Positions 1-64,000 of a DNA stretch of 64,000 nucleotides are shown here, in pieces. The position numbers were made by a program, and so were the translations under genes. Location: positions 62,001-126,000 of the forward strand of contig CASDQW010000109.1 in the NCBI GenBank assembly GCA_949282965.1, given 5' to 3'. Source of the DNA: an uncultured Lentisphaeria bacterium. Lineage in GTDB: Bacteria > Verrucomicrobiota > Lentisphaeria > Victivallales > Victivallaceae. The first letter of the stretch is position 1, and every line of letters starts with the position of its first letter. The notes beneath the pieces were generated by a model. That model was not told where the DNA came from, did not search any database, and saw only the letters and a list, made by a program, of their open reading frames with translations.

Positions 1-19
1 GGAACCAGCGAGGTGGACA

Positions 20-295
20 ATGCGTCAATGCATGGATGTGGACAATCTGCACCGCAGAATGAAAAAAATCATCGGTCAGCTCAGTGCCATCGACAAAATG
101 GTCGATCAGGACATCCCCTGCGAAGATCTGCTCATCCAGATCAACGCGGCCAAGAGCGCGTTGCACAAACTCGGCCAGATCGTGCTCGAAGGCCATCTCC
201 GGCACTGCGTCAAGGACGGCATCCGCCACGGGGACGCGGACAAGACCATCGCCGCCTTTGCCAAGGCGATCGAACATTTTTCCCGCATGTCGTGA
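20..295 (+). CDS. CsoR/FrmR-family metal-sensing repressor
   Basis: A 91-residue all-helical DNA-binding repressor of the CsoR/RcnR/FrmR (DUF156) family, which works as a cytoplasmic tetramer sensing metal or sulfur species. Cys34, His59 and Cys63 reproduce the 25- and 4-residue spacings of the Cu(I)-binding C-H-C triad of CsoR, so a copper or persulfide sensor is more likely than a nickel or formaldehyde sensor. The ATG at 20 follows a GAGGTGG ribosome site. A second in-frame ATG at 32 is possible. The next gene starts 170 bases downstream. No copper ATPase or chaperone is adjacent in the window, so its target is unknown; its own promoter lies off the left edge. Confidence 0.9.
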   Translation: MRQCMDVDNLHRRMKKIIGQLSAIDKMVDQDIPCEDLLIQINAAKSALHKLGQIVLEGHLRHCVKDGIRHGDADKTIAAFAKAIEHFSRMS

Positions 296-465
296 TTTTC
301 GCCCTGCCTGCAGGAAAAGCGCCTGTTTCTACCGCTCGATACCGGCGACCGGAGGGGAAAAATCTGCGAATCCGTCGTTTCCCGGGTTGAAAAACACACG
401 GACGAGTGGCACATTAATAAAACTTGTAAAAAACTCTTTCAATCACCAATAACAGGAGATCCGCG

Positions 466-1158
466 ATGAACTTCTCGCACGAAGTCGAGCAGATGGTCTG
501 CGTCGCCAAGGGCCCGAATCACGGCCCCGCGCCGATTCCTCAGGAAGGCGCCTGGACCCGCGCCAAAGAGATCAAAGACATTTCCGGCCTGACCCACGGG
601 GTCGGCTGGTGCGCCCCGCAGCAGGGCGCCTGCAAACTGACGCTGAACGTCAAGAACGGCGTGATTCAGGAAGCGCTGGTCGAGACGATCGGCTGTTCCG
701 GCATGACCCATTCCGCGGCGATGGCGGCGGAAATTCTGCCGGGGAAGACGATCCTCGAAGCGTTGAATACCGACCTGGTCTGCGACGCAATCAATACTGC
801 CATGCGCGAACTCTTTTTGCAGATCGTGTACGGCCGTACCCAGACGGCCTTCTCCGAAGGCGGTTTGCCGATCGGTGCCGGTCTGGAAGACCTCGGCAAG
901 GGGTTGCGCAGCATCACCGGTACGATGTACGGTACCAGTGCCAAGGGTGTCCGTTATCTGGAAATGGCCGAAGGGTACGTGACGGAAATCGCGCTTGATG
1001 ATGAAGATCACGTGATCGGATACAAGTTCCTCAAGCTCGGCCCGATGCTCGACGCTCTGGCCAAGGGCATGGATGCCAATGAGGCGGTGAAGAAGTTCAC
1101 CGGCACCTACGGCCGTTTCGCCGACGCCGTCCGTACCATCAATCCGCGTCAGCAGTAA
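466..1158 (+). CDS. NifU/IscU-like iron-sulfur scaffold protein
   Basis: A 230-residue protein with an IscU/NifU-N-type fold, longer than classical IscU (about 130). The scaffold signature G-C-S-G-M-T-H-S-A-A-M-A-A-E matches the middle Cys region of NifU, and further cysteines lie upstream (GWCAPQQGAC) and downstream (DLVCDAIN). It would assemble Fe-S clusters in the cytoplasm. It has a good AGGAGAT ribosome site and is followed after 22 bases by the GGGtGRT gene, with which it very probably forms an operon. No IscS or SufS partner is in the window. The family is recognised with confidence, but its specific client is not known. Confidence 0.85.
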   Translation: MNFSHEVEQMVCVAKGPNHGPAPIPQEGAWTRAKEIKDISGLTHGVGWCAPQQGACKLTLNVKNGVIQEALVETIGCSGMTHSAAMAAEILPGKTILEALNTDLVCDAINTAMRELFLQIVYGRTQTAFSEGGLPIGAGLEDLGKGLRSITGTMYGTSAKGVRYLEMAEGYVTEIALDDEDHVIGYKFLKLGPMLDALAKGMDANEAVKKFTGTYGRFADAVRTINPRQQ

Positions 1159-1180
1159 GCAAGAGGAGAAGGAGTCCATC

Positions 1181-2179
1181 ATGGCACTTTTTGAAAGTTA
1201 CGAACGCCGGATCGCGCAGGTCAACGCGTTCCTGAAGGCCAACGGCATCGCTTCGCTGGAAGAGGCGGAAGCCATCACCAAAGGCAAAGGCCTGGATATC
1301 TATGCCCGGGTCAAGGATATTCAGCCGATCTGTTTTGAAAACGCCTGCTGGGCGTATCTGGTCGGGGCCGCCGTGGCGATCAAGCGCGGGCAGACCGTGG
1401 CCAGCGAAATCGCCAAAACGCTCGGGGAAGGGCTGCAGTCCTTCTGCATTCCCGGTTCGGTGGCGGACGACCGCAAGGTCGGCCTCGGCCACGGGAATCT
1501 GGCGTCGATGCTGCTGCGCGACGAAACGCGCTGCTTCGCTTTCTGCGCCGGACATGAATCCTTTGCGGCCGCCGAAGGCGCGATCGGGCTGGCCCGCAGC
1601 GCCAACAAGGCGCGCAAGGAACCGCTGCGGGTGATTCTGAACGGGCTGGGCAAGGATGCCGCTCAGATCATTTCCCGGATCAACGGGTTCACTGGAGTGG
1701 AAACTGAATTCGACTATGCTACCGGCCAGGTGAAGATCGTTTCCGAACGGGCTTATTCCAAGGGCGAACGCGCCGCGGTCCGCTGCTACGGCGCCGACGA
1801 CGTCCGCGAAGGCGTGGCGATCATGTGGCTCGAAGGCGTCGATATCGCCATTACCGGCAATTCGACCAATCCGACCCGCTTCCAGCACCCGGTGATGGCC
1901 ACTTACAAGAAGGAACGCATCGAAAAAGGCATGCCGTTCTTCTCCGTGGCTTCCGGCGGTGGCACCGGCCGTACGCTGCACCCGGACAACATGGCGGCCG
2001 GTCCCGCCAGCTATGGTATGACGGACACCATGGGCCGCATGCATTCCGATGCGCAGTTCGCCGGCTCCTCCTCGGTTCCGGCGCACGTCGAGATGATGGG
2101 ACTGATCGGGATGGGCAACAACCCGATGGTCGGCGCATCCGTGGACGTAGCGGTTGCCGTCGCGCAGGCGATGAAATAA
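1181..2179 (+). CDS. GGGtGRT protein (function unknown)
   Basis: A 332-residue soluble protein of the family named for its signature GGGTGRT, visible near residue 260. The C-terminus is glycine- and methionine-rich (GLIGMGNNP motif). The biochemical function is not established; the family is known to travel with NifU-like scaffolds, as here, where the scaffold gene ends 22 bases upstream. The strong ribosome site AGAGGAGAAGGAG precedes the ATG. A factor-independent terminator follows directly. Inference: a partner, client or cofactor-bearing protein of the adjacent Fe-S scaffold. Confidence 0.9.
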   Translation: MALFESYERRIAQVNAFLKANGIASLEEAEAITKGKGLDIYARVKDIQPICFENACWAYLVGAAVAIKRGQTVASEIAKTLGEGLQSFCIPGSVADDRKVGLGHGNLASMLLRDETRCFAFCAGHESFAAAEGAIGLARSANKARKEPLRVILNGLGKDAAQIISRINGFTGVETEFDYATGQVKIVSERAYSKGERAAVRCYGADDVREGVAIMWLEGVDIAITGNSTNPTRFQHPVMATYKKERIEKGMPFFSVASGGGTGRTLHPDNMAAGPASYGMTDTMGRMHSDAQFAGSSSVPAHVEMMGLIGMGNNPMVGASVDVAVAVAQAMK

Positions 2180-2198
2180 TTTTCGCCGGCAACGAAGA

Positions 2199-2243
2199 AA
2201 AAAAACTCCGTGCTGTTTTCCGGAACGGCGCGGAGTTTTTTCT
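2199..2243 (+). terminator. Rho-independent terminator after GGGtGRT gene
   Basis: The stem AAAAAACTCCG at about 2199-2210 pairs with CGGAGTTTTTT at 2231-2241 and ends in a T-run. It closes the scaffold/GGGtGRT operon. Confidence 0.85.
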
Positions 2244-2288
2244 TGAACCGGGGGAACTGGTTTTTTGACGGTTTTGCCGCTTCCATGC

Positions 2289-2317
2289 TTGAAAGCCGCA
2301 GGGCGAAACGCTATATT
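2289..2317 (+). promoter_or_regulatory. Sigma70-type promoter of yajC-secDF
   Basis: TTGAAA at 2289-2294 and TATATT at 2312-2317 are separated by 17 bases. The predicted start near 2324 leaves a leader of about 65 bases before yajC. The same hexamers and spacing are seen at trpB. Confidence 0.7.
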
Positions 2318-2389
2318 ATCCGGTATTTGTGTTTCTGTCTCTGAATTTCGGAATCATATAGCAGTAAAATGCAAGGAGAGTTTTGGAAA

Positions 2390-2746
2390 ATGAGTTTGTT
2401 CACTGTGATTGCCGATGCCGCCGCCGCACCTGCCGCCACGCCTGCGGGCGGAGCTGCAGCGCAGCCCCAGCCCAACGGCCTGCTCAGCATGCTGCCGCTT
2501 TTCATTATTTTCGGGGTCATGATTTTTTTGATGATGCGCTCGCAGAAGAAGCAGCAGCAAAAACGCCAGCAGATGCTGGATCGGGTGACCAAGGGGGCCC
2601 GGGTCATGCTCAACAGCGGCATGCTCGGCACGGTGGTGGAAGTCCGGGATAACTCCTGCATCGTGGAAATCGCGGACAAGGTGCGGGTCGAAGTCGTCAA
2701 GAACGGCATCGGCGACGTGCTGGACCAGGCCGCCGAAACCAAATAA
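2390..2746 (+). CDS. yajC: Preprotein translocase subunit YajC
   Basis: A 118-residue inner-membrane accessory subunit of the Sec translocon that associates with SecDF. An Ala/Pro-rich N-terminus is followed by a single membrane helix (about residues 32-50), a basic stretch MRSQKKQQQKR and the small cytoplasmic YajC domain with the typical G-D-x-V-like core (GARVMLNSGMLGTVVEV). An upstream in-frame ATG at 2369 overlaps the AAGGAG ribosome site at 2372-2377, so the ATG at 2390 is chosen. secDF follows 33 bases later, the usual order. Confidence 0.93.
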   Translation: MSLFTVIADAAAAPAATPAGGAAAQPQPNGLLSMLPLFIIFGVMIFLMMRSQKKQQQKRQQMLDRVTKGARVMLNSGMLGTVVEVRDNSCIVEIADKVRVEVVKNGIGDVLDQAAETK

Positions 2747-2779
2747 CCATATACGGAAATCCGCCGGAGTGCTGATCTT

Positions 2780-5374
2780 ATGAATAAGCGACCGCTTTTG
2801 CTCAGAACCCTGATCGCCGTGGTGGTGATCGCGGTATGTTCTTTTTCAATTCATCCGCTGGCGCAGCGTGATTTTTATGAAACCTTCTCCTCGCTGCTGA
2901 AAGACCGCAAGGACCCGGTGGCGGGCGAGCTGATTCAGGATGCGAAGAAACTGCAGGATGCGAATCCGGAATTGTATCCGTCCCAGGCTCTGCTTCAGGC
3001 CGCGGATTCCAAAGGCGTGGATCTGAAAAGCCGCGTCAAGGGCGAAGCGCTGGAGGACAACCGCGACGTCATGAGTCTCATCCGCAAGGAGGCGTCCAGC
3101 TCGATTCGTCTGGGGCTGGACCTCAACGGCGGGGTGGAATTCGTGCTGAAGCTGGTGCCGGATCAGGAATTTCTGGAAAAACTCAAGTCCGCCGGCGGTG
3201 AAACCGATGACCGGGAAGAGGTGGAAAGCCGGATGAAGGCGGAATTCGACCGGTACCGCGACATCGCCATCGAAATTCTGCGGGAACGGCTGGAAAAACA
3301 GAAGATTTATGAAGCGGAAATCGCGCCCTCCGGCAGCGATTATGTGTCGCTGAAGGCGCCGATCGTCGCCCAGGATGAAAAGCTCAAACTGCTCAATCTG
3401 ATTTCCATGAGCGCCAAACTCCGGTTCCGGCTGGTCCATCCGGATAACGACAAGCTGGTGTCCGTCTATCTGGCCGATCCCAAGGGCTTCGTCATGCCGG
3501 TGGGGTATGAACTGCTGACCTCCACTGATTACCGGCCCGGTCAGGAACCGTTGAAACGGTATTATTTTGTGGAAAACCGCTGGGTGATGGACGGCAAGGG
3601 CGTTAAGAACGCCTTCCCGAACCGCGACCAGTTCGGCCAGCGCAAAATCGCTCTGACCTTCAATCCCGAAGGTGCTCAGGATTTCGCCCGGGTGACGACC
3701 GAATATGTCGGGCGCGAACTGGCGATCGTGCTGGACGGGCGGCTGTATTGCGCACCCCGGATCAACGAGCCGATCAAGGGGGGCAGCGCGGAAATTTCGG
3801 GGAATTTCTCGGATGAGGAATGCAAGAACATCTCCGATGCGCTGGTCAGCGGCAGCTTCCCGTTCCAGATCAAGGTGGACGCCGTCTTTGACACCGACCC
3901 GAAACTGGGGGCGGACAACGTGAGCAACGGCATCTGGGTGGGGGTGTTCTCGCTGCTGGCGGTGGTGGTTTTCATGTGCGGCTACTACCTCCTTGCCGGT
4001 ATGGTGGCGGTGGTGGCGCTGGCGGTCAATGTGGTGCTGGTGCTGGGCGCGATGGCGGCGTTCGATGCGACGCTGACGCTGCCGGGGATTGCCGGGATCG
4101 TGTTGACGATCGGGATGGCGGTAGACGCCAATGTGCTGATTTTCGAACGGATCCGGGAAGAGCTGCAGTCCGGCAAGAACCTTTACACGGCAATTGACCT
4201 CGGGTATGACCGGGCGCTGTCGGCGGTGCTGGACTCGAACCTGACGACGCTGATCACTTCGATCATTCTGATGGGGGTCGGGACCGGTGCGGTCAAGGGG
4301 TTTGCCGTAACGCTGAGCATCGGGATTCTGACGAGCTTGTTTACGGCGTTGTTCCTGACCCGGCTGATCTTCGACGCGCTGGGGCGTTACTGGAAACTCA
4401 ATACGCTGAAAATGCATCAGTTCTTCCGGCATCCCAACTTCGATTTCCCGAAGGCGTGGCGGGTGGCGGTGCCGCTGTCGCTGGTGCTGATTCTGGCGAG
4501 CTTCGTGGTGTTTTTCGTACGTGGCAGGGATATGCTGGGGGTGGACTTCACCGGAGGCACGCAGGTGACATTTGACTATGTGCAGCAGGTGCCGGTCTCC
4601 GATCTGGAACGGGCGCTGAAGAAACTCGGTTATGACGCGACGGTCACCTACAAATACAACGCCGCCGTCAATGACAGCCGCAAGGTGGAAATTCTGATCC
4701 GGACCGACATGACCCAGGTCAGCGGCAATCCCAAGGAAGTGCTGGAAACGGCGTTGAACCGGCAGTTCCCGGATGCCCGCTTCACCGGCGGGCTGGAAAG
4801 TTCGGTCGGCGGCCTGATCGGCAAGGAGTTCAGCAAGGCGGCGCTGCTGGCGATCGGCCTTTCGATTCTCGGGATCGGGTTCTACGTGACGCTGCGTTAC
4901 GAGCTGTCTTACGCCGTGGCCAGTATTCTTGCTCTGATGCACGACGTGATTATCGTGATGGGCATTTATGTGGCCATGGGGCGGACGGTTTCGCTGACGG
5001 TGGTGGCGGCGGTGCTGACGGTCATCGGGTATTCCATCAACGACACGGTGGTGGTGTTCGACCGGGTCCGGGAAAACGTCCGCAACAACAAGGGGACCTC
5101 TTACGTGGACGTGGTGAACATGTCGCTCAATCAAACGCTGAACCGGACGCTCCTGACCAGTCTGACCACTTTCCTGGTGGTGGTGGTGCTCTTCATCTGG
5201 GGCGGAGTGGCGATCAACGACTTCGTGCTGATCATGATGCTGGGGATTATCGTCGGGACGTATTCCTCGCTGCTCATCGCCAGCCCGATTGTGGCGGTTT
5301 GGCACAAGAAGGTGGCGCGTCTTGATCGGGCAGCGGCCACCGCGGATAAAAATAAGGAAGCGAAAGCCCGGTAA
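2780..5374 (+). CDS. secDF: Fused protein translocase SecDF
   Basis: An 864-residue single-chain SecD-SecF fusion that uses the proton-motive force to pull exported proteins through the Sec channel. TM1 (about 8-28) is followed by the large periplasmic P1 region, then the SecD membrane block (about 385-545, with GMAVDANVLIFERIREE). A second half begins near residue 555 with its own TM, the SecF GVDFTGGTQVTF motif and the SecF membrane block with YSINDTVVVFDRVREN. Both conserved Asp/Arg membrane motifs are intact. Fused SecDF is known in Bacillus and several Gram-negative phyla. It lies just downstream of yajC and is followed by a strong terminator. Confidence 0.96.
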   Translation: MNKRPLLLRTLIAVVVIAVCSFSIHPLAQRDFYETFSSLLKDRKDPVAGELIQDAKKLQDANPELYPSQALLQAADSKGVDLKSRVKGEALEDNRDVMSLIRKEASSSIRLGLDLNGGVEFVLKLVPDQEFLEKLKSAGGETDDREEVESRMKAEFDRYRDIAIEILRERLEKQKIYEAEIAPSGSDYVSLKAPIVAQDEKLKLLNLISMSAKLRFRLVHPDNDKLVSVYLADPKGFVMPVGYELLTSTDYRPGQEPLKRYYFVENRWVMDGKGVKNAFPNRDQFGQRKIALTFNPEGAQDFARVTTEYVGRELAIVLDGRLYCAPRINEPIKGGSAEISGNFSDEECKNISDALVSGSFPFQIKVDAVFDTDPKLGADNVSNGIWVGVFSLLAVVVFMCGYYLLAGMVAVVALAVNVVLVLGAMAAFDATLTLPGIAGIVLTIGMAVDANVLIFERIREELQSGKNLYTAIDLGYDRALSAVLDSNLTTLITSIILMGVGTGAVKGFAVTLSIGILTSLFTALFLTRLIFDALGRYWKLNTLKMHQFFRHPNFDFPKAWRVAVPLSLVLILASFVVFFVRGRDMLGVDFTGGTQVTFDYVQQVPVSDLERALKKLGYDATVTYKYNAAVNDSRKVEILIRTDMTQVSGNPKEVLETALNRQFPDARFTGGLESSVGGLIGKEFSKAALLAIGLSILGIGFYVTLRYELSYAVASILALMHDVIIVMGIYVAMGRTVSLTVVAAVLTVIGYSINDTVVVFDRVRENVRNNKGTSYVDVVNMSLNQTLNRTLLTSLTTFLVVVVLFIWGGVAINDFVLIMMLGIIVGTYSSLLIASPIVAVWHKKVARLDRAAATADKNKEAKAR

Positions 5375-5390
5375 CAGGCTGACGGTTTCG

Positions 5391-5421
5391 GACCGCCTCT
5401 GGCTGGAGGCGGTCTTTTTTT
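5391..5421 (+). terminator. Terminator of yajC-secDF
   Basis: A perfect 9-bp stem, GACCGCCTC at 5391-5399 with GAGGCGGTC ending near 5414, is followed by a T-run. Confidence 0.9.
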
Positions 5422-5468
5422 GTCTTATGGTGCAGGGGAGGACGAAAGGGGAGGCGTCAGGCTTGCCG

Positions 5469-6074
5469 TTACTCTTCGTCTTCCTCGTTTTGCAGGGCCT
5501 CCCGCCAGTCGCCGCTGAGGGAGAGAAAGGTTTCTTCCGTATCGTTGTTTGTGATGCGGTTTATTCGTACCGCATCCAGCGCCAGCAGGGCCGGAAGAAA
5601 AAAATCGGCTCCGGTCATGGCGAAATCCTCCACTTCCTGCAACGGACGCCGGTATTCCTCCGCATAGAGAAACGCCAGCACCCGGACACCGGTTTCCCGG
5701 GAAAACTGCAGCAGCGTCCAGGCCCTGGTGAGCAGTTTCCAGCCGGTATGCAGCGAAAAGGGGGCGATGCAGATGAAAAGCATCAAAAGGATCAACGGTA
5801 ATTTATCGCTGCTGGAGCGTCGCCAGGAAGGTTGGGTAAATTCCAGAAACTCCTCCGGCTCGTACGGGAATATCCGGCGGATCAGGGGAAAAATCAGGAA
5901 TAATCCGAGCAGAATGCAGCTGCGAAGCCAGAACGGTTCGACCTGGAGCTTGAGCAGCAGGAGGTTTTCCAGATACAGAGCGGCGATCGCCAGCAGAAAA
6001 AGGGCGAGGCCGCCGAAAAGGAAAGCGGCTACGCCCTCTTTTTGTCTTCGTCGAAGATATTGTTCGATGTTCAT
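5469..6074 (-). CDS. Hypothetical membrane protein
   Basis: A 201-residue protein I do not recognise. A short basic N-terminus (about 1-13, MNIEQYLRRRQK) leads into two hydrophobic helices (about 14-36 and 43-62). An acidic/aromatic linker (FPYEPEEFLEF) follows, then a third membrane helix (about 92-112) and a soluble C-terminal part ending in an acidic EEDEE tail. The open frame extends upstream into the FklB-like gene, but the ATG at 6074 is preferred because it sits just past that gene's stop. The 5-base spacing indicates co-transcription with the isomerase. No catalytic motif is visible. Confidence 0.7.
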   Translation of the reverse strand: MNIEQYLRRRQKEGVAAFLFGGLALFLLAIAALYLENLLLLKLQVEPFWLRSCILLGLFLIFPLIRRIFPYEPEEFLEFTQPSWRRSSSDKLPLILLMLFICIAPFSLHTGWKLLTRAWTLLQFSRETGVRVLAFLYAEEYRRPLQEVEDFAMTGADFFLPALLALDAVRINRITNNDTEETFLSLSGDWREALQNEEDEE

Positions 6075-6079
6075 GAAAT

Positions 6080-6700
6080 TCAGCTGAGAATGTCCAGCAG
6101 TTCCACCTCGAAAATCAACGCCGCATTCGGGGGAATCGCCCCGCCCGCTCCTTGTTCGCCGTAAGCCAGCGCCGGAGGAATGAAGAACCGGTATTTGGAA
6201 CCGACCGGCATCAGCTGCACCCCCTCCGTCCAACCGGGAATAACCTGATGAAGGGCAAATTCCGCCGGTTCACCGCGGCGCAAGGAACTGTCGAACTCCG
6301 TGCCGTCGAGCAGCGTGCCGACATAGTGGACCCGGACGGTGTCGGTGGCGGCGGGCTTGCGGCCCTTGCCTTCGGTCAGAACCAGATATTGCAGGCCGGA
6401 CGGGGTGGTCTGGACGCCGTCGGCCCGGGCGTTGGCAGCCAGAAAGGCGGCGGCGCTGGCGGCGTTCTTCTGCGCGGCCTCCCCGGCCTTCTGCCGGGCG
6501 GCGGCATTCATGCGTTCCCGGCAGAGTTGCATGGCGGCGGCGTAATCCTCCCGCGTCAGCGCCGGCGTGCCGGCAAAGCAGTCCTGCAATCCCTGCGCCG
6601 CCAGGCGGTGGTCGACGGGGAGCGGCATGCCTTTGAGGTATTCTCCGAAATGGATGCCGAGGACGTAGCTGATGGTTTCCAGGTCGTTCTTGAGTTCCAT
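6080..6700 (-). CDS. FKBP-type peptidyl-prolyl isomerase, FklB-like
   Basis: A 206-residue protein, the same length as E. coli FklB. An N-terminal dimerisation/helical region (about 1-85) precedes a C-terminal FKBP domain (about 97-206). Active-site elements are present: VRVHYVGTLLDGTEFDSS, VIPGWTEGVQLMPVGSKYRF and IPPALAYGEQG. No signal peptide or lipobox is visible, which suggests a cytoplasmic folding catalyst rather than a Mip-type surface protein. It heads a two-gene minus-strand unit with the membrane protein downstream. Confidence 0.93.
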   Translation of the reverse strand: MELKNDLETISYVLGIHFGEYLKGMPLPVDHRLAAQGLQDCFAGTPALTREDYAAAMQLCRERMNAAARQKAGEAAQKNAASAAAFLAANARADGVQTTPSGLQYLVLTEGKGRKPAATDTVRVHYVGTLLDGTEFDSSLRRGEPAEFALHQVIPGWTEGVQLMPVGSKYRFFIPPALAYGEQGAGGAIPPNAALIFEVELLDILS

Positions 6701-6837
6701 AAAATGTCAATGCTCCGAAAGGGTTGCGGCGCCGGTTGATCTGCGCCGTTGTTACTGCCTTGCGCATAGCATACAGTCGGCGGTGGCGGGAATCAAGCCG
6801 GATTTCGGGGAATTGGCGGAGAAGTAACGGTTTTTTT

Positions 6838-6866
6838 TTGAAAAAGAGAGGGAAAGATATTATATT
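6838..6866 (+). promoter_or_regulatory. Sigma70-type promoter of trpB
   Basis: TTGAAA at 6838-6843 and TATATT at 6861-6866 have 17-base spacing, identical in design to the yajC promoter. The leader is about 45 bases, and no Trp leader peptide or attenuator is evident in it. Confidence 0.7.
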
Positions 6867-6918
6867 GTTAAATGACATGCAAAGAAAATCGTCATGATTT
6901 CAAGAGGAGCAGATCAAC

Positions 6919-8145
6919 ATGGATTACCGCACGTATTTTCACAACTATCCGGATCGGAATGGCCGGTTCGGGGAATTCGGAGGAGCGTATCTGCCGGAGG
7001 AGTTGAAACCGGCTTTCGAAGAGATCACCGCCGCGTATAACTCCATCTGTCACTCCGCCCAGTTTATCAACGAACTGCGCCGGATCCGCAAGGAGTTCCA
7101 GGGGCGCCCGACGCCGGTGTATCATTGCGAACGTTTGTCCCGCAAGATCGGCGGCAGCCAGATTTATCTGAAGCGGGAAGACCTCAACCATACCGGCGCG
7201 CATAAACTCAACCACTGCATGGGCGAAGGACTGCTGGCCAAGTTCATGGGCAAAAAGCGGCTGATCGCCGAAACCGGCGCGGGGCAGCACGGCGTGGCGC
7301 TGGCGACCGCCGCCGCGTACTTCGGGCTGGAGTGCGAAATCCATATGGGGGAAGTCGATATCGCCAAGCAGGCGCCGAACGTGACCCGCATGCGGATTCT
7401 CGGTGCCAAGGTTGTGCCGGTTACGCACGGACTGAAAACGCTCAAGGAGGCGGTGGATTCGGCGTTTGACTCTTATTTGCGCAATTACCGGGATTCGATC
7501 TACTGCATCGGTTCGGCGCTGGGGCCGCATCCGTTCCCGATGATGGTGCGGGACTTCCAGATGTGTATCGGCGTGGAGGCGCGGGAACAGTTTCTGGAAA
7601 TGACCGGGATCATGCCGGACGTGGTTTGCGCCTGCGTCGGCGGGGGAAGCAACTCAGCGGGGATGTTTGCGGCATTTCTCAACGACGCGGTGGAAATCTG
7701 CGGGGTGGAGCCGCTCGGCACCGGGTCGGCGCTCGGCCAGCATGCCGCATCCATCAGTTACGGTTCGAAAGGGGTGCTTCACGGCTTTGAAAGTATTGTG
7801 CTGCAGCAGCCGGACGGCAGCCCGGCGCCGGTGTATTCGATCGCCAGCGGCCTGGACTATCCCGGGGTGGGACCGGAGCACGCATTCTGGCATCAGCAGG
7901 GCCGGGTGCATTACGAAACGGCCACGGACGAAGAGGCCGTGGATGCGTTCTTCAAGCTCTCCCGCTACGAAGGGATCATTCCGGCACTGGAAAGCGCCCA
8001 TGCCATCGCCTACGCGATGCGGCGAGCCCGCGAAATGCGCAGCGGTGCCATTCTGGTCTGCTGCAGCGGCCGCGGCGACAAGGACGTGGACTACGTGGTG
8101 GAACATTACGGTTACGGGGAAAACTATCAATTCCCGGAAGACTGA
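6919..8145 (+). CDS. trpB: Tryptophan synthase beta chain
   Basis: A 408-residue PLP enzyme that joins indole and serine to make tryptophan. The PLP-binding Lys96 lies in NHTGAHKLN, the catalytic Glu118 in [11 protein letters not shown], and the phosphate-binding glycine loop at GGGSN (241-245). The C-terminal [15 protein letters not shown] block is intact. Odd point: the sequence after the lysine reads LNHCMGE where most TrpB1 proteins have INNALGQ. No trpA or other trp gene is adjacent. It has its own promoter and a good AAGAGGAG ribosome site, followed by a terminator, so it is monocistronic here. It could work with a distant TrpA or as an indole-salvage TrpB. Confidence 0.93.
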
Positions 8146-8167
8146 TTTTCAGCCGCAAGTTGTCAGC

Positions 8168-8204
8168 GGGAGTCCGGCGTTGGCCGCCGGACTCCTGTTT
8201 TTTT
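8168..8204 (+). terminator. Terminator of trpB
   Basis: The GGAGTCCGGCG arm (about 8169-8179) pairs with CGCCGGACTCC (8185-8195), followed by GTTTTTTT. Confidence 0.9.
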
Positions 8205-8488
8205 ATGGTCCAACTTTCATCCAGGTGCCGGAAAGGGCGAGACAGCGTACCGTTCCCGGCAGATGCTGTAACCGGATACCGCTTTCCAGACCGGATTCAA
8301 CAGGAACGTCATGGTGGATGCACGCGAGGGAATGGTACAAATACTGTATACGACCGCGCCTCCAGCCGATGATATTCCTGGAACTGGGGAAGGCCTCGCC
8401 GGGAAAAGCGAAGCACTGTCCGGTGACAATGGCGATCCTGCCGGAGCGGTCTCCGGTCACCCGGAAGGGGTGCGGCGGATCATGCGGC
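8205..8488. other. Gap between convergent trpB and aldolase genes
   Basis: About 284 bases lie between the trpB terminator and the aldolase stop. A perfect small hairpin, CCGGAG-CGGT-CTCCGG at 8441-8456, could help end the minus-strand operon but lacks a T-run. A GTG-initiated minus-strand frame (8203-8460, 85 codons) has no ribosome site and no recognised domain, so I do not call it a gene. Confidence 0.4.
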
Positions 8489-9370
8489 TCAATCGCTCAG
8501 CGGGCGATTGGAGCCGAAGAGACGGATTTTGCGGCGCATGACCTCCAGCATGGCCCGATAGGGGGCGACGCAGGCCGTGGCGTCCCAGTAGGAAAGACTG
8601 GGCGCCTGCCGCAATTCCTCCAGCAGGGTGTGGTGCCAGGCGTACATGATTTCCGAACAGATATTGATCTTGGCAATGCCGTGGGCGATGGCATCCCGGA
8701 TCTGGTCATCGGGGGTCCCGGAGCCGCCGTGCAGGACCAGCGGCACCGGTGAAACCGCTTCGATCTGTCGGAGTCGGTCGATATCGAGGCGTGGCGCCGT
8801 GACATAGACGCCGTGAGCGGTGCCGATTGAGACGGCCAGCGCGTCGCAGCCACTGCGTTCCACGAAGGTCACCACGTCGGCCGGTTCCGTAAAGACCGAA
8901 TGGTTGCCCGCATGGCCGGTCAGGGCGCCTTCACCGCCGCCTGCCTGACCGTCGCCGACGTGTCCGAGTTCGGCTTCGACACTGACGCCGCGGCGGTGCA
9001 TCCGATCAGCCACCCGGCGGGTGACGGCGATATTCCGTTCGAACGGTTCCGCGGAGGCGTCGATCATGACGCCGGTGAATCCCGCTTCGGCGCAACGCAC
9101 GCACAATTCCTCCGTGGCGGCGTGGTCGAGCATGATCGCCACGGGGACATCGGCGGAGAGCGCCCCCATTCTGGCGGCACCGGCCCAGTAGTCCAGCATG
9201 TTCCCGACCAGGTCGGGTTCGATGGCGGCGAGGATGACCGGAGAATTTTCCAGTTCCGCTGCTTCGATGGCGGCACGGATCATGGTGGCGTTGGAAACAT
9301 CGAACATGGGAACCGCGTAACGGCGGCTCCGGGCTTCCTGCAGCAATTCCTTGAGACTGACCAGCGACAT
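8489..9370 (-). CDS. Class II fructose/tagatose-bisphosphate aldolase family protein
   Basis: A 293-residue zinc-dependent aldolase of the FbaA/GatY/KbaY superfamily. Zinc ligands are His83 (in MLDHA), His186 (IGTAHG) and His214 (LHGGSG). The phosphate-binding KINICSE segment and the loop GHVGDGQAGG are present. The frame stays open upstream, but the ATG at 9370 follows an AAGGAG ribosome site and aligns with the family start. It is last in the minus-strand cluster with two polysaccharide lyases, so a role in cleaving a ketose phosphate from hexosamine or uronate breakdown (tagatose-1,6-bisphosphate-like) is plausible. Substrate cannot be fixed from sequence alone. Confidence 0.9.
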   Translation of the reverse strand: MSLVSLKELLQEARSRRYAVPMFDVSNATMIRAAIEAAELENSPVILAAIEPDLVGNMLDYWAGAARMGALSADVPVAIMLDHAATEELCVRCAEAGFTGVMIDASAEPFERNIAVTRRVADRMHRRGVSVEAELGHVGDGQAGGGEGALTGHAGNHSVFTEPADVVTFVERSGCDALAVSIGTAHGVYVTAPRLDIDRLRQIEAVSPVPLVLHGGSGTPDDQIRDAIAHGIAKINICSEIMYAWHHTLLEELRQAPSLSYWDATACVAPYRAMLEVMRRKIRLFGSNRPLSD

Positions 9371-9553
9371 GAGTGAGGCTCTCCTTGAAAAATTCCGCAG
9401 GACCGGTTCCCGCGAGATACCCGAAAGGTCATACCGGTACACATAGCACGAACCGGTGCTGTTTGCAAGCGATACTGAAAAGAGACTTTCAACAAAACGT
9501 CCCCTTTTCGCTGTCCGCAACGTCCGGAGCACAGGGCTCCGGGGAAAATCCGT

Positions 9554-12511
9554 TCAGCGTCCGGTGGCGCTTTCGTCCGGCGCAAGGAGCAGCTGGACCG
9601 GAATACCGTGCCGGAAGCGGGCCGTGACCGCGGTATTGCCGTCTCCGGTCGGAACGGCCTGCGCCGCGCCGGAAAGAATTTTCCAGCCGCCTTTCAGCCG
9701 GACGGTTACCAGACGGTCGTCATCTTCCGTTTCCGGATAGGAGACGGCTTCTATGTCATTGGCACTGGAGTCGTCGCGTCGGAATCCGGCAAGATCGGGA
9801 GTGTTGAGGCTTAACGCCAGCCGGCCGTTCTCTTCGCGGAACATGACATATCCCGGCGTGTCGATCCCCAGCAGCGGACCGGTATGAAAATCCGGCTGCG
9901 GCAGAAACGCCGCCAGCGCGGTTACGCCGCTGCGGTGGTCCCGGACGGCATGACATCCGGCATCGCGGCGCAATACCGTATAGGGCTTGTCCCGCCTGAG
10001 CTGTTCCGCGAAGGCGGGCGCGTCACCGGGTTTCATGCCCGGCTTGATGACGAATTCGTACCCGGCATGATCCGGAGTGGTGCCGTGGTCGATGACACAG
10101 GCGGCCATCGGGCCTTCCAGCATTTTTTTATCCCTGTGCCGGGGTGAGGTGCTCTGTTTTCGTTCGAAGCGGACCGGGCCGCCTTCCAGTACGAACCACG
10201 CATTGTTGCGGAAATCCGCCGCCCAGAGGGGCGCGTTTCCGTTTTTCGCCACCGGCAGGGCGGTGATCGGCGTGGAATCGTTGAACCAGCCGGGCCGTTT
10301 GCCGTCCGGCCCGAGGTGATACTGGAAGAGGGTGGTTTCCACCGGGTTCCCCGCTTCGGAGGAGCGAATGTCGCTGCCGAGGCAGATAAGCGTGTCGCCG
10401 AAGGCGAAAACCGATTTGACCGCGTGAAATGCCGGGTCGTAATGCGGTTTGTCAGGTTCGGTAATGATCATGCCGAAGAGGCCGTAACGGCCTTCGAGAT
10501 TGCTGCTGCCGTTGATGCGGTTGTCCGGCAGAATGCGCATTTCGTGGCCCCGGCTCGGGGTGTCGAGCGTTTCCCACGGGCGGTGGATGGCGGTGACACC
10601 GGGAATGCGGTTCCAGTCCCAGCCCGCCGGGGAGTTGCCCTCCTCGTCCGGGGTGCCGGTGCCGAGAATGTAGATGGCACCGTAACTCAGATACCGTCCG
10701 AACCGGTTGTAGTCCTGGTAGATTTCACTGCCCCAGACATGCCGGTTGAAGCCTTTGAGCGTAATCAATGTTTCGCCGCAGCGGTGGAGACCGAAGCAGC
10801 CGTAGTTGAAGCTCCAATGACCTTCCGGTTTTTTCTCCTGGAGCAATGCGGTCATTTCCGGATCGCCGTCCTGGCGGTAGAGTTCGAGGCAGTCCGCGAT
10901 CTGACCGCTGTTCAACCGGCGGAACGGGACACGCCCCTCCAGTCCGATGGCGATGTACGGATTGCAATAAAGCCAGGCGCTGCGCAGTGCGCTTTTCAAC
11001 GCGTCGTCGGCCTTCCGGTCCAGCGCCCACGGCGTTCCGGCGAAGAGGTGACGGATCTGGGTTGCCCCGGTCAGGCCGCCGAAGGCATAGGAGGGATAAT
11101 GGCCCCAGTGGTGATAGACACAACCGTCCGGTTTGACGAACGGCACGGGTCCGGAAGTCGGATACAGGCCTTGGGAAATGAAGCGGCTGAAGGCGGCGAG
11201 ATAAGCCGCTTTTTCCCGGAATTCCGTATCCGGAATCAGCAGGATCGCAATCAGCGCGGCCCGCGCTTCGATATTGAAATAGTCGGCGCTGAGCGGGAAT
11301 TCCCCCGGAGGCAGCAGCACGGCATTGACGGTGTGATGCCAGAAGCCGGCGCGGCGGACGGCATCCCGGCGGCCGGTTTTTTCCAGCAGTTCGCGCATCA
11401 GAAAAAAGGAGTGATACAGTTCCCGGGTGCCGTAGCCGAGAATCGCCCGGGATCCCATGCTGGCGCCGTCGGCATATCCCTGGTCCGTCAGATGGTCGAT
11501 CAGCAGCAGATAGGTCTCCGCCAGTTCCCTGCGGATGGCTTCGTCCCGGGCTTCCAGATAGAGTTTCGCGGTCAGTTGGGCCATGGAGCCGAGACTGCGC
11601 AACGGCAGAAAATCCCGGAGCAGTTCCCGGCTCCCCGGAACCTGTCCATACTGGCGGGAGAGGACACCGTAGAGTATCGGACGACCGGTGACGTGGCCGT
11701 CTTCGTGGCGGATGATCTCATGGTCTTTCAGAAACTTTCTGACCGAACGCAGCGCCTGGTCAAAACCGGCACCGCGCAGTTTTTCCCGGGATTCCTCCGG
11801 GTGGATGAGTTCAGTCAAGCGCCGTTCCACAGCTCCGAGATGGCCGACCAGGGCGGACGGCACGGCGGCGGGAATTTCCGGGCGCAGCGTCTCCAGCGCC
11901 AGCGGATCGTGGGGCAGGGCGCGGATAAAGGGGGCGATGCGGTCGCGTTCCTGATAGCGCTCATAGGTGACCGTCCCGGGAATCACATCGTCGAAGAACA
12001 GTGTTCCCGCGGCATCCGCGGGAGCGCGGAAACGGATTTCATTCATCTCCTTGTTCGGTTTCCCCTGCATGTCGCGGCTGTAGACGGGCCAGAGGCGCCG
12101 CCAGCCGGTGAAATCAAGATTCATGTCGAACCAGCAGTCGTCTTCCGGCACGCCCTTGCGTCCGAACCCGACCCGCAGCTGTTTCCCGGGCAGGGGACGT
12201 TCGGAATAGACGTTCAAAGTCAGGATGCTGCGGGCTTCCGCACCATAATGGCGCGTAGCTTCCACATCGGTGAGAAACCATGGCGGAAAATCAAGCACGA
12301 GCGTGCCGCCCGGCTGAAAGGTCCAGCTCAGAGAGGATTTTCCACCGAGGTAGTGGCGGGTGGAGAGCGCGGCTTCCGAGCCGGCGGCGTGGACGGCGGA
12401 AAGCGCTTCCGGTTTCTCGAAATCAAGCATGCCGAAATCCACCGGAGCGGCCGTCGGTGAGACGGCGCTCCAGACGAGCGCGGCGGCGAAAAGCATTCCG
12501 GATACAGTCAT
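9554..12511 (-). CDS. Chondroitin ABC-type lyase, PL8 family
   Basis: A 985-residue exported polysaccharide lyase similar along most of its length to Proteus vulgaris chondroitinase ABC I. The signal peptide (about 1-21) is followed by a jelly-roll N-domain (about 25-180), an alpha/alpha toroid (about 190-560) and C-terminal beta-sandwich domains. Catalytic residues are all present: His468, Tyr475, Arg527 and Glu596 (in VWGSEIY). The 7- and 59-residue spacings match the Proteus enzyme exactly, while the Arg-Glu distance is 24 shorter. It should cleave chondroitin or dermatan sulfate by beta-elimination outside the inner membrane. The aldolase gene follows, and the heparinase-like gene precedes it with a 140-base gap. 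It has an AAAGGGA ribosome site. Confidence 0.93.
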   Translation of the reverse strand: MTVSGMLFAAALVWSAVSPTAAPVDFGMLDFEKPEALSAVHAAGSEAALSTRHYLGGKSSLSWTFQPGGTLVLDFPPWFLTDVEATRHYGAEARSILTLNVYSERPLPGKQLRVGFGRKGVPEDDCWFDMNLDFTGWRRLWPVYSRDMQGKPNKEMNEIRFRAPADAAGTLFFDDVIPGTVTYERYQERDRIAPFIRALPHDPLALETLRPEIPAAVPSALVGHLGAVERRLTELIHPEESREKLRGAGFDQALRSVRKFLKDHEIIRHEDGHVTGRPILYGVLSRQYGQVPGSRELLRDFLPLRSLGSMAQLTAKLYLEARDEAIRRELAETYLLLIDHLTDQGYADGASMGSRAILGYGTRELYHSFFLMRELLEKTGRRDAVRRAGFWHHTVNAVLLPPGEFPLSADYFNIEARAALIAILLIPDTEFREKAAYLAAFSRFISQGLYPTSGPVPFVKPDGCVYHHWGHYPSYAFGGLTGATQIRHLFAGTPWALDRKADDALKSALRSAWLYCNPYIAIGLEGRVPFRRLNSGQIADCLELYRQDGDPEMTALLQEKKPEGHWSFNYGCFGLHRCGETLITLKGFNRHVWGSEIYQDYNRFGRYLSYGAIYILGTGTPDEEGNSPAGWDWNRIPGVTAIHRPWETLDTPSRGHEMRILPDNRINGSSNLEGRYGLFGMIITEPDKPHYDPAFHAVKSVFAFGDTLICLGSDIRSSEAGNPVETTLFQYHLGPDGKRPGWFNDSTPITALPVAKNGNAPLWAADFRNNAWFVLEGGPVRFERKQSTSPRHRDKKMLEGPMAACVIDHGTTPDHAGYEFVIKPGMKPGDAPAFAEQLRRDKPYTVLRRDAGCHAVRDHRSGVTALAAFLPQPDFHTGPLLGIDTPGYVMFREENGRLALSLNTPDLAGFRRDDSSANDIEAVSYPETEDDDRLVTVRLKGGWKILSGAAQAVPTGDGNTAVTARFRHGIPVQLLLAPDESATGR

Positions 12512-12651
12512 CAGAGGTCCCTTTCTGCGGGTTCATGCATCAGACCGTCGGTTGACGGCGCATCTTTCCACAATAGCACCATTCCGTGACTTTTGCCAGA
12601 ACGAAATGAATCGGAAACAGGAAAATGCGAGCAACATTCCCCCGCCGACCA

Positions 12652-15039
12652 TCACGGCAGCGGCGGCAGGGGCGACTGATGAATGCCGTCCGCCCTTAAC
12701 TCCGCTACGGTCCGGCCGGTGGAATCAATTTCCTCAGCCATGAAGCGGCAGGATCCCCCCGGAAGAGTATGGCCCGGTACGGCGAAAGTGATCCGGTAAC
12801 GGCGACCATCGGCGGTCATGACGTCGATCCGAGTGGCGTCCAGCGTCGACTGCGACGTGACTGTCGGGGGCCGGGCACCGGTTTTCACCGGAGTAAGCAC
12901 GCTCAAAAATTCCGTTTCCCGGACCGGAGCAGTGACGGCGGTCAGGTGGAACTGGTCGACCATGTCCGGTGTGGCCTGTTCCCCGACCGGAGGATCGAAT
13001 CCGGAGAAAGTGCGGAAGGTCAACGACTCCGGTTTCAGAAAGCGGACGGGCATGGCGGCTTTCGGCCGCCGGATCACCACCGTCCGGTCCGATTCCGAAA
13101 CTTCCATCGGCTCCAGGGCGTGGAGCCAGTATTCAAAGCGGTGCGGCTCCGGCGCGGCGAGTTCATCGCGAATAATGAAGACTCCGGCCGGTTTCAAAAA
13201 GACGATGTCGCGGATCGCTTTGCTCAACCGCCTCCCGTAAGCGGGGGTCGCGTCCCCGCTGGTCAGCGTGAATGTTTCGCTGTCGACAAAATCGGTGATT
13301 TTTCCGGTTGCCTGCGGTCCCCGGTCCTGTCCCCGGCCGCCGTCGATGGTGATCGTGCATTTGGCGCGGGTGCTGCGGGTCCACTGGTCGTGGTGCGGGG
13401 AATCGTAATAATTGTAGTAGCCGGTCGGAACGGCCAGCGGCTCGCCGAAGGCTTCGATGGCGAAGGCGTTCTGGTCGTTGTGATTGTGGGAGACATTGCC
13501 GTAGGGATTGGCGTGGAATTTCATGCCGACGTGGTTTGCCCCGTCGGTCAGCGTGTTGCGCAGCACGGCCAGCCCGACATCGGCGAACAGCCGCGAGGTC
13601 GGCAGATCAGTGGGCGGAACGGCGGGAAAGTTGTCCTGGAGCACCATGGTCATGATGCCGCTGCGCATCAGACTCCGGGCTGCCTGCCCGTAATATTTGA
13701 GACGGCCATCCCGATTCAGCAGGCTGAAGACGTACACCAGATTGCCGTAGCGTCGCGGTGTCGCGGCAGCGGGACCGTCGCCGAAAACCCGGCGTTGCGC
13801 AAAGGGCGGTGCGCTGTAATACAGAAAATACGGCGTGTTTTTGAAGAAGGGTTTTTCGCCGAAATTCAATCCGATCGCCTGATTGACCGCGACGACGAAA
13901 TGCAGAATGAAATCCATGTAGGCAAACCAGTAATGCACCCCCTGACTCCAGCCGCCTTCCGGTCCACCCCAGTTGGGATAGGCCCCGTAATAGATGCGGA
14001 GCGCGTAATCGAGATACTTTTTCTCCTCCGGGTGTTCCGGAATCAGTTCGATGGCAGCCTCGCCCATGAAGCCGACGATGCGTCCGGCATGGCTGCCGAA
14101 GGGATCGCTGTCGAAGGGCCGTTTCCGCAGGAGTTCGTAGAATTGCCGGGTGCGTTCCAGCATTACTTCTTCGATTTTTTGTCGTTCCTCCGGCGTGTAC
14201 AGGTCATAGGTCCAGTCGTAGGTGCGCACCCCGCGCATCATCAGCCACATGGCCGGCTCATCGTTGTTGGCAAGCGACGTTGATCCGTTCGGGTCCCAGG
14301 AGAAGAAGTGCAGCAGCCGGCGCTTCGCCTCCAGCCCGGCCCGCCGGTCGCCGGTCAGAAGATAGGCGCGCGCCGCCTGTTCCATCTGGTCCATCGTCGG
14401 CCGGGTGGTGCGGTAGATGACGGCGTAGACGGCCATGCGGCTTTTGTCTTTCGGCAGAAACGGGGGTTCGGCGGCCAGTTTTTCACCAATATAGGAGTGA
14501 ACCCGCTTCAGCAAAGATTGCGTGATTTTGCCAAATTCTCCGGTCCTGGCGCGCCGTCGCAGGTCAGGCAGATCCTCGGCCTGGACAAAAAGCCGCGGCC
14601 GCCGGGCGGAAATACGTTCGGTGTATCCCGGCTCCGGGTACGGGAAAATACCGGCGTCGGGGGAAATCGAAAACGCGCGCGCACAACTCCAGACCACGCC
14701 GTCGGACGTTTCCATGCCGTAGCGCCAGAAATAGGAGCCGGGTTCAAAGGGCCGGGTGGGAACTTCAATGCGGTACTCCAGATCCCGCGCCTCGTAAACC
14801 GGTTTCCGAAAATTCTGATCCCGTGCCACCTGCAGCCTGTAACGCGCGGATTTCGGCTTGGCCGGCACCCAGCGGAAAGCCGGCGGATTGGTCAGCGACA
14901 TTTCACCCGGCCGCGGTTGATAATCCAGGTTTTTCCCGGGCACCGGCCGCGCATCGATGCCCAGGGATTCCGGAGTCGCCGCATTCAGGAAACCGGACAT
15001 GCAGACGAGAAGCGGAAGAACGACCCAGAAACACTGCAT
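12652..15039 (-). CDS. Exported DUF4962 / heparinase II/III-like protein
   Basis: A 795-residue exported protein. The signal peptide (MQCFWVVLPLLVCMSGFLNA) is followed by a fibronectin-like/DUF4962 N-terminal region (about 25-170), an alpha/alpha toroid (to about 470) with GSHAGR and GWSQGVHYWF motifs, and a heparinase II/III beta domain carrying SHNHNDQNAFAIEAFGEP near residue 515. Such proteins are polysaccharide lyases of the PL12/15/17/21-like clan; the exact substrate is not readable. The long frame extends to 15153, but only the ATG at 15039 gives a signal peptide and has GGAG in front. It sits between the pseudopilin and the chondroitinase, so a glycosaminoglycan or related uronate polymer is the likely target. 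Confidence 0.88.
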   Translation of the reverse strand: MQCFWVVLPLLVCMSGFLNAATPESLGIDARPVPGKNLDYQPRPGEMSLTNPPAFRWVPAKPKSARYRLQVARDQNFRKPVYEARDLEYRIEVPTRPFEPGSYFWRYGMETSDGVVWSCARAFSISPDAGIFPYPEPGYTERISARRPRLFVQAEDLPDLRRRARTGEFGKITQSLLKRVHSYIGEKLAAEPPFLPKDKSRMAVYAVIYRTTRPTMDQMEQAARAYLLTGDRRAGLEAKRRLLHFFSWDPNGSTSLANNDEPAMWLMMRGVRTYDWTYDLYTPEERQKIEEVMLERTRQFYELLRKRPFDSDPFGSHAGRIVGFMGEAAIELIPEHPEEKKYLDYALRIYYGAYPNWGGPEGGWSQGVHYWFAYMDFILHFVVAVNQAIGLNFGEKPFFKNTPYFLYYSAPPFAQRRVFGDGPAAATPRRYGNLVYVFSLLNRDGRLKYYGQAARSLMRSGIMTMVLQDNFPAVPPTDLPTSRLFADVGLAVLRNTLTDGANHVGMKFHANPYGNVSHNHNDQNAFAIEAFGEPLAVPTGYYNYYDSPHHDQWTRSTRAKCTITIDGGRGQDRGPQATGKITDFVDSETFTLTSGDATPAYGRRLSKAIRDIVFLKPAGVFIIRDELAAPEPHRFEYWLHALEPMEVSESDRTVVIRRPKAAMPVRFLKPESLTFRTFSGFDPPVGEQATPDMVDQFHLTAVTAPVRETEFLSVLTPVKTGARPPTVTSQSTLDATRIDVMTADGRRYRITFAVPGHTLPGGSCRFMAEEIDSTGRTVAELRADGIHQSPLPPLP

Positions 15040-15091
15040 AACTCCAAAAAACTCCTGTTGGTTAACGTTTATGGCGCTGTTCCGCGACCGG

Positions 15092-15892
15092 TTACCGGCA
15101 ATCCCAGTAGTTTTCCTGCACCGAGTTGTACCGGAAGAACGGGAAATATTCATAGAGCGGTAAATCGATCATGGCCTCGCCGGGCGTCTGGGCCGCGGAC
15201 AAAAGTTCGCTGCTGGTGTGGCCGTCCACATAGAGGACATTGACGGCATTTCCGTGACGGGCCATGGGACGGCCGCCCCAGGTTTTCCGGGTATCTTCGA
15301 CGATGTGCCAGCCGCGGCTCAGTTCGGCGGCGTCGAAATAGCCGGTGTCCATATGGGAAAACGTCTTGCTTGGTTTTTTGACCCGGGAATTTTTCTGCGG
15401 CGGCCCGAAGGTCCCGAATGCCGTCGTGTCGCCGACTTCGGTGATTCTGGCGGTGCTGCCGAGATTGCGGTAATTGTATCCGTAGTCAACCGATGTCAGG
15501 GCACTGGAAATCGGATACGTGGCGATGTTGCGATAGGCTTTGGATTTGAGCAGGTCGCTGCGGTTGGTACTGAGGTCCAGTTTCGCTTCCGGGCACAGGA
15601 ATTCCCGGGCGGACTGGACGTATTTCAAATATCCCAGCGCGCCGGCCCAGTAGAGCTTTTTCGTTTCTCCGCCGAACTGAAAGTTCTCCTGCTGATGGGC
15701 ATAGAAGAAATCGCCGCTGTCGAGCTGGTAGAAGGCGTTGTAATGGCCGAGCTGTTTGAGCGTGTTGATGCAACTGATCCGGCGTGCGGTCTGGCGGGCC
15801 TTGTTCAGGCCGGGCAGCAGCATGGAGGCCAGAATGGCGATGATGGCGATCACCACCAGAAGTTCGATCAGGGTGAAGTCTTTTCGTGTCAT
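15092..15892 (-). CDS. Prepilin-like protein with H-X9-DG motif (DUF1559-type)
   Basis: A 266-residue type II secretion/pilin-like protein. A short basic leader (MTRKD) leads to the prepilin cleavage/methylation site FTLIE and a hydrophobic helix (about 6-25). The globular domain ends with [14 protein letters not shown], an exact H-X9-D-G motif. It would be processed by a prepilin peptidase and anchored by the helix. Such proteins are greatly expanded in Planctomycetota and Lentisphaerota; their role is unproven. Here it is the first gene of the lyase operon (52-base gap to the next gene), suggesting a role in surface display or capture of the glycan. It has an AAAGGA ribosome site. Confidence 0.9.
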
Positions 15893-15953
15893 CTTGTGTC
15901 CTTTCCGCTTGATCGGAGGTCGATCGGGGCCGGGTGAGGGCCTTTCTCTGAAT

Positions 15954-15959
15954 ATTATA
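15954..15959 (-). promoter_or_regulatory. -10 element of the pseudopilin/lyase operon
   Basis: TATAAT on the minus strand sits just downstream of a long A/T tract (15960-15981) that could act as an UP-like element. No clear -35 hexamer is visible, which fits a promoter needing an activator such as the divergent AraC protein. An inverted repeat GATCG-GAGGT-CGATC lies in the leader (15911-15925). Confidence 0.5.
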
Positions 15960-16025
15960 GTGAAAAAAAAACAAAAAAAATGATGAAAAGAACGTACTTT
16001 TTGACGATTTTATCAGGTTTCGCTG

Positions 16026-16054
16026 TTGTCATGACAATATGCCGCCGCTATATT
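16026..16054 (+). promoter_or_regulatory. Promoter and palindromic operator of the AraC gene
   Basis: TTGTCA at 16026-16031 and TATATT at 16049-16054 are separated by 17 bases. The -35 lies in a perfect 12-base palindrome, TTGTCATGACAA (16026-16037), a candidate operator, possibly autoregulatory. Confidence 0.6.
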
Positions 16055-16078
16055 GCAGGAGAATGGAACGAGGTGAAA

Positions 16079-16990
16079 ATGAGTGCGGAAATCACCCTGC
16101 TGTGGGACGGTGTCCCGTATCATCTGCTTCCGGAGGGAGTCAAGGGGCATCATCCCGTTTTCCCTCCGGGATTTGTCCCGTCCCGGCACACCCATCCGGC
16201 CTACCATCTGATTCTGGTGGAACGGGCCTGCTGCACGCTGCGGATTACCGGGTGTCCGCCGCTGCTGTGCCGGGAAAACACGCTGCTGCTGATCAATCCG
16301 AATGTGGAACACCGGTTTGTGTATACCGATCCCCGGGGATGCATGCACAGCGGTTTGATCTGGTATTTCGTCGATGCAGCGGGGCGGCACCTGCTGCGGC
16401 CGCTGCAGGAATTGGGCGGGCGCCAGGGCAAGGAGGCCCGACGGCCTTATGCGGCGGTGGTGCTTACGCCGGTGCAGGCGAGCCGTTTCCGGCTGCAGCA
16501 GCGCGAATGCGAACGGTTTCTGTCGCGACAGGATCCGGGGGTGTCATCGGTCAAATTCTTCAATCTGGTGACCCTCGGCATGGAGTTGCTGTGGGGAGGG
16601 CACTGGCAGAGCGACCGGGCATCGGGAGGGGAGAGTTCCGCCGGGGCACTGGTGGATCAAATCCGCATGCTCATAGAGATGAATTTTTATTACCGGCACT
16701 TCGATCTTCGGTATCTGGCCGAAGAGTTGAAGCTCAATGCCAACTACTTAAATACGGTATTCTCCCGGGAGACCGGCAGCGGCATCGCCACCGCGCTGCG
16801 GAACCGGCGTCTGGAGTATGCCCGGGAGCTGCTGAAAAACACTTCGCATTCCGTAAAATACATTTATGAGCAATGCGGCTTTTCCAGACAGAACTATTTT
16901 GCCGCAGCTTTCCGACGGGAAAGCGGCATGACTCCGCTGGAATATCGCCGGCACTTCGGCAATCCCGCTCCCGATGGGGAAAAATCCTGA
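16079..16990 (+). CDS. AraC-family transcriptional regulator
   Basis: A 303-residue regulator with an N-terminal cupin-like sensing domain (histidine-rich RHTHPAYH segment near 40) and a C-terminal double helix-turn-helix (about 200-295, LRYLAEELKLNANYLNTVF and VKYIYEQCGFSRQNYFAAAF). The frame is open to 15980, but the ATG at 16079 lies after a GAGGTG ribosome site and just downstream of the predicted transcription start, so it is preferred. It is divergent from the pseudopilin/lyase operon and most likely activates it in response to a sugar product. Confidence 0.92.
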   Translation: MSAEITLLWDGVPYHLLPEGVKGHHPVFPPGFVPSRHTHPAYHLILVERACCTLRITGCPPLLCRENTLLLINPNVEHRFVYTDPRGCMHSGLIWYFVDAAGRHLLRPLQELGGRQGKEARRPYAAVVLTPVQASRFRLQQRECERFLSRQDPGVSSVKFFNLVTLGMELLWGGHWQSDRASGGESSAGALVDQIRMLIEMNFYYRHFDLRYLAEELKLNANYLNTVFSRETGSGIATALRNRRLEYARELLKNTSHSVKYIYEQCGFSRQNYFAAAFRRESGMTPLEYRRHFGNPAPDGEKS

Positions 16991-17029
16991 AAAATTTGCC
17001 GTTCGGCACCGCGTTCCCTGACTTTTCCA

Positions 17030-17839
17030 TTACCGGGACGATGAGGTGGCATCGCGCAATGATCGGTAGGCCTCGAAATAGCGTTTGCCGAACTCCTGCT
17101 GACTCTTCCGGTCAAAATGGATGCGATCCCGGTTCAGGGTCAGACCATCGGACGGCACCAGCGCCGAAGGCGGAGAGGCATTCAGTGCCCTGCGCAGGGC
17201 AGCGTCGAACCGGCTGCGGTTTTCGCTCCATCGTCCCTTGGCCGGCCGGCTCAATTGTCCGGCGATAAAGGGCAGATCCGGCATTTGCAGGTCCCGGCGA
17301 AACGCTGCGATCATCCGGGTCAGGCGCGGTTCATATTCCGGAAGGCCTCCGGCATTGGCATCGGACTCACCCTGATGCCAGAGAATGGCTTTCAACGTGC
17401 CGTCCTGCTGGGCCCGCCGGGTACGTTGCACGGCGTCGTCATACGGATGGCTCCGGGTCTGGCGCCAGTAGGCGCCCGGCTCCCATTGGCGGATGGAGGA
17501 ACCGCCGCAGGCGGCCGGTATCAGGCCGACGGTGACGGTGGGATCGGCCGCAGTCAGGGCCCGGGCGAAAGACCGGGCCGGACCGACTCCCGCCCCGGGT
17601 TTGTCATAATGCACCGGATCGGTTGCCGGGACCCATTCTCCGGCGGCGTTGAGCATCAGGATTCTTTCATCCGGTTTGCGGTCTTCCGGCAGGACTTCTC
17701 CACGTCCGGCCATATTGGATTGCCCGGCCAGCAGGAAGAGGTGGAATTTTTCCTTGGGAGGCAGTTTGACCGCGTCGGCGGCGGACAGAATCATTGCCGA
17801 CATCAGAAGCAGCCATCCGAGAGTGGGTTTCCATGTCAT
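17030..17839 (-). CDS. Exported SGNH/sialate O-acetylesterase-like protein (CE6/DUF303)
   Basis: A 269-residue exported esterase. The signal peptide (about 1-21) is followed by the SGNH nucleophile block LLAGQSNMAGRG near residue 40, the oxyanion glycine (PAACGGSS) and the WHQGESD block near 155. The catalytic Asp-x-x-His DRIHFD lies near 240. Family members remove acetyl groups from xylan or sialic acids. It is convergent with the AraC gene and has a promoter at 17979-18007. It likely trims acetylated glycans for the neighbouring degradation systems; the exact substrate is unknown. Confidence 0.88.
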   Translation of the reverse strand: MTWKPTLGWLLLMSAMILSAADAVKLPPKEKFHLFLLAGQSNMAGRGEVLPEDRKPDERILMLNAAGEWVPATDPVHYDKPGAGVGPARSFARALTAADPTVTVGLIPAACGGSSIRQWEPGAYWRQTRSHPYDDAVQRTRRAQQDGTLKAILWHQGESDANAGGLPEYEPRLTRMIAAFRRDLQMPDLPFIAGQLSRPAKGRWSENRSRFDAALRRALNASPPSALVPSDGLTLNRDRIHFDRKSQQEFGKRYFEAYRSLRDATSSSR

Positions 17840-17978
17840 GGTTCCGTTTCCCTTTCATCATGTCCATGCCGCAGCGGACGGTTCAGCCGCGATGGCGCGA
17901 TCAATTTTCCATGCAGAAAGCATGTGAGGCGAAGCGGCATCGGCAACCCCGTAAGGTTGTCGGCAGCAGCGTCGGTTT

Positions 17979-18007
17979 ACCATACTGCCCGGGACAGGGA
18001 AATGCAA
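17979..18007 (-). promoter_or_regulatory. Promoter of the SGNH esterase
   Basis: On the minus strand TTGCAT (18007-18002) and TATGGT (17984-17979) are 17 bases apart. Confidence 0.55.
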
Positions 18008-18142
18008 GTCATCCTCCGCAGACGCCGGAGGGATCACACCGGTAGCCGATGTGATGGCGACGATGGCGTATGGGGCGGGACAGATGCATTGTCGAGCGTA
18101 CCGGAGAGTGGAACGAAGAGGCGATCGGAAGCGGAAATGTGC

Positions 18143-18170
18143 TTGACTTTTCGCAGTTGCACGGTATTTT
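18143..18170 (+). promoter_or_regulatory. Promoter of the MFS transporter
   Basis: TTGACT (18143-18148) and TATTTT (18165-18170) have a 16-base spacing. The -35 is followed by TTTCGCA, also seen after the -35 of the 49.4-kb minus-strand promoter. Confidence 0.6.
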
Positions 18171-18221
18171 ATGCACATTTAAAATGCTGTCGGTGATTCA
18201 ACAGGAAGGAGCCGGGCCGGA

Positions 18222-19466
18222 GTGAACCGGAGAGCTTTGCATTTCGGACGTTATGATTACGCCGCGTTTTCCGCTTCCGTAACCTATGCGTTGTGTTCGC
18301 TGTCCATTCCGCTGATGATCGTGGCAATGGGCGAAGATTTGAATTTTCCGCTGGACCGGGGAGGAATGGCCGCCGGAGGTGTGCTGCACCTGGTGCGCAG
18401 CGTGACCATGGTCGTGGCGCTGCTCCTCTGCGGGACCATTGCCGGCCGTATCGGCAAGCGTTTTTCCATGGGGGAATCGCTGCTCTTGATGGGAGGAGGG
18501 ATTTTTCTCTGTTCGCTGGCGCCCGCCTACTGGATGTTGATTCCCTGTCTGTTGATTGCCGGATTCGGCGAGGGGATCTGCGAGGGGATTGCCACCCCGT
18601 TTGTGCAGGATCTGCATCCGGATGCGCCGGAGCGGTACGTCAATATCGCGCACTCTTTCTGGTCAGTCGGCATCGGCGCGGTGGTGGTGTTCGTCGGGGG
18701 GCTCCGGGCATGGGGGGTGAACTGGCGCATCATCCTGGCTGTGATCGGGATTTTGACGCTGTTGACTTCGCTCCTGTTTTTGTGGCGGGAACATCCGGCG
18801 CGGAAATATCCGGAAACCCGCGGAGGCGTTACTTTCCGGGAGATCTGGCGCTATTCTCTGGCCATTGTGAAGGTGCCGCAGTTCTGGATTTGCTCCATGG
18901 CCATGTTTTTCGGTGCGGGGGCGGAATTCGGGTTGACCTTCTGGGCGGCAGCCTATGTGCAACTTCATTTTCATACCAGCGCCTGGGTGGCGGGACTGGG
19001 AACCGGAGCGATTGCGCTGGGAATGTTTCTGGGGCGGACCGGGTTCGGTTATTTTGCCCGGCCGGAATATCTGCGTTATATTCTGCTGGGGACGGGGCTC
19101 GGTACGATTCCGGTTACCTTGCTGCTGGCGTTTCTGGAGCCGGGATGGCTGCCCGGCCCCTGGGTGCTGGTCCTGCTGTTTTTGCTGCTGGTGCTGGCCG
19201 GGGTCGGAGTGGCACCGTTCTGGCCTACGACGCAGGTGTACGGCGTGTCGCACATGCCGCAGCTGGATTCGACGATGCTGTATATTTATTTTTCCGCCCT
19301 GGGGATTCCCGGATGCGGTTTTTTCACCTGGCTGATGGGGGTGCTGGGGGATCATTTCGGGTTGAAGGGGACGATTCTGGTGGTGCCCGGCTGTCTGCTC
19401 TGTTTCGTGGCGATTATTTACTGGGAATGCTGGGTGCTGGCGAAGTGGCGGGCTTCCCGGCAGTAG
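18222..19466 (+). CDS. MFS transporter
   Basis: A 414-residue major facilitator with about 12 hydrophobic helices. The loop between helices 2 and 3 carries a GRIGKRFS-type motif. The second half contains a fucose/glucose-permease-like architecture (PFWPTTQVYG, GCGFFTWLMGVLGDHFG). It starts with GTG after AGGAAGGAG. The fucosidase gene begins 110 bases downstream on the same strand, so import of fucose or a related monosaccharide is a reasonable inference; substrate is not proven by sequence. Confidence 0.88.
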   Translation: MNRRALHFGRYDYAAFSASVTYALCSLSIPLMIVAMGEDLNFPLDRGGMAAGGVLHLVRSVTMVVALLLCGTIAGRIGKRFSMGESLLLMGGGIFLCSLAPAYWMLIPCLLIAGFGEGICEGIATPFVQDLHPDAPERYVNIAHSFWSVGIGAVVVFVGGLRAWGVNWRIILAVIGILTLLTSLLFLWREHPARKYPETRGGVTFREIWRYSLAIVKVPQFWICSMAMFFGAGAEFGLTFWAAAYVQLHFHTSAWVAGLGTGAIALGMFLGRTGFGYFARPEYLRYILLGTGLGTIPVTLLLAFLEPGWLPGPWVLVLLFLLLVLAGVGVAPFWPTTQVYGVSHMPQLDSTMLYIYFSALGIPGCGFFTWLMGVLGDHFGLKGTILVVPGCLLCFVAIIYWECWVLAKWRASRQ

Positions 19467-19576
19467 CCCGATCCGGGATGATGTGGGCGGAAAGCTGAGG
19501 CGCAAAAAGTTTTCTGCGGGCGGATACGGAACGCCCCATGCATAATGAAGCACCAAGTACAGAAAGGAAGCGGAAT

Positions 19577-20857
19577 ATGACGGCAGTCTGCGGCGACAAG
19601 AGAGGCGACATCGGATGGTTTGTGCACGACCGGTTCGGAATGTTCATTCACTGGGGACTGTATGCCATGCCCGCCCGGCACGAATGGGTGCGCAATTACG
19701 AGGGAATCCGCGATCCGGATTATCAGATTTACTTTGAGCTGTTTGAGCCGGATCTTTTCCAGCCCCGGGAATGGGCGCGGGCGGCGGCGGCGGCGGGAAT
19801 GAAATATGTGGTCATCACCACCAAACACCATGAAGGCTTCTGTCTCTGGGACAGCCGCTATACTGATTACAAAGCCACCCGCACTCCCGCCGGGCGCGAT
19901 CTACTGCGGGAGATGGTGGATGCCTTCCGGGCGGAGGGCTTGCGAATCGGTTTTTACTATTCGCTGCTGGACTGGCACCATCCTGATTTTGTCATCGACC
20001 GGCTGCATCCGCACTTCTCCGATCCGGACCGGGAGGCGCAGAATGCGGGGCGCGATCCCCGGCGCTATGCGCAGTACATGCGCGATCAGGTGACGGAACT
20101 GCTGACGGAATATGGGAAAATCGACATCATCTGGTTTGACTTCTCCTACCCCGGTGAAAACGGCAAGGGGCGGGATGACTGGGAATCGGAGAAACTGCTG
20201 CGTCTGGTGCGGGAATTGCAACCGGAGATCATTGTCAACAACCGTCTCGACCTGCCCGGTATGGGAGATGTGCTGACGCCGGAGCAGTTTATGCCGGAGG
20301 AATGGCCGAAAGACGAGAAGGGGCAGCCCGCCGTCTGGGAAGGGTGTCAGACGTTTTCCGGATCCTGGGGGTATCACCGGGATGAGAACACGTGGAAGTC
20401 CCGCCGGATGTGCATTGAAATGCTGATCAATCACGTCAGTCGCGGGGGCAATCTGCTGATGAATGTAGGGCCGACCGCCCGGGGATATTTTGATGCGCGG
20501 GCGCTGGATCGGCTGGAAGGCTTTGCGGAATGGATGCACTATCACAGCCGTTCGATTTACGGCTGCACGGCGGCTCCGGATGAATGGCGGGCGCCGCAGG
20601 ATTGTCGTTACACCTGGAATCCGGAGACGCGGCGGCTTTATCTGCATGTGTTCGCCTGGCCCTACAAGCATGTGCGGCTGGCGGGGCTGGGCGGCAAAGT
20701 CCGCTATGCGCAGCTGCTCAATGACGGCAGCGAGCTCCGGCGCCCGCACGATCAGATGCTGGTGTCTCAGGTAAAGACGGCCCGGGAGGATCTGGTGCTG
20801 GAACTGCCGGTTACGCCGCCGCCGGTAGAGGTGCCGGTCATCGAGTTGTTCCTCTGA
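19577..20857 (+). CDS. Alpha-L-fucosidase, GH29
   Basis: A 426-residue glycoside hydrolase. The GH29 landmarks are FGMFIHWG, the substrate-binding KHHEGFCLWDS, YYSLLDWHHPD, and the nucleophile Asp188 in the block IIWFDF. RGGNLLMNVGPT is the late conserved block. No signal peptide is seen, so it appears cytoplasmic, acting on imported fucosides. The frame extends upstream to 19538, but the ATG at 19577 lies about 8 bases after AAAGGAAG. It follows the MFS transporter and ends in a bidirectional terminator. Confidence 0.93.
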   Translation: MTAVCGDKRGDIGWFVHDRFGMFIHWGLYAMPARHEWVRNYEGIRDPDYQIYFELFEPDLFQPREWARAAAAAGMKYVVITTKHHEGFCLWDSRYTDYKATRTPAGRDLLREMVDAFRAEGLRIGFYYSLLDWHHPDFVIDRLHPHFSDPDREAQNAGRDPRRYAQYMRDQVTELLTEYGKIDIIWFDFSYPGENGKGRDDWESEKLLRLVRELQPEIIVNNRLDLPGMGDVLTPEQFMPEEWPKDEKGQPAVWEGCQTFSGSWGYHRDENTWKSRRMCIEMLINHVSRGGNLLMNVGPTARGYFDARALDRLEGFAEWMHYHSRSIYGCTAAPDEWRAPQDCRYTWNPETRRLYLHVFAWPYKHVRLAGLGGKVRYAQLLNDGSELRRPHDQMLVSQVKTAREDLVLELPVTPPPVEVPVIELFL

Positions 20858-20900
20858 TTGAAAATGCGGGTTGGGGCTGCGACAGCGCTTCAGCAGCCCA

Positions 20901-20938
20901 AAAAAAGAGCCGCCTCTGAAGGCGGCTCTTCTTATTTT
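20901..20938. terminator. Bidirectional terminator
   Basis: AAGAGCCGCCT (20905-20915) pairs with AGGCGGCTCTT (20920-20930) around a CTGA loop. A-run on the left and T-rich sequence on the right serve both the fucosidase and the convergent dehydrogenase gene. Confidence 0.85.
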
Positions 20939-20957
20939 TCCATGTCAGCGAGTTTCT

Positions 20958-21977
20958 TCAGCGCAGACGTTCGTTGGTCATGGTGAGGAAACGCTTCTTG
21001 GTGATTTCGGACTGCATCGGTTCGCCCCGGAAGAAGCGGTCGAATTCGTCCAGCAGGAACGGCAGGAAGCGGTCGCGACCGGTATATCCCGCGTTGTGCG
21101 GCGTCAGAATGACATTGTCCAGCTGGTAGAACGGGGAATCATCCGGAAGCGGTTCCTGATAGAAGACGTCCAGAATCCCGGAAATCCGGCCGCTCTGCAG
21201 GACTTTCAGCAGCGGTTCTTCCTGAGTCAGACGGGCCCGGCCGCCGTTGACGAAGGTCGCACCGTCTTTGAGCAGCGCGAATTCCTTTTCGCCGAGGCGG
21301 TGATAATTTTCCTTGCTGACGCCGACCAGGCAGTGGAAGACGTCGGCCTGGGCCAGAACTTCTTCCAGCGTGGCCTTTTCCGCGCCGAGGGCGGCGAGAT
21401 CTTCAGCGGAGCTGTGGTTGGAGGCGATGAGGATGCGGCCCGGACGCAGCGGCGCGAGCATTTTCAGCAGATGGCGGGTGGTGTCGCCCATGCCCCAGAT
21501 GCCGATGGTCATCTTCTTGATATCGTGCATGTTGCCGGTTTCCGGCCAGTTCATCCGTTCGTTTTTGCGCAGGGCGGCGTATTTGGTCAGATTGCGCTGC
21601 GCCAGGATGGTGGCCATCAGCGACCATTCCGCGACGGCTTCGGCCATGACCGGATTGGAGGTGGTAACATGAATATCCGTATTGTAGGTCGATTCATCCA
21701 CAACGGCCGCGACGGATCCGGCGCAATGGCCGATAACTTTGGCCTTGGGCGCGGCTTTCAGAAATTCTTCGGTGCAGACCGGGGAACCCCAGGTGGTGAT
21801 GATCCCGTCGTAATCCGCCAGCTGGCTCTTCCAATCAGGATTGGTCAGATCGCCGTCGAAAGCGGGCACTGCCACTTTGAATCCGTACTGTTTTGCTTTT
21901 CTTTCGCCTTCCGCGTTCCAGAACATGCGGGCCAGTTTTTGTGCCGCAGTGACAAACAGAATTTTCTTTTCGGCCAT
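20958..21977 (-). CDS. D-isomer-specific 2-hydroxyacid dehydrogenase (copy 1)
   Basis: A 339-residue NAD(P)-dependent dehydrogenase reducing 2-keto acids or the reverse. Catalytic residues are recognisable: Arg in VNGGRARL, Glu in YQEPLPDDSP and His in LTPHNAG. The Rossmann loop reads GIWGMGDTT instead of G-x-G-x-x-G, the third glycine being Thr. It is clearly paralogous to the protein at 40099-41124 (shared ITTW, GH-AGSV, AVAEW and QEPLPDDSP blocks). The ATG at 21977 follows AGGAAG; longer frames lack a ribosome site. Substrate is unknown; sugar-acid metabolism is the contextual guess. Confidence 0.9.
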   Translation of the reverse strand: MAEKKILFVTAAQKLARMFWNAEGERKAKQYGFKVAVPAFDGDLTNPDWKSQLADYDGIITTWGSPVCTEEFLKAAPKAKVIGHCAGSVAAVVDESTYNTDIHVTTSNPVMAEAVAEWSLMATILAQRNLTKYAALRKNERMNWPETGNMHDIKKMTIGIWGMGDTTRHLLKMLAPLRPGRILIASNHSSAEDLAALGAEKATLEEVLAQADVFHCLVGVSKENYHRLGEKEFALLKDGATFVNGGRARLTQEEPLLKVLQSGRISGILDVFYQEPLPDDSPFYQLDNVILTPHNAGYTGRDRFLPFLLDEFDRFFRGEPMQSEITKKRFLTMTNERLR

Positions 21978-22219
21978 GTGCTTCCTCATTGTTTCTGCTG
22001 GCGGCGGTTCCCGATACGGAATGGATTCCGGCGAAAAAGACGCCAACTTGTTATTTCTGTTAATTCTATAGCCACAATATAAACTTAATATATATCCGTT
22101 TTCGCATTTTGCCAGATGCCGGAACAGGATAATTCATTTTTTTTCAACCCGCTCCAGAGCTTGCGGCAGGGAAGAATACGGGATGGATAGGGGAAATGGG
22201 GCTTAACCGGTTGACAGTG
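21978..22219. other. Intergenic region upstream of dehydrogenase copy 1
   Basis: An AT-rich stretch (about 22065-22110) with several TATA-like hexamers on the minus strand should hold this gene's promoter, but no hexamer pair with proper spacing stands out. No gene was seen. Confidence 0.4.
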
Positions 22220-22256
22220 CGAAAAAAAAGACGGCCGGAAAGATTCCGGCCGTCTT
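22220..22256 (-). terminator. Terminator of the 27-22 kb minus operon
   Basis: The perfect 13-bp stem AAGACGGCCGGAA / TTCCGGCCGTCTT (22228-22240 with 22244-22256) has an AGA loop, and on the minus strand is followed by a T-run. Confidence 0.9.
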
Positions 22257-22272
22257 GGGAGCAAGACAGAAC

Positions 22273-23301
22273 TTATTCCACTTTCAGATTGCGGATTTCG
22301 ATTCCGAAGTCCGCGCCGGGTTTCGGCGTGCAGAAAATGAAGTCGATTCCGGTGACCGCGTCGGGGCTGCCGCCGTCAACGACGTTGCCTTCCCAGCGGA
22401 ATTCGCCATTCTGTCCCACCGCCAGAGTGACCGGGGTCCATTCCAACGGCGGCGGCGCTTTGAAGAAGCTCATCACCGTTTTCTTGTTGGCGGCATCATA
22501 CGCCCGGATGTATACCTGGCTGGTCGGTCCTACTGCGCGCATGTCGAACGACAGTTTCTTCTGCGTCATATTGATCGGTTCGGCGAAATTCAGAACGATC
22601 CCTTCATAGCGGTTGAGTTGCTTGTATTCCACCGCGGACTTGCCCATGATGCGGATGGCGCCGTCTTCAACGGTGACGACCGGGGTCTGCGAAAAGCGCG
22701 ACCGGGTCTGACTGGTGTAGGTGCCGACCCCCGCGGTAGCTTTGATCATGGCGTCACGGGGAGACGGGACGATTTCCACCGATTTGACCTTGAGGTTCAT
22801 TTCCTTGCCGCCCTGCGGAGTACCGACATGGAACTGAATCCGTTTGACGGAGCTGGGCGCGGCGCCGGAGACGACCCCTTTTTCCCAATCCAACGCACCG
22901 TTTTCATCGGGTACCAGCAGAATATCGGCGTATTCCGCCGTCAGTCTCGGCCGCCAGGTCTGGAAGCTCCAGACCGGTTTTCTCAGGTCGCCGGCGTTAT
23001 AGGCGCGCACGTAAAAGCCGCGCACGACGTCCGGCGTATCGGTCTTGACGCGGATTTTCAACGCCTTGCCGGTCAAATCAAGTTCTTCCGGGAGGTCGAT
23101 GTTGAAGGAGAGATAACGGTTGCCCGTCCCTTCTGCCGCAGTAACGCCCTTGAGTTCCGCGGTGAGGAGGCCGTCTTCCTCCATCAGGGTGCCGACGTCG
23201 CCCTGCGCTTTTTTCAGCATGTCCGGCTTCAGCGGCAATGCTTCGGCGAACAGAGCGCCGGAAATCATTCCGCACATCAACACGGCAAACAATTTGGTCA
23301 T
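22273..23301 (-). CDS. Exported two-domain beta-sandwich protein
   Basis: A 342-residue exported protein without a recognised catalytic domain. The signal peptide (about 1-20, ending LFA-EA) is followed by two carbohydrate-binding-like beta-sandwich units. The first (about 25-190) has VYVRAYNAG-type and VSGAAPSSVKRIQFHVGTP blocks; the second (about 200-342) has VYIRAYDAANKK and GGSPDAVTGIDFIF. The same unit occurs twice at the N-terminus of the upstream lyase. The ATG at 23301 follows AAGGAGGTGG, only 34 bases after the lyase stop, so it is co-transcribed. It probably binds the polymer that the lyase cleaves. Confidence 0.82.
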   Translation of the reverse strand: MTKLFAVLMCGMISGALFAEALPLKPDMLKKAQGDVGTLMEEDGLLTAELKGVTAAEGTGNRYLSFNIDLPEELDLTGKALKIRVKTDTPDVVRGFYVRAYNAGDLRKPVWSFQTWRPRLTAEYADILLVPDENGALDWEKGVVSGAAPSSVKRIQFHVGTPQGGKEMNLKVKSVEIVPSPRDAMIKATAGVGTYTSQTRSRFSQTPVVTVEDGAIRIMGKSAVEYKQLNRYEGIVLNFAEPINMTQKKLSFDMRAVGPTSQVYIRAYDAANKKTVMSFFKAPPPLEWTPVTLAVGQNGEFRWEGNVVDGGSPDAVTGIDFIFCTPKPGADFGIEIRNLKVE

Positions 23302-23335
23302 GGTGGGCCACCTCCTTGGGGTTGGTTTATGTATT

Positions 23336-26300
23336 TTACGGAGTTTCCGCATAGGGACAGAAGAGAAAAGCATCGCCGGGTTCGAGGCGCAATACTTCGT
23401 CAGGATGCAGTTGCAGCCGGACTTTGCCGTCCCGCTGTTCTGCACCAACCAGCCGGTATGCGCCGTCCCGTCGCGACGGAATGACAAGATAGTTGTTGCC
23501 CGCCGGTATCTTCGGCGGCGTAGACAGGTCGGTGGTCAATACTTTCGCATCCGCATCGACGGCGAGGATCTTGCCGTGTACAGTCCGGCCGGCGTCCAGG
23601 CGTTTCCCGTCGGCCTCCACACTGCCGTCGACACACCAGAGTCGGGCGACTTTGCCGGCTGCGTCGAAGCGGATGACGGCGGCCCGGGCATTCAGGCGCA
23701 GCTGCGGATATCCCTGGAGCCGGACGTCGCCGGAGCCGGAACCGCTCAGGACGATCAGGTCCGTGCCGCCGTCCCGCAGTTGCACCCGGAGCGCGGTCCC
23801 CGGCCGGCTGTCCGGTGCGGTCGCGACCGGCGCAACATCCTGCAGGGGCGACTGGCCCCTGGGGCTGGAGGCCAGAACGGAAGCGAAGGTATTGTCCGGT
23901 CCCGCGGCGCGGGCCAGCAGCAAATTGAGCTTGATTTTCAGGTACGGTGTCTGCTGGTTGCGCAGTCCCGGGGCATCGGCGCAGAGCAGCTCCATCGGTT
24001 TTTCGGCCAGAAAATACTGGGTGGTGACGAGATCGTCGTCGTATTGCCAGCTGGCACGGTACACGCCGGGGGCGACGGTGGCGGCGCGAAGATTCTGAAG
24101 CCATTCGACACCGGTGCCTTTTTCCGCGTCGATCCGGGCGGGTTTGAAATCCAGGTCCTCCGGAGGCGTGAAAGTTTCCCCGTCGGCGTGGAACGTCCAG
24201 ATGTGTTCCCTGCCGCCGCGGACCGTGAAGAAGTCCGCCAGATACTGGCGATGGTCCGGCAGGGGAATCGCAAAAATCGTCCGGGCGTATTCCTCCGTCA
24301 CGCCGGGATAGGCCTTCGGCGCATTGAAGCGTGCCGCCAGCACGTCGCCGGAGCCGGTGAAGAATTCCGGAACGCCGATTCTGGTTTTCTGCTGTACTTT
24401 GCCGTCCACCACGACGAGGTTGTGAGCAAAGGTGGAGTTGTTCCAGGTGCGGTTGTCATGCCACCAGGATAGATACCCCAGATCGCTGACCACTTCTTTC
24501 CCGAAATCGCAGTACAAATAGTTCAGCGTGCAGTTGTGTGAATGGCCGCCGACGTCGCCGCCGAAGTAAAGCATCACCGCACTGTCCCGGTAAGTTTCCG
24601 GTCGGCGCAGCAGTGCCCAGCCGCCGCCGGGGAAGAGGAGGCTGCGGGTGAAATCTTCCGGCGCGGTCTCTTCCGCCTTCCAGTCGGCGTCGCGCTTGAG
24701 AACGGTAAATTCCCGTCCCCACCGGACCGGAAATTGTTTGGCCATGTAACCGAGCATCTTCCGGTTTTCCGGGGTCGGCTGGAGTGCCGCCAGCGTTTCC
24801 AGCTGGGCGATGCTCTGGCGGGCGGAAAAGGAGGAGTCGTTGACTGCCGGCAGTGCCCCGGTCGGCAAGGTGCCGGGCGCCATGCCCGAAAAAATCAGCT
24901 TCAGCGTCGGCGCCGCCCGGAACACGTCAAAGTTGTCATACCGGTCCTCCTTCTGATAATCGGGTGCGTCCGTATACCCCTGCAGGGCGCAGACCAGATT
25001 GATCATCGGATCGTTGGCCATATTGGCATAGGAGGGGGCGTTTTCATACCAGTGGCCGTCGCGGTGGTAGTATTTTTCCAGGAAGGCGAAAAATCCTTCG
25101 TCTCCTTTCAATACCCAGTCCATGAGTTCATGATCGCCGAGGATGGCCGCGCAGAGTGCGGCCGTGGTCATGTGGGCGGGCACGGCGTTGAGGCACCAGT
25201 CCTTGGTTGGCGGATAGGCTGTGATCAGCCACTTGTATTCCCGGCAGATGCCGTTTTCCACAGCGAGCTTGTCCGCATCGGAATAAGCGCCGCTGTCGTG
25301 GGTCAGGCAATAGGCGTTCAGCAGGGCGGGCAGCCGGACGCTGTCATGATATTTCCAGGCGCAGAGTTTCCCGCCCATATAATGCCCGCGCGGTGATTCA
25401 TACGCCGTGGCGCGGAATTTGACCGAGTAGTCGGGGTAGACTTCCGCAAACCGCACCAATACGTCCCGGACCCGTTCGGCGTAGGCCTTGTCGCCGGTCA
25501 GGGCATACATCATCGCGGTATCGTAAACGCGGCCGAGAAAACTTTGCTTAACGTAATTGACCGCGCCGGAAAGGTGGTAACGGGGACCGTAGTTTTCCCC
25601 CTGGGCGATCTGGTCCTTGCCATGATAATAGTGGATGGTTTTGACTTTGCCGCGAGGGGTTTTGATGGTATAGCTGGAACTTTCCGGATACTGGTCGTTG
25701 GGAAACACCATGCCGCATTTGGTACAGCGGATGGACTTCCAGTCCGGCTGGAGGACGTCGGGCCCCGCCCAGGCGAATTCCGGCTGGGTGCCGCAGTTCG
25801 GGCACAGACATTTGAACCAGGCGTCCTCGGCGGGAATCAGCAGTTTGATTTCCTCCGGGGTGCGTTCCATCCAGAATTTCGCCCGTTCCCGGATGCCGTC
25901 CAGAATTTCCCGGTTTTCGGGTTTTTTCAGGTTTTCCCGGGCCCGGAGAATGTCGGCTTCTTTAACGGAACCCGCCGGATGACGGACGTTGGCCGGCCGG
26001 TCCGCGTATTCCGGTACGGGCTTCCAGCGCATCGTCGCCGGAGCCTGAGCGGCCGGAAGCAGTTCAAAATCGGACAGCGTGACTTCCACCGGTGCGTCCG
26101 GCACGGTGGAGCCGACCCAGAATTCAAAGCGGGTGACGGCATCCTCGCCTTGGCCCGATGCGACTTCCGCCTGCCAGGTCAGCGGCGTGCCGTTTTCCCG
26201 GGCCAGTTGCGCGGTGACGGAGGAGGCGCGGCTGAACGGTGTTCCCCACTGCATGAAACTCCAGGCCGGTTTGGTGGCGCCGCCGCTGAAAAAACGCGCC

Positions 26301-27094
26301 GCCAGAGCGATGATCACATCCGGGGTCGTAGTGCTGATCCGGAATTTCACCATCTGGCCGGTAAGGTTCATGGGACGGGGCAGCCGGACTTCACCGATGA
26401 AATAGTTGGTGTTTTCCTGTTTGCGGGTCATGCCGGAAAGGTGGAACGACCCGTCTTTTACTGAAAATTCCGCATTGCGACCTTTCAAGTTGGCCGGATC
26501 AAAAAATGCCGCGGGAATTTTCCCCGGTTCATCGGCAACTTCTTCCGGCGCATCCTCCAGCGTGAAGTCGCCCACTTCCATTTCCAGCGGCGTGTCGGCT
26601 TCCCGGCTGCCGATCAGGAACTGAAGCCGGTTGATCCGGTCCGGCTCCGCTCCGGAAACGACCTGCGGCTCCCAGCGCAGCGGTGTGGCGGTTCCCGGAT
26701 GGCGCAGGAGAATCCGGGCCGAGGAGGAATCCTTGAGCAGATGCTGATAGTCGAAAAAACTCCAGGCCGGTTTTTGTTCTCCGGCATTGAAGGCGCGGAC
26801 ATAGATTGCGAGAATGTTTTTGCCTTTCGGGCTGGTCAGCTGGAATTGCAGTTGTTTGCCGCGCAGATCAAGCGGCTGGGCAAATTCCAGGGAAAAGGAA
26901 CGGTACTGGGCGGATTTTCCGGCGACGGGACCGGTGACGCCGGTCAGGTGATACCAGGTTTTTCCGTCTCTGACAACCGCTTGGACGTTGCCGCTTTCCG
27001 GTCGGATTTTCGTCTGTTGAAAAAGATCGGCGGCCTCGGCGGCAGCCAGCATGGACAATGAACCGGACAGCAACAACAAATTCCTCCATCTCAT
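23336..27094 (-). CDS. Exported heparinase II/III-like lyase with binding repeats and zinc ribbon
   Basis: A 1252-residue exported protein. The signal peptide (about 1-22) is followed by two beta-sandwich repeats (about 25-200 and 205-360), a linker, then an alpha/alpha toroid (about 370-800). Inside it lies a Cys4 cluster, CLCPNC near 430 and CTKC near 455, that looks like a zinc ribbon. The heparinase II/III beta domain has GGHSHNCTLNYLYCDFGKE near 850 and WNNSTFAHNLVVVDG near 890. A C-terminal tail has small beta modules. The start at 27094 has a weak ribosome site but is the only one giving a signal peptide. Polymer specificity is unknown. Confidence 0.85.
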   Translation of the reverse strand: MRWRNLLLLSGSLSMLAAAEAADLFQQTKIRPESGNVQAVVRDGKTWYHLTGVTGPVAGKSAQYRSFSLEFAQPLDLRGKQLQFQLTSPKGKNILAIYVRAFNAGEQKPAWSFFDYQHLLKDSSSARILLRHPGTATPLRWEPQVVSGAEPDRINRLQFLIGSREADTPLEMEVGDFTLEDAPEEVADEPGKIPAAFFDPANLKGRNAEFSVKDGSFHLSGMTRKQENTNYFIGEVRLPRPMNLTGQMVKFRISTTTPDVIIALAARFFSGGATKPAWSFMQWGTPFSRASSVTAQLARENGTPLTWQAEVASGQGEDAVTRFEFWVGSTVPDAPVEVTLSDFELLPAAQAPATMRWKPVPEYADRPANVRHPAGSVKEADILRARENLKKPENREILDGIRERAKFWMERTPEEIKLLIPAEDAWFKCLCPNCGTQPEFAWAGPDVLQPDWKSIRCTKCGMVFPNDQYPESSSYTIKTPRGKVKTIHYYHGKDQIAQGENYGPRYHLSGAVNYVKQSFLGRVYDTAMMYALTGDKAYAERVRDVLVRFAEVYPDYSVKFRATAYESPRGHYMGGKLCAWKYHDSVRLPALLNAYCLTHDSGAYSDADKLAVENGICREYKWLITAYPPTKDWCLNAVPAHMTTAALCAAILGDHELMDWVLKGDEGFFAFLEKYYHRDGHWYENAPSYANMANDPMINLVCALQGYTDAPDYQKEDRYDNFDVFRAAPTLKLIFSGMAPGTLPTGALPAVNDSSFSARQSIAQLETLAALQPTPENRKMLGYMAKQFPVRWGREFTVLKRDADWKAEETAPEDFTRSLLFPGGGWALLRRPETYRDSAVMLYFGGDVGGHSHNCTLNYLYCDFGKEVVSDLGYLSWWHDNRTWNNSTFAHNLVVVDGKVQQKTRIGVPEFFTGSGDVLAARFNAPKAYPGVTEEYARTIFAIPLPDHRQYLADFFTVRGGREHIWTFHADGETFTPPEDLDFKPARIDAEKGTGVEWLQNLRAATVAPGVYRASWQYDDDLVTTQYFLAEKPMELLCADAPGLRNQQTPYLKIKLNLLLARAAGPDNTFASVLASSPRGQSPLQDVAPVATAPDSRPGTALRVQLRDGGTDLIVLSGSGSGDVRLQGYPQLRLNARAAVIRFDAAGKVARLWCVDGSVEADGKRLDAGRTVHGKILAVDADAKVLTTDLSTPPKIPAGNNYLVIPSRRDGAYRLVGAEQRDGKVRLQLHPDEVLRLEPGDAFLFCPYAETP

Positions 27095-27161
27095 ACGATT
27101 CGGACTTTCGGTTGATGATTGGATTCCGGCCACTCCCGCATGGACGGCCCGGCTGCTTGTT

Positions 27162-27190
27162 ATCATAATTCTGCTTTCGAAAGTTGTCAA
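27162..27190 (-). promoter_or_regulatory. Promoter of the lyase/beta-sandwich operon
   Basis: On the minus strand TTGACA (27190-27185) and TATGAT (27167-27162) are 17 bases apart, a near-consensus promoter. A perfect palindrome CTTTCGAAAG (27174-27183) lies in the spacer and could be an operator. Confidence 0.75.
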
Positions 27191-27277
27191 GCTCGAATTC
27201 CGATTTTCAGAAGATTCCTCGCGTCGGCATGGCCCATGCCGCGCCGATACCGGGGAAGCAGCCATCGCCTGCGCAAC

Positions 27278-28708
27278 TCAGGGCAGGAGAATGAGGCGGC
27301 GGGTATAACGGAAGGCGACCGGATCGTAATCAATTTCCACGGCCACGGTCCGTTCCTGCGGCGGGAAGTAGTCGCCGAAAAGATAATGCAGTGTGCCCGC
27401 ATCCACCCGGCTTTGCGCGCGTCGGGAGAAGCGCAGCTGGAGCTGGAAGGGGCCCGACTGTTCCCGGAGTGTTTCCAGATCTCCGCGGAGATCCTGCCAC
27501 CAGCCGTAGCTGATGCCGAACTCCTTCGGATGGCCGCCGCCGAGATCGAACCGGGTCAGCAGGATGCCGGTCAGCAGCAGCGCCGCCGCCGCCCAGACCG
27601 CGAGCAGGGTTCCCGCCGTGGTGCGCCGCATGCGCGAAAAACCATGGGCCGCAATGGTCGCCAGCAGCGGAAACGGCAGGAATAAATAGAAATAATAAAC
27701 ATGAATGTACAACAGCAGATAGCCGCCCAGCACCGACGCCGCCAGAATCATGGCGGTCGTCACCACCGGCGGCAGCGGTTCCCGGCGGCGCCATGCATCC
27801 AGCGCCCGCCCGACGCCGAACCACGGAATGATGGTTGCCAGCGCCACCAGCGTCCAACCGAAAACATCGCCGGTTACCGGACGGATCAGCGTGATCAGGT
27901 CCCAGCCGAAGTATTCCTGCAGAAACGCACCGCCGAAACAGCCGAAATATTCCCACAACAGGAATTTCAATTTGGTCAACCCGGCGCTGGGGTCGGGAAA
28001 CCGTTGAAAATGCCATTCGAAACAGAGGTAATACAGCCAGGGCGACAATATGAGGAATGCACCGATCCCCGCCCACAGAAAGTGCCGCCATGGCAGTTTC
28101 CGCCACCAAAACAGCGCCAGCAGTCCCGGGCCCAGGAAAAACGCGGAAAGATGAATCGAGCCGGTCAGCGCCGTCAGCCAGACCGCCCCCGTCCAGTACC
28201 ATGCATGTTCCCGGTCGCGTCCCGCGGCGGCGAGAGCGAAGATTCCCACCATCAAAAGCGGCAGATAATTGGGGGGCCAGATATTGGTTGCCAGAATCAC
28301 CTGAATCGGGCCGCAGGCGGCGATCAGCATGGCCGCGGTGGCGGTGAAGGCACCGGCGCGGCGCCACAGCAGCCAGCCGAGCGCGGGGACCGCGGCAGCG
28401 GAAAATATGGCTGTGAGGGTGGCATAGGCTTCCGGAGAACCGGCGCCGCATAATGCGAAGATACCTGCCAGCTGATAGAGGGCCGGCCCGTTGGGGAAGC
28501 CCACGCTGGATACCATACCGTGATTGATCAGAAACCATTGGGACGGCATGGCCATGCCGTTGAGCATGATCATGGCTTGTTCCGATTTGAATTCGAAGAA
28601 GCCGAGTGAGTAAAAACGCAGCAGAATGCCGCCGAGAATGCCCGCCGCCGCGGCAATGCCGGGAAGCCGGACTGGGAAACGCTTGGGAAATGTCAGCTGA
28701 TTCCACAT
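27278..28708 (-). CDS. GT-C-type membrane glycosyltransferase-like protein (PMT/ArnT clan)
   Basis: A 476-residue polytopic membrane protein with about 10-11 hydrophobic helices and a soluble C-terminal domain (about 400-476). The first extracytoplasmic loop carries acidic residues (FFEFKSEQ) where GT-C enzymes place their catalytic Asp/Glu, and later loops are rich in Trp and Tyr, as in GT39/GT83 lipid-linked sugar transferases. No specific family motif decides the donor or acceptor. The start at 28708 has only a weak ribosome site. It lies upstream of the lyase gene on the same strand, but that gene has its own promoter. Inference: adds a sugar to protein or envelope lipid. Confidence 0.72.
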   Translation of the reverse strand: MWNQLTFPKRFPVRLPGIAAAAGILGGILLRFYSLGFFEFKSEQAMIMLNGMAMPSQWFLINHGMVSSVGFPNGPALYQLAGIFALCGAGSPEAYATLTAIFSAAAVPALGWLLWRRAGAFTATAAMLIAACGPIQVILATNIWPPNYLPLLMVGIFALAAAGRDREHAWYWTGAVWLTALTGSIHLSAFFLGPGLLALFWWRKLPWRHFLWAGIGAFLILSPWLYYLCFEWHFQRFPDPSAGLTKLKFLLWEYFGCFGGAFLQEYFGWDLITLIRPVTGDVFGWTLVALATIIPWFGVGRALDAWRRREPLPPVVTTAMILAASVLGGYLLLYIHVYYFYLFLPFPLLATIAAHGFSRMRRTTAGTLLAVWAAAALLLTGILLTRFDLGGGHPKEFGISYGWWQDLRGDLETLREQSGPFQLQLRFSRRAQSRVDAGTLHYLFGDYFPPQERTVAVEIDYDPVAFRYTRRLILLP

Positions 28709-28812
28709 ACTGTTCGGTTCGGTTCTGAGGTGGTTGCGCCTGTTTCGTTTTTACCAAAATACACGAAATGAGGATATTTTTCAATCCGTTCAGGAAAAAG
28801 AGCGGCTTTTTT

Positions 28813-28849
28813 TGATTTTCGACTTGAACTTTCGACTTATGGTTATAAT
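28813..28849 (+). promoter_or_regulatory. rpmA promoter region with tandem TTTCGACTT repeat
   Basis: TATAAT at 28844-28849 is a good -10. Two head-to-tail TTTCGACTT elements lie upstream (about 28817-28825 and 28831-28839). No standard -35 sits at 17 bases; TTGAAC at 28824 is only 14 away. This suggests factor-assisted control. Confidence 0.5.
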
Positions 28850-28911
28850 GTATAAAATTGCTGTTTAAGAAAAAGAATGATCAATGCAACATCTGTATCA
28901 GTGAGGGCATC

Positions 28912-29160
28912 ATGGCACATAAAAAAGGTCAGTCAAGCAGTCGCAACGGCCGCGACAGCAATCCGAAGTATCTGGGGATCAAGGCCTACGGCAGCGAATT
29001 CGTGACCGCCGGCTCCATCATCGTGCGGCAGCGCGGCACCCGTTTCCGGCCGGGCAAGAACGTTGGTTGCGGTCGTGATTTCACGCTGTACGCGCTCTGC
29101 GACGGCACGGTGGAATTCAAGAAAACGACCCGCATGGTCAACGTGGTGCCGGCCAACTGA
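28912..29160 (+). CDS. rpmA: 50S ribosomal protein L27
   Basis: An 82-residue basic ribosomal protein that reaches the peptidyl transferase centre. The N-terminus [16 protein letters not shown] and the core [21 protein letters not shown] are typical. The frame opens earlier (28858), but the ATG at 28912 gives the canonical N-terminus and follows GAGGG. No Firmicutes-type cleavable leader is present. It is followed by a terminator and then obgE. Confidence 0.97.
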
Positions 29161-29194
29161 ACCGGCGCAGCGCGGAGAACCGCGGTCGAATTGC

Positions 29195-29231
29195 GAAAAA
29201 GCCCCGGAAACGTTTCCCGGGGCTTTTTGCG
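29195..29231 (+). terminator. Terminator after rpmA
   Basis: AAAAAGCCCCGG-AAAC pairs with GTTTCCCGGGGCTTTTT with one bulged base, ending in a T-run. Confidence 0.85.
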
Positions 29232-29296
29232 TCTTCATTGGAGAGACAGGGGGAGGGATGCCGGCGCGATGACGCGCGGCGAGCGGGAGAGGAAAG

Positions 29297-30313
29297 ATGT
29301 TTGTAGATAAAGCGACGATTACCGTCAAGGGCGGCGACGGCGGCCACGGCTGCTGCAGTTTTCGCCGGGAGAAATTCATTCCGCGCGGCGGCCCGGACGG
29401 CGGCGACGGCGGCGGCGGCGGACATGTGATTCTGCGGGCGACCACCGCTCAGCAGAGCCTGGCGGACCTGATGTACAATCGCCATTACGCCGCACCGAAC
29501 GGCCCCGCCGGCAAGGGCAAGACCATGCACGGGCGCAAGGCCGGGGATATTGTCCTGACCGTTCCGGTCGGCACCGTGGTTTCCGATGCGGAAACCGGCG
29601 AGGAGATCGTGGATCTGGCGGCGAATGGGCAGGAATTCGTGATTGCCCGCGGCGGCCGGGGCGGGCGCGGCAATGCCCGTTTTCTTTCCAACTTCAACCG
29701 GGCCCCGCGTGAGTGTGAACCGGGAGAACCCGGAGAACGCCGGACGGTTTGTCTGGAGCTGAAGACCATTGCCGACATCGGGCTGGTCGGGTACCCCAAC
29801 GCGGGCAAGTCCACGCTGCTGCGGGCGCTTTCTTCGGCACGGCCGAAAGTGGCACCGTATCCGTTCACCACGTTGAATCCGGTGGTGGGAGTGATGGAAT
29901 TCGAGGACTTTTTCCGGATGAATCTGGCGGACATCCCGGGGCTGATCGACGGGGCACACGCCAATGTCGGCCTGGGACACGCCTTTCTCAAGCACATCGA
30001 ACGGACGCATGTGCTGGCGTTCGTGCTGGACATGGGCGGCGTGGACGGGCGGCTGCCGTGGGAGGATTTTCGTCATCTGCAGCAGGAGCTGGAGCTGTAT
30101 ATGAAGGGGTTGTCCCGTCGGCCCGCCGTGATTGTCGCCAACAAGATGGATTTGCCGGGGAGTGCGGAAAACCTGGAGCTGCTTCGGGAGGAGCTGGCCG
30201 GAGAGGTCTGGGAAATCATTCCGTCCGCCGCCGCCATCGGGGAAGTCGGCGAGGTGCGGAAAAAACTGCGGGAGGCGTTGGAAAAGACGCGGAAATCGTC
30301 GCTCGATTTCTGA
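29297..30313 (+). CDS. obgE: GTPase ObgE/CgtA
   Basis: A 338-residue ribosome-assembly GTPase. The glycine-rich Obg fold (about 1-155, GGPDGGDGGGGG) precedes the G domain with G1 GYPNAGKST, G3 DIPGLIDGA and G4 NKMDLP. It lacks the extra C-terminal OCT domain of longer Obg proteins. The start follows GAGGAAAG. Usual bacterial order is rplU-rpmA-obgE; here rplU lies downstream instead. Between rpmA and obgE there is a terminator, so expression may depend on read-through. Confidence 0.96.
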   Translation: MFVDKATITVKGGDGGHGCCSFRREKFIPRGGPDGGDGGGGGHVILRATTAQQSLADLMYNRHYAAPNGPAGKGKTMHGRKAGDIVLTVPVGTVVSDAETGEEIVDLAANGQEFVIARGGRGGRGNARFLSNFNRAPRECEPGEPGERRTVCLELKTIADIGLVGYPNAGKSTLLRALSSARPKVAPYPFTTLNPVVGVMEFEDFFRMNLADIPGLIDGAHANVGLGHAFLKHIERTHVLAFVLDMGGVDGRLPWEDFRHLQQELELYMKGLSRRPAVIVANKMDLPGSAENLELLREELAGEVWEIIPSAAAIGEVGEVRKKLREALEKTRKSSLDF

Positions 30314-30391
30314 GGGGGGCAGACGGGAGCCGAATCTTGGCCGGAGGACTCTTTCGGGTGAAAAACCTGAAGAATTTGCCGCATATGGAGC

Positions 30392-30419
30392 TTGCATAAA
30401 CGGCAATCGGATGTAAATT
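30392..30419 (+). promoter_or_regulatory. Probable rplU promoter
   Basis: TTGCAT (30392-30397) and TAAATT (30414-30419) have a 16-base spacing, leaving a leader of about 55 bases before the L21 start. Confidence 0.5.
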
Positions 30420-30479
30420 ATTCATCTCATTGATGTAGGAACGGCACAGAATTTTTCATAATAAGGAGTGAAACAGAAG

Positions 30480-30794
30480 ATGTACGCGATTATCAAAACC
30501 GGCGGAAAACAGTATAAGGTCAAAAGCGGCGACCTGGTGGAAGTGGAAAAACTCGACGCGGAAGTCGGTGCCAAGGTGAATTTCGCGGAAGTGCTCGCTG
30601 TCGGCGAAGAAGGCGGCGCGCTCAATGTCGGTTCTCCGCTGGTGGCCGGGGCTTCGGTGGACGGTGAAGTCGTGGACCAGTTCCGGGCCAAGAAAGTCTG
30701 GGCATTCAAGATGAAACGCCGGAAAGGCTATCGTCGGACCATCGGCCACCGGCAGAACCTCACCCGGGTGAAAATCGGCGACATCAAGGCGTAA
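30480..30794 (+). CDS. rplU: 50S ribosomal protein L21
   Basis: A 104-residue ribosomal protein binding 23S rRNA. YAIIKTGGKQYKV at the start and the C-terminal GYRRTIGHRQNLTRVKI are family hallmarks. An upstream GTG at 30468 overlaps the ribosome site AAGGAG (30463-30468), so the ATG at 30480 is chosen. It lies downstream of obgE, unlike the common order. purC follows in 48 bases. Confidence 0.96.
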   Translation: MYAIIKTGGKQYKVKSGDLVEVEKLDAEVGAKVNFAEVLAVGEEGGALNVGSPLVAGASVDGEVVDQFRAKKVWAFKMKRRKGYRRTIGHRQNLTRVKIGDIKA

Positions 30795-30842
30795 TTTGTG
30801 CCGGACCATCCGGTGCGGCAAGAGTTGGGGAGCGAAAGAAGC

Positions 30843-31742
30843 ATGCAGTACGATGCCAACGGGGCGTTGATCGAAACCCGGATTCCGGGCTTGAAGATGG
30901 TCAACCGCGGCAAGGTCCGCGATATTTACGATCTGGGAGACAGTTTGTTGTTCGTCGCTACCGACCGGATCAGCGCGTTCGACGTGGTCATGCCGAACGG
31001 TGTGCCGGACAAGGGGCGGGTGCTGACGCAGATTTCGCTGTTCTGGTTTGACCTGATGGCCGACTGGTTGGAAAACCACCTGATCACGGCCGATGTGACC
31101 ACGCGGCCGGAATTGGCGCCCTACGCGGCGGACCTGCAGGGCCGCTCGATGATCGTGCGCAAGGCGAAGGTGCTGCCGGTGGAATGCATTGTCCGCGGTT
31201 ATCTGATCGGCAGTGGCTGGAAGGATTACCAGGCCACGGGCATGGTGTCCGGCATCCGGTTGCGGGAAGGTTACCGGCAGGCGGAAAAGCTGGACCGGCC
31301 GCTTTTCACGCCCTCCACCAAGGCGGAACTGGGCGACCACGACGAAGCGATTTCGCTGGAACAGGTGGCGGAAATCGTCGGACAGGACCGGGCTGCTGCC
31401 TTGCGGGATCTTTCGCTGAAGATCTATTGCACGGCGCGTGATTACGCTGAAACGCGCGGCATCATTCTGGCCGATACCAAGTTTGAATTCGGTGAGGTCG
31501 ACGGTCGAATCATTCTGGTGGACGAGGTGCTCACGCCGGATTCGAGCCGGTTCTGGCCGTGCGATCAGTATCAGGTCGGTACCAGTCCGGTCAGTCTGGA
31601 CAAACAGTATGTGCGCGATTATCTGGAGACGCTGGACTGGAACAAGACCGCGCCGGGGCCGGAATTGCCGGCGGACGTGGTGCGGAAGACGTCGGAAAAA
31701 TATCGGGAAGCCTACCGGACATTGACTGGAAAGAGCTTTTAA
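30843..31742 (+). CDS. purC: SAICAR synthase (PurC)
   Basis: A 299-residue enzyme of purine synthesis that joins CAIR with aspartate using [31 protein letters not shown] and the C-terminal [13 protein letters not shown] are characteristic. The length and N-terminal style resemble the longer, yeast-like PurC group rather than the 237-residue E. coli form. The ATG at 30843 follows GGGGAG at some distance; a GTG at 30798 is a less likely start. A terminator follows. Confidence 0.95.
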
Positions 31743-31751
31743 ACAAGGTAA

Positions 31752-31784
31752 TACGGCTGCCGGGTAACTGGCGGCCGTTTTTTT
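31752..31784 (+). terminator. Terminator of purC
   Basis: ACGGCTGCC (31753-31761) pairs with GGCGGCCGT (31770-31778) with one mismatch, followed by a T-run. Confidence 0.75.
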
Positions 31785-31859
31785 CGGCGGACGCGATGGT
31801 GCGTGCTTCCGCCGGAGTGAGGTGGACTGTTTTTTCCACAGAAACCCAAGGAGAACAGC

Positions 31860-33416
31860 ATGAAAAAGCGGTGGATGGCATGGTGTCTGGCAGTGATGGC
31901 GGCGACGGTTTTCGCCGCGGAAGATGCGCCGGCTCCGGGAACGGTGGTGCGATATCGGGATTTCGGCGCCAAAGGGGACGGCAAGACCGACGACTGGGCT
32001 GCCATTGCCAAAGCACATGCCTATGCCAATGAACATAATCTGCCGGTACGGGCGGAGGATGATGCGGAGTATTACATCGGTGATTCCGAGCCGATCACTA
32101 TTCAGACGGATACGGACTGGGGCCAGGCGCGCTTCACGATTGACGACACGCTGCCGCTCAAGAAGTTTAAGTCGCCGGTCTTTCAGGTGACGTCCAAACT
32201 GGCGTCGTTCAAGCCGCAGGGGATTACCTCGCTGAAGAAAGGCCAGTCCGATCTGGGGATCACACTGCCGCAGCGTTGCATGATTGCGGTTTTCAACGAT
32301 GATGTCAAACGTTACATCCGCTACGGGGTCAACGCCAATGCGGGGCATCCGCAGACGGACGTTTTCGTGGTGAATCCGGACGGCAAGGTGGATCCCCACA
32401 CGCCGATCATCTGGGATTTCGACAAGATCACCCGGATCACGGCATATCCGATCGATGAAAAAACGTTGACCATCCGGGGCGGCCGTTTCACCACGCTGGC
32501 GAATAAACAGGAGGGCAAGCACAGTTACTATGGCCGCGGGCTGCGCATCGCCCGCTCCAACACGGTGGTGGACGGTCTGGAGCACTATGTGGTGGAAGGC
32601 GGCGGGATTGACAGCTGGCCTTATACCGGATTCATCAACGTCGGCGACTGCGCCGATGTGACGGTGAAAAATGCCACGCTGACCGGGCGCAAGCTCTACA
32701 GCTATCCGCTCCCGGAAGGTGGACGGCGGACGACGGGGACGTACGACATTTCGGGGACGCGGGCGCTGAATGTGACGTTTGTGGACTGCCGACAGTCCAA
32801 CGACATTGAAGATCCCGCCTACTGGGGGATCATGGGGACGAACTTCTGCAAGAACATCGTGCTGGACCGCTGCCGGTTTTCGCGATTTGACGCGCATATG
32901 GGGGTGACCAACGCCGTGGTGCGGGACTGCACCATCGGCTACGGCGGGATCAACGCCATCGGATTCGGTACGTTCCTGATCGAAAACACCACCAGCACCT
33001 GCCGGAATTTCATCAATCTGCGTTCGGATTACGGCAGCACCTGGAGTGGGGATTTCATCATCCGCAACTGTGTCTTCAAACCGTCGAGCCCGAAGAGCGT
33101 GCCCAATGTGATCAACGGATCCAACCGCGGCAATCATGATTTCGGCTACACCTGCTACATGCCGACGACGATCGAGATCGACGGCTTGAAGGTGGACACG
33201 TCCGATCAGCCGAAAAAATACGAGGACGCGGTGTTCTTCGCCAATATGAATCCCGCATACAAGAGCGACTCCTACGAGGAAAAATTCCCGTATGTCAAAA
33301 CGAAGGAAATCAAGGTGAAGAAGCTCACCACCACCACCGGCAAGCCGTTGAAGCTGAGTGCCAATCGCCATATGTTCCGGGAGGTGAAAATTTCCGGGGA
33401 CGGGATCAAGCGGTAA
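31860..33416 (+). CDS. Exported right-handed beta-helix (pectate lyase-like) protein
   Basis: A 518-residue exported protein. The signal peptide (about 1-19) is followed by the pectate-lyase-3 entry motif YRDFGAKGDGKTDDWAAI (about 32-49). A long set of parallel beta-helix coils follows, rich in N-V-T-F/V-D-C-R repeats (about 190-430). Such proteins are exported carbohydrate-active enzymes or phage-tail-like depolymerases; no catalytic triad can be assigned. The start has AAGGAG about 10 bases upstream. It has its own terminator and no obvious operon partner. Confidence 0.82.
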   Translation: MKKRWMAWCLAVMAATVFAAEDAPAPGTVVRYRDFGAKGDGKTDDWAAIAKAHAYANEHNLPVRAEDDAEYYIGDSEPITIQTDTDWGQARFTIDDTLPLKKFKSPVFQVTSKLASFKPQGITSLKKGQSDLGITLPQRCMIAVFNDDVKRYIRYGVNANAGHPQTDVFVVNPDGKVDPHTPIIWDFDKITRITAYPIDEKTLTIRGGRFTTLANKQEGKHSYYGRGLRIARSNTVVDGLEHYVVEGGGIDSWPYTGFINVGDCADVTVKNATLTGRKLYSYPLPEGGRRTTGTYDISGTRALNVTFVDCRQSNDIEDPAYWGIMGTNFCKNIVLDRCRFSRFDAHMGVTNAVVRDCTIGYGGINAIGFGTFLIENTTSTCRNFINLRSDYGSTWSGDFIIRNCVFKPSSPKSVPNVINGSNRGNHDFGYTCYMPTTIEIDGLKVDTSDQPKKYEDAVFFANMNPAYKSDSYEEKFPYVKTKEIKVKKLTTTTGKPLKLSANRHMFREVKISGDGIKR

Positions 33417-33434
33417 TTCTGTTCCGAGCAGCAG

Positions 33435-33479
33435 GACCGGCGTTTCCGGAAGAGGGGAGGGAACGCCGGTCTTTTTTTG
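33435..33479 (+). terminator. Terminator of the beta-helix gene
   Basis: GACCGGCGTTTCC (33435-33447) pairs with GGGAACGCCGGTC (33459-33471) with one mismatch, followed by seven T. Confidence 0.9.
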
Positions 33480-33488
33480 CACTTGAAA

Positions 33489-33562
33489 TGGCAACCCCGC
33501 CAGGATTCGAACCTGAGCTAAATGGACCAAAACCACTTGTGCTACCATTACACCACGGGGTT
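33489..33562 (-). tRNA. tRNA-Gln (anticodon UUG), CCA encoded
   Basis: A full cloverleaf can be drawn on the minus strand. The acceptor AACCCCG pairs with CGGGGTT, the D-arm is GTGT/GCAC, the anticodon stem AGTGG/CCATT has loop TTTTGGT (anticodon TTG), the variable loop is TAGC and the T-arm is TCAGG-TTCGAAT-CCTGG. The discriminator is G and the CCA end is encoded. The first pair is A1-U72 rather than the U1-A72 of E. coli tRNA-Gln. Confidence 0.95.
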
Positions 33563-33702
33563 GGCAGCCCTTAATCTAGCTCATTTTTCGAAAAAATCCA
33601 TTCAAAAACACGCTTGGCGGGCGAAAAAAATACAAAAGAGTAGTATATTTGCAGGAAGCATATCTACTGCGAAAAATCATTGAATTCAGGAAAGTGTTTT
33701 TT

Positions 33703-34752
33703 ATGTCCGAACAGCAGCCGTGCCGCCGTCGCTTCCCCGACTATTGCCGTATCACCTTTGCCGGGTTTGCCATGGGGGTGGCCAATGTGATTCCCGGCGT
33801 TTCCGGCGGAACGATGGCATTCATTCTCGGAGTATTTGAAGAACTGGTCGATTCCATCCGGAAGATTGCTTCCGCGGAAACGTTCCGGCTGCTGATTCGG
33901 GGACGGTTCCGGGAGTTGTACGACACGCTGCCGTGGCGGTTTCTGCTGGCGCTCGGGATCGGGATTGCAGTGGCTTTTGCGGGGGTGTCCAAGCTGTTCA
34001 TCTATCTGCTGGAGCAGCATCCGACGCTGACGTTCGCCTTCTTTTTCGGGCTGATTGCGGCCTCGATCGTTTCGGTGTTCCGCAAGGTGAAACAGTGGGG
34101 GCCGGGCCGGGTCGTTTCCTTGCTCTGCGGCGCCGTGGTGGCCTACGTGATGATTACCCTGGTGCCGGTCAGCACGCCGAACGTCTGGTATGTGTCGTTT
34201 CTCTGCGGAGTCATCTGCATCTGCGCCATGATTCTGCCGGGAATTTCCGGATCGTTTCTGCTGCTGGTTCTCGGGCAGTATCAGTATGTGTGGGGCGCGG
34301 TGGGGGATTTCGCCATGGGTCGGTTCACTCTGGCGAACTTGAATACGCTGTGGTGGCTGGGACTGGGGGCGGTGATCGGAGTGGGGGCGTTTTCGCATCT
34401 GCTCAACTATCTTTTCCGCCGGCAGCATGATTTGACGGTGGCCGCGTTGATCGGGTTCATGGTCGGTTCCATGCCGCGCCTGTGGCCCTGGCAGCGGGTT
34501 GTCGAAGTTTCCGTGAAGACCAAGGAGGCGCTGGTCCGGCTGCAGCTGCCGGCCGACGCGGGGCAACTGGAGCAGTATGAGTCGCTGGGCGCGGAAGTGA
34601 CGCCGCTGGTGGTGCGCAACGTGGCGCCGGATGGTTTCGGCGGTGCGTTCTGGGCAGTGGTGGGGCTGGCGGTGTTCGGCTTGCTGCTGGTGCTGGCGAC
34701 GGAATATTTCGCGGCGCGCGGCAATCAGGAAAAGACGGTGGAACAGGAATAG
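33703..34752 (+). CDS. DUF368 membrane protein (PopT-type undecaprenyl-phosphate translocase)
   Basis: A 349-residue polytopic membrane protein. The DUF368 signature VIPGVSGGTMAFILG lies near residue 32, and a second internal copy, MILPGISGSFLLLVLG, near 180 shows the inverted-repeat architecture. DUF368 proteins (PopT) were shown in other bacteria to recycle undecaprenyl phosphate across the inner membrane. The ATG at 33703 follows AGGAAAG; the earlier frame has no ribosome site. It heads a tight operon with lgt (13-base gap), consistent with an envelope-lipid role. Confidence 0.92.
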   Translation: MSEQQPCRRRFPDYCRITFAGFAMGVANVIPGVSGGTMAFILGVFEELVDSIRKIASAETFRLLIRGRFRELYDTLPWRFLLALGIGIAVAFAGVSKLFIYLLEQHPTLTFAFFFGLIAASIVSVFRKVKQWGPGRVVSLLCGAVVAYVMITLVPVSTPNVWYVSFLCGVICICAMILPGISGSFLLLVLGQYQYVWGAVGDFAMGRFTLANLNTLWWLGLGAVIGVGAFSHLLNYLFRRQHDLTVAALIGFMVGSMPRLWPWQRVVEVSVKTKEALVRLQLPADAGQLEQYESLGAEVTPLVVRNVAPDGFGGAFWAVVGLAVFGLLLVLATEYFAARGNQEKTVEQE

Positions 34753-34765
34753 GAGATCGGGATTT

Positions 34766-35533
34766 ATGCATCCCATTGCTTTACAGCTCGGGGATCTTGC
34801 AATTCGCTGGTACGGCGTGATGGCGGCGGTCGGTTTTCTGGCGGCCACGGCGCTGGTGTGCTGGAATCGCCGAATGGCGAAGATGAGCAGCGATCAGGCG
34901 ACCGGGGTGGTGATGACGGCGATGATTGCCGGGGTGATCGGGGCGCGGATTTTTTATGTAATCCAGTTTTTTTCGAGTTTTCGGGATAATTGGCTGGGAA
35001 TTTTCCGGATTGACCGGGGGGGATTGGTATTTTACGGTGGTTTTTTCCTGGCGCTGATTGCGGTCTGGGGGTATTGCCGATGGCAGCGTCTGGAGTTGCT
35101 GCGGGTGTTCGACGTGATGACGCCGGCGCTGGCGATCGGCCATGCGGCGGGACGAATCGGCTGTTTCCTGAACGGCTGCTGTTACGGGAAACCGACGCAG
35201 CTGGCCTGGGGCGTGTTGTATCCGGAGGGAAGCGCGCCCGCACGACAGTATCCGGGCCAGGCGCTGCATCCGGTGCAGTTGTACGAGGCGGGCTTGAATG
35301 TATTGATGTTCGGGATACTGGTGTGGCTGGTGCGCCGGGGGAAGCGGGGAATGGCCTCTGCGGCATATTTGACGCTGTACGGGTTGATGCGCTTCGGGGA
35401 TGAATTTTTCCGGGGAGATCACCGGCAGTTCTGGAATGGTTTTACGCCGGCGCAGGTGATCGGACTGGTTCTGGTGCCGGTGGGAATCGGACTTCTGATC
35501 TATTTCTGGCGGCATGAAAAGCAATCGGCGTGA
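34766..35533 (+). CDS. lgt: Prolipoprotein diacylglyceryl transferase
   Basis: A 255-residue inner-membrane enzyme that attaches diacylglycerol to the lipobox cysteine of prolipoproteins. Motifs are IRWYGVMAAVGF, RGGLVFYGGF, the Lgt signature GRIGCFLNGCCYGKP and HPVQLYEA. The ATG at 34766 follows AGGAGATCGGG. The 3' end overlaps the rluD-like gene by 20 bases, indicating translational coupling. Confidence 0.96.
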   Translation: MHPIALQLGDLAIRWYGVMAAVGFLAATALVCWNRRMAKMSSDQATGVVMTAMIAGVIGARIFYVIQFFSSFRDNWLGIFRIDRGGLVFYGGFFLALIAVWGYCRWQRLELLRVFDVMTPALAIGHAAGRIGCFLNGCCYGKPTQLAWGVLYPEGSAPARQYPGQALHPVQLYEAGLNVLMFGILVWLVRRGKRGMASAAYLTLYGLMRFGDEFFRGDHRQFWNGFTPAQVIGLVLVPVGIGLLIYFWRHEKQSA

Positions 35534-36467
35534 ATGGGTGATCGGGCCGGAAATGACCGGGGAGCGTCTGGATCGCGCATTGGCGCGCCTGGCGCCGGAC
35601 TGGTCGCGGACGTGGCTGCAGCGGCAGGTGCGCGATGGGGGGGTGCAGGTGAATGGGGTTCCCGTGACTCTGCCGCGTCTGCTGCTGGAACCCGGCATGG
35701 TGGTCGCGTTGGAGATTCCGGAAGCGGAAAAACGGGAACTTTCAGCGGAAGCATTTGAATTTCCGATTCTGTTTGAAGATGAGTGGATGCTGGTGATCAA
35801 CAAACCGGCGGGCGTGGTGGTTCATCCGGCGGCAGGCAACCGCACGGGGACCGTGGTCAATGCCTTGCTGGGACGTTATCCGGAGCTGGGGGCCCTGGCG
35901 GAGGAGACGGGAGACCGCCCGGGGATCGTGCACCGGCTGGACAAGGACACGTCCGGCTGCCTGATGGTGGCAAAAACCCCGCAGGCAATGTTCCGGTTGA
36001 CGGCCGCGCTGGCGGCACGCGAGGTGCACAAGACGTACCTTGCGCTGGTGCGCGGAGAGGTGCGGAAAAATACGGAGAAATTGGTCAGTCTGATCGGGCG
36101 ACATCCGGTGCAGCGGCAGAAAATGGCGGTCGTGCCCCGCAACGGCAAAGAGGCGGTAACGCTCTACCGGAAGATTGACGTGATGACATCGGGCCGGGAG
36201 AAGGGGACGTTGCTGGAAGTAGATATTCTGACCGGTCGAACGCATCAGATCCGGGTACACCTGGCTTCGATCGGACACCCGGTACTGGGAGACGGCACGT
36301 ACGGGGGGAAATCGGAGGCTTTTCCGGCGGCAAGGCAGATGCTGCATGCGTGGCGGATCGATTTTCCGCACCCGATTTCCGGGAAGCGGATCTGCTGTCG
36401 GGCCCCGGTACCGGAGGATATGTGGACGTGGATGCAGCGGATGGAGGCGGCGACGGCTTATGAATGA
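35514..36467 (+). CDS. rluD: RluA/RluD-family 23S rRNA pseudouridine synthase
   Basis: A 317-residue enzyme with an N-terminal S4 RNA-binding domain (about 13-72) and an RluA catalytic domain carrying the nucleophile Asp143 in HRLDKDTSG. The later RTHQIRVHLASIGHPVLGD block is intact. It would isomerise uridines in 23S rRNA, probably helix 69. Its start lies inside the lgt end and its stop overlaps the next start, so it is translated as part of the operon. Confidence 0.93.
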   Translation: MKSNRREWVIGPEMTGERLDRALARLAPDWSRTWLQRQVRDGGVQVNGVPVTLPRLLLEPGMVVALEIPEAEKRELSAEAFEFPILFEDEWMLVINKPAGVVVHPAAGNRTGTVVNALLGRYPELGALAEETGDRPGIVHRLDKDTSGCLMVAKTPQAMFRLTAALAAREVHKTYLALVRGEVRKNTEKLVSLIGRHPVQRQKMAVVPRNGKEAVTLYRKIDVMTSGREKGTLLEVDILTGRTHQIRVHLASIGHPVLGDGTYGGKSEAFPAARQMLHAWRIDFPHPISGKRICCRAPVPEDMWTWMQRMEAATAYE

Positions 36468-37341
36468 GCAGAAACTGCCCCGCGTCGTGGCGGTGGCTGC
36501 CCCTTCCGGAGGGCTGCCCCGGGAGAAGGCGTTTGCCGGGATCCGGGCGCTGGAAGGGCTGGGTATGGAGGTTCGGGTGGCGCCGCATGTATTTGCGGGG
36601 GATCCGGAGTTGCCGTATTTATCCGCGCCGGTGGCGGAACGGGTGGAGGACCTGCACCGGATCTGGTGCGACGAAACCGTGGAGGCGGTGTGGTGTCTGC
36701 GCGGCGGATATGGTGCGGCGCAGCTTCTGCCGCTTCTGGACTGGGAATTACTGCGACGGCGGAAACTGCCGGTGATCGGTTTCAGTGATGTTACCGCGCT
36801 GCATTGGGCGATGACGAACCGGGGCGCGGGGACTCCGGTGGCGGCGCCGATGATCGGACGCATGGCGGATGCGGTGCATGACGCATATGTGATGGAACAG
36901 CTGGCGGCGGCCTTCGTCCCGGCTCCGGCGGGCGGCAGGCCGGTCGCGCCGGAGGGGGGACAACGCTGGGGGGTGTTGCGCCCCGGGAAAGTTGCCGGGC
37001 GGCCGCTGGTGGGCAATCTGGCGGTGGCGGCGTCCTTGTGCGGGACGGGTTACCTGCCGTCCGCGCGGGGCCGGATTGTGGTATTGGAGGATTTGAACGA
37101 GGCGGTTTATCGGGTGGATCGATATCTGACGCAGCTGGAGCAGAATGGTTTTTTTGAAGGCTGCGCGGCGGTGCTTTTCGGCGGCTTTCTCAATTGCGGG
37201 GATCCGGGTGAGCTGGAAGTCCTCTTCCGGCGGGCGCTGAATTGGACGACGGGTCCGGTGGGAACGGGATTTCCGTTCAGTCACGGCGAGCGAATCGGGT
37301 CTTTTTCTTTTGAACAGGAAATTCGGGTGGATCTGGAGTAG
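36460..37341 (+). CDS. LD-carboxypeptidase, S66 family
   Basis: A 293-residue serine peptidase that removes the terminal D-alanine from murein tetrapeptides during peptidoglycan recycling. The triad is visible: Ser109 in GFSD, Glu210 in VLEDLNE and His275 in FSHGE. CLRGGYG near 80 is the conserved oxyanion region. No signal peptide is seen, so it is cytoplasmic. Its ATG overlaps the rluD stop by 8 bases. Confidence 0.92.
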   Translation: MNEQKLPRVVAVAAPSGGLPREKAFAGIRALEGLGMEVRVAPHVFAGDPELPYLSAPVAERVEDLHRIWCDETVEAVWCLRGGYGAAQLLPLLDWELLRRRKLPVIGFSDVTALHWAMTNRGAGTPVAAPMIGRMADAVHDAYVMEQLAAAFVPAPAGGRPVAPEGGQRWGVLRPGKVAGRPLVGNLAVAASLCGTGYLPSARGRIVVLEDLNEAVYRVDRYLTQLEQNGFFEGCAAVLFGGFLNCGDPGELEVLFRRALNWTTGPVGTGFPFSHGERIGSFSFEQEIRVDLE

Positions 37342-37348
37342 CGGGGCG

Positions 37349-38557
37349 ATGAATACGAATCTGGAATATCTGCAACGGCTGCGGCGGATCATGCCGTGGG
37401 GGAACAGCACCTGTTCCAAAGCGGCGGTGTGGCCGCCGGAGGAACCGGCGGTGCTGGTGCGCGGGCGCGGATGCCGGGTCTGGGATGCGGACGGTCGGGA
37501 GTTCATCGATTTCAAGAATGCGCTGGGGCCGGTGACACTGGGGTATGCGTTTGCGGCAGTGGACGCGGCTATCCGCCGGCAGCTGGAGAACGGGATTTTG
37601 TTCAGTGCGCCGCATCCGCTGGAAGTGGAGACGGCGGAGCAGTTGTCTTCGCTGGTACCGTGGCTGGAACAGGTGCGTTTTCTCAAAACCGGCGGCGAGG
37701 CGATGGCGGCGTGTTTCAAAATCGCCCGAGCCTATACCGGACGGGAACGGATTTTGCAAATCGGTTATAACGGTTGGTTGAACAGTCTGGCGGGAGGCGC
37801 GGCGGTGTTGCCGGGGCGTCCGGCCGCGGCGGTGCCCTGCGGGGTGCCGGAGGCTCTGTCGCAGCTGCATGCGGCGCTGCCCTGGAACCGGGCGGACGAA
37901 GTGGCGACGGTGCTGGAACGGCATGCCGGGGAGGTGGCCGCGATTGCGGTCGCCATGGATTATCCGGGTGCCGCGGCGGGAAAGATGTTCTATCCGGAAT
38001 TGCGGCGTCTGGCGGATCAACATGGGTGTCTTTTGATTTTCGATGAAATCGTTACCGGGTTCCGACTGGCGCATGGCGGTGTCGGGGAATACTTCAACGT
38101 GCGTCCCGACCTGGCGGTTTTCGCGAAGGGCATTGCCAACGGGATGCCGCTGTCGGCCTACGGCGGGCGGCGGGAGGTGATGGCGGTGCTGGAGCGGGCG
38201 ATCGTCTCCTCCACGTACGGAGGCGAAACGCTGTCGCTGGCGGCGTGCTCGGCGGTTCTGTCCTTTTACCGGGATCACGATGTCATCGGACATTTGTGGC
38301 GGACCGGACGACGGATGTGGGATGGGGTCGAGGAACTGTTTCGCCGTTATGGAGTGCCGGCGCGTCCGGCGGGACTGGCGCCGGTGCGTTTTTTTCAGTG
38401 GGAGCCGGGGCAGGAAGCGGTACGGGAACGGGTGATGCGCGCGTTTTTCCGGGCCGGAGTGCTGCTTTATAACGGTGGATATGTTAATTATTCCCATACA
38501 GACGACGACATAGACGAGGCGCTGTCGCGCATGGAAGGAGCTTTGAAACTGTTATGA
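37349..38557 (+). CDS. Class III aminotransferase, glutamate-1-semialdehyde aminomutase-like
   Basis: A 402-residue PLP enzyme. The Schiff-base lysine is Lys260 in VFAKGIANG, with Asp232 (FDEIVTGFR) holding the pyridine nitrogen. The fold and the C-terminal GVLLYNGGYVNYSHTDDDIDEAL resemble HemL-like and amino-sugar or amino-acid mutases, but the adjacent genes are not haem genes. It is translationally coupled to the downstream amidohydrolase by an ATGA overlap. The substrate is unknown. Confidence 0.85.
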   Translation: MNTNLEYLQRLRRIMPWGNSTCSKAAVWPPEEPAVLVRGRGCRVWDADGREFIDFKNALGPVTLGYAFAAVDAAIRRQLENGILFSAPHPLEVETAEQLSSLVPWLEQVRFLKTGGEAMAACFKIARAYTGRERILQIGYNGWLNSLAGGAAVLPGRPAAAVPCGVPEALSQLHAALPWNRADEVATVLERHAGEVAAIAVAMDYPGAAAGKMFYPELRRLADQHGCLLIFDEIVTGFRLAHGGVGEYFNVRPDLAVFAKGIANGMPLSAYGGRREVMAVLERAIVSSTYGGETLSLAACSAVLSFYRDHDVIGHLWRTGRRMWDGVEELFRRYGVPARPAGLAPVRFFQWEPGQEAVRERVMRAFFRAGVLLYNGGYVNYSHTDDDIDEALSRMEGALKLL

Positions 38558-40053
38558 TTACCGACATGCATGTGCACCTGGTGGGGGACAACGGGGCGCG
38601 TCTGCTGACATCCGCGGCGCATTGCGGCGTTGACCGGCTGATTGTTTCCGATCTGGCGGACTGGTCTGAGTTCCCGGGGGAAGCCGCAGTTCGGGCGGCC
38701 AACGACCGGGCGGCGGCGTTTGCGGCGGAGACGCCGGGCCGGGTATTTTTCCTGGCCTATGTGAATCCGCAGCTGGAAACGGCGGAGGAAGAGGTGAAGC
38801 GCAGTGCCCGGATGGGGGCGGTCGGCGTCAAGCTCTGGATTTCGCTCCGGGACGAACGGAATCGTCTGGATCGTGCGGAAGCAATTCTGCACCTGGCGGC
38901 GCGTCTGGGGTTGCCGGTGCTGGTGCATACGTTCAGCCGGACGGATGCGCTGCTGCCGGGGGAACTGGATGCGGCGCGTTTTCTGGAGCTGGCCCGTCTG
39001 GCGCCGGAATGTACGCTGATCGGAGCGCACCTCGGCGGGAACTGGCGCAGTACCCTGGCGTTGTCGCAAGAATTGCCGGACAATGTTTATTGGGATGTGT
39101 GCGGCGGTTATCCCGCCGCGGGGATGGTCGAGGCGGCGCTGGAGCAACTGGGGCCGGAACGGCTGCTGTGGGGATCGGATGCGCCGGGGCGGAGTTTCAG
39201 CTCTCAGCTGGCGAAGGTCTGGTTCGCCGCAATGCCGGACGCGGCGCGGGCGCTGATTTTGAACGGTAATGCCGAACGGATTTTTCATCTGCCTCCGGCC
39301 GGGGCGCCGGTGCTGCCGGAGACTCCGGCCGTATCGGGTGAGCTGCCGGACGAGGGAGAGGAACATTTTGTTTTCTGTGGAAATTCACCGCTGGACGATT
39401 GTCCCGGAGCGACGCCGGAAGTGCTGGAGACTCTGCTGGCCAGTCAAGGGGTGCGGTGTGCCTATGCCGCAACGCTGGAAGGCTTTCAGCGGCAGGACCT
39501 GCACCGGGTGAATGCGGCGTTTCTGGCCGCCTGTGCCGGGTTGCGACGGGTCGTGCCGCTGGCGACGGTCAATCCCCGGCAGACCGGCTGGCGCGGCGTG
39601 CTGGCGGCGGCGCGGCGAAGCGGATTTCGCGGGCTGTGGGTGTCGCCGTATGTTCATGCGTGGCGGCCGGACGCTCCGGAATTTGCGGAATTTCGGGCGG
39701 CGCTGGCGGCGACCGGGCTGCCGGTCTGGTTCAATGCGACGGTGGAGGATTACCGGTTTCGCCCATCGGGGTGGGATCCGCGGCCGGTGGCACCGGAGGA
39801 ACTGGCCGCGTTTGCGGCGGAGCTGACGGCGTGTCCGCTGGTGATTCAGGGGATGGAGGTGACGAAGGATTTGCTGTCACTCCTGCCGGCGGCGGGAAAA
39901 TGGCGGCTGGAATACTCCCGGCTGACTGACCGGGAGGAACGGTTGCCGGCGTTGTGCCGGGCTGGGGCGCGGGAACAGCTGGTCTGCGGCAGCGAATATC
40001 CGTTCCGGGCATTGACAGAGACCCGGCTGGCGGCGCGATGGCTGATGAAATGA
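38554..40053 (+). CDS. Two-barrel amidohydrolase fusion
   Basis: A 499-residue protein with two related amidohydrolase-2 halves. The N-terminal half (about 1-245) has metal-binding motifs DMHVH, GAHLGG and WGSDAPG. The C-terminal half (about 270-499) repeats the barrel (VNPRQTG, CGSEYPFR) but has NSPLDD in place of HxH, no His-Gly motif and Glu for the catalytic Asp, so it looks inactive. Only the first barrel should be catalytic, acting as a decarboxylase or hydrolase on an unknown substrate. The ATGA overlap couples it to the aminotransferase. Confidence 0.82.
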   Translation: MITDMHVHLVGDNGARLLTSAAHCGVDRLIVSDLADWSEFPGEAAVRAANDRAAAFAAETPGRVFFLAYVNPQLETAEEEVKRSARMGAVGVKLWISLRDERNRLDRAEAILHLAARLGLPVLVHTFSRTDALLPGELDAARFLELARLAPECTLIGAHLGGNWRSTLALSQELPDNVYWDVCGGYPAAGMVEAALEQLGPERLLWGSDAPGRSFSSQLAKVWFAAMPDAARALILNGNAERIFHLPPAGAPVLPETPAVSGELPDEGEEHFVFCGNSPLDDCPGATPEVLETLLASQGVRCAYAATLEGFQRQDLHRVNAAFLAACAGLRRVVPLATVNPRQTGWRGVLAAARRSGFRGLWVSPYVHAWRPDAPEFAEFRAALAATGLPVWFNATVEDYRFRPSGWDPRPVAPEELAAFAAELTACPLVIQGMEVTKDLLSLLPAAGKWRLEYSRLTDREERLPALCRAGAREQLVCGSEYPFRALTETRLAARWLMK

Positions 40054-40098
40054 ACATATTGTGAAAATAAGAGAAAAAACATCAGAAAGGAAATGAAG

Positions 40099-41124
40099 AT
40101 GACCAAAAAAATTACGTATGCGGGAACTCGGGAAAAAGTATTTTTTCCGGAGCTCTGGGGCCGGGAGAGCGAAGCGACGCTGCGGCGGTTGAACTGCAAG
40201 GTGGAGATTCCGGACTTTACGGAGGCGGAAGCGACGCCGGAAATGTGGCGGGATTTTCTGGCCGACAGTGATGCGATCATCACGACCTGGTGCTCGCCGC
40301 GCATCGACGCCGGGATTCTGGCGCGGACGCCGAATCTGCAGATCGTGGGACATGCCGCCGGGTCGGTGGTGGACTATGTTTCACCGGAGCTGTTCGATTC
40401 CGGCGCGAAGGTGGTTTCCGCCAATGACGACATGGCGCACGCGGTGGCCGAATGGTGCCTGCTCGGCGGCCTGATGGGGCGGCGGAATGTGATGAGTTAC
40501 ACCTGCTTCGGCGGCAGCCGCAAGCCGGATTTCCCGGGACGCAGCAAATGCTCCTCTTTCCGGGCGGCGACGATCGGGATCTGGGGCTTCGGCGCGGTGG
40601 CGGCGCACCTGGTGTCCATGCTGCAGCCGCTGCTGCCGGATGAAATTCTGGTGAACAGCAGCCATATGAGTGCGGAGGAAGCCGCCCGGCGCGGAGTGAC
40701 GCTGGTGGAACTGGACGAACTGCTGTCACGCAGCGACGTGGTGTTCACGCTGGCCGGTCTGAGCGACAAGACGGTCGGCAAACTCGACGCCCGGCGTCTG
40801 GCGCTGCTCCGGGACGGCGCGGTGCTGGTCAATGCGGGACGGGGGCACCTGATTCAGGAGCAGGCGCTTTACGACGAGCTGTCGAAAGGCCGGATCACCG
40901 GGGTGCTGGACGTGTACCACCAGGAACCGCTGCCGGATGACAGTCCGCTGCTGTCCATGCCGAACGTGATTTTGACGCCGCACAATGCCGGTTATCCGAG
41001 TCGGTACAATTACATCAGCACGATTCTGATGGAAATCGATCGCCGGTTCCGCGGTGAGCCGCTGCGGTATGAGGTGCGCCGGGAACAGGTGGCTTACATG
41101 ACCACCGGAAAACTCAGCAAATGA
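40099..41124 (+). CDS. D-isomer-specific 2-hydroxyacid dehydrogenase (copy 2)
   Basis: A 341-residue paralogue of the 20958-21977 enzyme. Catalytic Arg (VNAGRGHL), Glu (HQEPLPDDSP) and His (LTPHNAG) are present. The nucleotide loop is GIWGFGAVA, again lacking the third glycine, and the end of the second beta strand is serine-rich (NSSH) rather than acidic, hinting at NADP. The ATG at 40099 is 8 bases after AAAGG; the ATG at 40093 is too close. It follows the amidohydrolase by 45 bases and is followed by an unknown gene within 4 bases. Confidence 0.9.
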   Translation: MTKKITYAGTREKVFFPELWGRESEATLRRLNCKVEIPDFTEAEATPEMWRDFLADSDAIITTWCSPRIDAGILARTPNLQIVGHAAGSVVDYVSPELFDSGAKVVSANDDMAHAVAEWCLLGGLMGRRNVMSYTCFGGSRKPDFPGRSKCSSFRAATIGIWGFGAVAAHLVSMLQPLLPDEILVNSSHMSAEEAARRGVTLVELDELLSRSDVVFTLAGLSDKTVGKLDARRLALLRDGAVLVNAGRGHLIQEQALYDELSKGRITGVLDVYHQEPLPDDSPLLSMPNVILTPHNAGYPSRYNYISTILMEIDRRFRGEPLRYEVRREQVAYMTTGKLSK

Positions 41125-41128
41125 GCCG

Positions 41129-41887
41129 ATGAGCATCGTTTCCTGCGCCAACAAGTCGCCCCGCCGGTTGTGCGAGGAGGTGGAGAAGGTGCTGCCGCCC
41201 GACTTCGGTCGGGTGGTGCGCCGGCCGTTCAATCATTACACGCCGACCATGACCGACTGGTGGATGGTGCCGTCGCTGGAGCTGCCGTTTTTCAAATTCG
41301 GCAAATACGCTTTTTTCTGGGATGCGAACGTGCGTGATTCCATTGCCTGCGGCTTGTTTCTGTCCAAGGGGCTGGATCCGGCGTTGCGCAGCGTGTATCC
41401 TTCCCGGAAGGGACGGCGGCTGATCATGGACGACACCTGGGCCTGGCATGATTTTCTGCCGGCGGCGCTGGGGGGCGGGCTGGGCGAGCTGATTCGCGAC
41501 GCGGCCATGGACTGTCCGCTGCCGTGGCGGATGGTGTTTGACGGCGGCTATGTGGATGATCCCGGGTTGTTCGATCCCGGGACCGAGACGAACCGGCGCG
41601 ACCGGTATGAGCTCGAGTATGATGTGGCAAACGACTCCTGGCGGGTGCTCCGCGGCACGAAGCGGGAGGCGATGTGTTTGAAGTTTCTCAACCGGGTCCG
41701 GGACGGGCGTTCAATGGCGGCGGCGTTTGAAACGCTGCGGGAGGAGTCGTTTCTCTGGTGCGACGTCTGGATCGGAGTGCGTCCGGCGGTGCGGGAATAC
41801 GGCGAATTTGAACCCGGCGAGACGGTGTGGGACGCCCGGGAGATTTACGAGCGGGTGCTGGCGCCCTTCCGGCGTTTCGTGCATTGA
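41129..41887 (+). CDS. Hypothetical protein
   Basis: A 252-residue soluble protein that I do not recognise. It is rich in Trp (MTDWWMVPS, DDTWAWHDF, LWCDVWIG) and has a run of Arg/Asp residues (DPGTETNRRDRYELEYD). No signal peptide, membrane helix or nucleotide motif is evident. It starts 4 bases after the dehydrogenase stop, which suggests a linked role, perhaps binding a sugar acid or cofactor; that is speculation. Confidence 0.75.
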   Translation: MSIVSCANKSPRRLCEEVEKVLPPDFGRVVRRPFNHYTPTMTDWWMVPSLELPFFKFGKYAFFWDANVRDSIACGLFLSKGLDPALRSVYPSRKGRRLIMDDTWAWHDFLPAALGGGLGELIRDAAMDCPLPWRMVFDGGYVDDPGLFDPGTETNRRDRYELEYDVANDSWRVLRGTKREAMCLKFLNRVRDGRSMAAAFETLREESFLWCDVWIGVRPAVREYGEFEPGETVWDAREIYERVLAPFRRFVH

Positions 41888-41909
41888 AGACGGGCAGAGG
41901 GCGGAAGCG

Positions 41910-42335
41910 ATGTGGATCGCGGGAACGTATTTCGTGCCGGATAGTGAGCTGGAATGGCACTTTGTACTTGCCGGCGGGCCTGGTGGACAGCATGTCAACA
42001 AGAGTTCGACCGCAGTGCGGTTGTCGTTTGATATTGCCGGGTCTGCGGCGTTGCCGGAATCGGTGCGTCTCCGGCTGCTGGAGCGTTTAAGAGAGCGCCT
42101 TGTTGCCGGGCGCGTGGTGATGGTGACGGCACAGGGCGAACGGTCGCAACTCCGGAATCGACGGGAAGCCGTTGCCCGACTGGAACGGTTGCTGACTGCA
42201 GCGCTGGTGACGCCGAAGCCGCGACGACCGACCCGTCCCGGCGCCGGAGCGATCCGGCGGCGTCTGGAGGAGAAGAAACATCGCGCCGCCATCAAGCGCG
42301 ACCGTTCCGGCGGCTGCCGGAAGGAATGGGAATAG
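41910..42335 (+). CDS. arfB: Peptidyl-tRNA hydrolase ArfB (ribosome rescue)
   Basis: A 141-residue release-factor-like protein. The catalytic GGQ motif is in GGPGGQHVNKSST (Gly25-Gly26-Gln27), and the C-terminal tail is strongly basic (RRRLEEKKHRAAIKRDR), needed to enter the mRNA channel. It lacks a codon-recognition domain, as in ArfB/YaeJ, so it rescues ribosomes stalled at mRNA ends. The ATG at 41910 follows AGAGGG. It lies in the long co-directional run between an unknown gene and the sugar aminotransferase. Confidence 0.93.
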   Translation: MWIAGTYFVPDSELEWHFVLAGGPGGQHVNKSSTAVRLSFDIAGSAALPESVRLRLLERLRERLVAGRVVMVTAQGERSQLRNRREAVARLERLLTAALVTPKPRRPTRPGAGAIRRRLEEKKHRAAIKRDRSGGCRKEWE

Positions 42336-42339
42336 AAAC

Positions 42340-43476
42340 ATGCACAAGATTCCTTTCAACAAACCCTATATTGCGGGACGGGAGCTGGATTACATTGCCC
42401 AGGCGGTGGCGAACGAGCATCTGTCCGGGAACGGCCCGTTTACGCGCCGGTGCAACGACTGGCTGGAGCGGCGCCTCGGCGCGCGTAAGGTGCTGCTGAC
42501 CCATTCCTGTTCCGCGGCGCTGGAAATGGCGGCGATTCTCTGCGACATCCGTCCGGGAGATGAATTCATTGTGCCGAGTTACACCTTTGTTTCGACGGCG
42601 AACGCGTTTGTGCTGCGCGGCGGGATTCCGGTATTCGTGGACATTCGACCGGACACCATGAATCTCGACGAACGGCTGATCGAACAGGCGGTTACGCCCC
42701 GGACCCGGGCGATCGTGCCGGTGCATTACGCCGGAATCGGCTGCGACATGGCGGCGATCATGGAAATCGCCCGGCGACATCATCTGCTGGTGGTCGAGGA
42801 TGCGGCGCAGGGCGTGTGCGCCTTCCGGGACGGACGGGCGCTGGGGACGATCGGACATCTGGGCTGCTACAGCTTTCATGAAACGAAAAACTTCATTTCC
42901 GGAGAAGGCGGGGCGCTGGTCGTCAATGACGAAAGCCTGATCGAGCGGGCCGAGATCGTTCTGGAAAAAGGCACCGACCGCAGCCGTTTTTTCCGCGGCA
43001 TGGTGGACAAATATACCTGGGTGGACATCGGCTCCAGCTACCTGCCCAGCGAAATGATCGCGGCCTTTCTTTTCGGCCAGCTGGAAATGGCGGAAACCAT
43101 CACTGCAAAACGGCTGGCCATCTGGAACGCCTATCATGTCGCGCTGGCCCCGCTGGAAGACGCCGGTCTCCTGCGTCGTCCGATCGTGCCGTCGGGCTGC
43201 GTACAAAACGCCCATATGTATTACATTCTGCTGAACAGCGGCGAAGAACGGGCCCGTCTGACGGCCTTTCTGGCGGAATCGGGCATTCAGGCGGTTTTTC
43301 ACTATGTGCCGCTGCATTCCTCGACCAAGGGGCTGGAACTGGGGGGAGGGCGTTACCGGCTGCCGGTAACGGACGATGTGGCGGAACGGCTGCTGCGGCT
43401 GCCCTGTTATTTTGAATTGACTCTGGACGAGGTGGCCTTCGTCTGCGACCGGGTGGCCGCCGGGCTGACCCGTTGA
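42340..43476 (+). CDS. DegT/DnrJ/EryC1 sugar aminotransferase (RffA/WecE-like)
   Basis: A 378-residue PLP aminotransferase for nucleotide-4-keto-6-deoxysugars. Lys183 in SFHETKNFISGEGGA is the Schiff-base residue; this longer motif is characteristic of RffA/WecE, which makes dTDP-4-amino-4,6-dideoxygalactose (Fuc4N). VEDAAQG and HYAGIGCDM are also typical. Other sugar-nucleotide genes are not in the window. It ends at a perfect hairpin between convergent genes. Confidence 0.9.
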   Translation: MHKIPFNKPYIAGRELDYIAQAVANEHLSGNGPFTRRCNDWLERRLGARKVLLTHSCSAALEMAAILCDIRPGDEFIVPSYTFVSTANAFVLRGGIPVFVDIRPDTMNLDERLIEQAVTPRTRAIVPVHYAGIGCDMAAIMEIARRHHLLVVEDAAQGVCAFRDGRALGTIGHLGCYSFHETKNFISGEGGALVVNDESLIERAEIVLEKGTDRSRFFRGMVDKYTWVDIGSSYLPSEMIAAFLFGQLEMAETITAKRLAIWNAYHVALAPLEDAGLLRRPIVPSGCVQNAHMYYILLNSGEERARLTAFLAESGIQAVFHYVPLHSSTKGLELGGGRYRLPVTDDVAERLLRLPCYFELTLDEVAFVCDRVAAGLTR

Positions 43477-43478
43477 AT

Positions 43479-43505
43479 CGGGACGGCGGAAAAACCGCCG
43501 TCCCG
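43479..43505. terminator. Perfect hairpin between convergent genes
   Basis: CGGGACGGCGG pairs with CCGCCGTCCCG (11 bp) around an A5 loop. There is no T-run on either side, so termination may be weak or Rho-aided. Confidence 0.55.
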
Positions 43506-43521
43506 TTCAACCGGAATGCCG

Positions 43522-44094
43522 TCAGCGCCAGGTGGTGACGGCGTCCACCGTGAGCTTGGGCACATGAAGCACCCGGGCCTCATCCAGATAATAGGCGACG
43601 TCGCCGCCTTCCGGAATGTCTTCCATGACCGGCTGCTCGGCGGGATAACCCACCGCCACCAGGTACAGCAGCAGCCGATCGTCCGGCAATGCCAGAACCC
43701 GCCGCACTTCCGATTCCTGAAAGGCGCCGATCCAGCAGCAGCCGATCCCCAGATTCCACGCGGCGAATTCCAGGCTCTGGATGGCCGCGCCCGCGTCCGC
43801 GTGCAGGGTTTTCCGGTCCGGCGGTGTCGCCAGCACCGCAATGAAGGCCGGCGGGGCGGTTTTTCCGGGGACCGGATCGCGCCCCGGTTTCACCCGGGCC
43901 GCATAGGCCGTGAACGGGAAAATCGCCGCCACCAGCTCCGGATCACGGATGACCTGGTATCGCAACTGCTGCGTATTGGCGCCGCAGGAGGCGCGCCGGG
44001 CGGCGTCGATCAACTGCCGGAACGCCGTTTCCGGTACCGGACGCTGTTCGAAAAAACGAATGGTCCGACGTTGCAGAATTTCTGAAAAATCCAT
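43522..44094 (-). CDS. Nitroreductase-family protein
   Basis: A 190-residue FMN-dependent NAD(P)H oxidoreductase. The N-terminal RRTIRFFEQRPV with basic residues binds the FMN phosphate, and AAIQSLEFAAWNLGIGCCWIGAF is the C-terminal FMN/dimer helix motif. The ATG at 44094 is chosen; a GTG at 44118 lies in frame without a good ribosome site. It starts 26 bases after the Gfo/Idh gene and likely shares its transcript. The substrate is unknown. Confidence 0.87.
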   Translation of the reverse strand: MDFSEILQRRTIRFFEQRPVPETAFRQLIDAARRASCGANTQQLRYQVIRDPELVAAIFPFTAYAARVKPGRDPVPGKTAPPAFIAVLATPPDRKTLHADAGAAIQSLEFAAWNLGIGCCWIGAFQESEVRRVLALPDDRLLLYLVAVGYPAEQPVMEDIPEGGDVAYYLDEARVLHVPKLTVDAVTTWR

Positions 44095-44120
44095 GATGTG
44101 TCCGTCCGTTTCCGCCACAT

Positions 44121-45302
44121 TCAGCGTACAGTTTTGCGCGCGGTCTGCTGCCCTTCCTCAAAATAGGCCGCCAGATCCGGCGCCAGGGCCGGAATGTGCC
44201 GCGGCTGATTGCCGTTGCGCATGGAGTCATGCCCCAGCACACCGACCGCGACGGAGTTGCGCGCCGCTACCGGATTGGCGTTGGTCGGGGCGCCGTCGCG
44301 GACAAAGGCGAGGAAATTCTCCACCACCTGCGGGTCGGAGCCGCCGTGAGTGCCGGACAGCGGTTTCAAATGATGAATGATGTCCGGGGTTTTGCGAGGG
44401 CCGCGCCGGGTCCAGACGTGGATTTCGCAATCACCGTTGTCGCCGATGTTTTCGACGCGGCCGCGGGTGCCGATGAAGGTGTAGTTGCGTTCCGCGTCCG
44501 GCGTGTAGTGACATTGCAGGTAGGTGGCCTGGGCACCGTTGGCCATCTGCATCAGGATCATGTTGTGGTCTTCCACGTCAATGATCGGCGAGAAGCCGGT
44601 CTGTTCCAGCGGCGGCCACTGTTCGTCGTTGAAGGCGGCGCAGCCGGGAGTGTCCGGCGAACGGCGGGCGCAGCGATTATAGACCGAGAGCATCCCCATT
44701 CCGACCACATCCCGGGTGTAGGTGCCCATGATGAAATGCATGACGTCGATGTCATGCGCGCCTTTCTGCAGCAACAGCCCGGTGGTGTTTTTCCGCTCTG
44801 AATGCCAGTCGCGGAAATAAGCGTCGCCGCCGTAGTTGATGAAGTGGCGGCACCAGCCGGCCTGGATGTCTCCAATCAGTCCGGAATCGACGATCTCTTT
44901 CATTTTCAGGATGGCGGGGAAATAGCGCATGTTGTGGCCGACGAACAACCGGGATCCGGTACGACGGGCGGTTTCAAGAATCCGGTCGCAGCCTTCGATG
45001 GTGATGGCCATCGGCTTTTCCAGGTAAATGTGTTTGCCGGCCTCCAGCGCGGCCAGGGCCATTTCCTCGTGCAGATAATCCGGCGTCATGATGAAAACCA
45101 CTTCAATTTGTGGATTTTCCAGAACTTTCCGGTAATCATTGGTGGTGGTGGCGTTCGGAAACTTCTCCCGGAAGGCAGCATTGGCTTCTTCGCGGATATC
45201 CGCCCCCATCCGGATTTCCCATCCTTTTTCCGGCTGATGAGCCTGCCATGCGTGATGACCGCGGCCGCCGGTACCGATGACTCCGATTCCTGTCGTTTTC
45301 AT
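44121..45302 (-). CDS. Gfo/Idh/MocA-family oxidoreductase
   Basis: A 393-residue NAD(P)-dependent sugar oxidoreductase. The Rossmann motif VIGTGGRG is at the N-terminus, the family LEKPMA motif near 96, and a catalytic-region His in QKGAHDIDVMHF. It resembles dehydrogenases acting on uronates, inositols or N-acetylhexosamines. It follows the large lyase gene by 84 bases and precedes the nitroreductase. Ribosome site AAGGAT. It probably processes the oligosaccharide product. Confidence 0.9.
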   Translation of the reverse strand: MKTTGIGVIGTGGRGHHAWQAHQPEKGWEIRMGADIREEANAAFREKFPNATTTNDYRKVLENPQIEVVFIMTPDYLHEEMALAALEAGKHIYLEKPMAITIEGCDRILETARRTGSRLFVGHNMRYFPAILKMKEIVDSGLIGDIQAGWCRHFINYGGDAYFRDWHSERKNTTGLLLQKGAHDIDVMHFIMGTYTRDVVGMGMLSVYNRCARRSPDTPGCAAFNDEQWPPLEQTGFSPIIDVEDHNMILMQMANGAQATYLQCHYTPDAERNYTFIGTRGRVENIGDNGDCEIHVWTRRGPRKTPDIIHHLKPLSGTHGGSDPQVVENFLAFVRDGAPTNANPVAARNSVAVGVLGHDSMRNGNQPRHIPALAPDLAAYFEEGQQTARKTVR

Positions 45303-45386
45303 GTTGCATCCTTCCTTCGATATAAAATTGGGATCTTAGAAGTGAATGTTGCCAGTTGATTTATCTTTCCGGTCAGCAAACGGCAC

Positions 45387-48300
45387 TCAGGGCAGCAGCC
45401 GGAGGCTGACGATCGAATTCCAGGCGTTGTCGCTGTTGCCGCGTCCGGTGAAACGCAAACGCCACACCGGGCGACGGCTGAATTTCACGTCCTCGAAATC
45501 CTCGGTCTTTCCGGAGCTTTCGCCATCGAAGACGGTGTCGTATTGTTTGCCGTCGGGCGAGGTTTCCAATTTGAATCCAGCCTTGCGGGCGCTGCCGAGC
45601 AACCATTTGATACCGACCCCGGAGAGTTCCACCGGCTGGAAGAAAACCAGTTCAAAGACGGCGTTGCGTCCCATGGCGGCAAAATAATCGCGGCGCTGAT
45701 TATCCGGCAGCAGCATGCCGCGGAATTCCTGTTGTGAGTTCGCCAGTTTCGATTCAAAACGGAAGATTTCGGCGGCAAGCGGCGAATTGCATTCATAGCG
45801 TTGCAGAACCTGTTGGTCCATGTCGTTCCAAGTGGCGCTGCAACCGGAGAAGGCGCAGAGAAAATCCAGCGGGATCAGCCATTCTTCGCCCTGCCGGACC
45901 GGCGGTTTTTCCAGTTTGATGTTCTTCCCGTTGAGCTCGGCATCGGATTGTTTGTGGCGGAGTTGGACGGTATGCTTGCCACGTCGCAGCGTCAGCGTGT
46001 CGCCGTCGGCGTCGGCCTGAATGCCCAGTTGCGTCAGTTGCGGTCGAATGTAACTCAGACGAATGGCGTCATCATCCGGAATCTGCCGGGAGGCCGGATC
46101 CGGAAGTTCCGGCGCTTCGTCGACAACCGCCGGCAGTTCCGGCGCTCCGGGCGTGGCTTCCGGCTGCGCCCGCCAGGCTCCCGGGGGTAGTGTGGTCAGC
46201 AGCACCCCGCCGCCGTTGTCCGCAACCCGTCCCCGGAATTGCCGGGCGCGGTCGGCGGAAACGATGGTCCAGTCTCCCGGACGCAGACCGGTGAGGAGCA
46301 CCCGGGACGGTGTGCCGTTAGCTGGAACGGTGAAGTCAAAACCGGCGGCGATGGCCGTATGTTCCCGGGGCATGGCCACCGTCCATTCCTTGACTTGAAA
46401 GAGCAGGGCCGGGCCGTTTTCGACAAATCCGACCGGCAGTTTGTCCGCTCCACTGTCAGCCAGGGTGATGGCCGTGGCGAAGACTTCGTCGCTGCGATCG
46501 GCCTTCGGCGAGAACATCGCCCGATAGCCGCGTCCCTCGGGCGTATCCGGTGCGGGAATCGGGTAGCTTTTGCCGAAAACGTCCATATCCGGCGCGCCGC
46601 CGGTAACGGTCAGCTGTCGTTCTTCCGGACGGGGCAGGAACATGTCGACGTGCATGGTCCCGGAACGTTTGGTGATGCGATTGGTTGCCCGGAGGCCGGT
46701 TTCGGTGGCAATCGGTTTAACCAGCGTGTTGATCTGCCAGTATTTCTTGAATTCCGGTCGGGCGGTCGTCAAGCGGTCGCAGACCAGCAGTGCCGCCGGA
46801 TGGGCGGGATCGCCGAGGTTGAGAAAGACGAAGCGCCGGACGTACTGCTTGACCTTGGCCGAGTAAGCCGGAGCGAGATCGACGCTGAACAACCCGTAAA
46901 GCGGCCGCCGTTGCGAGGGGCCGAATGCGGAGGCGAGAACTTTCCCCACCTGGTTTTCGACACGGTTGAGCATTTCGTTCCGGTTGGCGGGGCTGTAGAG
47001 GACAAATCGCTGGCCGCCGTCATTGTCGCCGTAACGGAAATCTTCGTCGGGATCCATGACCAGCAGCGTGTTTTTGGAGACCGAGCGCTTGGCGAAATTA
47101 TAATCGTAGGGCGTCCCGTAGAAGTGATACTCCCCGAGGTCCGCCGCCTGAATGCCCCGGTAGAAAATCTGAAAGGCACCGCCGACAGCGTGCATGTGGC
47201 CGCCGAAATGGACGCCGCCGCCGCGCATTTCCACGACGACATCATCGTTGATCGGCGAGACCGTCCAGCCGGTGCGCATGATCAGGGAGCCGATGATATT
47301 GCCGCTGTCGCGGGCCAGCGGCAGCCGGGTCAGATCCGGTTCCGCCGGAAGTTTCGGGTCATTGACCAGCAAATAGAGCAGCGCGTTATTCTTCCAGTCG
47401 CTCTTGCGGTTGAATTCGCCTTTCAACAGCGGATCGGCAGCATAACTGTAAAGCAGCAGCATGGTGTCCGGCGTATTCCAGTTGTAGCCGCAGATGCCGT
47501 CGCCGTCGCGCAGCATCTGGGAGTCCGGGAGCCGCGCGTAAAGCCAGTAGCCGCCAAGGTTTTTCAGATTGGCCGGATAGATTTCCCGGCCGGTCATCCG
47601 GCGCAGCAGCCAGGCCGCGTGCAATTCCCAGCCGAAGCGGTAGGCACCATAGGAAATACCCTGATTGTGGCGCGGCGACTGGTATTCGATCTGGCGCATC
47701 GGCACGACTTCCTCCAGCAGCCGGTAGGAACAATATTGATAGGGGACGGGATCGCGTTCATAAATGGCGATCGACATGGAGAGCAGATCCCGGTTGACCT
47801 GGGCTTCGTTGCCGTGGCTGTTGGCGACGATCTGCTTGAAGGGCGGCCAGCCGATTTCCATATCGTCGGCCAGACGTAACATGTGGCGGTAGAAGAGTTC
47901 ACGGTCCGCTTCGGAAAGCAGCGGATAACACCAGTCGTAGACCAGGGCAGAGGAGTAGATCGCCGAACCGATTTCGCGGGTAATGTCGAGCATGTTGCCG
48001 AAGGAGACGTACGGCAGGTAGGCTTTCAGCAATGCCACGGCCTCCCGCCCGATGGCCTCATCGCCGGTCATCAAATAGAAAAATGCCTTCTGGATGACCG
48101 CGGTTTCCAGCGCAGGATTGTGCGCAGCCTCGCGGGTGGGATCCGACTGATACGGGAAGGGGGTTCGGGCCTTACCGGAAATCCATTCCCAGGCTTTGCG
48201 GTTTTCGCCCTGCGTGAGCCGTTCCCGGATGCGCGGCAGTTCCGCCGGGGTTACCCAGAGTCGTGGATGGGCTGCCGGCGGGACGATCTTCGGCTGATAC

Positions 48301-49328
48301 TGCTGCACCCGGAGCGGGACCGCGGGCGGCGTGTACGGGGTGATTTCCAGATAGCCGAGCTGGAGACCGGCAGGGAGTTTCACGGTGAGCGTCTGGTCCT
48401 TGCCGTTGAAGTCGAATTTTCCCAGAATGCTGCGGAAAGTAGGCTGGTGGATCCAAGGAGAAAAGGCGACACGCCGGGTCGGGGGGGCGCCGTCCAGGGA
48501 CAGGTCCACCATCAAGGAGTCAAATTTGTTTCTGCCCTTGCGCATCAGCTCCTGCCCGAGCGCGTCCAGAGAGGTGCAGCTGACCAGTTGATACCGGCCC
48601 GGACGGGGAGCGCGGATGGTGAAGGTCAGATCCGCGTCGCGTTTGGTTTCGGCGGCGCCGGGTTTCAGGGAGAGACTCCCGTTGGGAAAGTTTTTATCTT
48701 CTTTTAAAACGGCGGTGGCCTGATTGAGTTTAGCTGCCGTGGCGTGGAGTCGGACCATGCGGTCGGTACGGATTTCCGGGGGATCGGCGAATGGCCGGTC
48801 GGAGCTTTCGAGCTGATAATTGCGGACCAGGATTTCACCCTGCGGCAGCTTTTGTGAATAAAAGAAAACGATCATCTGGCTGGTCTTTTCCGGTGCCTGT
48901 CCCCGGACTTCGACGGTCTGGTATTTTCCGGTGGTGGCCTGAACGCGCGTCTGAAAGGTTTTCCAGCCGGGAACAAAGGTCTGCTGCAGAAAGAAGACCG
49001 GCGGATTCCGGTCGGTGGCGCCGTCTGGCCGCTTGACCTCAAGGGTAGCCCGGTAATATTTCCCGGGCTGCACGGAATAAGTCTTGGAAAAGCCGATCTC
49101 TCCGGAGGCGCTGTTGTCGGTAAGTTTGAGCGTCAGCCTGCCGTCGTCCTGGACGGCGGACCGGGTGCCGCCGAGTTTGTCGGGCGTGGGGTAATGCTGA
49201 AAGGTGGCCGGAAGCGGCATATCCTGGCCAACCGGCGTCAGATCGTTGCGGTCGATGACCTTGGCGGAGGCGGCAAGGGCGAGAGCGGCACAGCAGCAGA
49301 GGGAAGCAACGTTTTTCAAGCAAGGCAT
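45387..49328 (-). CDS. Large exported heparinase II/III-like lyase with CuAO-N-like and F5/8 modules
   Basis: A 1313-residue exported protein. A signal peptide (about 1-21) is followed by two carbohydrate-binding-like beta modules (to about 335), an alpha/alpha toroid (about 350-680) and the heparinase beta domain with HFGGHMHAVGGAF near 705. Residues about 1089-1179 resemble the copper-amine-oxidase N-terminal stalk domain, and about 1180-1313 an F5/8 type C (discoidin) domain. The ATG at 49328 follows AAAGGA and gives the signal peptide; the longer frame does not. A promoter lies at 49392-49420. A divergent AraC gene suggests regulation. The polymer is unknown. Confidence 0.86.
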   Translation of the reverse strand: MPCLKNVASLCCCAALALAASAKVIDRNDLTPVGQDMPLPATFQHYPTPDKLGGTRSAVQDDGRLTLKLTDNSASGEIGFSKTYSVQPGKYYRATLEVKRPDGATDRNPPVFFLQQTFVPGWKTFQTRVQATTGKYQTVEVRGQAPEKTSQMIVFFYSQKLPQGEILVRNYQLESSDRPFADPPEIRTDRMVRLHATAAKLNQATAVLKEDKNFPNGSLSLKPGAAETKRDADLTFTIRAPRPGRYQLVSCTSLDALGQELMRKGRNKFDSLMVDLSLDGAPPTRRVAFSPWIHQPTFRSILGKFDFNGKDQTLTVKLPAGLQLGYLEITPYTPPAVPLRVQQYQPKIVPPAAHPRLWVTPAELPRIRERLTQGENRKAWEWISGKARTPFPYQSDPTREAAHNPALETAVIQKAFFYLMTGDEAIGREAVALLKAYLPYVSFGNMLDITREIGSAIYSSALVYDWCYPLLSEADRELFYRHMLRLADDMEIGWPPFKQIVANSHGNEAQVNRDLLSMSIAIYERDPVPYQYCSYRLLEEVVPMRQIEYQSPRHNQGISYGAYRFGWELHAAWLLRRMTGREIYPANLKNLGGYWLYARLPDSQMLRDGDGICGYNWNTPDTMLLLYSYAADPLLKGEFNRKSDWKNNALLYLLVNDPKLPAEPDLTRLPLARDSGNIIGSLIMRTGWTVSPINDDVVVEMRGGGVHFGGHMHAVGGAFQIFYRGIQAADLGEYHFYGTPYDYNFAKRSVSKNTLLVMDPDEDFRYGDNDGGQRFVLYSPANRNEMLNRVENQVGKVLASAFGPSQRRPLYGLFSVDLAPAYSAKVKQYVRRFVFLNLGDPAHPAALLVCDRLTTARPEFKKYWQINTLVKPIATETGLRATNRITKRSGTMHVDMFLPRPEERQLTVTGGAPDMDVFGKSYPIPAPDTPEGRGYRAMFSPKADRSDEVFATAITLADSGADKLPVGFVENGPALLFQVKEWTVAMPREHTAIAAGFDFTVPANGTPSRVLLTGLRPGDWTIVSADRARQFRGRVADNGGGVLLTTLPPGAWRAQPEATPGAPELPAVVDEAPELPDPASRQIPDDDAIRLSYIRPQLTQLGIQADADGDTLTLRRGKHTVQLRHKQSDAELNGKNIKLEKPPVRQGEEWLIPLDFLCAFSGCSATWNDMDQQVLQRYECNSPLAAEIFRFESKLANSQQEFRGMLLPDNQRRDYFAAMGRNAVFELVFFQPVELSGVGIKWLLGSARKAGFKLETSPDGKQYDTVFDGESSGKTEDFEDVKFSRRPVWRLRFTGRGNSDNAWNSIVSLRLLP

Positions 49329-49391
49329 GTTGACATCCTTTCCATTGGGACGATCGTTGGAAAAAACTTTGAAAAAATTCACTTTGCCGGT

Positions 49392-49420
49392 AATGTATAG
49401 AGCCGGATGCGAAAGTTCAA
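49392..49420 (-). promoter_or_regulatory. Promoter of the 49-43 kb minus operon
   Basis: TTGAAC (49420-49415) and TACATT (49397-49392) are 17 bases apart. The -35 is followed by TTTCGCA, as at the MFS promoter. The divergent AraC gene starts 57 bases beyond. Confidence 0.65.
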
Positions 49421-49476
49421 TGTGTATTTTTGCATTTTTTAGGGAAAAGGCATGGATAAAACGAAACGGAAGATGT

Positions 49477-50289
49477 ATGATTTTGACTGAAGAGGCACCT
49501 TTTTCCGCAGCATTTCCCTTTCGGTTGCTCAGCAATACGCTGGTGCTCGCGGATGCCCGTACTCCGGTGATCGCACGGAGTGGTTATGCCGTCTGCACCA
49601 TAGAATACATTCTGCACGGCAGCGGTTTTCTGGAGATCAACGGCGAAACTTTTCATCCGAAAGCCGACGACATTTATTTCCTGCACCGGCGCAGCACGCA
49701 CCGTTACTGGCCCTCCCGGGAACAGCCGTGGCATAAGTTGTGCGTGGTGGTCGACGGGCCGCTTGCATATGAACTGCTGCGGCTCTACCGGCTGGACCGG
49801 GTGTATCATCTGACGGAAGTGCCGCAATTGCGCAAATACTTTGATGCGCTGCTGGTGCTGAGTCATTCCGCGCCGCTGCTGCATCACCGGGCGGCGGTGA
49901 TTTTCCATCAGTTCGTGGAGCATTGTTTCCGGCTGCTGCATGAACCGGCGGCGGCGTCCGCCGCACCGGAGGTGCTGGCGTTGAAGAAACATCTGGACCG
50001 TTCGCTGAATGTCAAATTCGTTCTGGAGCGCTATGCCTGCGACACCGGCTTTTCCCCGGCCCATCTCATTCGTTCCTTCCGGGCGGCGTTCGGCATTCCG
50101 CCGGTGGAGTATCTGCTGCGCCAGAGATTGGACGCGGCCCGGCGCCTGCTGCAATATACCGACCTGTCGATCAAGGAAATCGCATCGCGGCTGGGGTTCG
50201 CCGACTCCTACCATTTTTCCAACTATTTCAAAAAACACGTCGGCTGTGCGCCTTCCGCTTTCCGCAGGCTGCGGGAGACGGACAAATAA
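49477..50289 (+). CDS. AraC-family transcriptional regulator
   Basis: A 270-residue regulator with an N-terminal cupin-like domain (about 20-120; IEYILHGSGFLEINGE, HPKADDIYFLHRRSTHRY) and a C-terminal AraC double helix-turn-helix (about 170-265; FVLERYACDTGFSPAHLIRSF and IKEIASRLGFADSYHFSNYFK). The ATG at 49477 follows GGAAG. It is divergent from the large lyase gene with 148 bases between starts, the usual layout for a local sugar-responsive activator. Confidence 0.92.
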   Translation: MILTEEAPFSAAFPFRLLSNTLVLADARTPVIARSGYAVCTIEYILHGSGFLEINGETFHPKADDIYFLHRRSTHRYWPSREQPWHKLCVVVDGPLAYELLRLYRLDRVYHLTEVPQLRKYFDALLVLSHSAPLLHHRAAVIFHQFVEHCFRLLHEPAAASAAPEVLALKKHLDRSLNVKFVLERYACDTGFSPAHLIRSFRAAFGIPPVEYLLRQRLDAARRLLQYTDLSIKEIASRLGFADSYHFSNYFKKHVGCAPSAFRRLRETDK

Positions 50290-50374
50290 GCTGAAAACAG
50301 AATTGTATTCCCCTGATTGCGAGGGTATATTAATCACTCTTTCGGCTTTGTGAACAACTTGGGAATCCGGCATC

Positions 50375-51133
50375 ATGTGGGAATGGTTTTTCGGCTCGTA
50401 CGAGTGGTCAAGCATTGCGATTCTGGTGGTCAGTGCGATTCTGATCGGGATCAATAAAACCGGCGTGCCGGGGCTGGGAATGTTGCCGGTGCTGTTGTTG
50501 GCTTCTGCCTTTCCCCCCCGGGAGTCCACCGGCATTCAGCTGCTGCTGCTCGGAACGGCCGACATCATGGCGGTGCTCTACTATCGCCGTCATGCCGACT
50601 GGACGATCGTATGCCGGCTGCTGCCGTGGGCGCTGGGAGGGATCGTGCTGGGGGTGGTGGCGCTCCGGTTCATCCGGGACGAGTGGATGCGTCCGGTGCT
50701 GGCGTGGATCATTTTGTTCATGGTGGCGTTCAGTTTTCTGGCAAAGTACATCAAAAATGCGGATAAAATGCCGAATCACTGGGCCTTTTCCGCCGTTTTC
50801 GGGTTGATGGCGGGGTTCACCACCCAGGTGGCCAACGCGGCGGGGCCGGTGATGTCGATCTATCTGCTGTCGATGCGGCTGCCGAAAAACGCCTACATCG
50901 GCAGTGCCGCCTGGTACTTCCTGATTCTGAACTGGATCAAAATTCCGATTTTCGTTGTTGAAGGGCGCATTACCGCGGCCGCTTTCCGGGCGGATCTGGC
51001 GATGCTGCCGATGCTGGTGGTCGGCGCGGCGCTGGGGATTCTGCTGCTTTCCAAGCTGCCGCAGAAGCGCTTCGAACAGTTGATTCAGGTGCTGATCGTC
51101 ATCGCCGCGCTGAAGATGCTGATCGGGGGATGA
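50375..51133 (+). CDS. TauE/SafE-family membrane permease
   Basis: A 252-residue polytopic membrane protein with about 8 helices of the TSUP (TauE/SafE) family, implicated in export of sulfite, sulfoacetate or related anions. LIGINKTGVPGLGMLPV near residue 25 and GFTTQVANAAGPVMSIYLL near 150 are the two repeated family motifs. Sulfate released from glycosaminoglycans would give a rationale, but no sulfatase is in the window. No strong ribosome site precedes the ATG. Confidence 0.88.
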   Translation: MWEWFFGSYEWSSIAILVVSAILIGINKTGVPGLGMLPVLLLASAFPPRESTGIQLLLLGTADIMAVLYYRRHADWTIVCRLLPWALGGIVLGVVALRFIRDEWMRPVLAWIILFMVAFSFLAKYIKNADKMPNHWAFSAVFGLMAGFTTQVANAAGPVMSIYLLSMRLPKNAYIGSAAWYFLILNWIKIPIFVVEGRITAAAFRADLAMLPMLVVGAALGILLLSKLPQKRFEQLIQVLIVIAALKMLIGG

Positions 51134-51149
51134 GCTGACGGCGGCGCCC

Positions 51150-51163
51150 GGAAAATATTTTCC
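51150..51163. repeat. Perfect 14-base palindrome
   Basis: GGAAAATATTTTCC lies just after the permease stop and before the candidate small RNA's terminator. It could be a hairpin or a binding site. Confidence 0.5.
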
Positions 51164-51168
51164 TGATG

Positions 51169-51255
51169 AAAAAAAGAGCGGTCACCGGATCAATCCGACC
51201 TTTGGAGGGGGGGATGGTCGAAACGAGGGTGACCGCAAAAAAATTCACCTGATTT
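51169..51255 (-). ncRNA. Candidate small RNA with C-rich hairpin loop
   Basis: Between convergent genes, the minus strand has a complete transcription unit: promoter at 51289-51262, predicted start near 51255, then a two-part stem. The outer stem GCGGTCACC (51236-51228) pairs with GGTGACCGC (51186-51178); the inner stem CGACC (51220-51216) pairs with GGTCG (51200-51196). The 15-base loop holds seven C then TCC, complementary to Shine-Dalgarno GGAGG. TCTTTTTTT follows (51177-51169). No open frame fits. It does not match any structured RNA family I know by sight. The alternative is a 3' terminator element of the RND operon. Confidence 0.6.
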
Positions 51256-51261
51256 GTGCAT

Positions 51262-51289
51262 ACTGTAGCACCGGTTTTTTTTCTGTCAA
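51262..51289 (-). promoter_or_regulatory. Promoter of the candidate small RNA
   Basis: TTGACA (51289-51284) and TACAGT (51267-51262) are 16 bases apart. There is no coding sequence downstream before the hairpin. Confidence 0.65.
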
Positions 51290-51319
51290 ACCCATCTGAG
51301 GCGGTTTTTTTATAAAAAT

Positions 51320-51340
51320 CTAAAAAAAAACCGTTTTTTT

Positions 51341-51343
<3 letters not shown>
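51320..51343 (-). terminator. A/T-stem hairpin at the RND stop codon
   Basis: TAAAAAAAAA and TTTTTTTTTA-type arms (9 A and 9 T) flank a 3-base loop; the stop codon of the permease gene lies in one arm. The U-run makes it a plausible weak terminator. Confidence 0.5.
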
Positions 51344-54426
<3,083 letters not shown>

Positions 54427-54430
<4 letters not shown>

Positions 54431-55665
54431 GGTTTCACCGCGGGTTGGGACGAAGCGGGGGGCGGGACGGCCGGCGTGTTCCCGGCGGCGGCCGGGGCGA
54501 ATGCTTCCGGCACCAGAACGGGGGCGCCGTCGCTGAGCAGGTGGTTGCCGAGGGTGATTACCGGGGCGGTCAGTTCCGGCGAGAGAATCTCGACTTCCTC
54601 TTCTGCGACGATGCCGGTTTGAACCTCTACGAAATAAGCCCTGGCGTCGCCGGAACTGAGGCGGAAGACCCCGGTTCGGCCGCCGCGTTTGACCAGGGCG
54701 CTGCGGGGAACGACGGTGGCATTGGCGCGCCGGTCGAATTCGAGATAAACCCGGACGAACATGCCCGGTTTGAGCGCTAGGTCGGCGTTGGGAATTTCCA
54801 GCAGCACATAGGCCTGGCGGGAATTTTCCTGCAGCATCTGGGAAATTTTAGAGACTCTGGCCGTGAAGATCCGGTCCGGATAGGCGTCAGTGATCAGTTC
54901 CGCCGTCTGTCCGACCCGCAAATGGGGATAGTCCCGTTCGATGACGTAGATGGCGGCACGCAGCCGGTCGATTTCGGCGACGCTGATGATCGGTTGGTTG
55001 GCCTGGAGCAGGGCGCCTTCGTCCACATAACGGTTCCCGGTGTAGCGGGGCGTGCCGGTCCAGTCGGCGAGAATGCCGGTGTCCTGCAGTTTGATGGCGG
55101 CGTTGGCGAGGGCGGCTTCGGCACGTTTGACCTCGGCGCTTTTCATGGCGACGGTGGCCTCCTGGGAGAGCAGGGAGGACTGGGCCGATTCGAACTGGGC
55201 CTGCGAACCGATCTGTTTGCCGATCAAAGTGGACTGTCGTTCGTATTCCGTGCGGCGCAGCTGCAGGATGACTTCGGCCTCTTTGCGCTGGGCCTTGGTC
55301 ACTTCGAGGTCGGCGGCGGCCTGGGCGTACTGCTGTTTGTATTCGGTGTCGTCGATCCGGGCGATCAGGGCGCCGGGGGGGATGGGGTCGCCGATGTTGA
55401 AGTCGAGTTGTTCCAGGCGGCCGCTGACTTTCGGCGCCACGTCGAAAACGCTCCAGGGCTTGAGGGTGCCGCTGAACAATCGCTGATCGCGCAGGTCGGT
55501 TTTTCGCGGCAGGACCGCCTCGACGGCGACGGCTTCCTGCGGGCGTTTCTTTTTGCCGGTATTAGCGGCGGCCTGTTCCGAGGCCTTGCGATAGGTTTTA
55601 TAGCCGACGGCAACGCCGCCGGCGGCGAGGAGCAGAAGGACGGCGACCCAGAATAATTTTTTCAT
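54427..55665 (-). CDS. RND efflux periplasmic adaptor (MFP)
   Basis: A 412-residue membrane-fusion protein. The N-terminal signal-anchor helix (about 2-22) is followed by barrel-sandwich and alpha-hairpin domains (coiled coil about 115-195, rich in Gln/Ala/Glu), then beta-barrel and membrane-proximal domains. The C-terminus is Pro/Ala-rich (AVPPPASSQPAVKP). There is no lipobox. The ATG at 55665 follows AGGAA; the longer frame has no signal. It is the first gene of the two-gene pump operon. Confidence 0.93.
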
Positions 55666-55884
55666 TTTTCCTGCAGCGGATTCCGTGTTGGTTGAAAAGC
55701 CGGACAGGCATAGACCGGCTGTCGGCAACATACGTTCGATTAACAGGCGAAAATAACGTAGGCTATAAGGTATGCCGCTTTCCGGATAATACAAATTTTT
55801 GAGTAAAAAAAAGTGGAAGAATACTCGAAAAAAACGGAAGAAGCGTTATTTTTCTGAATGCACAGAGAACAATATGGAAAATCA

Positions 55885-57213
55885 ATGAAAAAACATGCCT
55901 CTCCGGCCGTTCCGGTTGCGGATCGTAAACTGCACACACAGTTGCGGACGGCCGCGACCGCGCTGCGCACGGTTTTATGCGCCGCGTTCGGTGAACGGCG
56001 TCCGGCGGACCGGACGCTTTCAACTTTCTTCCGTGAGAACCGGCAATGCGGATCGCGCGACCGGCAGTTCGTCAGCGAGGCGGTGTTCGCCGTCTGGCGC
56101 GAATGGGGAACGTTGCGGCGACTGCTGACCGACGATCGGCGCGAGGCGGTGGAATCCGGCCGGGCCGGGCCGTCCGCACGGGAACTGGAATTGCTGCTGG
56201 CTGGAGCCGTCCGGCTGGAAAAACTGGATTTCCCGGCGGCACGACTGCTGCGGGAGATGTTGCCCGCGGAAAAGATGCCGCGGCGGATTCCGGGCGAAGA
56301 GCTGCCGGAATGGGTGGGACCGTTGACGGCGCCGGAATTTCCGCTGGAGCGCTATCGGGAACTGCTGCTGCGGCGTCCTCCCATGTGGCTCCGGGCACAG
56401 GTGGAGGCGGTGGATGAACTGGTCGCGGCGCTGGCGGCACAGGGAATACCGGTGCGCCGTCACGAACGGGCGTGCAAGGCGCTGGCGGTGGAGAATGCCC
56501 GGGTGAATTTGTTCACGCTTCCGGAATTTCGCGCCGGACAGTTTGAGGTGCAGGATCTGGCGTCGCAGGCGATCGGTCTGGTGGCGGCTCCACGTGCCGG
56601 GGAGCGCTGGCTGGACGCCTGCGCCGGAGCGGGCGGCAAGACATTGCAGCTGGCCGACCTCATGGCGCGCCGGGGGACGGTGGTGGCCTCGGATATCCGG
56701 GCGTACAAACTGGAGGATCTGCGGCGGCGCGCCCGGCGGGCGGGTTTTCCCAACATCATGACCCGGGAATGGGACGGCAAGCCTTTCCGGGGGCGCCGGA
56801 AAGCGGGATTCGACGGGGTTCTGGTGGATGCCCCCTGCAGCTGTTCCGGGGTCTGGCGGCGCAATCCGGACGGACGGTGGGTACTGCGTCCGGAGGAGGT
56901 GGCGGAGACCGCGCGCTTGCAGTCCTCCCTGTTGGCGGCGGCGGCGACTGCGGTGCGTCCGGGCGGGGTGCTGATTTACGCGACCTGTTCGATTTTTAAG
57001 ATGGAAAACCAGGACCGGGTACGGGAATTTCTGGAAAAACATGTTGATTTTGCTCCGGAGGCGTTTGCGCATCCGTTGACCGGGGTTCCGGTGCCGGACG
57101 GCTGTTTGCAGCTGGGACCGGACGACGAGGATTGCGATGCGATGTTTGTAGCCCGGCTGCGGCGCCGGCCCGCGGCGGTCGCGAAGGACGGCGAGGAGGG
57201 GGACGTGGAATGA
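55885..57213 (+). CDS. RsmB/NOP-family rRNA cytosine-5 methyltransferase
   Basis: A 442-residue protein with a NusB-like N-terminal domain (about 10-140) and a SAM-dependent methyltransferase domain. The SAM motif is LDACAGAGGKT, the catalytic Cys is in VDAPCSCSG, and a second Cys lies in YATCSIF. It likely methylates 16S rRNA (C967-type). The start is uncertain: the ATG at 55885 has GGAAA upstream, while the ATG at 55858 adds 9 residues but lacks a ribosome site. The stop overlaps folB. Confidence 0.9.
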   Translation: MKKHASPAVPVADRKLHTQLRTAATALRTVLCAAFGERRPADRTLSTFFRENRQCGSRDRQFVSEAVFAVWREWGTLRRLLTDDRREAVESGRAGPSARELELLLAGAVRLEKLDFPAARLLREMLPAEKMPRRIPGEELPEWVGPLTAPEFPLERYRELLLRRPPMWLRAQVEAVDELVAALAAQGIPVRRHERACKALAVENARVNLFTLPEFRAGQFEVQDLASQAIGLVAAPRAGERWLDACAGAGGKTLQLADLMARRGTVVASDIRAYKLEDLRRRARRAGFPNIMTREWDGKPFRGRRKAGFDGVLVDAPCSCSGVWRRNPDGRWVLRPEEVAETARLQSSLLAAAATAVRPGGVLIYATCSIFKMENQDRVREFLEKHVDFAPEAFAHPLTGVPVPDGCLQLGPDDEDCDAMFVARLRRRPAAVAKDGEEGDVE

Positions 57214-57608
57214 TGCATGATGCGATTTTGATTCGGGATCTGGAGGTTCAGGCGCTGATCGGAACTTTGCCGGAAGAACGGCTGAAGCGCCAGACGCTGA
57301 TTTTCAATCTGGAGCTGGAAACGGATCTGGAGGCGGCCGCAGTGAGCGACGATCTGCGCGATGGCGTCAATTATTCGCTGGTGGAGGAGACCGTGCGGAG
57401 GGTGGCGGCGGAGTCGTCGTTTTTTCTGCTGGAAAAGCTGGCGCGGACGGTTTGCGACGCGGTTCTGACGTTCGCAGGAGTGGATGCCGTGACCGTCACG
57501 GTGGACAAACCCGCGGCGCCGCGGTATGCGCGTTCGATCGCGGTGCGCATGTGCCGGAGGAAATCACCCGGAAGCCGGGAACATACGGAGGTTGGAGATC
57601 ATGAGTGA
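57210..57608 (+). CDS. folB: Dihydroneopterin aldolase (FolB)
   Basis: A 132-residue enzyme of folate synthesis that converts dihydroneopterin to 6-hydroxymethyl-dihydropterin and glycolaldehyde. IRDLEVQALIGTLPEER is the N-terminal hallmark, with the substrate-binding Glu (LVEETVRRVA) and LLEKLARTVCD following. It is translated from an ATG overlapping the methyltransferase stop; a second ATG is at 57213. The last bases overlap the flavin reductase start. Confidence 0.93.
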   Translation: MMHDAILIRDLEVQALIGTLPEERLKRQTLIFNLELETDLEAAAVSDDLRDGVNYSLVEETVRRVAAESSFFLLEKLARTVCDAVLTFAGVDAVTVTVDKPAAPRYARSIAVRMCRRKSPGSREHTEVGDHE

Positions 57609-58149
57609 AGACGTGCGGTTGGAGCCGATTGGTCCGGCAAAATTCGTTATGCCGGCATTTGCCCGGTGGACGGAGCGGAATTTTCTGTTGACGGCCGGCG
57701 ATTATGAGGCGGGTCGTTATAATGTGATGACGGTGGGATGGGGGTTTTTCGGCGTGTTGTGGGCGAAGCCGACGGTGATGGTGCCGGTGCGGCCGCAGCG
57801 GCATACGCTGAAGTTCCTCGAGGAATTTGACACCTTCACGTTGTGCGCGTTGCCGGAATCGTACCGCGAAGCGGTGTTGTGGTGCGGCCGCCACAGCGGT
57901 GCCGACGGTACCGATAAATTCGCCGCCTCCGGATTGACGGCGGCGCCCGCGACGGTGGTGGCGGCGCCGGTCGTACAGGAGGCGGAGCTGTTGCTGGAAT
58001 GCCGGAAAAGCTATGTTGATCAGCTGCGCGGCAAGAATTTCCCGGAAAAATCCCTGATTCGCGCCTTTTATCCGGAGGGGGATTTTCACGTGCTGATTTT
58101 CGGGGAGGTGCTGGCGATCCGCGGCACGGCCGAATATCGCGGAGCATGA
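57601..58149 (+). CDS. Flavin reductase-like domain protein
   Basis: A 182-residue FMN-binding split-barrel protein of the flavin reductase/DIM6 family. YNVMTVGWGFFGVLWAKP and VRPQRHTLKFLEE form the FMN site. The function could be flavin reduction or NAD(P)H-dependent redox; substrate unknown. It overlaps the folB stop by 8 bases and precedes mutS by 16 bases, with GGAG before the ATG. Confidence 0.88.
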   Translation: MSEDVRLEPIGPAKFVMPAFARWTERNFLLTAGDYEAGRYNVMTVGWGFFGVLWAKPTVMVPVRPQRHTLKFLEEFDTFTLCALPESYREAVLWCGRHSGADGTDKFAASGLTAAPATVVAAPVVQEAELLLECRKSYVDQLRGKNFPEKSLIRAFYPEGDFHVLIFGEVLAIRGTAEYRGA

Positions 58150-58165
58150 GCGGGAGGAGGGGGCG

Positions 58166-60715
58166 ATGGCGATGGATGATCAACTGACCCCGATGATGCG
58201 GCAGTACCGCGAGGCGAAGTCCCGGATTCCGCCGGATGCGATTCTGTTGTTCCGGCTGGGGGACTTTTACGAAATGTTCTTCGAGGACGCGGTCAAGGCC
58301 AGTGCGATCATGGAGCTGACGCTGACCAAGCGGAACGGGTATCCCATGTGCGGATTTCCCTATCACGCACTGCCGGTGCAGCTGCCGCGGCTGCTGGCGG
58401 CGAACGTGAAAGTCGCCATTGCCGAGCAAATGGAGGATCCCCGGTTCGCCACGGGAATCGTCAAGCGGGAAATCACGCGGATCATCACGCCGGGCACGGT
58501 GATGGACAGTTCCGCGCTGCGGCCGGAAGCGCACAACTTTCTCTCGGCGCTGGTCATATCGAAAGACGGACGGACCCGGGCGCTGGCTTCGCTCGACATC
58601 AGCACCGGGGAATTTAAAGTAAGCAGTTTTGACAGCGAAGAGAAGCTGTTGTCCGAATTTTCCCGGATCGACGCCCGGGAGTGCCTGATCTCCGAAGCAC
58701 AGGCCGCGGCCTGGGAAAAAGACGGCGGCCGTCCTGTGCCGCGCAATCCGCTGCTGTGGACGACCCTGGATAATCAGGCGTTCGCCGCGGACGCCGCCGA
58801 GGAGCTGCTGAAGCGCCATTTCGGGGTGGCGACGCTGGACGGATTCGGCTGCCGGGAACAGCCGGAATGCGTCCGGGCGGCGGGAGCGGTGCTGTTTTAC
58901 GCGACGGAAAACCTCCGGCAGGACGCCACCCATGTCATTAAACTTGAATACTATACCCCCGGCGACATTCTGGAACTGGATTCCGCCAGCCAGCGCAATC
59001 TGGAACTGGTGGAGCCGCTCCACGGCACGGGTAAGGCGGGAACCTTGCTCGGTGTGCTGGACTGCACGGTGACGCCGATGGGGGGGCGGCTGATGCGGGA
59101 TTGGATTCTGCGGCCGCTGTATTCCCGGGAACGGATCGTCGCCCGGCTGGACGCGGTGGGGCAACTGCATGACGACCCGCTGACCCTGGCCGAATTGCGC
59201 GAAACCGTCGGAGCCATCCGCGACCTGGAACGGATCGTCGGGCGGCTCAACATCGGCAGCGCCAATGCCCGCGATCTGCAGGCGCTCGCCGCCGGACTGG
59301 AAACGCTGCCCGGCGTCAAAACGCTGCTGGGCGGATTCGACGCGCCGCTGCTGGCGGAATTGAATGCGGCGATCGGCGTTTTCCCGGAAATCACCAGTCG
59401 GATTGCGGCGGCGATTGCGGACGATCCGCCGCCGGTGCTGACCGACGGGGGGATCATCCGGGACGGGTATTCGGCGGTGCTGGACGAACTGCGCAGCGCC
59501 GCGACGGAGGGCAAGAACTGGCTGTCCGATATCCAGCGGCGCGAGCAGGAGCGTACCGGCATCAAGTCGCTCAAGGTGAAATACAATCAGGTGTTCGGAT
59601 ACTATATAGAAGTAAGCAAGGCGAACCTTTCGCTGATTCCCGAGGATTATGTCCGCAAGCAGACGCTGGTCAATGCCGAACGCTTCATCACACCGGAACT
59701 CAAGGAACTCGAGAGCAAGATCCTCGGCGCCGAAGAGAAATCCAAGGCGCTGGAATATCAATTGTTTCAGGAACTGCGCGACTTCGTGCTGCCGCATACC
59801 GCGGCGATCCAGCGGAGCGCCGCCGCACTCGGCACGGTGGACGTGCTGGCGGCACTGGCGGAGTGCGCCCGCAAATATCATTATCACCGGCCGCTGGTGA
59901 CCGACGACGAACTGCTTTCCATCAAAGGCGGTCGGCATCCGGTGCTGGACGCCCGGCCCGGCGGGGAGCGCTTCGTGCCGAACGACGTTCTGCTGGACGG
60001 GGGCGATCACCGGATGATGATCATCACCGGACCGAACATGGCCGGCAAGTCCACCTACATTCGCCAGACCGCGCTGCTGGTGATCATGGCGCAGATGGGG
60101 TCCTTCATTCCCGCGGACGAGGCGACGATCGGGCTGGTGGACCGGATTTTCACGCGGGTGGGGGCGGCGGACGACCTGTCTCGCGGACAGAGCACCTTCA
60201 TGGTGGAGATGATCGAAACCGCGAACATTCTCAACTGCGCCACCAACCGGAGTCTGGTGATTCTGGATGAGATCGGACGTGGAACGAGCACATTCGACGG
60301 GTTGTCGATCGCCTGGGCAGTGGCGGAATTTCTGCATGATGATCCCGTCAGCCGCTGCCGGACGCAGTTTGCGACGCATTATCATGAACTGACCGAGCTG
60401 GCGCAGACACGGCGCGGAGTGAATAATTACAATGTGGCGGTGCGTGAATACGGCGACCGGATCATTTTTCTGCGGCAGATCGTTCCGGGGAGCACGGACC
60501 GCAGCTACGGGATTCACGTGGCGAAACTGGCCGGGCTGCCGGCAGCGGTGATCCGACGCGCCAACGAGATTCTGGAAACGCTGGAGAATTCCGCCGACAC
60601 GCCGCGTGCCGCCATGCAGTCGCTGCCGCGTCAGGCAGTCCGTTCAAAGAGCCGCCGCAAAGGAGCCGCGGCGGATGAGGATCCCGGAGAGCTGTTTCAA
60701 CCGGGACTGTTCTGA
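58166..60715 (+). CDS. mutS: DNA mismatch repair protein MutS
   Basis: An 849-residue ATPase that detects base mismatches. The N-terminal Phe-x-Glu wedge is in GDFYEMF near residue 33; the connector, lever and clamp domains follow. The ATPase has Walker A GPNMAGKST near 620 and Walker B VILDEIGRGTS. The C-terminal tail is basic, ending GELFQPGLF. The start has a GAGGAGGGGG ribosome site. No mutL is in the window. Confidence 0.97.
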   Translation: MAMDDQLTPMMRQYREAKSRIPPDAILLFRLGDFYEMFFEDAVKASAIMELTLTKRNGYPMCGFPYHALPVQLPRLLAANVKVAIAEQMEDPRFATGIVKREITRIITPGTVMDSSALRPEAHNFLSALVISKDGRTRALASLDISTGEFKVSSFDSEEKLLSEFSRIDARECLISEAQAAAWEKDGGRPVPRNPLLWTTLDNQAFAADAAEELLKRHFGVATLDGFGCREQPECVRAAGAVLFYATENLRQDATHVIKLEYYTPGDILELDSASQRNLELVEPLHGTGKAGTLLGVLDCTVTPMGGRLMRDWILRPLYSRERIVARLDAVGQLHDDPLTLAELRETVGAIRDLERIVGRLNIGSANARDLQALAAGLETLPGVKTLLGGFDAPLLAELNAAIGVFPEITSRIAAAIADDPPPVLTDGGIIRDGYSAVLDELRSAATEGKNWLSDIQRREQERTGIKSLKVKYNQVFGYYIEVSKANLSLIPEDYVRKQTLVNAERFITPELKELESKILGAEEKSKALEYQLFQELRDFVLPHTAAIQRSAAALGTVDVLAALAECARKYHYHRPLVTDDELLSIKGGRHPVLDARPGGERFVPNDVLLDGGDHRMMIITGPNMAGKSTYIRQTALLVIMAQMGSFIPADEATIGLVDRIFTRVGAADDLSRGQSTFMVEMIETANILNCATNRSLVILDEIGRGTSTFDGLSIAWAVAEFLHDDPVSRCRTQFATHYHELTELAQTRRGVNNYNVAVREYGDRIIFLRQIVPGSTDRSYGIHVAKLAGLPAAVIRRANEILETLENSADTPRAAMQSLPRQAVRSKSRRKGAAADEDPGELFQPGLF

Positions 60716-60738
60716 CGCGGACTCAACGAGGTACATGC

Positions 60739-62553
60739 ATGATGTTTCATACCGGAAATCTGGTGGTGTACCGCGGCCGCGGGGCGGTTGTTACCGCGGT
60801 CGGCGCGGAAAAAATCGAAATCCGTACCGAATCCGGCGATACCAGAAGCGTCCGGCCCAAGGACATTGAGCTGCTTCATCCCGGACCGGTTGCGCAGCTG
60901 CCCCCGGCGACGCTGCCGGAGCCGGACTATGAGGAACTGCTGGCTTTGATGGAAACGGAGACGCTGCCGTTCCGGGATTTTCAGGAACTGGCCTACGGCG
61001 AAGCCACGCCGGCGGCGGCCTGGAGCGCCCGGCTGCTGCTGGAAGCGGGCATTTACTTTGCCGGTTCGGTGCGGGACGGGGTGCGGGCGCGCGGGGCGGA
61101 TGAAATTGCCGCCTCGCTGGCTGCCCGGTCCGCCCGGGCGGAAGAGGCGCAGCGCCGTGCCGCGTTGCTGGCGCGCATCCGGTCCGGGGTGCCGGCGGAA
61201 AGCGACCGGTCCGCCATGCGGGAGGTGGAGCTTCTGGCGCTGGGCCGGAGCGCCTCCAGCCGCCTGATGCGGGATCTCGGCATGGAGCCGACTCCCGAAA
61301 AGGCCCATCAACTGCTCCTGAAAACCGGTATCTGGGACGATTTTGTGGATCCCTGGCCGGCCCGTTCCGGGGTGGATACGGAGGATCCGGCAGGGCCCCT
61401 GCCGCCGCTTCCGGAGGAGGCGCGGCGGGATCTGACGGGGCGGGCGGCGCTGGTGATCGACGATGCCGGCAGTCAGGATCCGGATGATGCGATCGATTTT
61501 GCCGACGGGCTGATCTGGGTGCATGTGGCGGATCCGGCGGCGCTGGTCGCGCCGGATTCCGAACCGGACCGGGAAGCGATGCGGCGCGGCGCCAATTTAT
61601 ATTTGCCGGAAGGGATCCGTCATATGCTGCCGCGGGAGGCGACGCAGCGGCTGGGGCTGGGGCTGGGCGAAACCAGTCCGGCGCTCTCTTTTGCCATACG
61701 CATTGCGGAAAATGGAGAACCGGTGCTGGCGGACATGACGTTGTCCCGGATTCGCGGTGTCCGGCTGGATTATGAGGGCGCGGAGCCGCTGCTCGGGCAG
61801 TCGCCGCTGCGCGAACTGGCCGTGGAACTGGAGCGTTTCCGGCGGTTCCGGGCGGAGCAGGGGGCGTTGTTCATCCACCTGCCGGAGGTGAAAATCACGG
61901 TGCAGGAGCATCAGGTTGTTCTGAAACCGCTGCCGCTTTCCCCTGTCCGGGAACTGGTGGCCAACGCCATGCTGGCCGCCGGCGCCGCGGTGGCGAAATG
62001 GGCGGAGGAGCGGGAAATTCCCATGCCATACGTGGTGCAGCCGCCGCCGGAGGACCGTCCGGACAGTACGACGCTGCCGGGCATGTTCGCACTGCGACGG
62101 AGTTGCGCTCCCAGCGTCACCAGCATTCTGCCGGGGCTGCACGCGGGGCTGGGCTTGCAGCCTTACGTGCGGGTGACCAGTCCGTTGCGGCGCTATTGCG
62201 ACCTGCTGGCGCACCAGCAGCTGCGCCGGTATCTGGCCGGGGAAGCATGCTGGAATTCCGATGAACTGGACGCGCGGATTGCCGCTGCCGAGAACGCCGC
62301 CGCGGAACGTCGCCGTCTGGAGCGGCAGGTGAACGAGTTCTGGACGCTGGTTTACTTGCGGCATTGCGAAAAAAAGACCTTTGACGCGGTGCCGGTTTTC
62401 CGCCAGGACGACCGTATTACTTACCTGATTCCCGAACTGGCCTGGGAGTTCAAAAACCGCTTCGGCGGGGACATCCGTCTGGGCGAACCGGTGGTTGCCG
62501 AAGTCGCTGCTGTTGATCCCGTAACTCTGAGTGCCCGTTTCCTGATCCGCTGA
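60739..62553 (+). CDS. RNB-domain exoribonuclease (cyanobacterial/plant RNase II-type)
   Basis: A 604-residue 3'-5' exoribonuclease. The catalytic RNB Asp cluster is in DDAGSQDPDDAIDF near residue 240, followed by YVRVTSPLRRYCDLLAHQQL. The short N-terminus (NLVVYRGRGAVVTAVGAEKIEIRTE) resembles the plant/cyanobacterial branch rather than the cold-shock domains of E. coli RNase R, and the C-terminal S1 region is minimal. It would degrade structured or poly(A) RNA. It lies 23 bases after mutS. Confidence 0.88.
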   Translation: MMFHTGNLVVYRGRGAVVTAVGAEKIEIRTESGDTRSVRPKDIELLHPGPVAQLPPATLPEPDYEELLALMETETLPFRDFQELAYGEATPAAAWSARLLLEAGIYFAGSVRDGVRARGADEIAASLAARSARAEEAQRRAALLARIRSGVPAESDRSAMREVELLALGRSASSRLMRDLGMEPTPEKAHQLLLKTGIWDDFVDPWPARSGVDTEDPAGPLPPLPEEARRDLTGRAALVIDDAGSQDPDDAIDFADGLIWVHVADPAALVAPDSEPDREAMRRGANLYLPEGIRHMLPREATQRLGLGLGETSPALSFAIRIAENGEPVLADMTLSRIRGVRLDYEGAEPLLGQSPLRELAVELERFRRFRAEQGALFIHLPEVKITVQEHQVVLKPLPLSPVRELVANAMLAAGAAVAKWAEEREIPMPYVVQPPPEDRPDSTTLPGMFALRRSCAPSVTSILPGLHAGLGLQPYVRVTSPLRRYCDLLAHQQLRRYLAGEACWNSDELDARIAAAENAAAERRRLERQVNEFWTLVYLRHCEKKTFDAVPVFRQDDRITYLIPELAWEFKNRFGGDIRLGEPVVAEVAAVDPVTLSARFLIR

Positions 62554-62557
62554 CCAA

Positions 62558-62597
62558 AAAACAAACGCGGGGCGACCGGCCGGTCCGGTCCCCGCGT
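62558..62597 (-). terminator. Terminator of nrdJ
   Basis: ACGCGGGG (62565-62572) pairs with CCCCGCGT (62590-62597), with further GC pairing inside. On the minus strand it runs into a T-rich stretch. Confidence 0.8.
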
Positions 62598-62649
62598 CCT
62601 TGGGTGGCGGCATTTCCAGGACGGAAACGCCGGTTCAGAACTGCAATTT

Positions 62650-64000
62650 TCAGCCGCACTTGCTGTAGCCGCAGGAGAGGCACTTCAGGCAGTTTTCCTG
62701 ATTGACCAGTTCCCGTTCACTGCATTGCGGGCAGATCATTTTGCCGCTGTTGATGGAGGTTCTCTCCGCAGGGGCCGCCTGATCGTTTTTCTCCGGATCC
62801 TTGCGCGGGTGGATTTCGCCGTCGGTGATCACGCCGCAGAGCCGCAGGTGATGTTCCAGAACATAGCCGATTTCCGCCGCGAGGGAGGGGACATATTTTC
62901 CGTGATTGAAGAATCCGCCGTTCGGATCGTAGATGCTCTTGAGTTCCTCCACCAGGAATTTCGGCTTCGGATCGTGGCGGAAAACCGCCGAAATCAACCG
63001 GGACATGGCAACGATCCAGCTGAAGTGATGCAGGTTTTTGGTGTTGATGAAGATCTCGTACGGGCGATGGCTGCCGTCTTCGTTGATCAGGTCGTTGATG
63101 GTGATGTAAAAGGCGTCCGGCGATTGCGGCGTCTTGATTTTGTAGGTGGTGCCGGTCAGCTCGTCCGGCCGTTTGGGCGGCTGGACGGGGGCAGGGGCGG
63201 GAGCGGGTTCCTTCTTTTTTTCCTCTTTGCGGATCAGGACGCCGGCGATGTGCTCGGAGGGCCGGAAGGTGGTGCAGCCCTTCAGGCCGGCTTCGTAAGC
63301 CTGCATGTAAATATCCGCGAACTTTTCAAAGGGATAGTCCGAAGGTACGTTAATGGTCTTGGAAATCGAACTGTCGACATATTTCTGCAGCACCGCCTGG
63401 ATTTTCAGATGTTCCACCGGCGTGATCGAATCCGCCGAAACGAAGGCCGGCGGCAGATCTTCCAGCGCTACTGACGGCAGCGATTTGTAGCGGCAGTAGG
63501 CACGGTAGGCGTAATCGGCGATTTCAACCTCGGTGTAATCATTTTCGTGGGTGTTGCGGATGCGGCGGTTGTACTTGAAGGCGAAGACCGGTTCCAGGCC
63601 GCTGGAGACATTGCCGGCAAGCAGACTGATGGTGCCGGTCGGCGCGATCGAGGTCAGGTGCGAATTGCGGATGCCGTGCTGGCGGATGGCGGAGCGGATG
63701 TCCTCCGGAAGCGTGGCAATGAAGTTGCCGGCGCAGTATTTGTCCGCATCGAATTTCGGGAACGCACCGCGTTCTTTGGCCAGTTCAATACTGGCGCGAT
63801 AAGCCGCGTGAGTGATGGTCTGCATGATCTCTCCGGCCATCGCCACGGATTCCGGCGAGCCGTATTTGACGCCGAGGAAAATAAACGCGTCGGCCAGCCC
63901 GGTCAGCCCGATGCCCATGCGGCGTTTTTCCGAAGCCTCCTGCTTCTGCCGCGGCAGCGGATAGCGGCTGAGGTCGATCACGTTGTCCAGGAGCCGGACG
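62650..64000 (-). CDS. nrdJ: B12-dependent class II ribonucleotide reductase, C-terminal part
   Basis: The 3' 450 codons of an adenosylcobalamin-dependent ribonucleotide reductase; the 5' part lies off the right edge. Visible core elements are LLDNVIDLSRYPLP at the edge, LTSIAPTGTISLLAGNVSSG and KGCTTFRPSE. A TSCPD-type domain follows a Pro/Ala/Lys linker, ending in a zinc ribbon with CPQC, CLKC and CGYSKCG. The catalytic N-x-C-x-E cysteine is outside the window. A terminator follows. Confidence 0.94.
   Translation of the reverse strand, partial: VRLLDNVIDLSRYPLPRQKQEASEKRRMGIGLTGLADAFIFLGVKYGSPESVAMAGEIMQTITHAAYRASIELAKERGAFPKFDADKYCAGNFIATLPEDIRSAIRQHGIRNSHLTSIAPTGTISLLAGNVSSGLEPVFAFKYNRRIRNTHENDYTEVEIADYAYRAYCRYKSLPSVALEDLPPAFVSADSITPVEHLKIQAVLQKYVDSSISKTINVPSDYPFEKFADIYMQAYEAGLKGCTTFRPSEHIAGVLIRKEEKKKEPAPAPAPVQPPKRPDELTGTTYKIKTPQSPDAFYITINDLINEDGSHRPYEIFINTKNLHHFSWIVAMSRLISAVFRHDPKPKFLVEELKSIYDPNGGFFNHGKYVPSLAAEIGYVLEHHLRLCGVITDGEIHPRKDPEKNDQAAPAERTSINSGKMICPQCSERELVNQENCLKCLSCGYSKCG

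Follow-up and report, generated by a model that had tools for sequence, protein, structure and literature searches.

Organisation of the two-gene locus

We analysed a 64,000-nt stretch of DNA (hereafter, as a whole, the window) from an uncultured Lentisphaeria gut bacterium, in which two adjacent genes share a repeat unit of about 150 amino acids. The upstream gene (23336..27094, −) encodes a heparinase-II/III-type polysaccharide lyase of 1252 aa, identified by PF07940 and opening with two units, L1 (26534..27043, −) and L2 (26036..26530, −), both located by alignments and profile. The downstream gene (22273..23301, −) is an open reading frame for a 342-aa protein formed by two more copies, both detected by profile, with no further domain. 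Its first unit, S1 (22747..23244, −; residues 20–185), is a beta-sandwich in an AlphaFold2 model and by fold matches, and its second, S2 (22276..22740, −), placed by alignment and a two-unit model, is the most divergent of the four. The coordinates assigned to both proteins in the preliminary description of this DNA were correct in an open-reading-frame check.

The two genes are separated by 34 nt. A promoter-like site (TTGACA-17-TATGAT; 27162..27190, −) lies 67 nt upstream of the lyase ATG and matches 11 of 12 consensus positions; the region holds four such sites in total, against 1.4 expected. A terminator-like 13-bp stem followed by a T run (22228..22256, −) stands directly 3' of the small gene, whose ATG is preceded at nine bases by AAGGAGG (23311–23317). 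Given the short gap, the promoter-like site before the genes and the terminator-like site after them, the simplest reading is that the pair would be transcribed as one two-gene unit. Direct reading showed a hydrophobic N-terminus with an AxA-like end (LFA-EA) in the small protein and a hydrophobic, signal-peptide-like N-terminus in the lyase, with a lipobox in neither.

Predicted activity of the lyase and its genomic surroundings

To characterise the lyase, we compared it with family models and solved chains. The results showed a match to PF07940 (5.7e-9; 36.3 bits) above the gathering cut-off of 24 bits, and a match to the oligoalginate lyase model NF042990 of PL17 (6.8e-18; 64.3 bits) far below its equivalog cut-off of 1400. 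The core (residues 518–961; 24212..25543, −), delimited by Pfam, NCBIfam and solved-chain matches, aligned with the solved alginate lyase AlgL17 (9irq) at 3.1e-18, and N636, H641, Y689, H851 and H853 were invariant across five aligned lyases. The same five lyases retained all four cysteines of a Cys4 zinc-ribbon-like stretch (CPNC...CTKC; residues 428–473; 25679..25813, −), which was located by sub-threshold Pfam and NCBIfam matches. The likeness to AlgL17 and NF042990 lies in the aligned catalytic core, whereas the two extra N-terminal units and the zinc-ribbon-like stretch set the window lyase apart.

The genes near the pair include a PL8-type lyase, a second heparinase-type lyase, an alpha-L-fucosidase, an MFS transporter and an AraC regulator; no SusC/D-like transporter was found in the ten neighbouring frames scanned. 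Judged from its sequence, the window lyase probably cuts acidic sugar chains, and its substrate is probably a uronic-acid polymer, because its core is nearest to AlgL17 and because the PL8-type lyase, the heparinase-type lyase and the fucosidase are close by. The neighbouring gene set would fit acidic glycans of animal or algal origin. Roughly 7 kb past the pair, the PL8-type lyase (PF09092/09093/02278) adjoins a DUF4962 and heparinase-II/III lyase (9554–15153, −); together with the regulator, transporter and fucosidase at 15980–20857, these genes resemble a locus for the utilisation of acidic glycans. The genome itself, a 2.8-Mb MAG, gave a high number of heparinase-II/III C-terminal matches (21, 17 of them above the cut-off).

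Homology and conserved residues of the repeat unit

We aligned the four units pairwise by Smith-Waterman with 1,000 shuffles per pair. Every pairing gave a z between 9 and 33, with S1 and S2 at 26; even the weakest pair, S2–L2 (z 9; 30/130 identical), scored 77, where the shuffles reached 55 at most. On the strength of these alignments all four units are homologous, as the preliminary description had proposed in reporting one unit four times in two adjacent proteins. A profile of the four copies found ten places in the genome, namely the four window units and six others, and a profile widened to 72 copies, run on 7,172 reversed open frames, gave no match at E<=1. The description had also claimed that all four share one motif. 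S1, L1 and L2 are indeed close to W-S-F and V/A-S-G...R-I/L..F..G, but S2 departs from parts of it (M-S-F, V-D-G and an ending F-x-F-C), so that "all share" is loose.

Over 88 copies, with residues numbered as in the S1 model, the best-kept positions were Tyr44 (79/88), Arg/Lys80 (74/88) and Ser93 (71/88); an aromatic residue at 94 (74/88) and Trp120 (63/88) were also well kept. A conserved aromatic and basic set, Tyr44, Tyr78, Arg/Lys80, Tyr/Phe82 and Trp97, alternates with core residues along the predicted strands, which would place these side chains on one face of the model. This surface may be used in binding, though the most conserved residues of the unit could be structural instead. With net charges between −1 and +1, the four window units are not clearly basic.

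Predicted fold and structural neighbours

The S1 model, built with AlphaFold2 from an alignment of 17 units from the window and named genome contigs, had a mean pLDDT of 88.1, a pTM of 0.84 and ten strands, predicting a two-sheet jelly-roll-like sandwich of ~130–170 residues. This model gives confident support to the beta-sandwich suggested earlier. A model of both units of the small protein together (322 residues; 7 aligned rows) reached a pLDDT of 80.4 with a weak linker, and the strand order was identical in both halves, so the two predicted folds are related. Its fold-search rows span 1–192, mainly the first half, and the fold assigned to S2 is therefore read from strand order alone. The structural list of this model included a Bacteroides SGBP-B (Z 9.8, 3.3 Å, 130 residues).

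A Foldseek search of solved structures with S1 returned 76 chains at E<=0.001. Among the best 50 of the 76 were CBM11, CBM30, CBM16, CBM15, CBM86 and CBM4, and the search also returned accessory domains of agarases and other glycosidases. In VIA-align, where absence of a family from the lists does not exclude it, CBM11, CBM15, CBM29 and CBM30 superposed at Z 11.0–11.6 (rmsd 2.8–3.7 Å over 126–147 residues; CBM11: Z 11.6, 3.7 Å, 146 residues), alongside an exo-beta-agarase accessory domain (Z 12.2, 3.8 Å, 150 residues) and the N-terminal domain of chondroitin sulfate lyase ABC (Z 11.0, 3.3 Å, 137 residues). The two top rows were a virus turret (8qpg; Z 14.8, 2.7 Å, 144 residues) and a complex I assembly module (7zkq; Z 13.0, 3.7 Å, 157 residues), neither entered as a carbohydrate binder. 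Because both rank above the CBMs, the fold by itself is no proof of sugar binding. A BFVD fold search returned only viral tail and turret-like proteins sharing the common fold. As modelled, the unit has its nearest solved structures mostly among CBMs and accessory domains of carbohydrate enzymes.

The unit resembles CBM11, CBM15, CBM29 and CBM30 (6r3m, 1gny, 1oh3, 1wzx) in predicted overall fold and, like them, is an accessory module of exported carbohydrate enzymes; it differs in its attached enzymes, in a sequence identity of 7–14% and in having no significant Pfam model, and it is known here from predicted structure. In the PL8 chondroitin sulfate lyase ABC (2q1f), likewise a uronic-acid lyase, the N-terminal domain is a beta-sandwich with 10% identity to the unit. 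Profile comparison of the unit with the N-terminal domain of the PL8-type lyase in the window gave no match (probability 0.5%).

We also searched for a family name by sequence. None of 47 representative units matched Pfam or NCBIfam with E below 0.03, and none of the four window units gave a match above cut-off. Solved chains gave no match to the unit by sequence or by profile, an acid phosphatase at E 0.043 being the best profile hit; no occurrence was confirmed in the viral contigs searched, and no paper describing the unit was found in the open-licence literature. The earlier failure to recognise a named carbohydrate-binding family thus held for the libraries searched, in which no profile match to an established CBM family appeared. 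The best reading of the model and searches is a CBM-like family that lacks a name in Pfam, NCBIfam and the solved chains.

Carriers and distribution of the unit

To survey the proteins that carry the unit, we examined 52 stretches with 3,325 open frames and found 88 units in 68 frames. Carriers were sorted by Pfam for some and by similarity and length for the remainder: heparinase-II/III-type lyases held 18 units, propeller proteins of ~1,400–1,750 aa held 23, unit-only proteins 20 and others 27. Several of the "other" carriers are ~930–1,090 aa long with weak propeller-like matches. In the ~1,400–1,750-aa carriers the C-terminus matches lambda-carrageenase beta-propeller and FG-GAP models. 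A conserved family of ~1,400–1,800-aa exported proteins (L045, L062, L067, L169, L174 and others) combines the unit and a C-terminal beta-propeller with a conserved middle part that has no Pfam name and contains VHNHLTF-like and GGHxHxDG-like motifs; they are possibly an undescribed lyase family. A heparinase-like core, suspected in the ~1,500-aa carriers from the motifs N-H and GGH-H, did not show up in a profile comparison (E 0.23), and against solved chains their match was confined to the beta-propeller.

Complete unit-only genes numbered 14, a count that leaves out three apparent frameshifts, frames cut by contig ends and frames with at least 70 residues of other sequence. The three were two-unit proteins (G011:C58, L063/L088; G011:C99, L061/L086; G001:C127, L074) that appear to be frameshifted N-termini, since in each the larger protein runs on in an overlapping next frame; they were kept off the pair count. 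The apparent frameshifts follow the second unit (L088:7911-11737, L086:7734-12007, L074:1-1808) and are either assembly errors or real breaks.

Nearly all complete carriers have their first unit directly behind the signal peptide, beginning about 35–80 residues from the start; in three frames (L060, L072, L082) a unit lies near the C-terminus. Such a fixed position would suit a structural spacer that binds no sugar and sets the catalytic domain off from the membrane or cell surface, with the small protein a by-product of duplication, and PMC11216935 argues that DUF1735, a similarly placed beta-sandwich domain, is a spacer. We consider this explanation unlikely. The 14 free-standing proteins of one or two units have no other domain and hence nothing to space, DUF1735 carriers are, in the same paper, mostly lipoproteins whereas the window proteins lack a lipobox, and the nearest structures are mostly CBMs.

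The distribution of the unit was assessed by three scans. The four-copy profile found it in 14 of 100 genomes of relatives (own genome counted), and a 47-row profile in 22 of 387 genomes of the phylum, the extra genomes belonging mostly to other families of the class and two lying elsewhere in the phylum. A lyase-based scan of genome contigs fetched 52 loci with related lyases; the unit was present at seven of them, of which six are Lentisphaeria/Victivallales MAG loci and the seventh carries a Spirochaetes label. Most of the related lyases elsewhere are thus without it. The Spirochaetes-labelled MAG (UWPOB_SPIRO2) encodes a unit-bearing lyase (L091:7965-11312) with 50% identity to the window lyase over the best segment, reflecting either transfer or a mislabelled MAG. 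Among 33 whole genomes reached via 33 of the 52 loci, a non-random draw, 14 carry the unit somewhere. The labels of the unit-bearing MAGs include Pirellulales, Rhodopirellula, Verrucomicrobia, Armatimonadetes, Zipacnadia and Victivallales, and 17 stretches from those genomes contained 17 unit-bearing frames, 12 of them in the ~1,400–1,800-aa family (two cut by the stretch end). The unit reaches Verrucomicrobiota, Planctomycetes and Armatimonadetes; the phylum-wide and whole-genome scans ruled out a trait confined to Victivallaceae.

Pairing and descent of the small protein

To assess how often free units accompany a larger carrier, we inspected the neighbours of the 14 unit-only genes. Eight, at five loci, either directly adjoin a larger gene with units or belong to a run that such a gene closes: one in the window, one in G002, two at G011:C85 (about 23 nt between the genes) and, on G011:C5, a cluster of three plus a single gene in a second cluster, where the gap to the larger gene is about 270 nt. 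The other six (L046, L070, L073, L078, L080, L177) are without a unit-bearing neighbour, L078 having unit-bearing genes 3 and 8 kb downstream. G002 keeps both the lyase and the small protein, the latter at 88% identity, but this pair is not independent because G002 belongs to the same genus as the window. No small partner was found at the fetched unit-bearing lyase loci other than the window and G002; the G001 contig ends inside the lyase. As a separate arrangement, L072:7613-9272 shows a tandem of three single-unit exported proteins (171–174 aa) followed by a 925-aa unit-bearing protein.

A tree of 88 units over 136 columns, in which many forks are weak, placed S1 with unit 1 of the G011:C85 small protein (95/95) in a group that includes one long lyase row (L061). 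The neighbour of the G011:C85 protein is a ~1,600-aa protein, a putative enzyme different from the window lyase. L1 and L2 grouped with units of other lyases (97/96), and S2 stood apart, grouped solely with its orthologue. The best tree forcing S1 and L1 together was 21.9 log units worse, which disfavours descent of S1 from its own lyase even though the AU test did not reject it (p 0.082). At two other loci a free unit was sister to a unit of its neighbour (100/71 and 100/100).

These results bear on two further explanations. If the small protein were a trimmed copy of the lyase N-terminus with no function of its own, the two-unit layout common to both proteins and the unrejected grouping of S1 with L1 would be accounted for. 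We hold this to be highly improbable, given that the small protein begins with a signal peptide of its own, that its gene has a ribosome-binding site and an unbroken frame, that it is conserved in the same-genus genome, and that S1 groups with the first unit of another locus's small protein.

Alternatively, the units could be assembly modules, the free two-unit protein scaffolding the enzyme by binding either its units or a surface partner common to both. One unit family on both neighbours, the eight unit-only genes beside larger unit-bearing genes and the sister units at two of the five loci would agree with this. Against this, we found no dedicated partner domain; the units are strongly diverged, as S2 and L2 show, the window pair gave no sign of pairwise matching, and the fold neighbours are chiefly glycan binders; on balance we judge assembly to be quite unlikely.

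The preliminary description had interpreted the pairing as a binding protein matched to its own lyase. The pairing is supported in part, with the genes close together between promoter-like and terminator-like sites and kept in the same-genus genome. A special match to this lyase is not supported, because the unit family is far wider and S1 groups with a small protein from another locus.

Proposed function

We infer glycan binding, the substrate class, co-transcription and the role of the free protein from the findings above, and consider it rather probable that the predicted sandwich is a CBM-like module, present in tandem on the lyase to hold acidic polysaccharide and in a free glycan-binding partner. 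In this scheme the exported lyase would be held on acidic polysaccharide by the two units behind its signal peptide and would cleave linkages of uronic acids. The two-unit protein, presumably co-transcribed but exported separately, would assist without catalysis by binding the glycan on which the lyase acts, or one close to it, and either capturing or presenting it. The recurrence of the unit with heparinase-type lyases and beta-propeller proteins, behind a signal peptide, provides supporting context for binding; the six free-standing proteins without a unit-bearing neighbour count against the proposal. In another lyase family, removal of the N-terminal beta-sheet domain of chondroitinase ABC alters activity and substrate choice (PMC10197112), and the N-terminal CBM of pneumococcal hyaluronate lyase binds hyaluronan (PMC4175358).

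Binding modules and free glycan-binding partners are a known kind of component; the unit family itself is unnamed. Free glycan-binding partner proteins occur in Bacteroidota as SGBP-B and SusE/F. Like them, the window protein is a non-catalytic, multi-module exported protein encoded beside an enzyme; it differs in lacking a lipobox and a SusC/D-like transporter in the ten frames, and in having other modules.

More tentatively, the unit might define an undescribed, broad CBM family of Planctomycetota-Verrucomicrobiota groups and Armatimonadota, with N-terminal fusions to lyases and beta-propeller proteins and free two-unit partners beside such enzymes, the enzyme being swapped between loci; we regard this as possible but short of probable. 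The arrangement would be SusE/F-like and lipoprotein-independent. Little is known of how the many lyases of gut and environmental bacteria in these phyla grip their substrates. An unnamed binding-module family on exported lyases would help to annotate blank proteins of 950–1,800 aa. The 342-aa protein, small and probably soluble, lends itself to glycan-array and structural work. Prepilin-like genes often lie beside or near unit proteins (L073:8000-8785, L078:8051-9800, L059, L080, L046), and may simply be common in genomes with the unit.
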